Source of the DNA: Owenia fusiformis
Taxonomy: Eukaryota; Annelida; Polychaeta; Sabellida; Oweniidae
Direction of reading: 5' to 3'
Assembly: GCA_903813345.2 (NCBI GenBank)
Contig: CAIIXF020000003.1
Span: forward strand, 3,254,109-3,318,108
DNA length: 64,000 nucleotides
Within the stretch, counting starts at the first letter, position 1. Each line of letters begins with the position of its first letter. The position numbers and the translations under genes are program-made. Below, in pieces: positions 1 to 64,000 of this stretch. The notes beneath the pieces were generated by a model. That model searched no databases and had not been told where the DNA came from. It saw nothing but the letters and a program-made list of their open reading frames with translations.

Positions 1-2400
1 GGGGGGGTGCGATGGGTGCGACCGCACCCCCCTTTGTCACCCCACAAAAAAAATTTGAAAAAAATGTTTTTTTTTGAAAAATATTTTTTTTGTAATTTTT
101 TTTCATTGACTCATACACTTTGAAAGTACCCAGAAAGCACCAAATAGCATCTTAAAATTGAAAAATTTTCTAGGGGTATTGGCCACCCCTCACACCCCTA
201 CAAAACAATGGAAAGTTCTTTTATTTTAGTGTTTTGTCTCAGACACTTTTAAAGTGCCCAGACATCATCAAATAGCTCCTTGATATAGTTAGTGTTTCTG
301 GGGGACTTGCTCCCCCTCTTGCATCTTGCACTTGCCCCCCCCCCACTCTGGCGCCCCCCCCCCCTCTGGCGCCCCCCCCCCTTGACCCCCCCCCCAGAAA
401 AAAATTGTGATTTTCTCAAATTCTTTAATTGACTCATACACTTTGAAAGTGCCCAGAAAGCACCAAAAAGTGTCGTAAAATTGTAAAATTTTCTAGGGGG
501 AGTGGGCCACCCCTCACACCCCAAACAAAACATTGGAAAGATCTAAATTTATTTTAGTGTTTTGTCTCAGACACTTTTAAATTGCCCAGACATCATCAAA
601 TAGCTCGATCCTTGATAAAGTTAATGATTCTGGAAGACTAACACTTACTCGTCCTCTGGCATCCCCACTCCACCTCCCCCTCTGGCAGCCCCCCCCCCCC
701 TTAACACCCCAAAAAGTGCCCAGAAAGCACCAAATAGCATCTTAAAATTGTAAAATTTTCTTGGGAAATAGGCACTTTTAGGCACAGACACTTTTAAAGT
801 GCCCAAACTTCATCGATTAGCACCTTGATATTGTAAATTTTGATATGGGGGACAAACACTTGCTCCCCCTCTGGCACCCCAGCCCCACCTCCCCCTCTGG
901 CACCCCTCCCCCCTTTGACACCTCCAAAATTTGAAAAAAATTGTGATTGTTTTTCAATGTTTTTATTGACTAATACACTTTAAAAGTGCCCAGAAGCACC
1001 AAATACCATCTTTAAATTGTAAAATTTTCTAGGAGAGTTAGCCACCCCTCACATCCCCCACAAAACAAAAGAAAATATTCTGAATTTCATGTATTGTCTT
1101 AGACATTTTTTAAGTGCCCAGACATCATCAAATAGCACCTTGATATGGTCAATGTTTCTGGGGGACAACCCCTTGCGCCCCATACTGGCACCCCACCCCA
1201 CTTCACCCTCTCATTCTCTTTGACACCCCTAAAAGAATTTGAAAAAAAAATTCACATTTTTCTTATTGACTCATATCGCACAGGCGTACCAGATGGTTGC
1301 AAATTCGCTCCAAATACAACCAAATTTCAAAATTTTCCTGGGGGGAGAACCCCCAGACCCCCTAGGCCCTGAATGCTCAGTTTTTTATTCACTCAACTCT
1401 TATTCCCGTGGTGGTGGCGTACTACTTAGAAACTTACACATTGAAAGTGCCCAGAAAGCACCAAATAGCATCTCAAAACTGTAAAATTTTCTAGGGGGAG
1501 TGGGCTACCCCTCAAACCCCAAACAAAACAATGGAAATTTCTAAATTTATTTTAGTGTTTTGTCTCAGACACTTTTAAATTGCCCAGACATCATCAAATA
1601 GCTCGATCCTTGATAAAGTTAATGATTCTGGAAGACTAACACTTACTCGTCCTCTGGCATCCCCACTCCACCTCCCCCTCTGGCAGCCCCCCCCCCCCTT
1701 AACACCCCAAAAAGTGCCCAGAAAGCACCAAATAGCATCTTAAAATTGTAAAATTTTCTTGGGAAATAGGCACTTTTAGGCACAGACACTTTTAAAGTGC
1801 CCAAACTTCATCGATTAGCACCTTGATATTGTAAATTTTGATATGGGGGACAAACACTTGCTCCCCCTCTGGCACCCCAGCCCCACCTCCCCCTCTGGCA
1901 CCCCTCCCCCCTTTGACACCTCCAAAATTTGAAAAAAATTGTGATTGTTTTTCAATGTTTTTATTGACTAATACACTTTAAAAGTGCCCAGAAGCACCAA
2001 ATACCATCTTTAAATTGTAAAATTTTCTAGGAGAGTTAGCCACCCCTCACATCCCCCACAAAACAAAAGAAAATATTCTGAATTTCATGTATTGTCTTAG
2101 ACATTTTTTAAGTGCCCAGACATCATCAAATAGCACCTTGATATGGTCAATGTTTCTGGGGGACAACCCCTTGCGCCCCATACTGGCACCCCACCCCACT
2201 TCACCCTCTCATTCTCTTTGACACCCCTAAAAGAATTTGAAAAAAAAATTCACATTTTTCTTATTGACTCATATCGCACAGGCGTACCAGATGGTTGCAA
2301 ATTCGCACCATATAGCATCTCAAAACTGTAAAATTTTCTAGGGGGAGTGGACCACTCCTCATACCCCCCACAAAACAATTGGAACGTTTGGAAGTTGCAT
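1..2400. repeat. C-run satellite with 998-bp tandem duplication
   Basis: A block without genes, built from diverged subunits of roughly 250-320 bp. Each subunit carries phrases such as AAGTGCCCAGAAAGCACC, AAATTTTCTAGGGG and CTCCCCCTCTGGCACCCC, with long C runs. On top of this, about 543-1,310 is repeated nearly identically at 1,541-2,308, a constant offset of 998 bp. The short open frames here are repeat translations with no family resemblance. A related fragment lies at 18,480-18,650, so the family is dispersed as well as tandem. Confidence 0.85.
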
Positions 2401-2824
2401 TTGTTAATTCCAAACCAATATAGGGAGTAACTGACCCCCCCCCCCTCTGTCTTACGCGATTTGATTACGCGGCAAAAAAATGACAATTTTATATTCTCTT
2501 TAGTAAGCTAAAAACCGCACCCCCCTTGGAGAAAAGTGTCTTACGGGCCTGTTATGTGACAGAATATGCCACGCAAATACGCATTTTACCTGATTATTGT
2601 CAAGCAAAAATACTCCTGTAGAAAAACTTCAAAAAATTGATTGCCGATACAGCAAAATAAGGCCGAAAAAAACGAACGCATTTCATTCTGACTTATTAAA
2701 ATGTTGCATAAAAAATTACAAAATCGTAAAATGTTGCACATTGTCACGGTCTTATCAGGCTTTAACATTACGATGGTCATGACAGGCCATGCAATGTAAT
2801 ATTGTCATGGTGATACCAGCCCTT

Positions 2825-3110
2825 ACGGAAAATAAAAGCTGTGACAGCGCTGCTACAGCGCTGTCGCAGCGCTGTGACAGCATATAGGCTTAAACTGATG
2901 GCTGGATCAATTTCAGCGACAATGCTCTCACATCCATACGCTGTGAGAACGCTGTGAGAGCGCTGTCACAGCATTCTATTTCCATCCATTGCTGCGAGAG
3001 GGATGTGACAGTAATTAAGTGGCTGGATCAATTACAGCAACATGTTATCTTAGCCAGAGTTTGTGGCAGCGCTCTCACAGCGCTCTCACAGCCCTCTCAC
3101 AGCAGGAAGT
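2825..3110. repeat. Palindromic GCTGTGACAGC-type repeat cluster
   Basis: Short, mostly self-complementary words (GCTGTGACAGC, GCGCTGTCGCAGCGC, GCTCTCACAGC) recur irregularly, separated by a spacer containing TGGCTGGATCAATT. The same words form a denser array at 4,515-4,735. No coding sense. Confidence 0.75.
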
Positions 3111-3837
3111 ACCAATGCATTGTGGGTTAAAAAATTCAAACTGAAAATCAGTTAGAGCAGGAAGTTTGTAGGAGGAAAAAGCAAAGGAATTATGCTGAAA
3201 TGGCCATCATATCATTACTGATTTATAAAGCACATGTAAGGTATTGTACTACTGATTATTTATAGATACCTTTGGAATGTTTTAGTGATCTAAGGAAAAG
3301 GATCAAATGATATGAATTTTGTGCAAGTTAGTACTGGTTAAACTAGAAGTCTGAAATATCATTAATGTATAGTCCATATAAACTATATGTCCATATAAAG
3401 ACTTGCAGATGAACTTTGTAATTTCAGAAAATTCCAGGTTAGTTCACATTTGATAAGTTGAATGGGTTAAATGACTTTATATATGTATGCAAAAAAGCCA
3501 AAGGAAAGGACCAAAAATTGTTGCAGAACCCATCCAGACATAAGAAAAAAACATGTTGGGCCTGAAGCCAATGAGGGCCGGGTCACCTTTCCAAAAATTC
3601 ACAGTTGGTTCACCCCTCCTCCCTCTCCTGCCAGTCATAAGGAAAACAAACTCCAGCTAATTTCATGGCCAGTTCATTTAAATATGAATATAAATGAGTT
3701 GGTCATGAATTAGGTTAATCTAGGTTAATTAGTAGGTTAATCCATCAGCCAACAACCAGCAGTTGGATTGGCAAATGTTAGCTAAGTCGATCAAGTCAAA
3801 GAGAGTAATTGTTTATGAAACTTGTCAAATAATAGTA

Positions 3838-3915
3838 CAATAACGTCATTTCTAAGGGCAATATAGTGAAGTCCAATATTTCACTATATTGCTCGCAGAA
3901 ATGACGTTATTATTA
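3838..3915. repeat. Near-perfect hairpin, MITE-like
   Basis: AATAACGTCATTTCT and a following GCAATATAGTGAA are mirrored as TTCACTATATTGC and AGAAATGACGTTATT, around a loop of about 8 nt. The arms are ~30 bp with one small internal mismatch. It could be a solo MITE or an expressed hairpin; no coding sequence surrounds it. Confidence 0.7.
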
Positions 3916-4514
3916 GTATTATTACCACCGTTGATGACCAGGGCTGAAATAGCAAGAAAATCTTACGCATTGAACGATATCTAATTTCCCAGGGAAAAAT
4001 TGCCGTTCCAGAAAATATTCTAGACCGGTCCATATGGACTACCACTATGACGTCACACATTTCTCAGGTCGATATATATACTAGCACTAAAACCCCTAGA
4101 ACTGGCCCGGCAAGGTGGTAATAACTGGTAATAATAAAGGTTGGAAACAAAAGAAATAGCTAATAATTGCTCCCCTTAGCAGGCACTCCAATCTCAACCC
4201 ATATTTTTAAAATCGTTTCTTATTAAAGTTTAGTCAACTAGTCAAATAGAGTTATTAATTTCGTTAATGGGATTCATATTAATATTGGTATGTATGCAGC
4301 AAAAATAGTGACTGGCCAGGTTTAACAGTGTGACTGGTAAGATGTAACAGTTTTTTTTTAATTTTGATTACCTATTACTAGTATTACAAGCCTAGAATCT
4401 ACTTTTTCCATGCTGAATTTGTTTATAATTTGAAACGTTTTAAAGATATTTAAATTTATAGGCTATAGGTAATTAAGATTTATGTGTATGAAGGATACAT
4501 AATCAATGCCATAT

Positions 4515-4735
4515 ATGGCAATGCTGTGACAGCGCTGTCACAGCCTCATTTGCATGGTACATTCCGATGGGCTGTCACAGCGCTTTGAGAGCGCTGTGAG
4601 AGCGCTGTCGCAGCGCTGTGACAGCGGGCTGTGAGAGCGCTGTGACAGCGGGCTGCGAGAGCGCTGTGACAGCGGGCTGCGAGAGCGCTGTGACAGCGGG
4701 CTGTGAGAGCGCTGTGACAACGGGCTGTGATAGCC
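4515..4735. repeat. Minisatellite of GCTGTGAGAGCGCTGTGACA units
   Basis: About eight tandem units of ~27 bp, alternating GAGAGCGCTGTGACAGCGGGCT-like halves. It belongs to the same word family as 2,825-3,110. The open frames on the minus strand (Ser/Gln/Arg-rich) are repeat translations. Confidence 0.85.
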
Positions 4736-4739
4736 AGTA

Positions 4740-6250
4740 AATTTGTATAAGGGAGGCTATCATAACACTACATGTACCATGTCATGGCAGGATCCTTGCA
4801 AAAGTTAAAAACACTTAATAACATGGTGAGGGTTGTGCCACAGGCATAAGTCTTGCAACAGATGGTGTCTCTGAAAAATTACAAAAGCATAAAATGTTGC
4901 ACAGAAAGTTACAAAATGTACTAAAATGTTCCACTGAAAAATTCGAAAATCCTACACACAAAAAATCCCGGGAAGAACACTGAAGAACAGGAAAATTTGA
5001 AGCAAATGCAAGACAATTCCGAACAAACTGCCTTCGATTTTTATGTTCTTCTCCTGAAATATTTTTACTTGACAATAATCAGAAAAATGCATATTTGCGG
5101 GACATATTCTGTCATGCAAATATCTGGCGTGACTTCAATTTCTTTGAACAGCAAATGCATGACAAATACGCAAACTGCGGGACAGTTGGAGTGGATCTAA
5201 GGCCTGCGATTCAACTGAAAACATAAATAGTGGGGTAGATAACAACTAATCAGTAATTATACTGATACTGTACAGTGCCTAGATTAAAACCTATGTCCCA
5301 CTTTAGATCTAATTTCTGACAGTGACACTGTGACTGGGGTTACAAAAAATTGAAAAAATAAAAAAATTGAATTGAAATTGAAAGTCAAATAAGTAAATAT
5401 AATTACCTTCTTTTTCAACAAGGTATCGCCACATAGAGCCTTATAAGGCAATCTTTATGAACCACTTGCTTCTTCATACATCTGCTCCTTTACATTTCAC
5501 TCATAAGAGATAATAATGTCAAATCTGTAGACGTTTCAGTCGCCGGAAGTCATAACCCGGAAGTTGATGTCATACCAAATCGAGGCTCTAAAATTTTAGA
5601 AAAATATTATTTTACAGTTTATTTTCCAGTTTTGGTCCAATTCAATCCATGTGTAGTATAGTTCGCATGTGTGTTATGTAGTTATGTAGTCCAATTATCT
5701 TGGGAAGCTATGGTTAATGGTGAGTACCGAATGAATGAACCAAGGGAGTAAAAGTGTTAGGATCAATTTTTCAAACCCAAATTTTGGGCCAAAATAGATC
5801 TAAATGCAGGTGGATTTTCTATCACCATATCCAAACTATGGTGTTTCGAAAGCCCTATAATTTCAAGTATTGTCAAGATACATATCCCTTAGAATTTGTA
5901 TATCTTACATTTCTTATACTCTCATCCACTGATGTATGACCTCTTGAAAATTCTCTTATTTTTAACATGGGAAATCCTCACTTCAGCAAATCCATGTCAT
6001 TATTTTTGTTCCAAACTGTACACAGTCAGCACCATCTCATAAAATAGTATCTAAATAAAAAGGGACTTCCCTCTATTCTATTACTAACTAATTATAGATC
6101 ATTGATAGTGCTGACTGTGCAGACATACACTGTTCATGTAATGACGCAAGTGACGCCTCTTGCTTATTACCTTCATTTATCATGGGCGTTTCTGCAGGTC
6201 GTTACATTAGTGTCAGATGTTGAATTGCCCCTTGTGAATCAGTAACACTG
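4740..6250. other. Gene-poor stretch with dispersed repeat copies
   Basis: No recognisable exon. About 4,855-5,205 is related to 2,545-2,790 and to the MITE at 6,251-6,404, sharing the AAATGCATGACAAAT and GGGACAGTTG phrases. About 5,755-6,010 is an inverted copy of the MITE at 8,774-9,023. Confidence 0.5.
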
Positions 6251-6404
6251 CAGGCCTGTCAACTGTCCCGCAATTTGTGTATTTTTGCTTAACAATAATC
6301 AGAAAAAATTTGTATTTGCATGAAATGTCTTGCAAAAAACTGGTGTGATTTCTTCAGCAAATGCATGACAAATAAGCAAATTGTGGGACAGTTGACATGC
6401 CTGC
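6251..6404. mobile_element. MITE, ~27-bp terminal inverted repeats
   Basis: The left end CAGGCCTGTCAACTGTCCCG is mirrored at the right end by a sequence finishing GGGACAGTTGACATGCCTG. The element is 154 bp with no coding capacity. Partial relatives lie near 2,545-2,600 and 5,165-5,205. Confidence 0.75.
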
Positions 6405-6700
6405 AAATGTCAATTGTTCCTGTCAGTGGTTCCTGTATAACTTATCTTAATTGTCATGTCAATATTTTTATCAAAAGTATTGTGTACAATGTACATGTGT
6501 ACCTCTCAGATCAGTTTTGAAATTAAGTGAGCTATAAGCCATTTAAGCTCATTTTCGAAAGCTGGTGGAACCTGTTACCCGGACTTCTATGTACATGTAC
6601 GTGCCATCACCGGAAATTTTATGGCACCTGCCATCACAAAAGATTATTGCTTTTATTTCAAGGTCATGATGCCAATGTAATGTTGTGTTTTCAGTTGTAA

Positions 6701-7027
6701 GATCATGATGTCAGGTCAAGAGTCTAAAATTACCAAACAGTGTGCCTGTAAAATTTGTAAAAGTTTGTCCGATTTTCACCCTGATTTTCTTTAAAAAATC
6801 CAGACTTCTCCAAATTTTTAAAACAAACATATCCCGATTTTTTTCTTTTACTTGACAGATAGAGATTATGATGTCAGGTCAAGAGTCTAAAAGTTTTCCC
6901 TATTTTCACCCTGATTTTTCTTAAAAAAATCCTGACTCCTCCCAATTCTTAAAACGAACATATCCCGATTTTTATTTTTTTTACTTGACAGATAGAGATT
7001 ATGATGTCAGATCAAGAGTCTAAAAGT
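6701..7027 (+). repeat. Triplication of the ALKBH4 first-exon start
   Basis: The sequence ATGATGTCAG(G/A)TCAAGAGTC occurs at 6,705, 6,868 and 7,001. The last two copies sit in a ~132-bp tandem duplication that also carries TTGACAGATAGAGATT immediately upstream. The first copy matches further into the exon, through the TGTGCCTGTAA codons, before diverging. Only the copy at 7,001 continues into the conserved Cys-rich start of ALKBH4 and reaches a splice donor. Confidence 0.8.
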
Positions 7028-9881
7028 ACCAAACAGTGTGCCTGTAAGGGTATTAGAACATGCCTCGTGTGTGAGCCAACAACCATAGAACAGAAACTTC
7101 CAAACAGAAGGGTAAGAAAGTACAGTGAAACCAGCATATCTGAATACTCTCTAATCTGAACACCTCTCTAATCTGAACACCTCTAATATGAACACCTCTC
7201 AATGTGAACACCTCTATAATCTGAACACTTTTGAATATGAACACTATTTTTCAGTTCAATATTTAATCTGACAAAGATCTCCATTTTAAAATATCTTAAA
7301 ATTTGAAACATGCCAATCCAAACACTAAATGGAAAATCCCAATCGTGTTTGATTTAGTCAGGTTTTAGTTTATTAATGATGCAGCAAGCAACTTTAAGTG
7401 GCAGCAAATATTTTGTTTTGCGGAGGGATAAAAGTTCACGTTCTTTAATAGCTGAAGATATTGAAATTGAATGAGCAATAACACGGGGGTAAAGCAGACC
7501 CGATGATACAATGAGCTTGCTCGGCGGTATCATGACTGTGTAACGGGTCTTGATGTATAAGTGAGCTCGGCGGTAGGTTCAAACAACGCGGATCCTCAAA
7601 GCGTGTGCTCATGGTATATTCGTGGCTTAACACCCGTGAATAATGTTAACGCCTTGGAAGGAGATAATCTATGATATTAATTTTTTGTGAAATACGCATT
7701 GGGGGCATATTGTCATATTACGAACCTCATATGTCGAACGTTGATTAAAAAAATTGTGATTTGCTGTAAAATATGAATGAAATAATGTACAAATATATAA
7801 TATGAATAAAAAAAATAAAAATAAAAAATGTCATATTTTTTGCTTGCATGTTGGCATTGCCCACTTTTCCATAAATCTACATGCACAAATATATGTCATA
7901 TTATATATGAACTGCTTTACTTTAGGAAACCTATTTATATTGCCAAAAGTGTGAAAAGGCATGGCTACAAGAAGAGGGATCCACAAATGATCATTCCAAC
8001 CATTCAGGACAGTCCATACAATTCCCTGGAGTTTACGTCAAAACTGATTTTTTAACAGAAATTGAGGAGAAAACTCTGGTGTCTGAGGTAGAAAAACAAC
8101 CATGGGTAGAGTCACAGTCAGGACGTAGAAAACAGGTATGATGTGGGGTAGAAAAAGGTACTACATAGGGTAGAAAAAGGTACTACATAGGGTAGAAAAA
8201 GGTACTACATAGGGTAGAAAAAGATACTACATAGGGTAGAAAAGGGTACTGCATAGGGTAGAAAAAGGTACTACATAGGGTAGAAAAAGATACTACATAG
8301 GGTAGAAAGGGTACTACATAGGGTAGAAAAAGATACTACATAGGGTAGAAAAAGATACTACATAGGGTAGAAAAGGGTACTACATAGGGTAGAAAAGGGT
8401 ACTGCATAGGGTAGAAAAAGGTACTACATGTAATATGTGTTAGTAGAAAATGGGGACTTTTATTAAATGATTGGATAGAAATAGGTACTGCATGAGGTAG
8501 GAAATTGATATTACAAGGGGAAGAAAAATGGGTACTTTATTGAGTAGAAAATGGGTACTATATGGGGTAAAAAATGGGTACAGTGAAACCTGCATATGCA
8601 AACACCTCTCTAATCTGAACACCTCTCAATGTGAACACTTTTTCTTGATCCGAGAAAATTGTTTGTCTCATTGACTTACATGTTTATAAAACCTTACAAA
8701 CTTATCCATATACCATTGGCCAATTCTAGAGGCCTCCGGATTAGACAGGTTTTTTGTATTTCATTGGGTGGGAAATGAGTACTACAGTGCTCACCAGAAA
8801 TAAATGACACCTGGATTTGCTGAAGTGAGGATTTCCCACGTTAAAAAGAAGAGAATTTTCAAGAGGCTATACATCAGTGGATGAGAGTATACAAAATGTA
8901 AAATATACAAAATTTAAGGGATGTGTATCTAGACATTATTGGAAAGTATGAAGTCTCACATCACCATGGTCTGGGAATGGTGATAGAAGATCAAGATGCC
9001 ATTTATTTATGGTGAGCGCTGTATGTGGATAGCAGTGGCTGACCTGTCAAATCCCGATTTAAATCGAGATAAATACTGATTTTTTTATTGCTCATCCCAA
9101 TTTTTTTCAAAATCCAAATTTAAGAAAATATCCCAATTTTTTCGTAAAATATCCCAATTTTTTTCATGAAATATCCCGATTTTGTGTCCTTTTAACAACT
9201 TTTATATCACTGCTATATGATTTCTTACAGATTTCAGAATTATTAGCTGCTAATACTTAAACATTTTGAAATAATTAGAGGATGGCATTTTTGGAGGGTG
9301 ACCCCCCCCTTTTAAGTGATTTGTTCATCTTATTAAAGTACATTTATTTTTGTTTTTTTTTCCAGGATTATGGGCCAAAAGTAAATTTCAAGAAGAAAAA
9401 GATAAAAACAGCATCATTCACGGGCCTACCAGAATTCAGCGAATCAATAATCGACAAACTCACTAATCTTCCATTGCTGAAAAACTTTAAGGTTGTTGAA
9501 CAATGCAATTTGGAGTATGACCCGAAACATGGAGCCGCAATAGACCCCCATTTTGATGACTTTTGGCTGTGGGGTGAACACCTAGTGACGTTAAACCTTT
9601 TATCAGATACATTTTACACAATGAGTGACCCACAGAATGAGGATTATATAGTCAAGATATATTTACCTCCTCGATCGCTTGTGGTCCTTTATGGTCCGGC
9701 TAGGTTCAAATGGAAGCATGCAATTGAAAGGGGGGATATAAACGCAAGACGATTGGCTATCACATTAAGAGAGTTAACCCCTGAATTTCTGGAGGATGGA
9801 CCGAAAGAGGAGCAAGGGAGAGAATTGTTAAAGATCGCATATGGGTTTAAAGGGCTCCCAGTTGGAGTCGCAGTGATATGA
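7001..9881 (+). CDS. ALKBH4: ALKBH4, AlkB-family 2-oxoglutarate/Fe(II) dioxygenase
   Basis: Three exons: 7,001-7,111, 7,926-8,135 and 9,366-9,881, all joined in phase 0 at GT-AG sites, giving 278 aa with stop at 9,879. Exon 1 has the family's N-terminal Cys motif CACKGIRTCLVC. Exon 2 ends in SGRRKQ and exon 3 opens DYGPKVNF, a junction typical of ALKBH4. The jelly-roll core shows the iron-binding pair in IDPHFDDFW, the distal His in KWKHAIER, and the 2-oxoglutarate arginine region in RRLAITLREL. Known ALKBH4 proteins demethylate actin and nucleic-acid substrates; the activity here is inferred from family. The length is close to the ~300-aa human protein. The start is chosen at the downstream of three duplicated ATGs because only this one runs into the conserved exon. 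Intron 2 carries a 22-bp minisatellite and a MITE. A candidate AATAAA lies at 10,239. Confidence 0.93.
7118..7260. mobile_element. pogo-like MITE fragment (ACAGTGAAACC end)
   Basis: Starts GTACAGTGAAACCAGCATAT six bases past the exon 1 donor of ALKBH4 and continues as repeats of CTAATCTGAACACCTCT. It shares this start with copies at 8,578, 17,482 and 21,583. The right end is not clear. Confidence 0.5.
8143..8440 (+). repeat. 22-bp minisatellite in ALKBH4 intron 2
   Basis: About 13 copies of GGTAGAAAAAGGTACTACATAG with small variants, beginning a few bases after the exon 2 splice donor at 8,136. The first unit resembles the donor region itself (GGTATGATGTGGGGTAGAAA), so the array may have grown from it. 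Confidence 0.85.
8578..8760. mobile_element. pogo-like MITE copy
   Basis: Begins GTACAGTGAAACCTGCATAT, followed by CTAATCTGAACACCTCTC. Same family as 7,118, 17,482 and 21,583. It lies within ALKBH4 intron 2. Confidence 0.5.
8774..9023. mobile_element. MITE with ACAGTGCTCACC termini
   Basis: The left ACAGTGCTCACCAGAAATAA pairs with a right end reading ATTTATGGTGAGCGCTGT, an inverted repeat of ~23 bp. An inverted, degraded copy lies at about 5,755-6,010, recognised by the GGATTTGCTGAAGTGAGGAT and AGAGAATTTTCAAGAGG phrases. Confidence 0.7.
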
Positions 9882-9979
9882 ATGCCATGAAATTAGTGAT
9901 TTTGGACATCTCTCCAAGTAGCATTTTTAATTGTTTGCTTTTGGTCTTGTTGAGCTCATCCATGTAGCAGTCCTGTTTA

Positions 9980-10200
9980 CAAGTGCTTTATTGTTTATAT
10001 GGCACTTCCAAAAAGTGCTTTATTGTTTATATGGTACATGTACTTCCAAAAAGTGCTTTATTGTTTATATGGTACATGTACTTTCAAAAAGTGCTTCATT
10101 GTTTATATGGCACTTCCAAAGGTGCTTTATTGTTTATATGGCACTTCCAAAAAGTGCTTTATTGTTTATATGGCACTTTCAAAAAGTGCTTTATTGTTGT
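9980..10200 (+). repeat. Minisatellite in the ALKBH4 3' region
   Basis: About seven units built on AAAAAGTGCTTTATTGTTTA plus TATGGCACTTCC, ~30-42 bp each, starting ~100 bp after the ALKBH4 stop. The translated repeats are open in several frames only because of periodicity. Confidence 0.85.
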
Positions 10201-10362
10201 CATTCTGTGCTGATTGGTGTGCGTGAAGCACAACTTATAATAAATAATCATCAATGTAGCAACAAAACTGTTCATCCATTTAACTTGAAATTGTAAAATA
10301 TTTTGGATATAATGGAAGCCATTTTCTAAAATCTTGACTTTTTAAGTAATGGAATACTGTAC

Positions 10363-10590
10363 TCCCACTAATATTCGACGCTATTATATTTTGCGTTTTT
10401 GGCATTTTGAAATTTCGCAGCTATATATACTTCGCTAATTTTCAGTTTTTTGAAAATTCGCGGCTATTAATCTCTGCGGATTTTTCATACATGATCACTC
10501 TTTCGATTTAGATGAATTCTGTAATTTTCAAAAACTTGCGAAAAGCGCGAAATATAGTAGCGCGGGAAAATTACCAGGAGTACAGTATAC
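10363..10590. mobile_element. MITE with ATACTGTACTCC termini
   Basis: The left ATACTGTACTCCCACTAATA is mirrored by the right ACCAGGAGTACAGTAT. Imperfect complementarity continues inward, pairing a GCGAAATATAGTAGCGCG-like arm with its counterpart. About 228 bp, non-coding. Confidence 0.65.
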
Positions 10591-10837
10591 GTACATGAGA
10601 GCACAATAAAAGTAAATATCATTCATATTGTATTTATTCAATTTATTTAAAAACAGAGTTTTTGTACAGTGTACATTATATTACATAGGGGATCATTATA
10701 AAATGGTTCACATTGAGACTCCCAATTTGAATTACATGTAAGCTAAACGCTCAATGAATTGTGGATGATTGAACACGAATGACTTTTATCATGGCTTTGA
10801 ATGAGGGCCATAGCCTGAATTAAGGATTTAAGCCCTG

Positions 10838-11086
10838 GACTCAATGCAATGTGGAATGACCATTCCTTGAAGATTTTGCTTTCCAAAATTAACACGCCTG
10901 AAAGGAATGGTCATTCCATAATGCAATGTGGAATGACCATTCATTGAAGATGTTGCTTTCCAAAATTAACACGCCTGAAAGGAATGGTCATTCCATAATG
11001 CAATGTGGAATGACCATTCATTGAAGATGTTGCTTTTCAAAATTAACACGCCTGAAAGAAATGGTCATTCCACAATGCATTGAGTC
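10838..11086. mobile_element. Inverted-repeat element with three internal palindromic units
   Basis: The ends GACTCAATGCAATGTGGAAT and TTCCACAATGCATTGAGTC are inverted repeats with one mismatch. Inside are three ~86-bp units, each bounded by TGGAATGACCATTC and GAATGGTCATTCCA around AAAATTAACACGCCTGAAAG. It reads as a MITE whose core has been tandemly amplified. Confidence 0.75.
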
Positions 11087-11534
11087 TTAGACTAGTATCA
11101 CTAACTGCTAACAAGAATGAAATTCAACCAAAAACCTTTTTGCAAGGTTTGACATTTTGACCTGCATAAGCACCTACCTTTCTATTCAATATGTGATTCT
11201 ATTTATAGTTTTCCATTAAATTGCCTTTTGAAATTGATGAGGGTATTTGATTTTACTGAATCTAAAAACAGTTTTAGACCGTTGAAACAGTTCTCTCTGT
11301 TGAAAAATATAGAATGCATGTTATTCTAAATACTGTTTTGTATGTTTATTATTGACTGTGATCAAAAATGATTAACTTTGATGATAATAGTCAATGTAAA
11401 GTTACAGAGTACAAAACTAAGCCAAATTGCTACATGTTGAATATGCCTTTTTACTGACATTGCATGCTTGACGAGAGAGAAATACTATACAAATATTGAA
11501 TTCTGTGGAGTTGAATATGTGTATATATTTCTGA

Positions 11535-11670
11535 AGGTGTATTCACCGCAGCCCGAAGGATGAAAATACTTTTTACTAAATTACCGGGAATTAAGTGATG
11601 TGATGTCATTTTAATTGAATATGTAGTGGCACTGAAAATGACGTCACTGCCGGTGAATACACTCTTCACA
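11535..11670. mobile_element. Small inverted-repeat element
   Basis: GTGTATTCACCG near 11,537 is mirrored by CGGTGAATACAC near 11,652, with GATGTCATTTTA / TGACGTCACTG-like words inside. Short and non-coding. Confidence 0.45.
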
Positions 11671-11810
11671 CGTTTTCTAAGCGGGGAGACATGGAATACC
11701 TCCATATATTTTTAGTCACATGGTATATATAATTGACCAATGAGAGAACGAGTATCACAGCATGGAAATAATAAACCTTCTTATTTTTGTTGTCATGTGA
11801 ATAGTAAAGA

Positions 11811-12012
11811 CCCTTAGCCAGGGGGCGTTCGCAAGGTTTGGGCAAACCCCCCCCCCCCAGGCCAAAAATTCTTTCAAAATCATGCACTTTTTTACCATTT
11901 TACACTTCTCAAGTGATTTTAGCCATATTTGGGCCAAAATTGTCAAATATGAACCCCCCCTGGAAATTTTTGAAAACTGAACCCCCCTTGGCAAATCCTG
12001 GCTACGGGCCTT
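11811..12012. mobile_element. MITE copy, GGCCCGTAGCCAGG family
   Basis: Ends in CCTGGCTACGGGCC and begins with a decayed TTAGCCAGGGGG. The interior (GGCCAAAATTGTCAAAT, TTTCAAAATCATGCA) is nearly identical to 60,482-60,680. It lies just beyond the stop of the RIPK1-like gene. Confidence 0.8.
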
Positions 12013-12104
12013 TGGTACGACCAATAAGAGAGTGGGGTATATAAAGGAAATAACAGTGCTAAATTGCAGCTGGTATACATTCACTGGTAAATTGAATTTC
12101 ACTG

Positions 12105-15100
12105 CTATGAAGCAAGTCCAGCTTTTTCAATAATGTCCCCTCGTCCTAGCTGAATACAAGCGTCCAATAACGTTCCAGCCTTTGCCAATCCAAGCTCCTT
12201 CCATTTACGCAGCATTTGGAAAACTTGTTCCTGGAGGCCATAACTGCTGTGATCGATTTCAATGTAGTCCAATTTCATATCATCGATACCTGTAGTAAAA
12301 AGTCTTTAAATGGTCAAAATAAGAAAACATGAATATACAGGGTATCCATAAAATCTATTTACAATAACAATACAAAATCTGTAAAGTTTAAAGAGACTTC
12401 ATGAACACCCTGTATTTATAAAAATGGCACCATTTAGTAGGTTCACATGAGGTGTTGATAAAATAATTTTTTGACAGCAAATAAGAGCCATGACATGGCA
12501 AAAGTAGGGGCCTTGGAAAATGATAAAAAGGGAAATACCGATATGTAGCAAATAAGATATTTTGAGAAACGAAACCTAATCCATGGTTTTAAGAGAGTCC
12601 GTTTGATATTTTTCTCATCCTGGGATGTTTATTTTATTGAGTAGAAGCAAACATAATGAAATATTGGAATCCCTCCATAAGAGGAACACTAGTCCAGTTC
12701 CCCATTAACTTATTAAAAGTGCAACAAGTGAAAAGTACAGAGTGAGAGCACCGAGAGACAAACAAAGTACACAGTGACCAACTGCTGAGGAAAAAGCAGC
12801 ATTAAATGCACTACAACAACAACACAAAAGTGGACCTAACTTCTCATGCGGAACACTAATAACATTAACCAAAAACTTTCCACTTACCACTTACACATGT
12901 CTATTTCTACGCATGGTCATAGATGGGGCTTCTAATATCACTTACTATATCGGGTGTCCCAAAAAAAACGTCCCGCTTTTTGAGCTCTTATAACTCTGCA
13001 AGATATTAACCAATTCATTTGAAATTTATCAGGGAGTAAGAAAACGATATTATCTATAAGCTATAAAAATATTAAATTAATCGGATGTACATTATGTGAG
13101 TATCGCCAAATACAAGATAGCATAGCAAGAAATGTAATATCAGAGGATAACTCAATTATTTCACCTTATAATGTAGATTGATGAGCATCGCCAAATACAA
13201 AAGTTAAACAGCATAAGATAAAAAGTTGGTACAGCAAAAGATCGACAACCCACTTATCTAATAACTTGTGCTCAATGTGGCCTCCATCTTCCTTCACAAC
13301 TAAACGAAGTCGTTTCTTCCATACATAGATACTGCTCTTGATTTCATTCTGTGATATCTCCTGCCATGACGCACTTATTCTCTCTTTTAATGTTTGTTCT
13401 GTAAAATTATCCCTCATACCACTGTTAACTTTTTGATTTAGAGGATCCCAAACAGAGTAATCCATTGGATTACAGACTGGACTTTGTGGAGGCCATTCAA
13501 CCTTTTTGATAAATGCTGTGGTGGATATCTATATGAGTTACCCCACTTGTGTGGGAAGGGGCCCCATCTTGAAACACATAGTCATTTCTAGGGTAAATCC
13601 TCCTACAATCAGGTAGCAGATTTTCATCTAATAACTTAATATAGCTTTCACTGTTGACTTTGGCTTTGTCAGTATTAATGAAATAAATGTCCGTCTTCCC
13701 CTTCCAGGATACTCCTGCAGAAACCATTATCTTTTGGATAACGTGAAGTTTCATGGTAAAGACGTGATGGTTGAATTTGACGTTTACGCTTTCCATACAC
13801 CCGATCATTTTGACGATTTTTGGGCACTTCAAGAGAAAAGTCCTTCTCATCAGTGAAAATGATCTTCTTGACATCTGCGGATGAATAACGATCATATAAA
13901 TTGCGACATCTTGTTTTTCTTTTTCCTTTAACATATAAGTGAGTTGTCGATCTTTTGCTGTACCAACTTTTTATCTTATGCTGTTAAACTTATGTATTTG
14001 GCGATGCTCATCAATCTACATTATAAGGTGAATTAAGTGAGTTGTCCTCCGATATTACATTTCTTGCTATGCTATCTTGTATTTGGTAATACTCACATAA
14101 TGTACATCCGATTAATTTAATATTTTGATAACTTATAGATAATATCTTTATCTTACTCCCTGATAAATTTCAAATGAATTGGTTAATATCTTGCAGAGTT
14201 ATAAGAGCTCAAAAAGCGGGACGTTTTTTTTGGGACACCCGATATATACAATTTGCAATATTCGTAAAAAAGTAGGAAAAAATGGCTTCAATATAAACTA
14301 CAATATGTTAAAATTGCCTTACCAAGTTAAAATTGGCTTACCAAGTTAAATGGGCTTAGCAAGTAAAAATTGGCTTACCAAGTTTCCTTCCAAATGTTTT
14401 CCACTCTGCTCCTACATGCTTTGCAATCCTATTGAGATCTCTGTCCGTCAGTTTGTAGTTCCTGTCTGCAAATAGAATAGATGTCAGTGTAAATGAAGTG
14501 ATGTCAATGTGGGTGAGAGGTGATGTCACAGAGGGAATTAATGTCAATGTGGGAACAGATATAAACTATTTTGGAAAGATGTTTTTTTAAGTGGGACGAG
14601 AGGTGATGTCAATGTGAATAGACAGGCGATGTCTACATGGGAAGGGATGTGATGTCAATGTGTGAAGAGAGGTGATGTCAAAATGAGAAGAGAGGTGATG
14701 TCAAAATTGGTAGATATGTGATATCAATGTGAATAAAGAGGTGATGTCATTTTGATGCTTTATGTTTGTTTTTTCTTGATTGGTAGTTGCAACGTCAACG
14801 CGGCAGCCTGACGTATTTGCAACAAACGATTATATCTCTTAAGCAGCTATAAATACATTTTAGTTTTACTCGCATATTTGTATTTATATTTATGTACACT
14901 TACTATACACACTAATTTAGAATTGCACCAGAGGGCAACACCACCTTTCTTCAATTTACAAAAATTGTATATTTCTTTTACTAGATTACAAGATATTGAA
15001 AGCATCTCATACTTTCATACAGTACTGCAGTACCGACCTTGGGGAAGGTATGATGATACGCTATGTCTTCCTTCTTATCTTTATAGAAAATGCAGATCCA

Positions 15101-18100
15101 TAATGTCATTATTTATTGATCTCAAGAGTGTTAGGTAACAGGTCTATCTAGGCCTACGGCGTGCATCTACGCGGTAGCTAGGCGTCGTCATCAGTACAAA
15201 AAAACAACAACAAAACAATGAATGTGTGTAAAATATAGTCATTTTTTTATAATTGCGTTACAATTAGGTGCTAGGCCAATTTTGGTCGGCGGCGTGCGTC
15301 TACGCGGTAGCTAGGCGTCGTCGTCAGTCAAAAACAGCAATATTGTTTGTTTGTAAATAGTGATTATTTTCAATTTAACATTTACATAATTTGTATACAT
15401 GTATCTCCTTTATATAAAGGGCAATAAATATATACATACATACATACATACAATAGAGGTGATGTCATTGTGGGAAGGGATGTGATGTCAATGTGAATAG
15501 AGAGATGGTGTCATTGTGGGAAGGGGTGTGATGTCAATGGTGGAAGTGAGGTGATGTCAATGTTTATTTAAAACTAACTTTTAGAGGTTACACATATCTT
15601 TTAATTAGCCACAGTTCATACCAATGCGTAGCATTCATCCTTCCATGTTTTTTGCCAAAAAAATTAAGAAAATCGGTTCATTAAATAAGCGAGAAATGAA
15701 CTTTTCAGTGCATGAAAATGGTTCCGAGAAAAATGCATTTCAAAATTTTAGTTCTCATAGAAACCAATGGTACAATGATATCTAAAACATAATATGTTCT
15801 TCCTTTTAACCTGGTTAGACAATCAACATTGGTTTATTATTGAAGTCTGGCATATTAAGAAAAGATTGACATCACTAATGTTTCAAAATATTTTGATATG
15901 CTAAAACATTGAAGTGCCCCATTAAATATGGCATTTTATTATTGAAATAGTGTGTCCTTTGTTCAATCTTTGCATTGGTGTTAAAAAGATAAACTTTTTT
16001 GAAATATTTGATGATTAAAAATATTCAACTTTTTTGAAAAATGGCAGGAAATTTGAATATTTGAGAAATGAAATGCTCACAACTTTTTTTCCAAAAATTT
16101 TCTTTTCAAAAATCTCTAAAATAACTTTTTAAGTCATGACAAATAGTAAATGAATGATAAAAAAATATTTTTAAACTTTGGACGGGGACTTTAAAGTGTG
16201 CGCCAAAGTTTAAAACTGCGCAGGCGCAGCGCTCTCGCTAACCTATATAAAGAGATTACAAGGTACAGGCTTCAGAGGTAAGCCAGGAAGGTGAACAACT
16301 ATCGTCCCATGTTGATTTCCCGTATAATCGTAAACAGGCAAGTTTCACCATTGAAATTGAAAATTACTATTAGATATACTTTGTAGGTGTTATTAATGAG
16401 CTATTAAGTGTATGCATCAATCAAATGGCTCATTTTGAACATATAAAAAGTATTTGTGTTTTGTTTCCCAGGGAATCGTATTCCTATGTAGTACACACAT
16501 AAATAGTGTACATTATATAGTACTTGAATAGCCTGGTTTATATAATATTTAAGGGCATGCTGATTACATGCACACGAGTACATGAATGAAGGCCTAATAT
16601 TGATATACGTAGCTTGCATACCTAAATAAAAAATAAACTCTTCTAATCCCCTAATGTAAACACGGCGGTATACGTAGCCCGATTTATCGGAGACTTTAAG
16701 TGGTTAATGTTTCCTCGCAAGTCTATAGAAAAGATACAATGGAAGGTTTTCCTTATTGTATAGTGTGAACATACCTTTTACTGTAACAGTAGGTGAGCTC
16801 CGTGGAGGACCTGATGTCCCATGTGATGTGACATTCATCACATTAGAACTGCCAACCATCACGTTGTTACAGTTTGAGATATTTACAGACATTGAATTTC
16901 CACCAGGCTGAAAAATGAAATCAGAAATTCAAGTTGATTCTTCAGCAAATATTTCAATTTTATTTTTCAAAATTCCATATGTGAGATAGCTACTTTCAAT
17001 TTAAGTTAAAACAAAAGTTGTTATCTAATATTAAACAAACAAGGGATCAAGTCTCACAGGAATCTAATTAGATTTTGAACAATCAACACATTATCTATAG
17101 TTCAGCCATATATGCCCACATAAGGGCAGATCATGGGCCTATAGTGTCTGTGTTTACCGATGGTGCTGTCCTCTTTTGTTTCTGCGGTTCAGCCCCACCG
17201 TCATATTGATCCAAACCGAAGACAACAGCTTGACCTTTGACCCCAGGTGCTTGACCTCTGACCTGGCTTGCCTGTGGAGCATTATAAAGAACTTCAGACA
17301 CTCTCGGCTGAGGTTGATTAAACTTTGGTTCAGTAGCAGCATCTAACTTAACATTGCGAGCCAATGGTTGTTCCTTCTCAATGCTGGTGTTCGATTGTTG
17401 AGGGGTTGGGTTTGATCCAGAGGCCTTCTACAATTAGATTTAAAAGATACTTAACTACATACAAACAAGGACAGTCAAGAATACAGTGAAACCTGTATAT
17501 CTGAACACTCCTCTTATCTGAACACCTCTCAATATGAACGCGTTTAGGTCCCATCTGCCAGACTTCCATGTAAAACAAGAAAGTGAACACCTGCTGATCT
17601 GAAAATCCAATTTTAGATTTTTAAAATTACAGAAAAAGCTGTTCGAATAGATTTTACTGTAATTACACTGAGCATCAACCCCCTCAACTCAACCACATAA
17701 CATCAGTTATTAGAAGTTTGGCAAATTAGAATCTTGTTATGGATGGAATCAATCTTATGAATTAACTAAATGATGTTTTGAAACATAAGTGCATACGTGA
17801 AACATACCAATTTTTTTACTTGATCCATAACCCATGTGGCAGAGCTCGTGGCATCATCATGATAATTTTCATAAACTTCTTCAAGTTGTGTAGTACACTC
17901 TGAAATTAGAAGACAAATAGTTGTTTTAGTCTTTTAGACATTTTATATGTAATGTTGCATTCTGTTTTATACTCAGTAAGTTAACAATACATCCAGGGGT
18001 GTAGCCAGCAATTGTCAAGGCCAAGGGGGTGCGATTTTTTCTCTTTTTTCTTTTTTGTGGGGGTTGGGCAATCACACCCATCACACCCCCATGGCTAGGC

Positions 18101-21100
18101 CCAAGATATCCACAAGTAAATGTAAGTATGTATGTTTTCACTGGGCCATGCTTATCAAATTAGACAACATGTTATGAACAGAAATTTTCACACTAATTTC
18201 ATTTTATGAATTTAGAAGAGAAAATTTTGAGAAAAATAAAGACAATACTAAAGATTTAAAAATCTAATTTTTGGAAAAATATAAAAATAAGGAAAAGGTT
18301 GAAAAGAAAAATGATAATTTGGGAAAATGTCAAATCTGAAAAAATCAAATTTTGTTCAAGATACATGCACTGCCTAAGAATCTGATTTTATAACATGTCT
18401 TTTATTTACTGTGATCAAAATTCATACTGTGCTGCTGAAGCACAATTAAATGCTAAATGCAAAAATAAGTCGAAAGTCGATAACAATATCATCACTTCAT
18501 ATTTGTGACCATTGGTGTAGCAACCAGTACGTCTGGTATACCAGATGATTGCAAATACACTTCAAAATTTTCTTTGGGGACGACCCCAGATTCCCCTTAA
18601 TGCTCGTTTTTCACTTCGATCAACTATTATTCCCGTGGTAGCATACTACTCATAAAAATAGCACACCCATGGTGACATATACTGAATCATTATAAAAGAG
18701 AGACATACCATCAAAATTTGGTCTTTTAGTGGGATCATCAGCATAACACTCTTTCATTAGTTTGTATACAGAGAGAAGGTTATTATCAGTAGAAGCATCA
18801 GGTAGGAATTTTTCATTTGGCCTTAGATCAAGGCTCACTACTCCAACCAAGATTTCATGGGGTGCATTATCTATAACAAAAAAGAGTCTCACAAAAATTT
18901 TGCAAAAATTATGAATTCAACGTAAATAAAATCCAATATTGTAATATTTTAAAGTGGTCTCTTCAGATTAAATCTGTCTCAGCTACAGATGCGCCCTTGG
19001 CTTGTACACTATACATGCTATATGATCATTCTGTGATACTTCACTTGTTGCGTTGACTTTGGAAATAGATCATAAAAATCAGGAAATAAATGAAAAAATT
19101 GTTCAGTTCAACTTTATTCATAGCTTACTTTCATATGGCTCCTTTCCTGTGATGACTTCCCACATGAAGATGCCAAATCTGCAAAAATATGTCCAAGTCA
19201 TGACTACCTCCAAAAAAAACTTAAATTCATGACTACATATAACATAAGCAGGTTAAATATTAATGACATGGGCATACATGTATAGCTATAGGCACAAGGA
19301 AAATTTTTGAATGAAACTATAACTTATTTGCCTTGCCTCATCCTGGTAGGAATAAGTAATGACTACATATAAAAATAACAGAAGTCATGACTACCACTAC
19401 CTCCCTACATTCCATTTCCCCAGTCTAGCCAAAAATGTCTGTGAACAGGGGCCTGACCAGGATCCAGAATTAGGTGAGGCAAATTTAAATAGGTGAGGCA
19501 AATTTAAATAGGTGGGGTAAATATAAATAGGGCAGGCAAATTTAAAAAGGTGAGGCAAATTTAAAAAATAGGTGAGGCAAAATATTGATTTTTGTCTCAC
19601 CTCCCCCGTAACTAGCTAAGCCCATGAAAATATATCAGATTCAGAGCATTCAAACTCAAACTTACGAAAATACATCATCCTCTTTACTTTGGATTCTCTT
19701 GGGATTTTCCAACTGCTGGGGTGACATGTGTGTTATCGTGCTGTACATTTCTGCACTGTTTTCATTGGTGGAAGTGATCTGACGCTGAGTCTGAGCTAAT
19801 CCAAAGTCACAAATCTGAAAATGCAAGCGTGTAAGAACAGAATTACTTAATACACCAACTAGCCCTCAGATACATGTAGCAGTACTACAGATACTAGAAT
19901 TCCGTGATTCTGAATCACTGCAGAAAAACTGCAGAATTTTGGCTTTCCAAATTTTTGCAGAATTTGATTTTGATTTTTTTAGCCCTCAGATAGCCACGTT
20001 TTAGTTTGGCAGATAGGAGAAATGGTTCTAACTCTTGATCAATCATCCTTACAAGCAATGATACCCCCTCCCCTTTTGATAGAATTATCATGGGCGTGAC
20101 GAGGCATGAGGCAAGCAGGGCAAACGGCTCACCAAATTTTTCAGAAATATGCCCTTTGCCTCACCTACCAGTTTTTGCCTCACCTAGTAATTTTAGATCC
20201 TAGCTATTCCCCTGATTAAGATTTGATTTTGGAGTTATGAGTGCAACAACTAAAAGATGATTACCTTAACTTCACAGTATTCATTAAGCAAGACATTTCC
20301 TGCTTTAAGGTCAAGATGAAGTATCACTGGCTCCATCTGGTGGAGGAAATGCATCGCCTTGGCAACCTGGTATAGTATGCGGTATTTCAACGGAAGTGGG
20401 AAATCAGAGCCGATAGTGTACAACAAACTGGAACAGAATTTTTTAGAATTTTAACTTTAAGTGTACCATAGTGAACACCTCTCTCTAGAAAACACCTGGG
20501 TTAAGTGAACACCACTTCAAGACACATTTAACATTGACTCCTGTATAACAAGCCCTCTCTGTAGTGAACACCTACCTACAGTGACCACTTTTTAGTGGCT
20601 CAGTAGGTGTTCACTATATAAGGTTTTACTGTACAGTGTCAGGAGTTTCTGCATTGGCACATTTTTAAAAATTATTAAAAACCGAAAAAGCATTTTTTAT
20701 TTTTGTAAAATTGATCAAATCACTCATTGGCCTACATGCTAATGAAACCCTTGTCTGAAGGTAATATCAATTCAATTTAAGTGATTTGTTGTTTGTAACT
20801 GTAGACTTAAGTTCTTTTATGTTAATGTATATGTAATGCAAATACTAAGATGATACTGACAGTAGAAGTCCGTCTATTGAGATCATAAAGTGTTAGAAAT
20901 TAAAAACTCTGACACCCCGGTCACCCCCCCCCCCTACCACCCTAAGATTAACATTCACCACTTACTTTCTCAGTGAGCCGTGAGAGCAGAATTCCATGAC
21001 GAGTGCATAGTAATCGGGTTCCAGCACAATACCAAATATGTGCACAACATTAGGGTGTCGGGCATTGTACAAGTGACTGGCTTCACTTTTCAGACTCTCC

Positions 21101-22142
21101 ACTTGACTATAATGAAATTCATGTACAATCAAACAATTAAATCAATCAAATTCATGTACAATCAAACAATTAAATCAATCAAATTCATGTACAATCAAAC
21201 AATTAAATCAATCAAATTCATGTACAATCAAACAATTAAATCAATCAAATTCATGTACAATCAAACAATTAAATCAATCAAATTCATGTACAATCAAACA
21301 ATTAAATCAATCAAATTCATGTACAATCAAACAATTAAATCAATCAAATCCATGTACAATCAAACAATTAAATCAATCAAATTCTGTACAATCAAACAAT
21401 TAAATCAATCAAATTCATGTACAATCAAACAATTAAATCAATCAAATTCATGTACAATCAAACAATTAAATCAATCAAATTCATGTACAATCAAACAATT
21501 AAATCAATCAAATTCATGTACAATCAAACAATTAAATCAATCAAATTCATGTACAATCAAACAATTAAATCAATCAAAATCAAAGTAAAACCTGTGAATC
21601 TGAACACCTCTCTAATCTGAACATCCCTTATTGTGCATATTTTTTATGATCCCATTTTTAATCTTCAAAATTTTAGCTTCTGATAATCTGTACACTTTTT
21701 TTAATTTGCCTGCGGTGGTGTTAACAGATTACACAGGTTGTTACTTGGTCAACTTATTACCTCTTAAAAAATCTATTAAATCTCCAATTACGCTAGTTTG
21801 GGAAGAAATACATGTAATTCATAAATTATGAGTGCAATGGAGTTACTAAATAAAGGCAAATGACACAAAGGTGACAAGTCTCAAATTAATTATTTTCTTG
21901 AAATGGTGACATGAAGACAAGCACTTTGAAGTTGTCATGCAGTGGTTGATGTGTATGTTTAGTGTACTGTACCTTTTTGATAAATTTTCTCCATCATTTG
22001 ATTTCAAAACCTTTATTGCTACTCGTTGGTGCATGGATTTCACTTTTCCATCATAAACGCTTCCAAATCCACCCGAAGCTAACCATTTCGTGTTAACTAC
22101 ATCATCCTGGGCAAATATTTTTAATCTGTCGACGTTCGCCAT
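12105..22142 (-). CDS. RIPK1: RIPK1-like kinase with RHIM and death domain
   Basis: Eleven exons on the minus strand: 22142-21973, 21106-20966, 20427-20265, 19814-19666, 19178-19129, 18870-18709, 17899-17808, 17427-17158, 16907-16775, 14465-14379 and 12289-12105. Every junction is GT-AG and phases agree, giving 533 aa. Kinase domain, residues ~10-300: glycine loop SGGFGSV, VAIK Lys44, catalytic HLDLKAGN (Asp143), DFG at 161-163, and THMSPQQL in place of APE. RHIM, ~409-425: core VMVG followed by SSNVMNV. Death domain, ~444-533, starting LTDRDLNRIAKHVG. This kinase-linker-RHIM-DD order is that of RIPK1, an adaptor kinase of death-receptor and NF-kB signalling; the role here is inferred. At 533 aa it is shorter than vertebrate RIPK1 because the linker (exon 8, Pro/Gln-rich) is short. 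HxD has Leu rather than Arg, as is usual for RIP kinases to vary. Start: first ATG, 10 residues before the kinase fold. Confidence 0.92.
12946..14245 (-). mobile_element. Tc1/mariner relic with ~313-bp terminal inverted repeats
   Basis: The ends TATCGGGTGTCCC and GGGACACCCGATA are inverted. Complementarity continues inward for about 313 bp per arm (12,946-13,259 against 13,934-14,245), unusually long for this superfamily. Between the arms is a decayed transposase on the minus strand. The element sits in the last intron of the RIPK1-like gene, in the gene's own orientation. Confidence 0.88.
13166..13934 (-). pseudogene. Frameshifted Tc1/mariner transposase, catalytic half only
   Basis: Three frames are needed to follow the DDE domain. 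FTDEKDF holds the first Asp, FQDGAPSHTS the second, and after another frameshift near 13,480 WPPQSPVCNPMDYSVWD holds the third acidic residue, then WKKRLRLVV and GGHIEH. No N-terminal helix-turn-helix domain is visible between the long terminal repeats, so the gene is both truncated and broken. Non-functional; family assignment from motif order. Confidence 0.8.
14470..14760. repeat. GGTGATGTCAATGTG minisatellite in RIPK1-like intron
   Basis: Irregular units of 25-32 bp based on GGTGATGTCAATGTGGGAAG, starting within a few bases of the exon 10 acceptor at 14,466. A second block of the same motif lies at 15,450-15,565. Confidence 0.75.
15150..15330. repeat. Tandem duplication with CTACGCGGTAGCTAGGCGTC
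   Basis: CTACGCGGTAGCTAGGCGTC with flanks occurs at ~15,167 and ~15,299, a spacing of about 132 bp, each followed by CGTCATCAGT or CGTCGTCAGT and an A-rich tract. Intronic and non-coding. Confidence 0.6.
17482..17661. mobile_element. pogo-like MITE with both ends
   Basis: The left TACAGTGAAACCTGTATATC is mirrored by the right AGATTTTACTGTA. The interior has CTGAACACCTCTCAATATGA. About 180 bp in an intron of the RIPK1-like gene. This is the clearest copy of the family seen at 7,118, 8,578 and 21,583. Confidence 0.65.
20465..20636. mobile_element. pogo-like MITE relative (GTGAACACC type)
   Basis: Begins with ATAGTGAACACCTCTCTCTA and ends GGTGTTCACTATATAAGG then TTTTACTGTACAG. Together the two halves form an inverted repeat. 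A related copy starts at 60,140. Confidence 0.55.
21112..21580. repeat. 33-bp minisatellite abutting RIPK1-like exon 2 acceptor
   Basis: About 14 copies of a 33-bp unit (ATTCATGTACAATCAAACAA plus TTAAATCAATCAA) start directly beside the exon 2 acceptor at 21,107-21,111. Because 33 is a multiple of three, the repeat stays open for ~200 codons. A 2-bp deletion near 21,382 shifts the frame without closing it, which marks this as non-coding periodicity. Confidence 0.9.
21583..21760. mobile_element. pogo-like MITE fragment
   Basis: Starts AAGTAAAACCTGTGAATCTG followed by AACACCTCTCTAATCTGAAC, immediately after the 33-bp array. The right end is uncertain. Confidence 0.45.
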
Positions 22143-23096
22143 TGTTTACAAGTTTATGTAAGTTTGCTTTTTGAGTTATGTCTTTTCCATTTTTCACATA
22201 GTAGTTAGTAAGGTTGTCCCCATCACTGAATGCATTGTTTCCTGTCAAACAAAACAGATTACTTGTTATTCTACCGTCGTCATCAAGATAAAAATGTGAC
22301 TATAATGTATATAATATAAACCATCACAATGTGTAAGGGTATGTGAAACATGTATATATCAGACAGGAAACTATGAACCATGGCTTCCTCCTCCTTTTGA
22401 TAAGGAAAAAGTGATTTTCAATTTGACCAAAAATATGCTCCATCTATAAATTAGATCTAGGCCAACTCCAACTTACTTCATTTTTACCATATAGTCACGC
22501 GCATCAAGACTTTGTTACATGTTACACATAAGGTCTAAACATTTCTGTTTCGATTTCAAGCTAGAACATAGATCCTAGAGTAGATCTTACAATTTACATT
22601 TATTTTTTGAAATATTTGGGTTTCATTTCAAAAGGGGATTCCCCTATTTTGAAAATGGCGCATCGACTCTTCTGAAACGAATTTTATGTTTGAAATTATT
22701 TTTTTCATATAGATTTCAGCAATATGAGTTTTAAAATATCATTGTTCTATAAAAAAAATAATATTTGGATACTTATAGTATTTCAATTGATAAATTTATT
22801 AAATGAGATAATAAAATAATTTGTTGGTTTCGTTTCAAATTTCCATACTGGATATCTAGAATTAAAACTCAGAAAAATGAATGTATTTCGAGGTAAGGTA
22901 TAGTTTATAATCCTATTTTTATCAAATTAGAAACGTCTCAGATCAACCCATTAACAACAGTACAAAGGCTTGAAACAAAAGATATGTTGATATACGCAGT
23001 AAATGTCACCAGGAAGTTAATTTCTCCGTGGACTTTCAAGAAGTCTGAAAATCAGAACTTGATTTCTCTTCTGTTGCATTTCTTGGAACTTCCTTA

Positions 23097-23407
23097 GACA
23101 CAAGGAGGATTGGCTCCCAGACTGCAACATCGATATTCTGTCCCATATATAGGCATGTCGTGCTACAAAATTTGAATTCCAACAGCCGCCATTTTGTTCA
23201 CTTCAACATTTGAATCGTGAATTTTGGTCTTATTTCTTAACGAAAAATTCCAAAACTCACAGGAAATGATCGAGATATTGGTTCGAATCTTTTGAACTGT
23301 TTATTTTGAATTTATAATCGGTTATAATTTCAGAAAATAACGACATCTCGGCGTTTTCATTGTTGGAAAATATCGACTTCGATTCTGGGAGCCAATCCTC
23401 CTTGCTT
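23097..23407. mobile_element. MITE with CAAGGAGGATTGGCTCCCAG ends
   Basis: The left CAAGGAGGATTGGCTCCCAG is an inverted repeat of the right CTGGGAGCCAATCCTCCTTG, 20 bp perfect. The interior includes GATCGAGATATTGGTTCGAA. A shorter, degraded copy with the same right half lies at 36,626-36,800. Confidence 0.85.
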
Positions 23408-23528
23408 AGACAATAGTTGTAGAATTCCTAGAGTTAGATTCTAAGTATTAATCCACCCAGAAGAGCTTAGATTCCGATACATGCTCTTGTACACTTTTAC
23501 ACATAGGCTTTGGAACATGTATACAAAA

Positions 23529-24325
23529 ACTGGCTGTAAATTCTAAATTAGCGATCCAGAAGATGTGAACTAATACACTGATCACTTCATGTGTGTTTTG
23601 GAATTTTTGGTGAAGTAATAAGACCAAAACTCGCAATTCAAATTGTGATGTGGAAAAATGGCGGACATATATGATTTCAAATTTTATGATTACGACATGA
23701 CCAGTTGTTCATGCAGGAATATATCTTTACTGGAAGGCCACGATACAGTGGCCTTAGAAGAAGGTAAACTGAGTCAAGAGATCTCAACATTTTAGAAAAG
23801 CCATATCGATCTTACACGAGTCTCTAGCCAATACTTGGCTAGAGGGGATTTCATCTGGAATACTGTGAACTCCATTTAAAAAAAGCTGGCCGTGGTATCA
23901 TAAATTTATTGAATATTTTAAAAATCACCAGATAAATAAATCATTAATCAAAACGGACCCCACTCGGCTCCTTGATGACATATGACATGATTTCATCAGG
24001 ATTTTGTCTAAAATTAAAACAAAATGGCTCCAAGAAAAATGGCGATGTTCGAAAACTGGACGAAATGTCGTTAACGTCTGACATTAGTAACTGGCTGTAA
24101 ATTCTAAGTTAGCGATCCAGAAGATGTGAACTAATCCACTGATCACTTTATGTGTGTTTTGGAAATTTTGGTGAGGTAATAAGACCAAAACTCGCAATTC
24201 AAATTGTGATGTGGAAAAATGGCGGTCATGATTTCAAATTTTATGATTACGACATGACCAGTTGTTCATGCAGGAATATATCTTTACTGGAAGGCCACAA
24301 TACAGTGGCCTTAGAAGATGGTAAT
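23529..24325 (+). repeat. Direct duplication of a putative promoter and first exon
   Basis: About 235 bp at 23,529-23,765 is repeated at 24,091-24,325 with scattered changes, 562 bp apart. Each copy includes the region upstream of an ATG, a short coding segment and a splice donor. Copy 2 lost 4 bp right after the ATG used in copy 1. Confidence 0.88.
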
Positions 24326-24886
24326 ATCGATCAATCGTATTCTGTGCTGGATTTTTTACTGAACTGCACTTGTCTTAAACTCTTTCTGAGAAAGCAAAAT
24401 CAAATATTTCTTAAAACTTTTAAAAAATAATTAAAAAGTTCGACAATCGGGGCTATTTTCTACCCTATTGATAATGTATGTGCAGCTCACATATTGTACA
24501 TACTTTCTTGGACCTATCAGTCTATAGAATAAGCGCAAAAAGTTTGAGCAGGAGACTTTTTCTCACGATTTCATTCTCAAATTATTATCGTCCGCGACCA
24601 TAATGTTTTTGTGAATGTCAAATTCTTATTAATCGAAGTTGTTACAATAAATATTTCCAGCGATAACTAAACATTAGACGATATAAGATATATAAAACAA
24701 TTATGAATCACTTATCAGTTATTAAGGTTATTTTTGTGTACAAAACATCTCTAAGAACATGTTTTTCCAAGACCAATAAATGAACAATAAACATATATCT
24801 ATTGATTTCGTTTCATTCCAGTTCGCTATTGCGAGTTGGTGTGTGTTCTTAAAGGAAAGCAAATAGTTCAAAAATTCGAAGTATGA
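23658..24886 (+). CDS. Small unknown two-exon ORF upstream of MRPL52
   Basis: Candidate gene of 56 aa, not recognised. Exon 1 is 23,658-23,763 (35 codons plus one base, donor AAG|GTAAAC). Exon 2 is 24,822-24,886 (acceptor TTCATTCCAG, stop TGA). The joined product begins MADIYDFKFYDYDMTSCSC, is acidic and Cys-containing, and ends KGKQIVQKFEV. A duplicated first exon at 24,209-24,320 uses a different ATG (MWKNGGHDFKFYDYD) but keeps the same frame afterwards and the same phase 1 donor, so both could splice to 24,822. The second exon ends only 100 nt before the MRPL52 start and appears continuous with MRPL52's first exon. This may therefore be an upstream ORF in an MRPL52 transcript rather than a separate gene. 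No function assigned. Confidence 0.4.
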
Positions 24887-24986
24887 GGAAGCAATTCTGA
24901 TAGTCCATTTCCGAAGATAAAATCAGATGGTTCAGACATTCATACCAGTCTGCACCAGCCTTAAATATAAGGAGTATTTCTTGTAC

Positions 24987-27900
24987 ATGCTTCGCACTTA
25001 CTTTTTTATTCAAGGATTGGTGCTTCGGTTGCCGCGGTTGGATGTTATTACACACAGAGCCATCGCAACAACAGTCCCCAATTCTGCGGGGGAGAAGTGG
25101 CGATTGCAGTAAGTACTATAATAGGACAACTTGAAATAACTCTGGCCACCAAGTTGCTTCTAGAGCACAGCTATAGTCACTATGTCTCTCATTTTCTTTC
25201 ATTTCTGTATCTGGCTTGTTTAACTATGCTTGGAAGTATTATGTTCCCTTGGGGTCCGTAGGTGCCCTCCAGTCATTACAAACTGATTCACGCTTTTGCT
25301 CTGCTCTACAATTGAAAAATTAATGGAGCATTTTTGGGGTTTTGTATCGGCAATTCATCTAATGAAGAAATATTTTGAAAAATTGCAGCCATTATTGTGT
25401 CATTTTATATTTTATGTTTGTGCATTGATAATTAGAATGTATTTTCCAGAAAGCATTACCCTATGCCTTTTGACAATTTGGCAAATGGGACTTTCCACCT
25501 AGTAATGTACATGTATTTCTGTTTCCATAATTCAAATATTGTTGTCTTCTGATCTTCTCATAACATTTTGATTTTTTGTGTTTTTAATTGACTAATACAT
25601 TTAACACTATTAATCTCTCATTTTTACTTCAGGCATGGCAAAGCTAGGTGTGGGAACGAATATGGTCCTTTAACAGATTTACCTGATTGGTCATATGTAG
25701 GTAAGTAGATGATGTTTAATATGGTCCTTTAACTGATTTACCTAATTGGTCATATGTAGGTAAGTAGGTGATGTTTAATATGGTCCTTTAACAGATTTAC
25801 CTGATTGGTCATATGTAGGTAAGTAGATGATGTTTAATATGATCCTTTAACAGATTTACTTGATTGGTCATATGTAGGTAAGTAGATGATGTTTAATATG
25901 GTCCTTTAACAGATTTACCTGATTGGTCATATGTAGGTAAGTAGATGATGTTTAATATGATCCTTTAACAGATTTACTTGATTGGTCATATGTAGGTAAG
26001 TAGATGATGTTTAATATGGTCCTTTAACTGATTTACCTAATTGGTCATATGTAGGTAAGTAGATGATGTTTAATATGGTCCTTTAACAGATTTACCTGAT
26101 TGGTCATATGTAGGTAAGTAGATGATGTTTAATATGATCCTTTAACAGATTTACTTGATTGGTCATATGTAGGTAAGTAGATGATGTTTAATATGGTCCT
26201 TTAACTGATTTACCTAATTGGTCATATGTAGGTAAGTAGGTGATGTTTAATATGGTCCTTTAACAGATTTACCTGATTGGTCATATGTAGGTAAGTAGAT
26301 GATGTTTAATATGATCCTTTAACAGATTTACCTGATTGGTCATATGTAGGTAAGTAGATGATGTTTAATATGGTCCTTTAACAGATTTACCTGATTGGTC
26401 ATATGTAGGTAAGTAGATGATGTTTAATATGATCCTTTAACAGATTTACTTGATTGGTCATATGTAGGTAAGTAGATGATGTTTAATATGGTCCTTTAAC
26501 AGATTTACCTGATTGGTCATATGTAGGTAAGTAGATGATGTTTAATATGGTCCTTTAACAGATTTACTTGATTGGTAATATGTAGGTAAGTAGGTGATGT
26601 TTAATATGGTCCTTTAACAGATTTACCTGATTTGTCATATGTAGGTAAGTAGATGATGTTTAATATGGTCCTTTAACAGATTTACCCGATTGGTCATATG
26701 TAGGTAAGTAGGTTATGTTTAATATGATCCTTTAACAGATTTACTTGATTGGTCATATGTAGGTAAGTAGATGATGTTTAATATGGTCCTTTAACAGATT
26801 TACCCGATTGGTCATATGTAGGTAAGTAGGTTATGTTTAATATGATCCTTTAACAGATTTACTTGATTGGTCATATGTAGGTAAGTAGATGATGTTTAAT
26901 ATGGTCCTTTAACAGATTTACCCGATTGGTCATATGTAGGTAAGTAGGTTATGTTTAATATGGTCCTTTAACAGATTTACCTGATTGGTCATATGTAGGT
27001 AAGTAGATGATGTTTAATATGGTCCTTTAACAGATTTACCCGATTGGTCATATGTAGGTAAGTAGGTTATGTTTAATATGATCCTTTAACAGATTTACTT
27101 GATTGGTCATATGTAGGTAAGTAGATGATGTTTAATATGATCCTTTAACAGATTTACCTGATTGGTCATATGTAGGTAAGTAGATGATGTTTAATATGAT
27201 CCTTTAACAGATTTACTTGATTGGTCATATGTAGGTAAGTAGATGATGTTTAATATGGTCCTTTAACAGATTTACCTGATTGGTCATATGTAGGTAAGTA
27301 GATGATGTTTAATATGATCCTTTAACAGATTTACCTGATTGGTCATATGTAGGTAAGTAGATGATGTTTAATATGGTCCTTTAACTGATTTACCTAATTG
27401 GTCATATGTAGGTAAGTAGGTGATGTTTAATATGGTCCTTTAACAGATTTACCTGATTGGTCATATGTAGGTAAGTAGATGATGTTTAATATGATCCTTT
27501 AACAGATTTACTTGATTGGTCATATGTAGGTAAGTAGATGATGTTTAATATGGTCCTTTAACAGATTTACCTGATTGGTCATATGTAGGTAAGTAGATGA
27601 TGTTTAATATGATCCTTTAACAGATTTACTTGATTGGTCATATGTAGGTAAGTAGATGATGTTTAATATGGTCCTTTAACTGACTTACCTAATTGGTCAT
27701 ATGTAGGTAAGTAGATGATGTTTAATATGGTCCTTTAACAGATTTACCTGATTGGTCATATGTAGGTAAGTAGATGATGTTTAATATGATCCTTTAACAG
27801 ATTTACTTGATTGGTCATATGTAGGTAAGTAGATGATGTTTAATATGGTCCTTTAACTGATTTACCTAATTGGTCATATGTAGGTAAGTAGGTGATGTTT

Positions 27901-30614
27901 AATATGGTCCTTTAACAGATTTACCTGATTGGTCATATGTAGGTAAGTAGATGATGTTTAATATGATCCTTTAACAGATTTACCTGATTGGTCATATGTA
28001 GGTAAGTAGATGATGTTTAATATGGTCCTTTAACAGATTTACCTGATTGGTCATATGTAGGTAAGTAGATGATGTTTAATATGATCCTTTAACAGATTTA
28101 CTTGATTGGTCATATGTAGGTAAGTAGATGATGTTTAATATGGTCCTTTAACAGATTTACCTGATTGGTCATATGTAGGTAAGTAGATGATGTTTAATAT
28201 GGTCCTTTAACAGATTTACTTGATTGGTAATATGTAGGTAAGTAGGTGATGTTTAATATGGTCCTTTAACAGATTTACCTGATTTGTCATATGTAGGTAA
28301 GTAGATGATGTTTAATATGGTCCTTTAACAGATTTACCCGATTGGTCATATGTAGGTAAGTAGGTTATGTTTAATATGATCCTTTAACAGATTTACTTGA
28401 TTGGTCATATGTAGGTAAGTAGATGATGTTTAATATGGTCCTTTAACAGATTTACCCGATTGGTCATATGTAGGTAAGTAGGTTATGTTTAATATGATCC
28501 TTTAACAGATTTACTTGATTGGTCATATGTAGGTAAGTAGATGATGTTTAATATGGTCCTTTAACAGATTTACCTGATTGGTCATATGTAGGTAAGTAGG
28601 TTATGTTTAATATGGTCCTTTAACAGATTTACCTGATTGGTCATATGTAGGTAAGTAGATGATGTTTAATATGGTCCTTTAACTGATTTACCTAATTGGT
28701 CATATGTAGGTAAGTAGGTGATGTTTAATATGGTCCTTTAACAGATTTACCTGATTGGTCATATGTAGGTAAGTAGATGATGTTTAATATGATCCTTTAA
28801 CAGATTTACCTGATTGGTCATATGTAGGTAAGTAGATGATGTTTAATATGGTCCTTTAACAGATTTACCTGATTGGTCATATGTAGGTAAGTAGATGATG
28901 TTTAATATGATCCTTTAACAGATTTACTTGATTGGTCATATGTAGGTAAGTAGATGATGTTTAATATGGTCCTTTAACAGATTTACCTGATTGGTCATAT
29001 GTAGGTAAGTAGATGATGTTTAATATGGTCCTTTAACAGATTTACTTGATTGGTAATATGTAGGTAAGTAGGTGATGTTTAATATGGTCCTTTAACAGAT
29101 TTACCTGATTTGTCATATGTAGGTAAGTAGATGATGTTTAATATGGTCCTTTAACAGATTTACCCGATTGGTCATATGTAGGTAAGTAGGTTATGTTTAA
29201 TATGATCCTTTAACAGATTTACTTGATTGGTCATATGTAGGTAAGTAGATGATGTTTAATATGGTCCTTTAACAGATTTACCCGATTGGTCATATGTAGG
29301 TAAGTAGGTTATGTTTAATATGATCCTTTAACAGATTTACTTGATTGGTCATATGTAGGTAAGTAGATGATGTTTAATATGGTCCTTTAACAGATTTACC
29401 CGATTGGTCATATGTAGGTAAGTAGGTTATGTTTAATATGGTCCTTTAACAGATTTACCTGATTGGTCATATGTAGGTAAGTAGATGATGTTTAATATGG
29501 TCCTTTAACAGATTTACCCGATTGGTCATATGTAGGTAAGTAGGTTATGTTTAATATGATCCTTTAACAGATTTACTTGATTGGTCATATGTAGGTAAGT
29601 AGATGATGTTTAATATGATCCTTTAACAGATTTACTTGATTGGTCATATGTAGGTAAGTAGGTTATGTTTAATATGATCCTTTAACAGATTTACTTGATT
29701 GGTCATATGTAGGTAAGTAGATGATGTTTAATATGGTCCTTTAACAGATTTACTTGATTGGTCATATGTAGGTAAGTAGATGATGTTTAATATGGTCCTT
29801 TAACAGATTTACCTGTTTGGTCATATGTAGGTAAGTAGGTGATGTTTAATATGGTCCTTTAACAGATTTACTTGATTGATCATATGTAGGTAAGTAGATG
29901 ATGTTTAATATGGTCCTTTAACAGATTTACCTGATTGGTCATATGCCAGTAAATAGGTTATGTTTAATATGATCCTTTAACAGATTTACCTGTTTGGTCA
30001 TATGTAGGTAAGTAGATGATGTTTAATATGATCCTTTAACATAAATTGTCTTATTGATCCAATGAAAATGTCAGAAAATTTTATTAAAATTTTCAAAATC
30101 TTCAAAGTTCCCCTGCTTATACAGTAAACCATAAATGGAATATTGTTTCCTTATCAAATACGTTTCACAGCATAACTTTATTATTACTCTTTGGACACCC
30201 TGTAATTGATCTCTTAATTTTTCAGATGGTCGTCCAGCTCCTTTAAATAGAGGGCAAGTGAGGAGAATCGAAGAAAGGAAACAATTAGCTGTAAGTATTA
30301 CTGTATTCTCTGTAACTGGTGGGGCATTTAGAAAATTGAAAAAATATCCTTCAGACCATTCCAGTAAGCGCCCATATAGTGTAAGAAGCCAAAAATCCCA
30401 TTCCTCCTTTAACCTTGATTTTGTTACAAACTTCCTTTTTTTAAAATATTCTCATTTTTCATTTCAGGAACAAATTCGGGAGGGAATAAGCGACCTACAA
30501 TTCGCTATAGCCAATCATGAGTATCGGACAAAGAAACAACAAGATGAAAGACAAGCAATAAAAGACAGTAAATTCAAACCTAAAAGACGATCAAACAAAA
30601 ATACAAGGACTTGA
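24987..30614 (+). CDS. MRPL52: MRPL52, mitochondrial large-subunit ribosomal protein mL52
   Basis: Four exons: 24,987-25,108, 25,633-25,700, 30,226-30,290 and 30,468-30,614; phases 2, 1, 0; 133 aa. The conserved mL52 core runs across exons 2-3: [14 protein letters not shown], then [14 protein letters not shown]. The C-terminus is a charged helix ending [12 protein letters not shown]. The N-terminal ~30 residues, from [18 protein letters not shown], are basic and hydrophobic without acids until later, as expected for a mitochondrial presequence. The start at 24,987 was preferred over an in-frame ATG at 24,927 because it places this presequence at the N-terminus; the alternative adds 20 residues. 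The protein is a structural part of the mitochondrial 39S subunit. Intron 2 (4,525 bp) is almost wholly a 59-bp array copied from its own 5' splice junction. A candidate ATTAAA signal is at 30,690. Confidence 0.93.
25660..30040 (+). repeat. 59-bp array of the MRPL52 exon 2 / intron 2 junction
   Basis: Each unit consists of ~41 nt matching the end of MRPL52 exon 2 (ATATGGTCCTTTAACAGATT, TACCTGATTGGTCATATGTAG) and the first ~18 nt of intron 2 (GTAAGTAGATGATGTTTA). The genuine donor is at 25,701 and the last copy at 30,008. The distance, 4,307 bp, is exactly 73 x 59, so 74 junction copies are present with no net indel. Variants recur (GGTCC/GATCC, ACCTG/ACTTG/ACCCG/ACCTA, AACAG/AACTG, GATG/GTTATG). 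A distinctive GGTAATATG unit repeats at 26,571, 28,223 and 29,049, offsets of 28 and 14 units, so blocks of 14 units were themselves duplicated. One late unit (29,941) has lost the donor. Confidence 0.97.
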
Positions 30615-30766
30615 TGGTGAAATTAACTGTAAATCCTGAAATTAAATGTAAATGCTGATATATTTTAATCATTGAAATAATAAGCTCTCATTAAATATAC
30701 CCAAAAAGTGGTGACGTATTGTTATGGTCTCCATTTTTTGTGACAATCATAGAAGGGCATATTACC

Positions 30767-32155
30767 CCCTATCACACCAAACTAGTTCTCAACTGTTCTT
30801 TCCAGTCCTACGAAAAATTCGTGAGACGAGCTAAATCTGGCTATGGTCGGGAAATATGTCTAAATTAATTAGTTACTTCGTTCATAAACAGTCTTCACTA
30901 CGTCCATCTCATTCGCAGTTCGTTCAGATCGCACCATGTCGGTGTGCACACGTATTGCAATCGATATCCGATTGCACAACGTTGTATAACGCGTCCCTAG
31001 TAGGGTTGAAGTACGGAAATTACGTTCCTGGTCTAAAAGGTCATCTCGTTTGAAGTACGTTGTCACACGATCTGATTACAGAACGGTATGGTCGCCATCG
31101 TTTCAAAATTCTAAAATCATCTTCCTGTCTAAGAACGTTCATGAAGTTTGAAACCCTACTATCACACCAAACTAGTTCTCAGTCTCACTACGTTCTCGAA
31201 AACGGGCTTAAACTGTGTATGAACGGACTGGACGTACATAAAACCGTTTAGGGTCTATTTACAAACTTCACCGAACGTACTCGAACGGGTAGGTCCTCTA
31301 GAACTCAGAACATGTTCAAAATGTTCTCTTGCTCGTCACGTTCTACCATTAGAACGGGTGACTAGGGACGTTTTTACGAGTTAAACTGTCTGAGGACGAA
31401 TTGAGAACGAGGTAGAACTAATTGCAAACGGGTTAAAACTGATTAAGAACGTATTTATCAACGAGTTAGCAAAAATATAGCTATCATGCCAAGCAAATTC
31501 CCACTGCGTTCTTCAAAACGTAGCTACAACGTTCTACGGTCTGTTTACGAATTTCATGGACGTTCACGGACGGGGAATGTGTTTTAGAATTTTGAATCCA
31601 TTCAAAATTCGATGGTGACCATACCGTTCTGTAATCAGGTCATGATGACCTTCTAGCCAAGGGATGCGTTATACGACGTTGCACACCGACGTGGTGCGAC
31701 CTGAACGAACTGCGATTGAGATGGACGTATTGAAGACTGTTTATGAACAAAGTAGCTAAATATTTAAGACATATTTCCTGACCACAGCCAGATTGAGCCC
31801 GTTTTACGACGTTTTCGTAGGACTGGCAAGAACGGGTAAAAACTAGTTTGGTGTGATAGGGGGGTAAATAGACCTTAGAAAGTAGCATCTACGTTCATTC
31901 CATTCGTACATAGTTTAAAACAAGTTTTGAAGAACGCAGAGAAACTTGTTTGGTTTGTGACGTTGTTAATTATAGAACGTTACGACCACGAGAACATTTT
32001 GAGCATGTTCTAAGTTTTAGAGGACCTACCCGTTCGAGTACGTTCGATGAAGTTTGTAAATAGACCCCAAACGGTTTTAAGTACGTCCAGTCCGTTCGTA
32101 CACAGTTGAAGTCCGTTTTCGAGAACGTAGTGAGAACTAGTTTGGTGTGATAGTA
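30767..32155. mobile_element. Compound inverted-repeat element, CTATCACACCAAACTAGT ends
   Basis: The outer ends CTATCACACCAAACTAGTTC and GAACTAGTTTGGTGTGATAG are inverted repeats. The same end motif also occurs inside, at ~31,163 (forward) and ~31,860 (reverse). The segment from 30,767 pairs with the reverse complement of ~31,610-31,862, and that from 31,163 pairs with ~31,865-32,155, so the order is A-B-A'-B'. GAACGGG/CCCGTTC words are abundant. No transposase is visible; non-autonomous. Confidence 0.8.
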
Positions 32156-32159
32156 GGGT

Positions 32160-32990
32160 TAGAAAGCTTCTCCAATTTCCAATGTTTAGAAAATCAAATA
32201 AGTCCCATCCCGTATACTAGATAGTATGTAAAAGCTGTCATTCAAAACCTTTCTGCTATGTTCTATTTTGATTAAAAAGAGATGAGAGGGATTTTCAAAC
32301 TAGCCTGCCGTGTGATTAATTAAAGAACCCAGAGAATAAGATTCTGTATCAGAATGCTGGTACCAGGCCACCCTAGTAGCCCACTCAAAGTAGCATAATA
32401 TTACATCTACCATTAGGTTACTTGAAATTGTTGATAATGAGTACAGCACAATCTTAAAAAAGTTTCACATATCACATTCTTAATCTAATTGTATTGAGTA
32501 AGACTGCAATATAAACCAATATGGTTTAAACTTCATACGAGGCCTTTGAAATTTAATTTTTTCAGGGACTGAATAATCCCTAAAATTACATGAAACTACA
32601 AGTACATGATTTACAAGTTTTACTTACTATTGTACAAGATTTTCACTCTAACCAAAAATTTCTAAGGGCTTTTGTTAAAGAGATAATCAGATCTAGCAAG
32701 GAGGCCAACAAAAATTTGTTTCAATTTTAGAATATTTCTGGCTCATGTCATTCCTTGTCATGTCTATTTTCTAAAAATCCCCAAAGTGCACATTTTATTT
32801 CCGGAAAACTAAAGATTTTTACAATAATGCATTATTTTTCTATAAGAATGGTATTATTTGTCAGAATTAAAACATTTTCACCCATTTTTGCACTTTGAAT
32901 TCATAATAACTTCACTTATTTATAACATATCGTGAATCTTTTTAGAGATATTGTATTTGAGATTGTAAGGAATAGATTGATGGGTCAATT
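32160..32990. other. No gene seen
   Basis: AT-rich intergenic sequence between two inverted-repeat elements. I see no exon, RNA gene or clear repeat. Confidence 0.4.
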
Positions 32991-32992
32991 GC

Positions 32993-35547
32993 ACTGGCGT
33001 AGCTAGGAATTCTCAAGGGGGGGTGCATGAGGCAAATTTTTCAGATTAATGAGGCAAATTTTTTTCTTTCAATGAGGCAAAAAAATCGGAAAGCGGCAAA
33101 AAGTGTCAATGGGACAAAATCTACTCACACATCATGTATAGTGCATAAAGTAACATTCACATCATCTAGATTACTAATATTTCAAACTGTTTTATTTATT
33201 AGCCATATCAGATATCACATTGTGATTAACCATTGTGAATAACCATCAAAAACATGACTTAGATATGGTTTATTTGGACATGTTATACTCTTTTGAACAG
33301 CCATAATAATCAAAACTTGTCCCAATAAAAAAACATTTTAAATATAATAATATTCTGTTTAATGACTGACTAAACAAGATCTTTGGTATCATGGCATTGC
33401 AACACAACTTTTAATAAAAACATAAATACCTTTAAATAATAAGGAATGAAAAGGTAATCTTATATATCATGACAATGCAGTAAAATACTGAATATTGGCA
33501 ACTCTTTTTAACCTCTTTATAATTCTTTAAATGGACCTAACAATGAGTCTTAATCAAAACAAAATTGTATAGATACCATTACAAGGCTATGTACTCTGTA
33601 ACAGTAAGTCTCTCTGATTTGGCATCCCATACTCTGTTACAGTAAGTCTCACTGATTTGGCACCCCATGGCACCATTGCAATATTATTAAAGATTACATT
33701 TCACAAAAAAGCATTTTAAAAGGAAAGGATCAAGATCTTAAATATCATTTTACAAGGAAATGACATTTTAAATATCATGACAATTTAATGCAATGCAGTA
33801 TATGTACAACCTTTAAATACTGAAAATTCCTTTAATTTGACATCAACTTGAAGATGTTCAATTCAGCCTTATATAGCTTTTAGATTACAACAAACAAAAA
33901 GTCATGCTACATATAACTAATGAATTGACTGGTGATATATCAGTCAATGCTAGGACATATTTCTTACTAATATTTTGACAAAACAGTTGACAAAGTTTTC
34001 TACAGATATTTTCACTTACAATCTATAACTTGTTACATGTATTGTATGTAAGTAAATAGCCTCTGTTCACAATACCATATTACGAGATCCAGAGCTTTCA
34101 TTAAGAAGTGATAATATGTCTTGTGTACTTGATAAATGTTTTTTATGGCATTGGACGTGATGTTTGGTATGGTATCACTCACTATCTATCTTTTTAGTAT
34201 GATTATTATTAGGTAGTTACGTACATGTAGAAGTACATTTCGACATATTCCCTAAACATACATGGGGTGATAACTTATAGACTTACCCTCCACAGATGAT
34301 TCATTGATTGGTATTGCACATTACTTTTGGTATGGGATCCTACTGATATTTATGTATTTGTACGGGTATGGACCTATATCCTCTTGGTACGGGGTTGGGG
34401 CATGTGAACGATTTGATATCAAAAGGCCACGAAGCCTCGCCAATGCTCAATGGGAATACAACATTGTAACATTCAATGAGAATGATATTATGATCCTGGC
34501 AAACGCCTTCAAATGCTGACGCACTTGCCCAGCCTTTATGAGATCCCGGGAATATGATTTGTATATAGATAATCTATATCAAATACAGGAGAGTTCAGCA
34601 CATGACGAAAGGAAAAAAAAGTGAAATAGGCTTCAAAGAATCAGGTGTGTTGGTTCCATACCTATAGAGACACAACTCTGGCGAATATTTTAATAAGTGG
34701 CAGTTGTAAAAATACACAATCTATATCGTGAAAAGTGAAATTCAGGAATGGGGGAAATATATTTAAGAGAAAGGGGTGTCAGCTTAGCAGACAACTTTTG
34801 AGTGGTTGGCTCCTTCCATATAAATACGCAAAATATGCGAAGCATGTTTATTTAAATGTATCTTGTTAAAAATGGGTATATGCATCGTGATTATTCATCA
34901 ACAGAAAAGAGGAGAGAATTTTTTACGAATCCTTCCACCCCCACACTTATAATGGACACGACCATGCTAACACAGCAATATTCTTCTCAAAAAACTTGAA
35001 AATTAATCGTCTTGTTCCTACTGTTCTGGTTTTTATTTTTCAGTATTTTTACGCTCAAAAAGTAACTATTACTTACATTCATCACCTCTACAAATCATCC
35101 TCTCACAACTAATCCAAATTATATCGTAATCTGTAGAATTCAATTGGAGCATTTACAGAAGATTTGTGCTCAGGCTGTGCTTTTCGTTCAGTGTTGAAGG
35201 CGGGATAAAATTTCTTGCGCAAATTTGAAAAGGTTGCGCAATACACTATCATGGTCAAATTTATTCGCGCAGTGCTACAACCGGAAGTTTATGAGAACGA
35301 AACATTCTTTCTCTCATTTTTAATAGATCTTGGGTATTAATCAGAGTGACATTCCAGGTTCTCGTATGGAAAGTGGCGTCAAAGCCATGGAGAAAGTGCT
35401 ACAAGTGACTTGAGGCAAAATATTCACGTTTTTTCTGAGGCAAATAAAAAAAAATTGACGAGTCAAATTTTGTAAAAAGCGACGAGGCAAAACTCAAGGG
35501 GGGGGGTGCAAGCGCACCCGACGCGACCCCCTGGCGACGGCCTTGAA
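32993..35547. mobile_element. Putative 2.5-kb non-autonomous element with GAGGCAAA ends
   Basis: The left end reads ACTGGCGTAGCTAGG, then AAGGGGGGGTGCATGAGGCA. The right end, read in reverse, gives GGCCGTCGCCAGGGG, then GCACCCCCCCCCTTGAG and TTTTGCCTCGTCG. The termini are thus imperfect inverted repeats, each followed by a GAGGCAAA tract. Related GAGGCAAA tracts occur at 19,470-19,600 and 20,090-20,200. The interior has no recognisable transposase; the longest frame, near 34,304, is unconvincing. Confidence 0.5.
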
Positions 35548-35929
35548 TTGTACATATTGCTTGTAATTTTCTCAACCCTATAAATCTGATTCTGCCTTTA
35601 AGCTTAAATGTCCTGTTTAAGCTGTTAAGAAACCATATTCTTACTTTTGTAAATGGATTCTAGAAATACCATCCCTAGTGAATTTACTTGTTGAAATTCG
35701 ATCAACTTGAGTTTTTCCGAGAAAATGAGGATTGTGTATTTCATCCCCATTGTAACATACATGATGGTATCCCGATATTCTGATACTCAGAGCATCTTTC
35801 TGTTTACCTGAAACATCTCAGGGCCGAGAAGAAATAGGATAGCATGGTTTATCATGATGGTATCCCGATGCTAAGTCAAGAATCAACCCATGTTGAGTCA
35901 ATGCACTCTTGCTGAAATCTTCAACTCTA

Positions 35930-36190
35930 GTTGATAAGTCTCAACAGGTGGATTCATATTGAATAGTATCCATTTTCAATAGTAAGAATAGAGTGTCTAA
36001 AATAGGACATCGTGCTTGCTTTTTAGAGCTTTTTGTGTTGTTGGTCCTAAATATTTCAAAAATGACCTCCCTAATTAGCCAATATAAATGATGAGTCTCA
36101 ACAGGTGGATTCCTATTGAATAGTATCGTTAGAATCCATTTTCAATAGTAAGGATATGGGTTTTGAAACCGGACATTGGGCTTGCTTTTT
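35930..36190. repeat. ~157-bp tandem duplication
   Basis: AGTCTCAACAGGTGGATTC with following TATTGAATAGTATC and TTTTCAATAGTAAG occurs at ~35,937 and ~36,094. Non-coding. Confidence 0.65.
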
Positions 36191-36625
36191 ATAACTTTTG
36201 TTTGTACTAAAAGGGTTTTTATTTTAGTTTCATGTATTTGTATATGTATAGGTTGGCATTTCTTTTTTATATGTATTTCTTTAAGTCTCCATTAACTAAA
36301 CCACTGAACCTATTGATATTAAAAAAATTGTTGAAGTCGGGTTAATAGCTTAGTGAATTGCTTTAAAAAGGCATTTGAATTGGACGGTCGACGGGGTTAT
36401 AGGCTATTTACCCGACAAGGTAAAGCGATTCATGTTTTTTTCTATCTTCACTATATGAATAAACTGATTTATAAATTATGTGTTACCTGTAGATTACATT
36501 TTTCACATTTAAAAGAACACTGGACAAATCAGTAGACACTAGCAATCGTATCATGGTTTTCAATATCTATATTATGGGGAGGGGGGGGGGCATTAAAACA
36601 TCTTGTAGCCTGTTTTCAAGAGATT

Positions 36626-36800
36626 TGAACAAGGAGGATTGATTGAAAAACTCCAAAACTCACAAGAAATGATCGAGATATTGGTTCGAATCTTTTGGAC
36701 TGATTATTTTGAATTTATAGTCGGTTTTAATTTCAGAAAATAACGACGTTTTCATTATTGGAAAATTTTGACTTCGATCCTGGGAGCAAATCCCCCTTGA
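36626..36800. mobile_element. Degraded copy of the 23,097 MITE
   Basis: Shares ACAAGGAGGATTG, GATCGAGATATTGGTTCGAA and GATCCTGGGAGCAAATC with 23,097-23,407. The first ~120 bp of the interior are missing. Confidence 0.8.
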
Positions 36801-36954
36801 TTTGAATATTAACGTGATTCATCCGATTAAGCTGGTAACCAAAACAATTCAATTCAGAATTCCGACGGCATTTTTATAAAAAAATTGTGTAAATATCATG
36901 TGTTTAAGAAAATGTGCATTTTGCCAAAGTTCTTCGAGAGACAATCTAAATAGA

Positions 36955-37077
36955 ATCGTCGATTAAATACCTCACTTTTGCTACGTATACGGAACGGGTG
37001 AAATTAGAAGTGCGCGTCTTAACCGTAAATTGAAGTTCCGTTTACGTAACAAAAGGGAGGTTTAAATCGACGATTGT
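36955..37077. mobile_element. Short inverted-repeat element
   Basis: GTCGATTAAATACCTCACTT is mirrored by AAGGGAGGTTTAAATCGAC. The flank after it (TTGTGTTGTCTTCTG) also appears at 41,385-41,410, so the family is dispersed. Confidence 0.55.
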
Positions 37078-37431
37078 GTTGTCTTCTGAACTATGTTTAC
37101 GCAAATATGTGCATTTTCCTAAACATATAAAGCTGATACACGTTTGTGATAAAAATGACGTGGAAATTCCCTTGGGCTGAAATTTTGTAGGGCCTCGTCA
37201 AATGGGCCTTTTTGGACATAATATTTGTAGGCCCTAAATATATTTGCAGATTTTTAACACCTAGACTGAGAGGAAGGAAATATCGTATTGACATGGGCTA
37301 TATCGGCCTTAGGCCACGGAAAATAAAGATTCACATGAAAAACGTACGTTAGTTAGAGTAATGATATCAATGTGAGGAAGGAAATTAAGACCATTTTGAA
37401 AGGAACTCAAATTAACAATATCTCGAAAACA

Positions 37432-38892
37432 ATGCTACTATTAAAAAGTCCAATACATCGCAAATGCCTTTCTTTGGCAGTGGGAATACTTGCGTGGTTC
37501 ACCGGAGGAAATTTATTTGGATTCAACGCATATGCGATCGCTCTGAAACAGACGTTCAACTATACTCAGACTGAACTGGACTATATAGCGTCAAGTGGGG
37601 ATTTGGGAATACTTTTAACATTCCCAGCAGGGCTTATGGTAGACAACTTTGGACCAAGAGTGACATGTACAGTGTCACTTATTCTTACGACGATGGGATT
37701 TGCGCTGATGTGGATAGCAACACAGTTTAAAATATTCTTCGCAACGAAAAGCTGGCTTCTTTGTGTATTTTATTTTCTGGCATCGGGTGGAAACTTTTTC
37801 ATAATCATAACAGCAAAGGTCGTCAATTGTAGGATCTTTGAAAGAAAACATTTAGGGAAAGTTCTCGGATTATGTGGAACCATATACGGCATAAGCCCTG
37901 CAATATTCAGCGCCATCTATGAGGGATTATTTGTACAGGGGCACATTGAAGATGCAGAGAATCAAAAGCTTGCAGAGTTCTTCATTATGCTAACAATATT
38001 ATCGTTTTGCACTAGCCTATCTGCTGCCATCGTGCTAGAAATAGAATCGGAAGAAAAAGGTGAATCTAGTGAGGTTGAGCTGGCAAGTACCAAACAAAAG
38101 GTGGTTGAAACGAATGATTCAAAGGATGAGAGAGAAAGTGATTGTCAAATAAACAATAACAAGGAAGCGACTGACAAAACTGAACTAATTCCACCGAAGA
38201 AAACAAACCGGTTACCCCCACCGGATATGACGTGTCTGCAAATTATTAAAACAGTCCAATTTTATTACATTTTTATAATTAGCGGAATAATCGGGGGAGT
38301 TGGGGGGACTTTTACAAATAATATCACAACAGTAGTGAAATCTGCGCGCCTTGAGAGATATGCCGTTATTTTCACCGTTGTTATACCAATAAGTGCATCA
38401 TTTGGTCGATTTTTTGGTGGATTGATACCAGATTTATTATTTCAGAATTGGCCAGACGTTCCGAGAACATCAATTTTGTTATTTTCTGGATTCTGTTCCT
38501 GTATTGGCCAAGTAACTTTCTCAATTTTCAATCAGAGATTAAGTGGTTTAATTTGCTCCTCTATGATCATGGCGATAGCCTATGGCTCTTTTTACCCACA
38601 AAATGATATAATTGTTGTGGAAATTTTTGGTCTTAAATATTTTGGACAAAATTGCGGTCTCTTAGCAATAAGTCGTGGATTTGGAATACTTATTTTCCAA
38701 AAACTTTTTGCTTTCTTTTACGAAACATATAGCCCACCAGGATCAAAGTACTGTTATGGAGAAAACTGTTCTCGGTGGTATTTTGTTCTGATGGTAATAG
38801 TATGTTCTTGTGTAGTTTTTCTCATTTTCTGCCTTGTTAAAATTGAAAAAGATCAACAGCAACAACAACAAGAAACAAAAAATACCACTTAA
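37432..38892 (+). CDS. MFS transporter, nodulin-like/NFD4-like, single exon
   Basis: An intronless frame of 486 aa. The first ~80 residues contain the nodulin-like signature: a helix with GNLFGFNAYAIALKQ, then FNYTQTELDYIASSGDLG and an MFS loop GLMVDNFGPR. Roughly 12 hydrophobic segments are visible, split six and six by a charged cytoplasmic loop at ~203-265 rich in Glu, Lys and Ser. The second half has SFGRFFGGLIPD, the matching MFS loop, and a late extracellular CYGENCSRWYF with two Cys, as in NFD4-type proteins. The C-terminus is a Gln run. The substrate is unknown; it acts in a membrane. The frame extends 20 codons upstream to a GTG (37,372), but the first real ATG is at 37,432, and TGA codons precede in other frames. 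A short 5' exon cannot be excluded. Confidence 0.85.
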   Translation: MLLLKSPIHRKCLSLAVGILAWFTGGNLFGFNAYAIALKQTFNYTQTELDYIASSGDLGILLTFPAGLMVDNFGPRVTCTVSLILTTMGFALMWIATQFKIFFATKSWLLCVFYFLASGGNFFIIITAKVVNCRIFERKHLGKVLGLCGTIYGISPAIFSAIYEGLFVQGHIEDAENQKLAEFFIMLTILSFCTSLSAAIVLEIESEEKGESSEVELASTKQKVVETNDSKDERESDCQINNNKEATDKTELIPPKKTNRLPPPDMTCLQIIKTVQFYYIFIISGIIGGVGGTFTNNITTVVKSARLERYAVIFTVVIPISASFGRFFGGLIPDLLFQNWPDVPRTSILLFSGFCSCIGQVTFSIFNQRLSGLICSSMIMAIAYGSFYPQNDIIVVEIFGLKYFGQNCGLLAISRGFGILIFQKLFAFFYETYSPPGSKYCYGENCSRWYFVLMVIVCSCVVFLIFCLVKIEKDQQQQQQETKNTT

Positions 38893-39321
38893 CTGTCGGC
38901 TACCGGTTTAATATAAATGAGTTGAAATAGTATAGAAGGTTAATCTGGTAGCCGGGGGTCGTTAGTTGCATTCCCGAATACAAGTTGCAGAGCACTTCTT
39001 CAAACAGTTGGTAATCTAATGATACCTTTCAGAGAAAACGTCCAACGTTTGTTTTTTATTTTAACATTCTTATTAACTGAGAGATCTCTTAGGAGATCAA
39101 GAACTGCATAAATTAGAACGACTTGACCAAAATAATACAAAATGTAAGGCGATGTAATAATGTTTTATCAAACACTTGCAATATATAAACATTTTATGTG
39201 TATCGCCCTCGGGCAGATATATATATTATATTGGCCTCGGGATAATCCCAATATCCTCAACCTAGTATAGGATAATCTCTATATATACATTCCCTTCCAT
39301 AAGTTATATATATGTTTATAT

Positions 39322-39503
39322 ACACTCCTCTCAATAAGTTTGGCAACCAAAGGTCCCCTGGTGGTGTTTTGACTTTAAAAAAATCAACAACTATTACTTT
39401 TGTAATAAAGGAAAAAATCAAAATTCAAACGTTGACAGTTTTAGATGCGCTATCCAATGGAAGTTCCCAGTTGCTAAACCTATGGAGTATGGAAAGGAGT
39501 GTA
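39322..39503. mobile_element. MITE, ACACTCC...AAGTTTGGCAAC family
   Basis: Begins ACACTCCTCTCAATAAGTTT and ends AACCTATGGAGTATGGAAAG then GAGTGT. The interior matches 45,514-45,702 (AAATCAAAATTCAAACGTT, CAGTTTTAGAT). A further solo end of this family, CCAAACTTTTGGAGGGGAGT, is at ~40,352-40,375. Confidence 0.8.
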
Positions 39504-40784
39504 TCTATATTTTTGATATTTCTTGTATTACTAATATCAAATACCAATCAAGCAGTACCTGCTGTATGGATTATTCAAAAACTATTATTTCTATCAGTTA
39601 TTCTTATCTTATTCTTGTTTCTCGGCCAATACTGACATATAATGTCTGTTTGGTCTTTCAGTGTCTCGTTAATACGTAGAGCATTTCGATAGAGGGTCCT
39701 AAAACTAGTTGTATAATAAGTTAAAAGGTGATAGTACTTTGGTGATTTGTTGGTAGTTGTCGTTCCCGTTTTCATTTCAGCTGACCTTTTTATTCTTCAT
39801 TCAGTGCCATATCTCTTCCTGAAAAAATAAGGCGGATACATTTTATAGTATTAGCTTGGAATAACATTCACTCATATCTCATATCATAAATAGACCCGTC
39901 GGAGCGTTTCCAGGCCTCCTAGACTTCCATCAGCGAGGCCTCTATATAAAAGTATAAACATCAATACCCACCGGCGGGTCGATATCCAGAAACTAGAAGG
40001 GGGGCAAGTTTCGACTCAGCAAAAAACTTTCCGCGTAAAAAAATTTGAATTTTAATATTTACCTGCGAGGAAAATACATATATTCTATGTGAATATTTTG
40101 TCATATGACTTGCGGCAAACCTACCATTTCGCATTGGTTTACATGGGAATGTCGATTTTCAAAAATTCATCAAAATTTTCAATTTCTACCTATTGTAATT
40201 GAGAAAATGAATTGGAAATTTGGAGGCATTGGAAATGAAGTCAAGTAACATTTCCATCAATACTATAAGTATTTTCCTCGCAGATTATATAAATAAAAAT
40301 TCAAACATAAAGAGGCTTCAACACATATAGTTCAATGAGAGAGCTAAGTTTGCCAAACTTTTGGAGGGGAGTGTAACTTCCTTCAAAACTTAATCAGAAG
40401 CTTCAAATGAAAATAATTTTAAAGCTATCTTCCTCTATCTAATGGTTTTTTAAATTTCTATTGGTTATGGGGGGGGGGGGGTCGCAGTCGCAACCATTGT
40501 ACTAGCGCCTATGTGCCTATGTCATGTATAATTTTTCCATTTCAATACTGTAGCCTGTATCTTTTCAAAGGAATACAGGCTACAGGGAAGTTGCAAATGG
40601 AGGAGGTTTGTTTATTTCCATATTTCTGAAGGTATACTTAATTTTACATATTCTACTATACATTGTATAGATTCGTTGAGTTTCCATTGTATAAGTTATT
40701 AATTACCACAAAAGCCCCATAGACACAAACAGAGAATACCCGCTAAATTTGCGATGTTAGCCCCACTGAACCCTGTATGGCTTA

Positions 40785-42950
40785 CAGACGGTAACCGGAC
40801 AACTCATCCCCTAGACAACTCATCCCTGGACAACTCATCCCCTAGACAAGTCATCCCCTGGACAAGTCATCCCCTAGACAAGTCATCCCCTGGACAAGTC
40901 ATCCCCTGGACAACTCATCCCCTAGACAGCTCATCCCCTGGACAAGTCATCCCCTGGACAACTCATCCCCTAGACAGCTCATCCCCTGGACAACTCATCC
41001 CCTGGACGACTAATCTTTTGGCATGTTTGAGTATAGTAATTTAATATTATATTACCAATTCAAAGGTTTAAATGTATTGGTTGTGGATATGGTCAGCTTT
41101 AAGTTTCAAAAAACATATATTACATGAACACTGTTACTCCACTCAATTACGCTGTCGATCCGTTTGGGTAACAAAATGTTGGAGCCTCGAAGGTATATAC
41201 GATTTTTCTTTTTTTCCTTATTTCACGAGTTGTAGGCTGAATTCCCATGACATTCTATGTCTGGCTTTTGAAACTTTATGTAAACAGAACTTCTAAAACG
41301 GTTAAGATCTGCACTTCTAACCCGTTCCGTTTATGCATGGGCTTTCAATTAGATATGGTTCATGTAACAATAGTGAGGTATTAAATCAACAATTCTGTTG
41401 TCTTCTGTACTATTTGTTTGCAAACATGTACATTTTCTTAAACATATGCTACCGACAAACGTTTGTGATAAAAATGTCGTGGGAATTCTGCCTGCAACAC
41501 CGGAATTAGGTAAAAATCAAAATCGATCGTTTCTTTGAGGTTCCGACATTTTGTTACGATCCATTTCAGTAACCAGCATAATCTATTGGAGTACCAGTCA
41601 GTGATTAACAAAAACTTTCTGGAGGGGAAAATTGCTAAAAAACAAAGACATAATCAACCAATTAATCTGTGATTTGCTTTGTAAATATTTACTTTTCGTT
41701 TCGATATGATATTAATTAACCAGAGACATATAAAACATTATATGTCTCTGTATTAACATTGATTGAACAAGTTCATTTGATGTTATAATATGTTTGTTGT
41801 TCATAGCTCAAATATTCTTTAATCCAAAGATTATTTTTTCACAGCATTCACAGATGAAGTTAATGAAGTTAATGTTTAAGTTATACACAAAGATAACTTT
41901 ATTTGTTTGGTCAGGAAATATTGAGTCATGTAATATAAGAAGAAGAGATGAGAGTTTTAATGACATCGTTTGACTGTTTATTTGTGTCAGTAAAGTGAAA
42001 AATAATATTTTGAATGATCTAAGATGTATTTACTAAGCATTTCTTTTCAAGACACACTTTACAATTTAGCTTCATGTGATGAAGGATGAGTTGTCCAGGG
42101 GATGAGTTGTCCAGGGGATGAGTTGTCCAGGGGATGAGTTGTCTAGGGATGAGTTGTCCAGGGGATGAGTTGTCTAGGGGATGAGATGTCTAGGGGATGA
42201 GTTGTCTAGGGGATGAGATGTCCAGGGATGAGTTGTCTAGGGGATGAGTTGTCCGTAAGCCCTTACAGACAACTCATCCCTAGACAACTCATCCCTGGAC
42301 AACTCATCCCTTGGACATCTCATCCCCTGGACATCTTATCCCCTAGACAACTCATCCCCTGGACAACTCATTCCCTAGACAACTCATCCCCTAGACAACT
42401 CATCCCTAGACAACTCATCCCCTGGACAACTCATCCCCTAGACAACTCATCCTTTATCACATGAAGCCAAATTGTTAAGTTTTTTGGATAATAAATATTA
42501 ATCAAATACACCTTAAATCATTCTAAATATTATTTTTGACTTTATTGATACAAATAAAATGGTCAAACGGTGCCATTAAAACTTTCATATTTTGTCCTTG
42601 TATTACATGACAAAAAAATAAAGTTTTCTCTCTGCATAATTTTGAAACATGAACTTCAGTAACTTCATCTGTGACTGCTGTGAAAAAATTATCTTTGGAT
42701 TAAAGAATATTTGAAGTTCTGTTTACGTAACAAAGGTGAGGTATTACCGTAAATCGGGGATCGTGTTAATCTACTTAAATTATATATTGAATTAATAATA
42801 TTACATTTAATTACTCAAACATGCCAAAGGATGAGTTGTCCAGGGGATGAGTTGTCTAGGGGATGAGCTGTCCATGGGATGCGTTGTCCAGGGATGAGTT
42901 GTCCAGGGATGAGTTGTCCAGGGGATGAGTTGTCCGGTTACCCTACAGTA
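40785..42950. mobile_element. Foldback element tipped by GACAACTCATCCCCTG repeats
   Basis: The left tip (40,790-41,010) starts GGTAACCGGACAACTCATCC and continues as ~14 units of the 15-16-bp word GACAACTCATCCCCTA/G. The right tip (42,830-42,945) is the reverse complement, ending GATGAGTTGTCCGGTTACC. At the centre two further arrays face each other (42,085-42,255 and 42,265-42,450). Flanking unique sequence is also inverted: ~41,800-42,080 against ~42,455-42,720 (shared AACTTCATCTGTGA, TTTCACATGAAGC-like words). The right arm is shorter, apparently by deletion. No coding capacity; a foldback-type transposon. Confidence 0.8.
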
Positions 42951-43274
42951 TGGGGGTAGGGTAGGGTAGCGTGTTGTAGCTGTTACTTTAAGAAATAGTT
43001 CAAATAATCATAATGCTCTTTGTGTTTTTTTTGAATGACGATGACAAGAAACACCAACATTATCATTAATAAGTAATTAACATTAGTAATATTAATTACT
43101 ACAAGTAGTTTATTTCTATACTCTTTGCTAGCGCATGATGATACCATTAATGAAACCATTGGTGATTATTTCACAAGAGTTCATAATATAACCAAAGAGC
43201 TATTAAACAAAATTGACGTTAAATCATTTTATAAAATCAGACTGTTATTAATGTCTTGCCATGCATTTACATGA

Positions 43275-43464
43275 ACAGGCCCGTAGCCACAATTTGCCAA
43301 GGGGGGCGGGGGTTAACTTTTCGAAAAATTCCAGGGGGCTCACTTGTGACGCTTTGGTCCAAAAATGGCAAAATCACTAAAAAAGATTTTGTTGGCCAGG
43401 GGGGGGGGGGGGGGGGGGTTCGCTAGAACCCATCGAACCCCCCCCCCCCCTTTCTACGGGCCTG
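43275..43464. mobile_element. MITE copy, GGCCCGTAGCCA family, with G and C runs
   Basis: Starts ACAGGCCCGTAGCCA and ends CTACGGGCCTG. The interior holds a run of ~17 G and one of ~14 C. Same termini as 11,811-12,012 and 60,482-60,680, but a diverged interior. Confidence 0.8.
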
Positions 43465-43580
43465 GATGTTTTCTTTGTTATTTGCTTTATTGGACTTATA
43501 TCTCGTTGATGTACCTTAAATGGGTTAAAGAGACCAATAAATGTATTAATTAATTAGTTAATTAATAGTGATCAACATAC

Positions 43581-44303
43581 CTGCCCGGAGTGTACTGTTT
43601 AGCCGAGCCTCATTATTTGCACGTCTAAGTGGCATACATACAGGGCAATCTGGCCTCACACAATTTCTCCAATGTGAAATAATGTGTCTTGATGATGCAC
43701 AATGGGGTACTGAAATAATACATACGTAGTGAAATAGGAGACCAACCTTAAATTTTACTTTTCCAAATACTATATATAATATTGGGAATCCAAGTATTGG
43801 GAAATGAAGTACACCTTTGTGTTTACATTTGCACAGGGAACTCACAAAATGTTGAAGGCCTCCTCATAGAACGAATCCAATAAACGCAGCCTAGCGAATT
43901 TACTGGAGATGAACGGGAAACGAGGGAGGTTTCGCCTCGTATCAAAATCTTTTTTTGATGGACAAAATATCTAAAACATGTACAGTATGCTTCCGTGTTT
44001 CAGCCATCTTGGAAAATTTTTGAGAAGCTCGATCACTGTCTCATTAACTCTATATATAGAATGAACATAAGTGGACAATGTTTTACCTTGACAATCCTTG
44101 CCAGCCGTGCATGTTGTCATATGGTTCAACACATTCTTCATGGTTCGGCAGTGTGGGAGACCACATGCTCTTATTTCACCATTCTGCTCACGACGTTGGC
44201 ACTTGTGTGCATGTAAGAGAAGAACAAGCTGTTGCTGTATGAGCTTACGCTTCTCTGGGTCTGCTGTTGGAGGGTGGTTGCCAGAGGTTGGAGTAGTAGG
44301 CAT
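43581..44303 (-). CDS. TAZ1 zinc-finger protein fragment, CBP/p300-like (partial)
   Basis: Two minus-strand exons encode one complete TAZ-type zinc finger of the kind at the N-terminal side of CBP/p300. Exon A (44,303-44,087) gives [43 protein letters not shown] and the next Cys pair. Exon B (43,709-43,581) gives [17 protein letters not shown] and [11 protein letters not shown]. The HCCC zinc sites are intact and the junction is phase 1. Exon B ends in a good donor (CAG|GTATG), so the gene should continue below 43,581, but I find no KIX, bromodomain or acetyltransferase exon in the next 5 kb. Upstream, exon A may start at the ATG at 44,303 (an in-frame TAG lies 21 nt before it) or at an acceptor near that TAG. 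It could be a CBP/p300 paralogue, a TAZ-only protein or a duplicated gene fragment. Confidence 0.75.
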
Positions 44304-44764
44304 ATTTACGAGGCAGCCTAACTATGAGTATGAAATATTCAGTTGATTTCCTGGAGTGACGGACCCAAAATATTGCCTTATAGTAGACCTAAAGTTTATA
44401 CTTATTTCCGATCCAACTTAATTCAATTTCAACATACAAATATCGCAACTTTTACTTTACGTGTTATAGCAAAGGTCCAACGTTCCCCGTTTCAATTTAT
44501 GGATTCGAACAAATCTCCTCCTTTTATATTTTCCCTTTTTGCTTTCATTTTAAAAGGGGATTCCCCTAGTCTTCCCATCAGTCTACCGGCACATCTATAT
44601 GTCAAATCCTACTGCTGAAACGAATTTTACATTTTTGAAAATATTTGTTAAAGATCTTAACAACATTTTTTTACAGTATCACAGTACTGTTGAAACGGAA
44701 TATTTGGAATGTGTTAATAACGCACATGCGAGTGGGTAGTTTCACTTATCCCATACCCAGGACT

Positions 44765-45010
44765 ATCAGCAGGGGCGGATCTGGGAACCAACAAGGGCAG
44801 TGAAGGGGGGGGGGGGGCAAACTTCAGGTCTGAGAAAAAACTTTTTGGGCCCCTTAAACCAAAAACTGGGCCCAAATTTTAAAATTTTGAGGCCCATTTT
44901 CTTCAAAATTTGGCCTAAAAATAAAAAATAAGGCCTTGGAAGGCCCATTTATGACCAAAAGGCCCACTTTTTGGGGCCTAAAGGCCTTTTTTGGCTCAAA
45001 TTTTGGTAAT
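44765..45010. mobile_element. GGCGGATC...GGCCC-rich dispersed repeat
   Basis: Begins GGGGCGGATCTGGGAACCAA with a G run and repeats GGGCCCAAATTTT, AAGGCCCACTTTTTGGGGCC. A sister copy lies at 57,450-57,720. Confidence 0.7.
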
Positions 45011-45513
45011 TGGTATTTTAGCATTCTCTTTGTGTACTATTACTTCTACTCGCATCTAGTCTATAAGAATAGTAGTGCATTTTAAAAGATAAATTTGTAA
45101 ATTGCAGTCTGAGCTTTGAATATAAACATGGCGTCTGAGTTGATTGGGTTGGGCTTGCCGCATAGTATGCCTAACACCCGCACACGGCAGACATGCAGTA
45201 CAGACAGTCTATTAACAAGTAACAACACTGTTTAACCAGCTAAAATGTTGATGCAATACAAACAAGTACACCGAAGTTCCATGCATCGAACCAAGGACGT
45301 CTACTAGGCTTGTCCTTAATTGAACACTCTATCTCCACTCATGCAATCTGGAATCACGTACGTTTGCGTGCTCTAGGCTATCTAAAACATTTTGGATTGT
45401 TATGTTGTCTAGTTGTTAACAAGAGATAAGATATATGTGCTTTTCGCCGAACGCTCTCCACCATACTGTTGGAAAAGTGATTACTGAAAGTCCAGCTTCA
45501 TGTTTAAATGTAA

Positions 45514-45702
45514 TACACCCCTCCATAAGTTTGGCAACAAGAAATCCCCTTAAAGGCTGTTGGTGTTCTGACATAATTCTAGATCAACAAAATGTCTCTA
45601 ACTTTTACTATTATAAATCAAAATTCAAACGTTCACAGTTTTAGATAATATACACTATCCAATTAAAGTTCCCAGTTGCCAAACCTATGGAGGGGAGTGT
45701 AC
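45514..45702. mobile_element. MITE, ACACCCCTCCATAAGTTTGG termini
   Basis: ACACCCCTCCATAAGTTTGG at the left is mirrored by CCAAACCTATGGAGGGGAGT at the right; ~189 bp. Same family as 39,322 and 61,573. Confidence 0.85.
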
Positions 45703-46024
45703 AAATATTTTTGATATTTCTTATATTGTATATCAAATACAAAAGAAGTAGAATCTGCCTAGGTATCTGCTGTATTTGAAGCCCAGCTCCGAGACTCTGT
45801 GACCCCCTCTACTAGACCAAACACCTTCTCACACACTCACTCTTGTGCGGAGTTGTTAAGGGGGGAGGGTCACAGGGGCTTGTACCTAGACTACTGTATT
45901 GGTTATTCAGAAACTATCATTTTCTTTAATATCAAAGACATTTAATGTGTGCTATTTTAATGTCAACACAATTGGTTATTATGACCATAAGATATATACT
46001 GAAAATATTGCTTTTTAACTCTAA

Positions 46025-46530
46025 AACGGTTAGGCTATAGATCAGTCACTGGAAAACCACATATCTGTCGCCTTGAGATCGGGACGGATATACGTCAGTT
46101 TTTAAAATGTATTTTTTTGGTTTTGACTCAAAGGTTAGTGGGAGAGCAGATCGGCCCCCTACGATCTCGGAAACATACAATGGAATAACCTTTCGAATGA
46201 TACCTAATACACAGTACATAGTTAGGTATCATTGGAAAGGTTATTCAATTCCAAGTAATTTGAGCTTACTTATAACTATAGTCAGCCATTATTCATGAAG
46301 TTTTTTTTGTTTCAAGTTAAAAGACTGACAATTTGGGTATTTTACTAACTTTGAACAGCTCTAACTTTCCCTCTACAGGGGTAAGACTTCGATTCACATT
46401 TTTTCGGTTAAACATGCCAATTTCAGTTTAAAGAACAGCAAGAAAGTTTCAGCTCAAAAGATATACTACGAAAAAAAGTTATCAAAAAATTCCTTAGGAG
46501 ACGGTAGATCTACCCCCCTAACCGTTAAAG
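46025..46530. mobile_element. Inverted-repeat element with internal hairpin
   Basis: The ends AAACGGTTAGGCTATAGATC and GATCTACCCCCCTAACCGTT are imperfect inverted repeats. Inside, 46,182-46,247 forms a hairpin: GAATAACCTTTCGAATGATA pairs with TATCATTGGAAAGGTTATTC. Confidence 0.55.
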
Positions 46531-46604
46531 GGTTATTTTTAAAAACAGCTTTAATGACAATTTTTAGATAAAAATCAAAGTTTGCTTATATTGTATCTAT
46601 TATA

Positions 46605-47045
46605 AACTCAGACAACATGACAAATAATGTAGTATTCTTCACAAATAATGTATTGTTGACAAAGAATGTATTGTTGACAAATAATATATTGTTGACAAAG
46701 AATGTATTGTTTCTGTGGGATGTGCCAAACAATGGAGGATCCATGAGGTGTCACAGGTGTTTCACCCTGTTGAGAATCCTTAATGCACCCGGTTGAAATT
46801 GATACTTGATAACTATAAAACAATATTTAGCCAACTTTAAACATTTTAAGTCAAAATGGCCTTCAAGACTATCAATAGATGGCGAAAAATTCAGTAGTTT
46901 TAATAGCATACTTTAACATGTCCATTAAGGTGTCACAGGTGTTACACCCTATTGAGAATCCTTAATGCACCTGGCGGTTGAAATTGTCACTGATGACTAT
47001 AAAACAATATTTAACCAGCTTTAAACATCTTAAGTCAAAATTAAG
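46605..47045. repeat. Short tandem repeat plus ~182-bp duplication
   Basis: Units of ATGTATTGTTGACAAA(T/G)A run to 46,712. Then GGTGTCACAGGTGTTTCACC with GAGAATCCTTAATGCACC and AACTATAAAACAATATTTA is found at ~46,748 and again at ~46,930. Confidence 0.7.
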
Positions 47046-47257
47046 TAAGAACTTTTACAAACCTTTGAGATACACACTCCTCTCCATAAGATTTGAATTG
47101 GAAGTTTTAATCAGATAGCATAATAAGGATGTTCAGAACAAATGTGATGAATGTTGAGCCTCAGACATGAACATACATGATACATTTCAGAGGTGCATGA
47201 TTTGTTCCAAAAGGGGAGATCCAATCTTAAAGAATGGAGTGTAGCAATTTATATCAA

Positions 47258-47263
47258 TTTATT
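47258..47263 (-). promoter_or_regulatory. Candidate PNKP polyadenylation signal
   Basis: TTTATT on the plus strand, i.e. AATAAA on the minus strand, ~100 nt downstream of the PNKP stop codon. Position fits a short 3' UTR. Confidence 0.45.
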
Positions 47264-47359
47264 AGTGTTTACTTCAGTATTACATGTTTCTTGGTAAAAG
47301 CAGAAAAAATAGTTTTTCGAGTTCAGAAAGAGCCTTTGAAAGAATTGATAGCTAAATTA

Positions 47360-50300
47360 CTAGGCAATCAAAAACTGTTTATAGATCCTCTCTTCTTTTT
47401 CATTTTTGAACTTGGGTAAAAAATTCACTTTCACAATTTCGGAAAATCCTTCCGCTAAAGTTGGCGGAGTGAATTTCGACTTGTAAGAGTTCATGATCAT
47501 GTCATTGATTGGTTGATGAGCTGGGTTTGTTATCTTGCGGAAGGCTTCGTTGTGACGCGCCTGTTGTAAGGTTGTGTTGAAGATAAAGCATCTACAGGGA
47601 ACGCCTGCTTCCTTGGCTACACTGGTGTACCTGGAATATTTTAAAATCAAATATATTGACGTCAATGTTTTATATCATACAGTAAAACCTGTTTAAAGTG
47701 AAACACTTCCTTCAGACCCTCACATGATCACCAACTCGATGTATAATAATATCTTTTTTATTAGAAAGTCTGATTTTTAACCCCTACTTCAAAACATTAT
47801 TGCTTTTTAGAATAATAACACATATCTCTTTTTACTACACAGTGTCAAATTTCATGATTTTATGTTTTAATTACTGTAAAACGTTTTTGATTGACATATA
47901 GCAAAATGGGAACAGTGACCTCATTATGATTCACAATGTAGTTTCAATTATGGGAAAGGTTTGTCAAGTAAAGTTAAGTGTTCTTTATATAGATGTCACT
48001 TGTAGTAGTAGACAAACCCTGTAAAGGTCATGTGTTGGTCGGATATGTATTAAATAGAGGCATTTACTTTTAACTAATTATTGCCTGTGATAAAGTTTTG
48101 TAAAACTCCTAAGACGGCAGGTGTAAAAGGGTAGGAGGTCCAATCAAATTATGGTCCTACTTTCCATTGATTTATATGGTGACCTAAATAAAACTCTCCC
48201 TTACTATTGTATCCCTAATCAGGGCCAGAAAGGGCCATTAAGAAAGGGGACCATAATCCCCAGGGGACCATAATTTCTTTCACACCGGTATTATCCGTAC
48301 CTCTGTCTTGATTCTTGATCTGGGCTAGTGTTGTCTACAGCCACCTTCTGTCCCTGGCTTACAGCCTTTTTGCACGCTTGTACACATTTCTGCCAGCTGC
48401 CAAGCTGATCCTGAAGAAACAAGTACAGTGCAATCCGAAAAGTTGAACACTTCTGTGAGGGGAACAGTTTTAAGGCTCCCCTGATCAACTTATATGAATC
48501 TCTAAAGTGGAACACATCTTAAAGTGGAGCACATCATAAAGTGATAAAGTGGAGCACATTGTACAGTGCGTAAAGTGGAACACATCGTAATGTGAAACAC
48601 ATTGTAAAATAGAACACATCTTAAAGTGGAACACATCGTAAAGTGGAACACAACTTAAAGTGGAACACATTGTAAAGAGGAACACATCTTAAAGTGAAAC
48701 ACATCGTAAAGTGGAACACAACTTAAAGTGGAACACATTGTAAAGTAGAACACATCTTAAAGTGAAACACATCGTAAAGTGGAACACAACTTAAAGTGGA
48801 ACACATCGTAAAGTGGAACACATCGTAAAATGGAACACATTTTAAAGTGGAACACATCTTAAAGTGGAACACATCGTAAAATGGAACACATCTTAAGTGG
48901 AACACATCGCAGAGTGGAACATAACTTAAAGTGGAACACATCTTAAAGTGGAACACATCTTAGAGGTACCAAAGGTGTTCCATGTACACACGCTTTCGTG
49001 TATCCTCTTTCGATTTTGAATCTTTAAAAGAAGCCTCCCTAATCCAAACATCTCGCAATCTGAACTTTAAACTCATTTTTCCATCTCAATTTTTTAACTC
49101 ACATTGACATTAATAGAAACCCTGAGATGTGAAAATCTGCAAATTGGAACATTTTTTGCTAGTTCCGCAATCTGCAAATTGGAACATTTTTTGCCAGTTC
49201 CGCATTCGAATGGGACTGGTTTTATTCCAACTTAATGTTGTTGTGGTGACCAACATATTGAACACTAAGTCTTTAGCATTGTACATTTTTCTTTCCATTT
49301 TTAAAGTTTAACTAATACTAAGAAGTGGGTCATCTATGTATTCAGATTTCCTCACCCTGTTGACATGGAGATACCCAGCAGGCTTCAGATACGTCTCAGT
49401 GAAGAATGTTTTTCCAGAAGCAGGGAATCCAACTAGTACAATAATCTCCTGTCCCTCAGACACTATCTTGGCTCCTGCTGGAGTTGTCAATGGACCACTG
49501 CTGTCAACACTACCCTGGATAATAAAGATGAGCATACAGACATGAAACATACAGACATTTGAAACATACAGACATATGAAACATACTTGTAGGAGGCATA
49601 TGAAATATTGAAATGTGTGTTTGCACTGTTTTCTGCTGCATATTTTAGCTGTATTTTGAATGAATCTTTGCTTCAAACATACTTACAGGGTTAAATTCAG
49701 GCATATTAAAAGGTACTTTGCTCCAACCATACTAACAGGGTTAAATTCAGGCATATTAAAAGGTGCTTTGCTCCAACCATACTTACAGGGTTAAATTCAG
49801 GCATATTAAAAGGTGCTTTGCTCCAACCATACTTACAGGGTTAAATTCAGGCATATTAAAAGGTGCTTTACTCCAACCATACTTACAGGGTTAAATTCAG
49901 GCATATTAAAAGGTGCTTTGCTCCAACCATACTTACAGGGTTAAATTCAATTATGCTAAAAGATGATTGCTCCAACCATACTTACAGGGTTAAATTCAGG
50001 CATATTAAAAGGTGCTTTGCTTCAACCATACTTACAGGGTTAAATTCAGGCATGTTAAAAGGTGCTTTGCTCCAGCCCTGAAAAAACTCCTCTGGTGTGT
50101 AGAACTTCAGAGCTGCATTCACGGCAAACTGTAAGAAAGAGCGTGTATTTGCTTCACATAAAAGGCAATCTAAATCATTGAACTTGTATGGACATTTTAT
50201 TAGACTCGAATCTGGAAGCTGAGAACCAGCCAATTCTCGAAATTAATCATCTTTAATGCGTTTTTTTGTAGTAATACTTTTTCAATTTCCTGATCAGTCT

Positions 50301-53300
50301 TATAATCATTTAACAAATAAATGATCCTGGCTTCTCTTAGTATGCTTTTAACATCAAATCTTATTTTCAGAAATATAACTTACCAGTCTATCGGAGCAGG
50401 AGAAATCTTTTTTCATTCCAGGTGCCCATTTAACAGGTCTACCAGCAGCATCTGAAACAATGGCAAAACATATATATATATATACATATAGTGTATGATA
50501 CAATTATATACAATTTGTGATACAATAATATACAATTTGAGATACAATAATATACAATTTGAGATACAATAATATACAATTCGAGATACAATAATATACA
50601 ATTTGAGATACAATAATATACAATTCGAGATACAATAATAAACAATTTGAGATACAATAATATACAATTTGAGATACAATAATAAACAATTTGAGATACA
50701 ATAATATACAATTCGAGATACAATATGACTTACTAATAACATCATGAATATATTTAATATATCCTAGATTTTTTTCCTTTTCAGTGTTTATTTGAAAGGT
50801 CTATCATTTTACTTTTTCATTATTTTTTTTACCTCCAACATAGTAACTCTGACTGATATCAACTTTCACCCCGTTATTGCATTCATCCACCAGATGGTGC
50901 CACATACCAAGTGATGGCTTTCGATAAATTCCAGATGATATTGAAACAAACACCTGAAATGGAAATAAACACCAATGATGCATCGCTAAAAACGGAAAAA
51001 GGAACTACTACTGGTGGATGGGTTCGTAGGAAAATTAAGTGAATGTCCTTTACTGCATCATCAGCAGGCATCTCAGATCGTCACATTTCACCCCTTAGCC
51101 TGTATGCATAATCTGAGTGGGGCAGCGATGGTTTGTACAATAGAATAACAGAAAACTTCCAAGAAAAGCTCATTTTAAGAGACAAACAACAAGTATTTAA
51201 CAACAGTTAGCTGTTTTGTATCATACTTGTACAGTACTGCTTCACATTGAATTAAAACTTTTACAAAATCAATGAATTAGTATCTGGATAATCCTTACAT
51301 ATTTTTTGCTTTTTTTGTTTTATATTTGACTGTGTCACTTTACATTTAAGAATATATAAACATTCAAAATCTTGATAGCATTTGAATTTGGGGGTTTAAG
51401 CTACATGTTTTCAAGAGAATTGAGTAATGAGAAATTAATGAAATTAGCGCTATTCTAAATGCCATGAGTACTATTTTAGTGCTTGGAATATCTCCTCTTG
51501 TACATGAGAATTATGGGATAAATTCTCCTCTTGTACAAGGAATTATGGGTTGAGTTCTCCTTTTCTAATTACTTACACCACTGAGTACCAAGGTATTAGA
51601 AAATCGTTACAATTATGATTCTGAAATATGAGACAATAATCACTTGGGTCAATACATAACAAGTACATACATGTTACAAGTATATACATGTTACAAGCAT
51701 ATGCATGTTACAGGTATATATATGTTACAAGTATAAATGTTACAAGTATATATACATATTACAAGTATATACATGTAACAAGTATATGCATGTTACAGGT
51801 ATATATATATGTTACAAGTATATATATGTAACAAGTATAAATGTTACAAGTATATATACATATTACAAGTATATACATGTAACAAGTATATGCATGTTAC
51901 AGGTATATATATGTTACAAGTATATACATATTACAAGTATAAATGTTACAAGTATATATACATGTAACAAGTATATGCATGTTACAGGTATATATATGTT
52001 ACAAGTATATATATGTTTCAAGTATATACATGTAGCTAAACCACTCCAACGTCTTAAATTCTTACCTGTACAGGAACTCCTATAGCTTTAACAATGTTAG
52101 CAACCTTCCTCTGGAAATCTGGGACTTTAACACTGCCTTTCTTTATGCCCATCTATAGAAAAAAATATATATCATATATATATGATATATAATAATATAT
52201 ATCATATTACTGATTGGTATAGTTCATCTTTGATCCAATGGTATTTCACTTTGTGGCAGGAGTGAAGCCCAATGTTGGAGGAAGGTACATATACATACAT
52301 GTAAATAATAAACAAACTGTCTTACGATTTCAACATACATTTCATATCATTTCAAGTAATATACTACTATAGAAGAAAACCCTCTAAAAGAAAGGCCAAA
52401 AAGCAAGTTGTCCTCCAGATGGCTATGGTGTTGAAGAGCGAGCTAGCTGTAAAAGTGAGAGTATGAAATGTGGCAGCTAGTGATATTTCATCATTTTAAC
52501 TAAATAGATACAGACCATCGGATATTTTCACATTGGAAATAATATTGTAATTGACTGGTCCATATTGCCATTTACCAGCTTTGTAAGGGGAGGCATCAAA
52601 AGTTCGATGTCGGATCGGAAACTAAATAAATCTAGTTTTGACTCTGACCCCCCCCCTCCCCCAAAACTAAATACCATGAAAGTTGATCGCTGACTTCCAG
52701 TTTGAGAATTTGATAAATTATTGCTAAACACGATCTAGTTTTTGTTAATTCCTATCGTAATTTGCGGCTTTAACAACTATTGATAGAATAGAATCCATTG
52801 GAATGATCTTCATGAAGAAAGCATCAGGTAAAATCTTTATCTTTTAACCATTCCAGGGCATTCTGAGTCAAAATTGCCAAAAATTTGAAATGTTGAAATT
52901 TGTCGAATAGCAAACTGAAATGGATTTGAACCCCCTCCCCCTAACTAGATTTATTTAGTTTTCTATCCGACATCGAACTTTTGATGCCTCCCCCAACTGG
53001 TCCAAAATGCTGACCAGTACTAACAAGATAATCCCAGGTAGATCCCTATTTTCTTACCTGATTAGTGAAGAATACAATCTTATAGCCAGAATTGTGAAGA
53101 TCCTGCAACTTTCGTTTCACTTCAGGAAACTGGAGTCTGAAATATGAATGTATGGGGTAAAACAAAGCACTGCAGTATATTTAAATACGGCTATCCTCAA
53201 GTCATTAATTGCTACTTATTCCGGGTGTAGCTACCCTTCATCATATTTACAATTTACAACTTGGAATATAAATGTCTTGGATAAAACAAGATAAACTTAC

Positions 53301-56300
53301 AATATAGTCATATAAACCTAAAATACAGTCATATAAACCTACAATACAATCATACCTACAATATTGTCATATAAACCTACAATACAGTCATCATCTGATG
53401 TCACAAATCATAAGAAGATATTGAATATAGTTACATAATTATGTACGCAGGGCATTTCATATTTACCCCCTCCCCATACTTTATACTTGTAGTACTGTCA
53501 CCTAGCTGGTATGTAAAATATATTCCAATTTGGGACTTTCAGTTTTGTATACCCTTTTTTTATTTCTTCTAGTGAAGGTTCAGAATAAAACAATGACTAT
53601 AATGGGAATTAATCTTAACTCATGCGTCATCTCCCAGGTGGTCAACTTCCTCATTATAGACCAATCCAGAAAATCCTGCCACCTATTGTTTATGATGTCA
53701 TTATTTCAGTTTCATCGCAGAAATAGCATTAATATATTGCTAATTTTCTTTTAACTTGCTTGCGAATATTACTGGCTGTAAAGTATGACATCATAAATGT
53801 AGTCAATATACACTAGTTTCCTTGGTTCATGAAAATAGGCCAGGATATATTGGAAAGATCTAGTAATTTGTCCCTTATTGACCCAACTCATCCTCCTAAG
53901 CAGGTATCCAGAATCCATACCTCCTTCTTCCCCCTGCTATATCCAATATGGAAGCGCCCGATTAAACTGAATCATGTGATCTAATTATGCGCAATGACTT
54001 ATACATAATTTCTGTTGCAGTGTTGCGACAGCCAATCAGATTGCAAGATCTTAATTGGGGGAAATGCTAACTGCTTATCGCAGGGGGTAAAAAGAAAGAA
54101 TATATTCTGGATTTTGAAGCCCTGTGATCGGAGGATGACCCAATTGGGATCTGTGATTTTGGCTCTGCCTGGTTCAAAGAGAAATTCGTAACATTATAAG
54201 GTCAACTTACTTCCAATCATCAGGATTCTTCGCAAATCTTGCACCAGATTTTGTCACGATGATGGTGCCATCTATATCAAAACTAGCCACCTATCAAATA
54301 TAGGCATTCAAAAGATTCAATGAATAGTTTAAACTATTTTTAACATTATTCTGCAATAATAGTTTGAAAGTGACTTACAGTTAGAAGTGTCACAGAGCAT
54401 AAAAATTTGAAACGGTTTGGTTCGGAATAGAACAATCGTGGAACGGTTTTGAATCCTCAGTGTATCTAGCATGCATAAAATAAGTTGATCAACTTGGTCT
54501 ATCTGGTAACAAAAAGCCCTTGAAATCGCTTCAATAAAAAGGATTGAAAAAATGACCTTTTCCCAGTTTTGTAACAACTTATGGTCAAAAGCAATGAAAA
54601 GGTAAATGTTTTGTTCCCTGTTCCAATCGAAGAGCCTAAACCCTGTGGGTCGGAGCAAAATCAGGTATCCGTGACATCTCTACTTAGTACTTACAGTGTT
54701 ATAACATTTAAAGTTTGTATATTCAGTCCATAAGCTTGCAAAGATGACAGTAAAGTGATTCTTTTAAGTGAACATATTTCAAAATTTCAATTTTCATTAT
54801 CGTGAAGACAAAATTGGTATCTACGAGTGTTGATTGTTTGTATATCTTTGTATGTATGGATGTCATCCCAATGTCTTGGATGACTTAATACTTTTATTTG
54901 GCAACATCTAGAGAAAATTGATTTTGCAATTTTCCTTTAATTATACCTTATTTCTAGGGGTGGATCCCTTGGCAGTATACACCATCAATGTCATTGGTTT
55001 AACCATATCCCATTTGTCCTCAGAGGCAGTACTAGGATTGTTACTTGTGGAGGGTAGGTTGGGTTCCACATCAAGAGAGCCATCTTGCTTATTTACTTGA
55101 TTATTTCTTCCCTTTAAAAATAAAATGTGAATGCAATTTTGTTAAATGAGGAACAAATTCAATAATTAATCGTGAGCGTTTTTTAATGAAGTTATTAAGT
55201 AATTGAAAAATCCTGATTTCACATTTCAGACAAAAAAGGGTCAAATTATAAATCATGATTTGTCCCCATTTTGACTTCATAAATATTTTAATAATGATAA
55301 TGGACAGATTACAATCATGACAATTTTTATGGTGTGAGGAAAATACAAAATGAACTCCTACCTGTGCCACCTCTCTTGCCTTACGACGTTCTTCAGCTGC
55401 TTTCTTCAACGCTTCAAATTGTTTATCAGAATCACTTTCATCTTCCGAACCAGATATATCCTTCATGTTATTTCCATTTGTTGATGAACTCGGAGCATCA
55501 GTTTTGAATTTTTTCCAACTCGCATTGTGGTCGTCACTATTTTCTTGTTTTCGCTTTGTTGATGGTTTGAAGTATGAGTCAATAGTGGAACCCTTAACTG
55601 ATGATTTGGGCGTCCCATTTAAGGCTGTTGATTTGAATATGACGGAATGTGGGTACTGGGAGCCAATGATGCATAAAATTGAGTTGCCTTTCCACGAGAC
55701 TGAATCTCCTCTAGTGATTGGTTCCCCATTTATAGATGCACTACGGGAGCCTAGTTGTTTAACTTCCACAGTCTTAGTTTCATAATTAGCTGTCAACTCC
55801 ACTGAAAAAGAAATTCAGTAAAGGTGAATAAATCAAATAAGTAGGAGTTATAAACAATGTATGAATGTAACAAAATAGAAAAAAAAATAAATAAATAAAA
55901 AAAAGTAGGAGTTGTGATAGAATGGTGTTAAGCAATATAATTAAAAATACATGTTATACATTTCCGCTAGTCAGATTGGCTAACGAAACAACCTTTTTTG
56001 GGGTTGCCCACTCCGCCTTGCAGTCTAGGGTGCTAGAACAAACTCAGATAGGTGTATTTTATTCATCATGTGTTAAACAGCTTCATATTATGTGACGACC
56101 CATGTTAACATGGGACTAGTTTAAGTTTAATGATAAGTAGTCAGGTCTCATAATGTAATTATAATCTAAACTTACATTGTTGTCTTGAGCATTTGATGTC
56201 AACAATCTTCATTTCTGGTGTACGTCCAATCACAACAGGGATTTTGTCAGGTAGCGTGATAGGCTCGTGAGAATTATTCTCACACTTGAGTAAACATACA

Positions 56301-56317
56301 CTTTCGCCCGTTGCCAT
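47360..56317 (-). CDS. PNKP: PNKP, bifunctional polynucleotide kinase 3'-phosphatase
   Basis: Twelve minus-strand exons: 56317-56176, 55801-55362, 55111-54947, 54290-54211, 53136-53058, 52152-52066, 50953-50833, 50451-50384, 50128-50036, 49514-49356, 48410-48301 and 47630-47360. All are GT-AG with consistent phases, giving 604 aa. FHA domain, residues ~1-110 ([16 protein letters not shown]), which in known PNKPs binds phosphorylated XRCC1/XRCC4. A long polar, Lys-rich linker ([24 protein letters not shown]) explains the extra length over human PNKP (~520 aa). HAD phosphatase: FDIDGT with Asp254 and Asp256, then VFFTNQMGIKKG and SGIYRKP. Kinase: Walker A GFPASGKT at 454-461, then DNTSPD and GVPCRCF. 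It restores 5'-phosphate and 3'-hydroxyl ends in break repair in the nucleus. A junction-derived minisatellite follows exon 9, and a MITE end lies about 7 bp past the exon 11 donor. Confidence 0.95.
48119..48289. mobile_element. MITE, GGTGTAAAAGGGTAGGAGGT family
   Basis: Starts CAGGTGTAAAAGGGTAGGAG and ends ATAATTTCTTTCACACCGG; the interior has ATTGATTTATATGGTGACCT and CAGGGCCAGAAAGGGCC. Copies at 58,655-58,845 and 60,265-60,452. This one ends ~7 bp from the PNKP exon 11 splice donor. Confidence 0.85.
48490..48965. repeat. GTGGAACACATCTTAAA minisatellite
   Basis: About 27 units of 16-18 bp, AAAGTGGAACACATC(T/G)TA, in PNKP intron 10. It apparently grew from the GAACAC words of an ACAGTGCAATCC...TTGAACACTTC repeat beginning at 48,425. 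The repeated Met/Phe/Cys open frames are artefacts. Confidence 0.9.
49681..50090 (-). repeat. 50-bp array of the PNKP exon 9 / intron 9 junction
   Basis: Read on the minus strand, each unit is the last ~38 nt of exon 9 (GGAGCAAAGCACCTTTTAA, CATGCCTGAATTTAACCCT) followed by the first ~12 nt of intron 9 (GTAAGTATGGTT). The genuine donor is 50,035-50,031. Further donor copies lie at 50-bp spacing down to 49,681, eight in all. One unit is a base shorter with several changes, and one donor is mutated to GTTAGT (49,731). Confidence 0.95.
50490..50725. repeat. 24-bp AT-rich minisatellite in PNKP intron 7
   Basis: About nine units of GAGATACAATAATATACAAT-type, following a TATATA tract, within 50 bp of the exon 8 acceptor. 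The hydrophobic repeat frames on the minus strand have no family resemblance. Confidence 0.9.
51655..52035. repeat. GTTACAAGTATATACAT minisatellite in PNKP intron 6
   Basis: About 20 units of 16-18 bp, ending ~30 bp from the exon 6 donor at 52,065. Open frames rich in Tyr, Cys and Lys are periodic artefacts. Confidence 0.9.
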
Positions 56318-56582
56318 TTTTAATGTTTCTTGTACACTATTTTAATGCTTGGACCTACTCCTTTGATGAATCGTAGTTATAGACAGAATTTGCCCCTGAT
56401 GATACTCTAAGTTACTGCCGATTTGAAGTTTTAAATGTAAGTGCGAGTAATGTTCAGTCACTCTATATAAGTATTTACAAAGTCCCCTTCCCTTATCCAG
56501 TATATAATGTATTTACACCAACTATAGTTTTGCCCCTGTGCAACTGTCTATGTACAGTGTTGAATAGACCAGGCCGCTAAGT

Positions 56583-56837
<255 letters not shown>

Positions 56838-57449
56838 TTACCGATACTTGATAACTATTTGTAACGATTAAAATAGTGTAATTCAAGTTTTATTGCAAAT
56901 ATTTTTCATTTTTTGTCTTGTTGGCACAGGTGCATGTGAAATACGTCATCAGTTTATGTGTTGTTGCAATAGAATTGCGCCCGCCAATTTATAAAAGCTA
57001 AGTCCCCTTGAGCTAAGTCCGAACGTTTGGACACAAGAGACGCAACGGGCAGGATCAGATCTAGACTATATCCTATTTAGTCTGAATTATATTCAGACTA
57101 TAAGGCACCTATGTTAAAGTTTGGTAATATGAAATATTTGTTTACATAGGAAGTGCTATTCAAAATGGCCGATTGGTAAAATTAATTTGCACATTTGTTA
57201 CTTCAACTAGCTTTATTTCCACTTGACAATATGCTATGTTACTTTTTATTGCATTTAATTGTACCTTACTATTTAATTGAAATTTTGTAATGTTTATTTT
57301 ATTGAAGAAATGGTTCCTCTAATTGATAATTTTGTGCAAAAAATTTCACTGCAATTTCCACAGGAAAGTAGTACATCATAACAGACTGACTTCTAGTCAG
57401 TCTGTTGGATACATACTAGGATCAGATCTATAGGGAAAAAATCTTTAGG

Positions 57450-57720
57450 CAGTGGCGGATCCAGGAACCAACAGGGGGGGGGCCCAAATTTGCGGTCAGA
57501 GAAAAAACCTCCTAAAACCGAAAAGTGGGCCCAAATTTTGAAAATTTGAGGCCTTGAAAATAAGGCCTTAGAAGGCACAATAATGACCAAAAGGCCCACT
57601 TTTGGGGCCTTTTTTGGCCTATAATTTTTTTGGGCCCAACTTTTTTTCCGAGGCTGGGCCAACCTTAGAGGGGGGGGGGGGGGGGGCGGGCCCCATGGCC
57701 CCCCCCCCCGTTTCCGCCAT
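57450..57720. mobile_element. GGCGGATCC...TTTCCGCC dispersed repeat
   Basis: Starts CAGTGGCGGATCCAGGAACC, ends CCGTTTCCGCCAT, with long G and C runs at the tips and GGGCCCAAATTTTG, AAAAGGCCCACTTTTGGGGC inside. Sister of 44,765-45,010. Confidence 0.75.
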
Positions 57721-57889
57721 AGTTAGTGGGGAGGGGGGGGGCAGGTCTTCCCCCTCAACCGATAAGGGTTAAAATAATTTCTTTTCTTCGTGCAAGAACA
57801 TATCATGCTTTCTCGTCATTGTTTAGTGACATTAATTTCATGAGATCAACCGAGTTAGAGCTGGTCGTTCGTCTTATAAAACCTATTGC

Positions 57890-58645
57890 TTAAGGGAACA
57901 TGGGGCGGCCCTAAAAATTTAGTTTTAAGTTGTTCTGTACGGGATATTTTCTTATCTGTCAATCATCGCGCATATTGATGTTCCACTTTATTAATGGTTT
58001 GTGGTTTACATTTTTCGAGTGTTTTATACTTGCCTAGGACTATTTTTGTGTTTTAAACCAAAATTAATCAATTACAAGACTAGCCCACACATCTTATCTC
58101 AGACGTTCAAACCGTTGACAGATAAAGTATTCTTAACCCCTACCATAATTCTAGTCATTTGATATTTGTCGGAAGGAAATAAGGTACAGACCAAATGTTA
58201 AAATCGTTTATTTGAAAACCAATTATTCTTGTACAATAAGACTTTTGTATGTTATAACATGTGTGGGCCGTTTTGCCCCAAAGACATGTGGATTTTCAAA
58301 TAGACGTCATTTAATTTGCCTAATATTTGAAGCTCGAAACTTTTACAAATTAAGAATAAATATGCGTACTCAATGTAAAATGTTAAATCAAAACGATGTT
58401 CTATTGTTGCCGGATTGTTTAGAGATTCTCGTGGGAGGGGTGATTTGCAAAAAAGAGAGTGAAAAATAGTATTACCTCTTACGTATAGCGAGACGCTACT
58501 TGGTTAAAAATGGTCGGTCGAGAAGGTGGCGGAAATTTCAAAATTTGATTATGTGACCTTTGAAGAACCATCTTTTTATAGTTCAAAAGTATATTTCGAT
58601 GGGCCACTTTGCCCCAAAGGGCCGTTTTGCCCCATGTTCCCTTAA
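57890..58645. mobile_element. 755-bp element with TTAAGGGAACATGGGGC ends
   Basis: The left TTAAGGGAACATGGGGCGGC is mirrored by the right GTTTTGCCCCATGTTCCCTTAA, preceded by GGGCC. An internal GGGCCGTTTTGCCCCAAAG copy is at 58,264. The 85-codon plus-strand frame at 58,212 has no recognisable domain. Non-autonomous. Confidence 0.75.
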
Positions 58646-58654
58646 TCCCCCTAC

Positions 58655-58845
58655 CAGGTGTTTAAAAGGGTAACTTAGGTGGTCCTATCAAATTTTGGTC
58701 CTACTCTCTATTGATTTATATGGTGACCTAGGCTAATTACAATCATTTTCCTTATTATTTATACACAGTCAGGGCCAGTAGGGCCGTAAGGAAGGGGGAC
58801 CATAATCCATAATCCCCAGGGGACCATAATTTCTTTCACACCGGT
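58655..58845. mobile_element. MITE copy, GGTGTTTAAAAGGGTA family
   Basis: Matches 48,119-48,289 through ATTGATTTATATGGTGACCT, AGGGCCAGTAGGGCC and ATAATTTCTTTCACACCGG. It abuts the 57,890 element. Confidence 0.85.
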
Positions 58846-59430
58846 TTGACTACTATTCTGTATGGATTGATTGAATGAAAGAATGTTGTGTTCACCCATT
58901 CTTTCAAATCGTGTTGAGGAACGCGTTTATCAATAAAATTGAGTATTTCGGATGAACGGAAAGTTTTAACTTTTGTTGTTCAAAGTTTTAAAAGGCGAGA
59001 AAAAATTGTCCAACAACTCTTTTTTCAAAAAATTCAAAAGCAACATTAGAAGCAATATTTGAATGTTGCAAAAATATTTTCAAACTTTGAATCGGGCGTT
59101 TGAATTATATCCTGGGCGTAATAGGAAATATACATTCTGGTACTCATCACATCCTTCTGTTTTCTACCAGGAAATAACTTATCATGATATCTAATGATGG
59201 AAAATGAATAGGCGTGTCATTTGATATTCTGTTTAGTTTGGATGGTTATAGCCGAGTCTTTGCGCGAGTTTTTAATTGTTACCTGTTACTATCGTTAACT
59301 TTTATTACCGTTAACTGCTTCCCACTACCATCACTCAGCGCTTTCACGCAGTAGCACCAAATGGGAAATAAACGAACCTATAATTTACTTTAATTGATTC
59401 AGGTTTAGTCATTTAATTTCGAATTGAAAA

Positions 59431-60076
59431 ATGAGAAGGCAGCCATCGGAGAAAAATATGTCGGCCCGGATAACGTGGATTTGTGTTTTAAACTTACATC
59501 TCTTTACACTGAGCAGTTCTATGAAAATACCATACGGTGAGTTTCAGAATTTTTTGATTATATGTACCAGGTAACAAGAAAAACTCTTTAAGGATATATA
59601 TTTTGTCTTTAAAGCTATTTACAATACATTTTGAAATCAAAACTTTCAAGCTAATCAATGTGGCACTAACATTTCGATTTTCACTGCAAATTCTATCATT
59701 CTACAAGTACAGTCTTTTTATAAAGAAAAAACATGTTTCAAAATACAGAACCTACCTACACATTTGACGAACGATCTAATTTACCACGAAGTGGCTGGTT
59801 CAAATTAAATTGTAAAAACCTGAATGTATGGTTAAACGGCTTAATTTTCGTTTGTATGTTTGTTTGCACATTTGTTTGAAAAGCACAGTCAAATAAGAAA
59901 CAAAAATATTCTTTCTATTTTATTCTTAGACTGTATAGTGACGTATGATAAGTCTATAGTTCCTGGAGGTACACGCTATGAAGACATAGAGAAAAAGTTC
60001 TCCCAAGAAAGTTGCAGAAAAAAATGTGAAGAGGTAACCAAACAATTTTAAAGATTAGATTAAGAATAAATAAAGT

Positions 60077-60108
<32 letters not shown>

Positions 60109-62356
60109 TCTGAGAAAGAAAATCAACAACTTTGTTAATACAGTAAAACTTGTGTATAGTGAACATTTTTTTGCCAAGAAAAAACGTTCACTGTAGGTAG
60201 GTGTTCACTAGAGAGAGGGTAATTTATACAGAAGTCAGTGGACTATGTGAGTAATTTTGGAGGCCAGGTGTGAAAGAAATTATGGTCCCCGGAGATTATG
60301 GCCCCCTTTCTTAACGGCCCTTGCTGGCCCTGATTGTGTATACGATAATAAAGGAAAGAGGTCACCATATAAAGCAATGAAGACGTCACCATATAAAGCA
60401 ATGAAGAGTAGGACCATAATTTGAGAGGACCTCCTACCCTTTTACACCGGTCTTCAGTACCCTTTGATACCAGGTTTAATTACAGGCCCGTAGCCAGGGG
60501 GTTCGCAGGGTTTGGGCAAACTCCCCCCTGGCCAAAATCTTTTTCAAAATCATGCAGTTTTTCACCATTTTCACTTCTCAAGTAATTTTAGCCATATTTG
60601 GGCCAAAATTGTCAAATGTGGCCCCTTTGGAAATTTTTGAAAACTCCCCCCCCCTTGGCAAATCCTGGCTACGGGCCTGAATTATATACTTTCAATGCGC
60701 AAAATGAGTACAACTCCCATGGTCAAGGACAGTTTTCTTTGGATTTAACTTCCAAATCCATTCTGCATTTACAATCCTCCAAACGCAAGGGTCAAATCAC
60801 CATTAAAGAAGACAGAAACAGAGTGGATGATGTTTGGATCCCTGCGTTCGGAGGATTGTGGCCTTCGTTTAAGATCCTCCTAAGAACTCCACAATTCTCT
60901 ATGTCATTATTGTCAGGCTAGGTGATTGGGCGCCGTATCAACGAGGTTGCGAGTTCGAGACGCGTGTGCTCCTTTTGTTTATTCATTTAAATGCTGTTTA
61001 ATTGTATCATTTTACTCTAGGATGACAAGTGCAGCGCGGCTGACTACAACAGGGAAGATAGGAGCTGTTGGTTCCATAACAAATTCCCATTGGACACTCG
61101 AAAGTTTAAATATGGCTTGGAGGAATGTTGCGTCCACATTAGGAAAGCTATGGGGCCGGACGATTGTCCCGGGATGTTAGAGCAAATGCACGAGATTTTA
61201 GAAGGTAATCTGATAGCCTAATTCGAATTAAAATAATGACTCAGTAACATTTGATCTACAGTAACCGTACGGCGACCGTAGTTTCCCAAAATAAGAGAAA
61301 TACGCAGCATAAAATATGGAGATAAGTAGTATGTAGATTTTCTATATCGATTTTGTGAAGGTACGGTCGCCGTACGGCCGCCGTACGGCCGCGCACATGA
61401 GCAAAGGTGACAGAGGCTTAAGTCACACTCTGTATGAACCAGGGAGGTCTCAATACAAACTAGGGTAATATTCCCTGGAGGTCAATTATTTATCTATTTT
61501 TGACTGATATATGTATATTACTGGTATATCTCTGGCTTGCAAACGATTACGAAAAATGGTAGTTAACACAGATACACTTCCCTACAATAGTTTGGTAACT
61601 CACTCTACCATTAAGCTAAACTGTAAAACCCCCTTAATATTTGGCAAATTTCAAAAAATCAGAATCAGAAATTGTCACACAGTCTGACCTGCAGTAACCG
61701 AAGTAAAATAAACAGGTCCTGATATGAAAATATTCAATACGGAATCGATCTTGCCAAACTTTTGGAGGGGAGCGTACGATAGATACATGTTTTTAGCATT
61801 AGGCTAACATTCTATTTTTTCTTATAGATGGCAGAATGAAAATGGGTCCACCAGGTCCCCCTGGACAACTAGGACCTCAGGGTCCACCGGGAGACCCAGG
61901 TATTGTTGGACCAATGGGCTTTCGAGGTCCAGAGGGACCTCCCGGGAAACCCGGAGTAGCTGGACCAAAGGGAGACCATGGGATGGTCGGTTCTCCCGGG
62001 AAACCAGGTCCCCCGGGGCCAGTACCTGACAGAGGTCCGCCGGGTATGAGGGGCCCACCGGGACAAGGTGAGCTCAAGGTACATGTACCTTGTATTTTAC
62101 TTGATGCAGTTGGTACAAGTACCTAGTAAACGTACCTGTACACGAACCTTGTTTTATTTTTTTGTTACATGTTCCTTGTATTTACTTTTTTTGGGACACG
62201 GACCTTGTTTTTTTCTCGTTGTTACATGTTATTTACTCAAGTTATAGCTGCATGAATCTTGCATTCATAATTAGTTTCTGTTTTGTCATACTTTTCATTC
62301 TTTTTTAGATAACAACGATGTCGATTTGGCAATGTTTTCCGCAATGGTACAACAAG
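59431..62356 (+). CDS. Secreted PAN/apple-domain collagen-like protein (3' end missing)
   Basis: Five exons: 59,431-59,536, 59,930-60,033, 61,021-61,204, 61,828-62,067 and 62,309-62,356, phases 1, 0, 1, 1, 1 and all GT-AG. Exon 1 gives a signal peptide: basic start, then [17 protein letters not shown]. Exons 2-3 give a Cys-rich module resembling PAN/apple: [51 protein letters not shown], with a further CC and DDCPG. Exon 4 is collagenous, about 24 Gly-X-Y triplets ([19 protein letters not shown]) with one break at GPVPDRG. Exon 5 is a short linker in phase 1. A sixth exon may begin at 62,940 (acceptor CACATTTTCAG, product EDSNSHSKMFTV), but it runs into a mariner element after 12-13 codons. 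It is likely extracellular; a globular C-terminal domain may lie beyond the window. Confidence 0.85.
60140..60235. mobile_element. Fragment of the GTGAACACC-type pogo-like MITE
   Basis: TACAGTAAAACTTGTGTATA then GTGAACATTTTTTTGCC, followed by GTTCACTGTAGGTAGGTGTT and CACTAGAGAGAGG. Related to 20,465-20,636. Lies in an intron of the collagen-like gene. Confidence 0.5.
60265..60452. mobile_element. MITE copy, inverted, GGTGTGAAAGAAATTATGGT
   Basis: CAGGTGTGAAAGAAATTATG at the left and GGTAGGAGGTCC-type sequence (read in reverse) ending ACACCGG at the right. Opposite orientation to 48,119 and 58,655. Confidence 0.85.
60482..60680. mobile_element. MITE, intact ACAGGCCCGTAGCCAGG ends
   Basis: The left ACAGGCCCGTAGCCAGGGGG is mirrored by CCTGGCTACGGGCCTG at the right. 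Best-preserved copy of the family also at 11,811 and 43,275. Confidence 0.9.
60915..60985 (+). repeat. Possible tRNA-derived SINE head
   Basis: GGCTAGGTGATTGGGCGCC resembles an A box, and TTGCGAGTTCGAGACGCG followed by TGTGCTCC resembles the B box and flank of tRNA-derived SINEs. The arms do not fold into an intact tRNA, so I do not call a tRNA gene. Confidence 0.4.
61573..61777. mobile_element. MITE copy, ACACTTCC...GGAGGGGAGCGT
   Basis: The left ACACTTCCCTACAATAGTTT and right CCAAACTTTTGGAGGGGAGC are inverted repeats. Family of 39,322 and 45,514. It ends 50 bp before the collagen exon 4 acceptor. Confidence 0.75.
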
Positions 62357-62984
62357 GTATGTCGCGTTCCTTATTGTTTTTCCAGTATTGATTCCAAATA
62401 ACGTTAGACGGGTCTCGCCGTTAGAGTTTAAGGTGACTGTTAACTTAATCGATTTTCAGAAAAAATTGAAAATTTCACAATCTTGAAATTTTCAAACTCT
62501 TCCTGAGAAGTCGTTTTTATTATTTGCTTGTGCACTGTAATCATTACAAAGACATCAAAGAACAACAAAAAACTTTAGTTTGAGAAAAAAAGTGCCGTTT
62601 AAAGAATTTGAGAAGATTTTTTTCTAGGAGTAGCCCGTGAAAAACCGCTGATTCAAAATATCTGAACATTTCAGAAAATATACTTCAAACATATATCAAA
62701 AACGAAGGAGCAACGGAAATTTGAAAAATTACCCGATAAAAAAATTGGGATCAAAATAAGGAAAAAAGTACACTTCTCAAATTGTTTTTTTTCTATTTTT
62801 TTAATTTGTATGAGAGATTTCAAAATTCTAAAGCTCCTTCCATTTTGGGCTATATTAAAGGGATGTTTCAGAGAAATTAGAAAAAAAATGTTCAGGGACC
62901 TTTGCCGTGCTACTCTTTTTGTCAATTTTTCTGTCACATTTTCAGAGGACTCAAATTCCCATTCCAAAATGTTTACTGTTTCTA

Positions 62985-64000
62985 CGAGGGAAGATCCAAA
63001 AGTTTCCGGCCTAACATAGTTCTAGTTGATGGATTTTCAAAATGATAGTGTCATTTTTCAATGTAGTCTCCCTGTACTTCGATGCACTTGGCCCATCTTC
63101 TTGGCAGCATCTCAAGTCCAGTTCTGAAGAAATCAGGAGCATGACCCTCCAACCACTGGTTAACAGCTATCTTGACCTCATTATCATCATCAAAGCGTTG
63201 CCCTCGTAGAGATTTTTTGAGTTTCCCAAATAGGTAATAGTCACTGGGTGCTTGATCTGGAGAATAGGGTGCGTGCGGTAATAATTCCAGATGGCATTCT
63301 TCTGCTGCATCACGAGCAACTTGGCTTGTGTGAACAGGTGCATTGTCCTGTTGATGCAAAACTCCAAGACGGACTTTGTGTGGCCTGGTTTCATCAAGGT
63401 TAGCTTTTAAAGTACGCAACAAAGCAGCATAATATTCTCCATTCATTGTAGTACCTCTTGGAAGGTAGTCTACTAAGATAGGACCTTCACAGTCCCAGAA
63501 AATGGTGGCCATCATCTTTTTGTTGGATGGGGTGGTGCGAAACTTCTTTGGAGGTGGGGACCCCATATGTTTCCATTGCATTGACTCATGTTTGGTTGAA
63601 GGCTCAAAATGACGCACCCATGTTTCATCACAAGTGACTATTCTCTCCATAAAACCTTGTGGATCAGTGTTATACATGTCCAAAAGCTCTCTTGCAACAG
63701 CAACTCGTTTTGTTTTCATGTCCTCTGTGAGCATACGGGGCACCCATCTTGAGCTTAACTTTTGCATGTGTAAATCTTCATGAATTATTCTACAAACGGT
63801 ACCATATGATAATCCAGTTTATTCTACAAGTTCACGTATAGATTTCCGCCTATCTTCCAATATTGTTCGATGTACAAGATCAACATTTCTATCTGAAGTG
63901 ACATCTTTAGGTCTTCCAGAACGTGGTGCATCATCGATTGATTCCCGCCCACGTTTAAATTCAGCCACCCAAAATTTTACAGTAGAATAGGAGGGAGCAC
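62985..64000 (-). mobile_element. mariner element, truncated by the window edge
   Basis: The 3' end begins after a TA at 62,983 with CGAGGGAAGATCCAAAAGTT, a mariner-type terminal repeat. The transposase lies on the minus strand and runs to the right edge. The other terminus is outside the window. Confidence 0.85.
63051..64000 (-). pseudogene. mariner transposase with one in-frame stop, 5' end cut off
   Basis: DD34D mariner transposase. The open part (63,767-63,051, 238 aa) contains VTCDETWVRHFEP, HQQDNAPVHTS and PYSPDQAPSDYYLF. Exactly 34 residues separate the second Asp from the Asp of PSD, the mariner spacing. Upstream of 63,767 the same frame continues to the edge with the helix-turn-helix part ([20 protein letters not shown], then LSYGTVCRIIHEDL), interrupted once by TAA in the ELVE*TGLS segment near 63,820. 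Apart from this stop the gene looks intact over the visible part, so the insertion is fairly young. Confidence 0.88.

Follow-up and report, generated by a model that had tools for sequence, protein, structure and literature searches.

The window (the whole stretch of DNA analyzed, 64,000 nt) carries MRPL52, the gene for a mitochondrial ribosomal protein, on its forward strand. The coding part of exon 1 runs from the ATG at 24,987 to 25,108 and is followed by a CA/GTAAGT donor; exon 2 (25,633–25,700) comprises 68 nt, exon 3 spans 30,226–30,290, and exon 4 (30,468–30,614) includes the stop codon. The spliced product of 133 amino acids matches Pfam PF18699 with an E-value of 1.9e-28, in agreement with the identity originally assigned to the gene, and profile positions 1–90 of 92 align to residues 35–124, spanning the join between exons 2 and 3. 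Intron 2 (25,701–30,225; phase 1) is 4,525 nt long. Its genuine 5′ splice site, TAG/GTAAGT (25,701–25,706), lies where it had been predicted, since exon 2 ends at 25,700 and the homology spans the junction. The genuine 3′ splice site occupies 30,206–30,225. No retrocopy of MRPL52, the fossil of a spliced mRNA, was found: all 41 matches at E ≤ 10 fell in the gene and its array, and the same search found no second copy of the gene in the genome.

Most of intron 2 is taken up by a tandem array with a period of 59 bp (25,659–30,041, + strand), comprising 74 full units and a 17-nt partial unit. TRF reported 74.3 copies with 94% matches, 0% indels and a score of 7891, and together with the unit table it bore out the predicted period, copy number and donor positions. 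Each unit joins the terminal 42 nt of exon 2 (25,659–25,700 in the first unit) to the initial 17 nt of intron 2; the repeated exonic part is thus authentic exon, as had been stated, but is 42 nt long rather than 40. The first unit is the genuine end of exon 2, and the other 73 copies lie downstream, on the intron side, where they provide 73 further donors every 59 bp (25,760–30,013; initial G at 25,760 in the first of them and at 30,008 in the last). GT is kept in all 73 and AG/GTAAGT in 72, so that 73 of the 74 units carry the donor, as predicted, and 72 of the 73 extra donors are identical to the genuine 9-mer. The exception is unit 73, with CCA/GTAAAT at 29,949. The full units fall into 16 sequence types, and the order of types in units 10–25 (26,190–27,133) recurs in units 52–67 (28,668–29,611), reflecting a higher-order duplication within the array. 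When 128 bases spanning the junction were searched against the genome, the 73 matches at E ≤ 0.001 all fell inside the array, although this search skips very common words and absence elsewhere in the genome is thus unproven. An origin of the array by chance is excluded. Its length is that in the one assembly.

The consequences of using a later donor were as predicted. For donors 2, 3, 10 and 74, the four tested, the protein is truncated after ...SYVGK (V-G-K-stop), and the original argument for obligatory use of the first donor holds. We also scanned intron 2 for acceptors, using as a yardstick 22 real acceptors of this genome, the lowest of which scored 5.4 on leave-one-out. The genuine site at 30,225, which lies outside the array, scored 13.7, and the next-best AG in the intron scored 2.2.

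The original prediction treated the array as a single locus and as a system of a kind not previously described. Neither view can be sustained. Minisatellite-like tandem duplications of exon/intron boundaries, termed mirages, have been described in the amphioxus genes for Adh3, globin, troponin C and PGBD5 (PMC3087553, PMC3902484), and tandem repeats at exon–intron boundaries have been reported in human segmental-duplication genes, where they can change splicing (PMC2812944). A second mirage is present in the same window, on the reverse strand, where a 50-bp unit is repeated 8.2 times according to TRF (49,666–50,074) on the donor of a PNKP exon (50,036–50,128) ending in CCT/GTAAGT. Its anatomy is the same as that of the MRPL52 array. 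A further TRF row, with CAGTAAGT at 33,592, had no exon-like context visible by eye.

More such arrays were found in the rest of the genome. On two contigs (C1 and C2), 14 of 15 AGGTAAGT arrays start where, judged by reading frame, an exon ends, and eight of the 15 have a Pfam match at E ≤ 1e-3, while none of 11 arrays of a control octamer carries a junction. Acceptor-side arrays are also present (8/12 by eye, 6/12 with Pfam E ≤ 1e-3). Among the first six distinct AGGTGAGT arrays, from matches listed up to 19.35 Mb of C1 and with the other strand of L003 set aside, one (L042) has Pfam support; L040, L044 and L045 look exon-like in both reading frame and acceptor, without Pfam E ≤ 1e-3; L041 is in frame but ambiguous; and L043, which was not given to Pfam, shows none of these features. 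By proportion from C1 and C2, about 76 AGGTAAGT arrays would be expected genome-wide at periods of 38–98. The host genes include those for a tetraspanin, an ion channel, UDP-glucose dehydrogenase, an Hsp70-like protein, a C-type lectin and PNKP, and the arrays differ in unit and copy number. Were the second donor used in the 17 anchored arrays, the retained unit would introduce a stop of its own in 15 of them, shift the frame in one (PNKP) and add an in-frame insertion in one (L001). The period is not a multiple of three in 12 of the 17, about the two-thirds to be expected without selection on frame. The intron part is ≤20 nt in 13 of 19 measured arrays (KS p = 0.064 for donor position over all, a weak result), a count that leaves out the twentieth array, L007, and in which L003 was misjudged, its exon having diverged.

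We consider it probable (roughly 0.75) that the MRPL52 array is a mirage minisatellite that is tolerated through splicing from the 5′-most donor. A tandem duplication straddling the boundary of exon 2 and intron 2 would have given birth to the minisatellite, which unequal exchange would then have expanded; the 16-unit blocks repeated at a shift of 42 units are as unequal exchange gives. Once the extra copies are removed, an intron of 218 nt is left, and intron 2 most likely predates the array and was lengthened by it. The pre-mRNA would be spliced from the first donor, and the array would be tolerated because all 73 extra copies, with their decoy donors, then lie within the removed intron. The first donor is presumably not chosen by sequence, since 72 of the 73 decoys are identical to it, but by position, being the nearest, across the exon, to the acceptor of exon 2. 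Such a choice fits exon definition. Where 5′ splice sites of near-equal strength compete in human exon-definition events, the upstream one is reported to be preferred (PMC9225289); this preference alone, being only a bias (60% across all events of near-equal strength), cannot explain a choice of one against 73. The units would not be made into exons because the array has no good acceptor.

It is also possible, although we think it rather unlikely, that splice junctions in this genome are themselves hotspots of minisatellite birth, and that mirages arise continually through a boundary-tied process, such as transcription, U1 binding, RNA–DNA hybrids or template switching. An exon model was matched at the first donor in 11 of 15 AGGTAAGT arrays, compared to 10 of 40 single AGGTAAGT sites (p = 0.0017) and 56 of 400 random positions. 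This test was repeated without the array exons because an earlier model (13/15 arrays, 10/40 single sites, 11/80 decoys) had been partly trained on them. The arrays thus sit on true junctions far more often than single sites do, which counts against plain random birth and may point to junction-targeted birth. Against such hotspots, the arrays are no commoner per octamer site than those of the control octamer: at periods of 38–68, C1 and C2 contain seven AGGTAAGT arrays (19,150 genome sites) and 11 control arrays (33,930 genome sites). The two frequencies are similar, as expected if the births are not special. Were the junctions hotspots nonetheless, the genome would constitute a natural collection of competing-splice-site experiments.

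A use for the array appears improbable. It might serve as a sponge of U1 sites that guards the transcript from early polyadenylation or holds it on chromatin, or it might tune MRPL52 through decoy splicing and decay. In line with this, the U1-type site is intact in 73 of the 74 units, and the decoy donors show no decay (0.006 vs. 0.033 changes per site); the donor changes come from one unit, however, so that the low rate, which sits against tolerance of a harmless array, represents few independent changes. The rates pooled over 14 arrays (0.022 vs. 0.052 changes per site; L005, L006 and L007 dropped out) are biased because most of these arrays were found by their intact octamers. The spread of arrays over unrelated genes, with varied units and copy numbers, gives no hint of a common purpose.

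Recursive splicing is slightly less probable still. Here, the AG/GT units would be dual-specific sites that allow stepwise removal of the intron, a wrong donor being repaired by re-splicing. The core of such a site, TAG/GTAAGT, is present in 73 of the 74 units, and human UBC is described as using a tandem array of sites of this type (PMC10809524). However, the array TAGs lack a usable acceptor context: their scores reach at most 1.5 (median −1.3), compared to ≥5.4 for the 22 real acceptors. The scan also argues against microexons, since no acceptor in the intron other than that at 30,225 reaches the scores of real ones. Each unit could in principle supply a 24-nt exon, CAG/ATTTACCTGATTGGTCATATGTAG/GTAAGT, of phase 1-1, adding DLPDWSYV in frame and giving rise to variable protein repeats, and in 66 of the 73 extra units a CAG precedes the donor by exactly 24 nt, with the frame kept. 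We regard this as very improbable: the CAG acceptors score ≤2.2, the CAG is lost (CTG) in 7/73 units, 4/73 contain a stop, one lacks the AG/GTAAGT donor, and neighboring units would leave an intron of 35 nt between them. An assembly artefact is equally improbable, for although the array is known from the assembly alone, its 16 unit types form a block pattern, its matches all map to a single genomic locus, and other arrays of this kind exist independently elsewhere.

The genome itself looks like that of a protostome. A bantam microRNA hairpin was found, with a score (53.2 bits) that falls short of the family threshold of 61, and searches with the GFP family and with lancelet-derived GFP, both without a positive control, gave no matches in the genome. 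Amphioxus genomes contain lancelet-type GFP genes and are not known to carry bantam, and the bantam hairpin and the lack of a GFP match thus disfavor amphioxus as the host. The mollusc haemocyanin family also gave no matches, again without a positive control. Mirages are thereby placed in an apparent protostome. The MRPL52 array amounts to a natural test in which one 5′ splice site is chosen among 74 near-equal, evenly spaced ones. Exon definition predicts use of the first donor and the last acceptor, and intron definition the reverse; donor- and acceptor-side arrays coexist in this genome. The array also suggests a route for intron growth.

Several known systems resemble the MRPL52 array in part. 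Human UBC, as described, likewise has evenly repeated AG/GT sites in a tandem repeat, but its repeats are coding and its sites act as both donors and acceptors (PMC10809524), whereas those of MRPL52 break the frame and have no acceptor context. In the accounts of intron gain by AGGT duplication (the Rogers model; potato RdRp), a splice junction is copied and the extra exon copies turn intronic (PMC3443670, PMC4974935), as here, although in that case a new intron arises, while in MRPL52 an existing one was most likely lengthened. The human boundary repeats also lengthen introns through minisatellite expansion (PMC2812944); according to that report, their units average 30 bp, repeated four times, in young paralogs, compared to 59 bp and 74 times in MRPL52, for which no second gene copy was found, and they can give rise to new introns and to alternative splicing, whereas the later MRPL52 donors tested break the protein. 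In earthworm metallothionein and in abalone TSSK1, minisatellites lie within introns and are not described as junction repeats in the available text of the reports (PMC12783039, PMC6905558). The closest relatives are the mirages of amphioxus, in which, as reported, tandem units span a splice junction, AG/GT signals are kept in many copies, concerted evolution occurs, and splicing is undisturbed (PMC3087553, PMC3902484). There, the host is a cephalochordate, and RNA has been seen; here, the host looks like a protostome by bantam, and the array is known from genomic sequence. The two BflGb6 haplotypes have six and three units, against 74 at MRPL52, and the published units measure 150–160 bp in BflGb6 and 10–72 bp in Adh3, against 59 bp here. 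Nevertheless, the MRPL52 array spans the boundary of a real gene, its extra copies are intronic, and its splice dinucleotides are kept, and it therefore belongs to a known kind, the mirages.

The MRPL52 array occupies positions 25,659–30,041 of the window, which was placed at G000:C3:3254109-3318108 in the 498 Mb assembly. TRF described it as a 59-bp repeat of 74.3 copies with 94% matches and no indels, and reading it in register gave 74 full units of 16 types. The 74-copy junction array of the original prediction is thus real and was correctly described. The donor AG|GTAAGT, said to be present in nearly every unit, was seen in 73/74, with CA|GTAAAT in unit 73. Units 10–25 come back in order as units 52–67, and units 8–21 as units 36–49. 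When 128 bases from the junction were searched against the genome, all 73 matches fell inside the array. The coding exons are located at 24,987–25,108, 25,633–25,700, 30,226–30,290 and 30,468–30,614, and their joined 133-residue product matched Pfam PF18699 (E = 1.9e-28; profile positions 1–90 of 92 against 90 residues), confirming the gene as MRPL52. This alignment spans the exon 2/exon 3 join built from the first donor at 25,701, and is the best evidence that the first donor would be the functional one. The intron is 4,525 nt long, and would be 218 nt if the 73 extra copies were taken out.

A second mirage (a tandem array with a unit spanning an exon/intron boundary) is found on the minus strand at 49,666–50,074, where 8.2 copies of a 50-bp unit begin in a PNKP exon at CCT|GTAAGT. 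Three joined exons matched Pfam PNK3P (E = 3.3e-8), and 6/7 extra units fit the U1 consensus equally well as the first. The window is rich in tandem repeats generally, with 51 merged TRF arrays covering 10,435 bp of 1–64,000. Four 16-bp arrays of GGACAACTCATCCCCT or its complement, alternating in orientation, lie at 40,797–42,935, and one 26-bp repeat at 863–912 recurs at 1,861–1,910, an offset of 998 bp that suggests a duplicated segment of ~1 kb. A 255-residue open frame at 63,051–63,818 (minus strand) matched Pfam Transposase_1.

The octamer used for donor-side arrays, AGGTAAGT, has 19,150 sites genome-wide, and the control TGAATGGA, the same octamer read backwards, has 33,930. For three AGGTAAGT at 30–60-base spacing there were 448 places in the forward and 146 in the reverse direction, compared to 184 and 144 for the control; at 60–90-base spacing there were 337 and 211, compared to 163 and 176. 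These are not array counts, since many places are units of one array. Arrays were therefore counted on contigs C1 and C2 (97.95 Mb, 19.7% of the genome), which were taken as complete because the places listed, in contig order, reached C3 (30–60) and C6 (60–90). Fifteen AGGTAAGT arrays (7 + 8) were present; by visual inspection, 14 have as their first unit the end of a reading frame that resembles an exon, and locus L008 is ambiguous. Eight had Pfam matches with E ≤ 1e-3: tetraspanin (two joined exons), Muted, NIF phosphatase, ligand-gated channel, UDP-glucose dehydrogenase, Hsp70, COR-B and C-type lectin, of which tetraspanin and COR-B were under the curated cut-off. The match at locus L005 reached E = 0.043, and six arrays had no Pfam match. 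Given the PNKP array and these further arrays, the MRPL52 array is not one isolated locus.

Acceptor-side arrays, based on TTTTCAGG, numbered 12 on C1 and C2, and eight, judged visually, ended where an exon begins (L016, L017, L018, L021, L024, L025, L026 and L027). Six of these eight had E ≤ 1e-3 in Pfam, with L018 and L021 under the curated cut-off; the L017 exon, which we take to be SMUG1, had no Pfam match, and that of L026, presumably THEM6, was too short for the search. The 50-bp array at L021:955-2087 (C2) sits on an SBF-like transporter exon and its units carry CAAGTAAG as well, so that one unit may contain both acceptor and donor. Another acceptor array, at G000:C3:2522786-2523641, has a unit resembling a septin P-loop exon start (GAGAATCTGGTCTTGGCAAGTCAACATTAATCAATTCA), recognized by eye only. 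No splice junction was found within the unit of the 11 control arrays on C1 and C2, which were tested less fully than the donor arrays, with a single reading frame per locus put to Pfam. One of them, L035, is intronic, directly 3' of an SLC6-type exon. Another, L037:1401-2410 (C2), is a 24-bp repeat of ~42 copies, open and in frame, encoding EWLNPFNP repeats in a serpin-like exon.

At periods of 38–68, C1 and C2 held 7 AGGTAAGT and 11 control arrays; the per-site rates are alike, and therefore argue against a general excess of AGGTAAGT arrays. Array-first donors were compared with 40 single AGGTAAGT sites, among the sites listed, all on the plus strand in the first 2.2 Mb of C1. An exon model that required a frame open up to the donor and an acceptor scoring ≥5, with array exons kept out of its training, fitted 11/15 array-first donors, 10/40 single sites and 56/400 random window positions. 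The difference between array-first donors and single sites had a Fisher P of 0.0017 (0.0002 to 0.0017 over thresholds 4 to 7). The misses were L009, with a long exon (476 open codons), L011, whose exon has its own ATG, L014, with an acceptor slightly under threshold, and L008. The AGGTAAGT arrays are thus not a random draw among AGGTAAGT sites, on small counts and one control octamer. Targeting of junctions at birth would produce this pattern, and preferential retention would produce the same one.

The consequences of using the second donor were computed for 17 anchored arrays (MRPL52, PNKP, 14 of the 15 AGGTAAGT arrays and locus L042). A stop within the unit resulted in 15/17, at L003 from either of two open frames, a frameshift in 1/17 (PNKP) and an in-frame insertion in 1/17 (L001). 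Periods were divisible by 3 in 5/17, near one third. In MRPL52, donors 2, 3, 10 and 74 all led to ...SYVGK-stop, the V-G-K-stop expected from later donors. Judged by these translations, the array copies behave like sequence kept out of protein.

Donor strength is unable to decide among the MRPL52 donors, because 72/73 extra units fit the U1 consensus equally well as the first. A CAG lies 24 nt 5' of the donor in the units (CTG instead in 7/73), and the stretch between them could be read as an in-frame 24-nt microexon, DLPDWSYV; 4/73 units contain a stop. In a score table built from 22 acceptors read at loci of the host genome, the genuine acceptor at 30,225 scored 13.7, a value flattered by its own presence among the 22, and every other AG in the intron scored ≤2.2, far under the lowest real acceptor (5.4, leave-one-out). 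Microexons are consequently unlikely, as is recursive splicing. The MRPL52 array is most likely a minisatellite whose copies would be shielded by splicing, with exon definition selecting the first donor. Between 5' splice sites of near-equal strength, the upstream one is favoured under exon definition, according to PMC9225289; tandem dual-specific sites are described in UBC by PMC10809524.

The mirage host looks like a protostome. Bantam, a protostome marker, gave one full-length match (RF00727; E = 9.3e-8; 53.2 bits, under the family cut-off of 61), in an 81-nt hairpin (−28.6 kcal/mol, z = −4.5) that includes TGAGATCATTGTGAAAACTGATT, which we take to be the spiralian form. As a test of amphioxus, the animal in which mirages received their name, the GFP family and a lancelet-derived GFP were searched for; neither had a match in the assembly, both searches being without positive control.

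No paper on junction arrays in protostomes was recognized by title or abstract, in a search with most subscription literature outside its reach, and earthworm and abalone minisatellites were described as intronic only. In human segmental-duplication genes, variable tandem repeats at exon–intron boundaries are described, with altered splicing (PMC2812944, 2009). The claim that there was no described system of this kind gives way to amphioxus, where mirages are published for globin genes and, by citation, Adh3 (PMC3087553, 2010), with PGBD5 added and TnC by citation (PMC3902484, 2013). According to PMC3087553, either boundary can duplicate and the repeats become homogenised; RT-PCR there suggests that splicing is normal, and the authors propose intron gain. 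The MRPL52 array is a mirage, an already known kind of array, with very many units.
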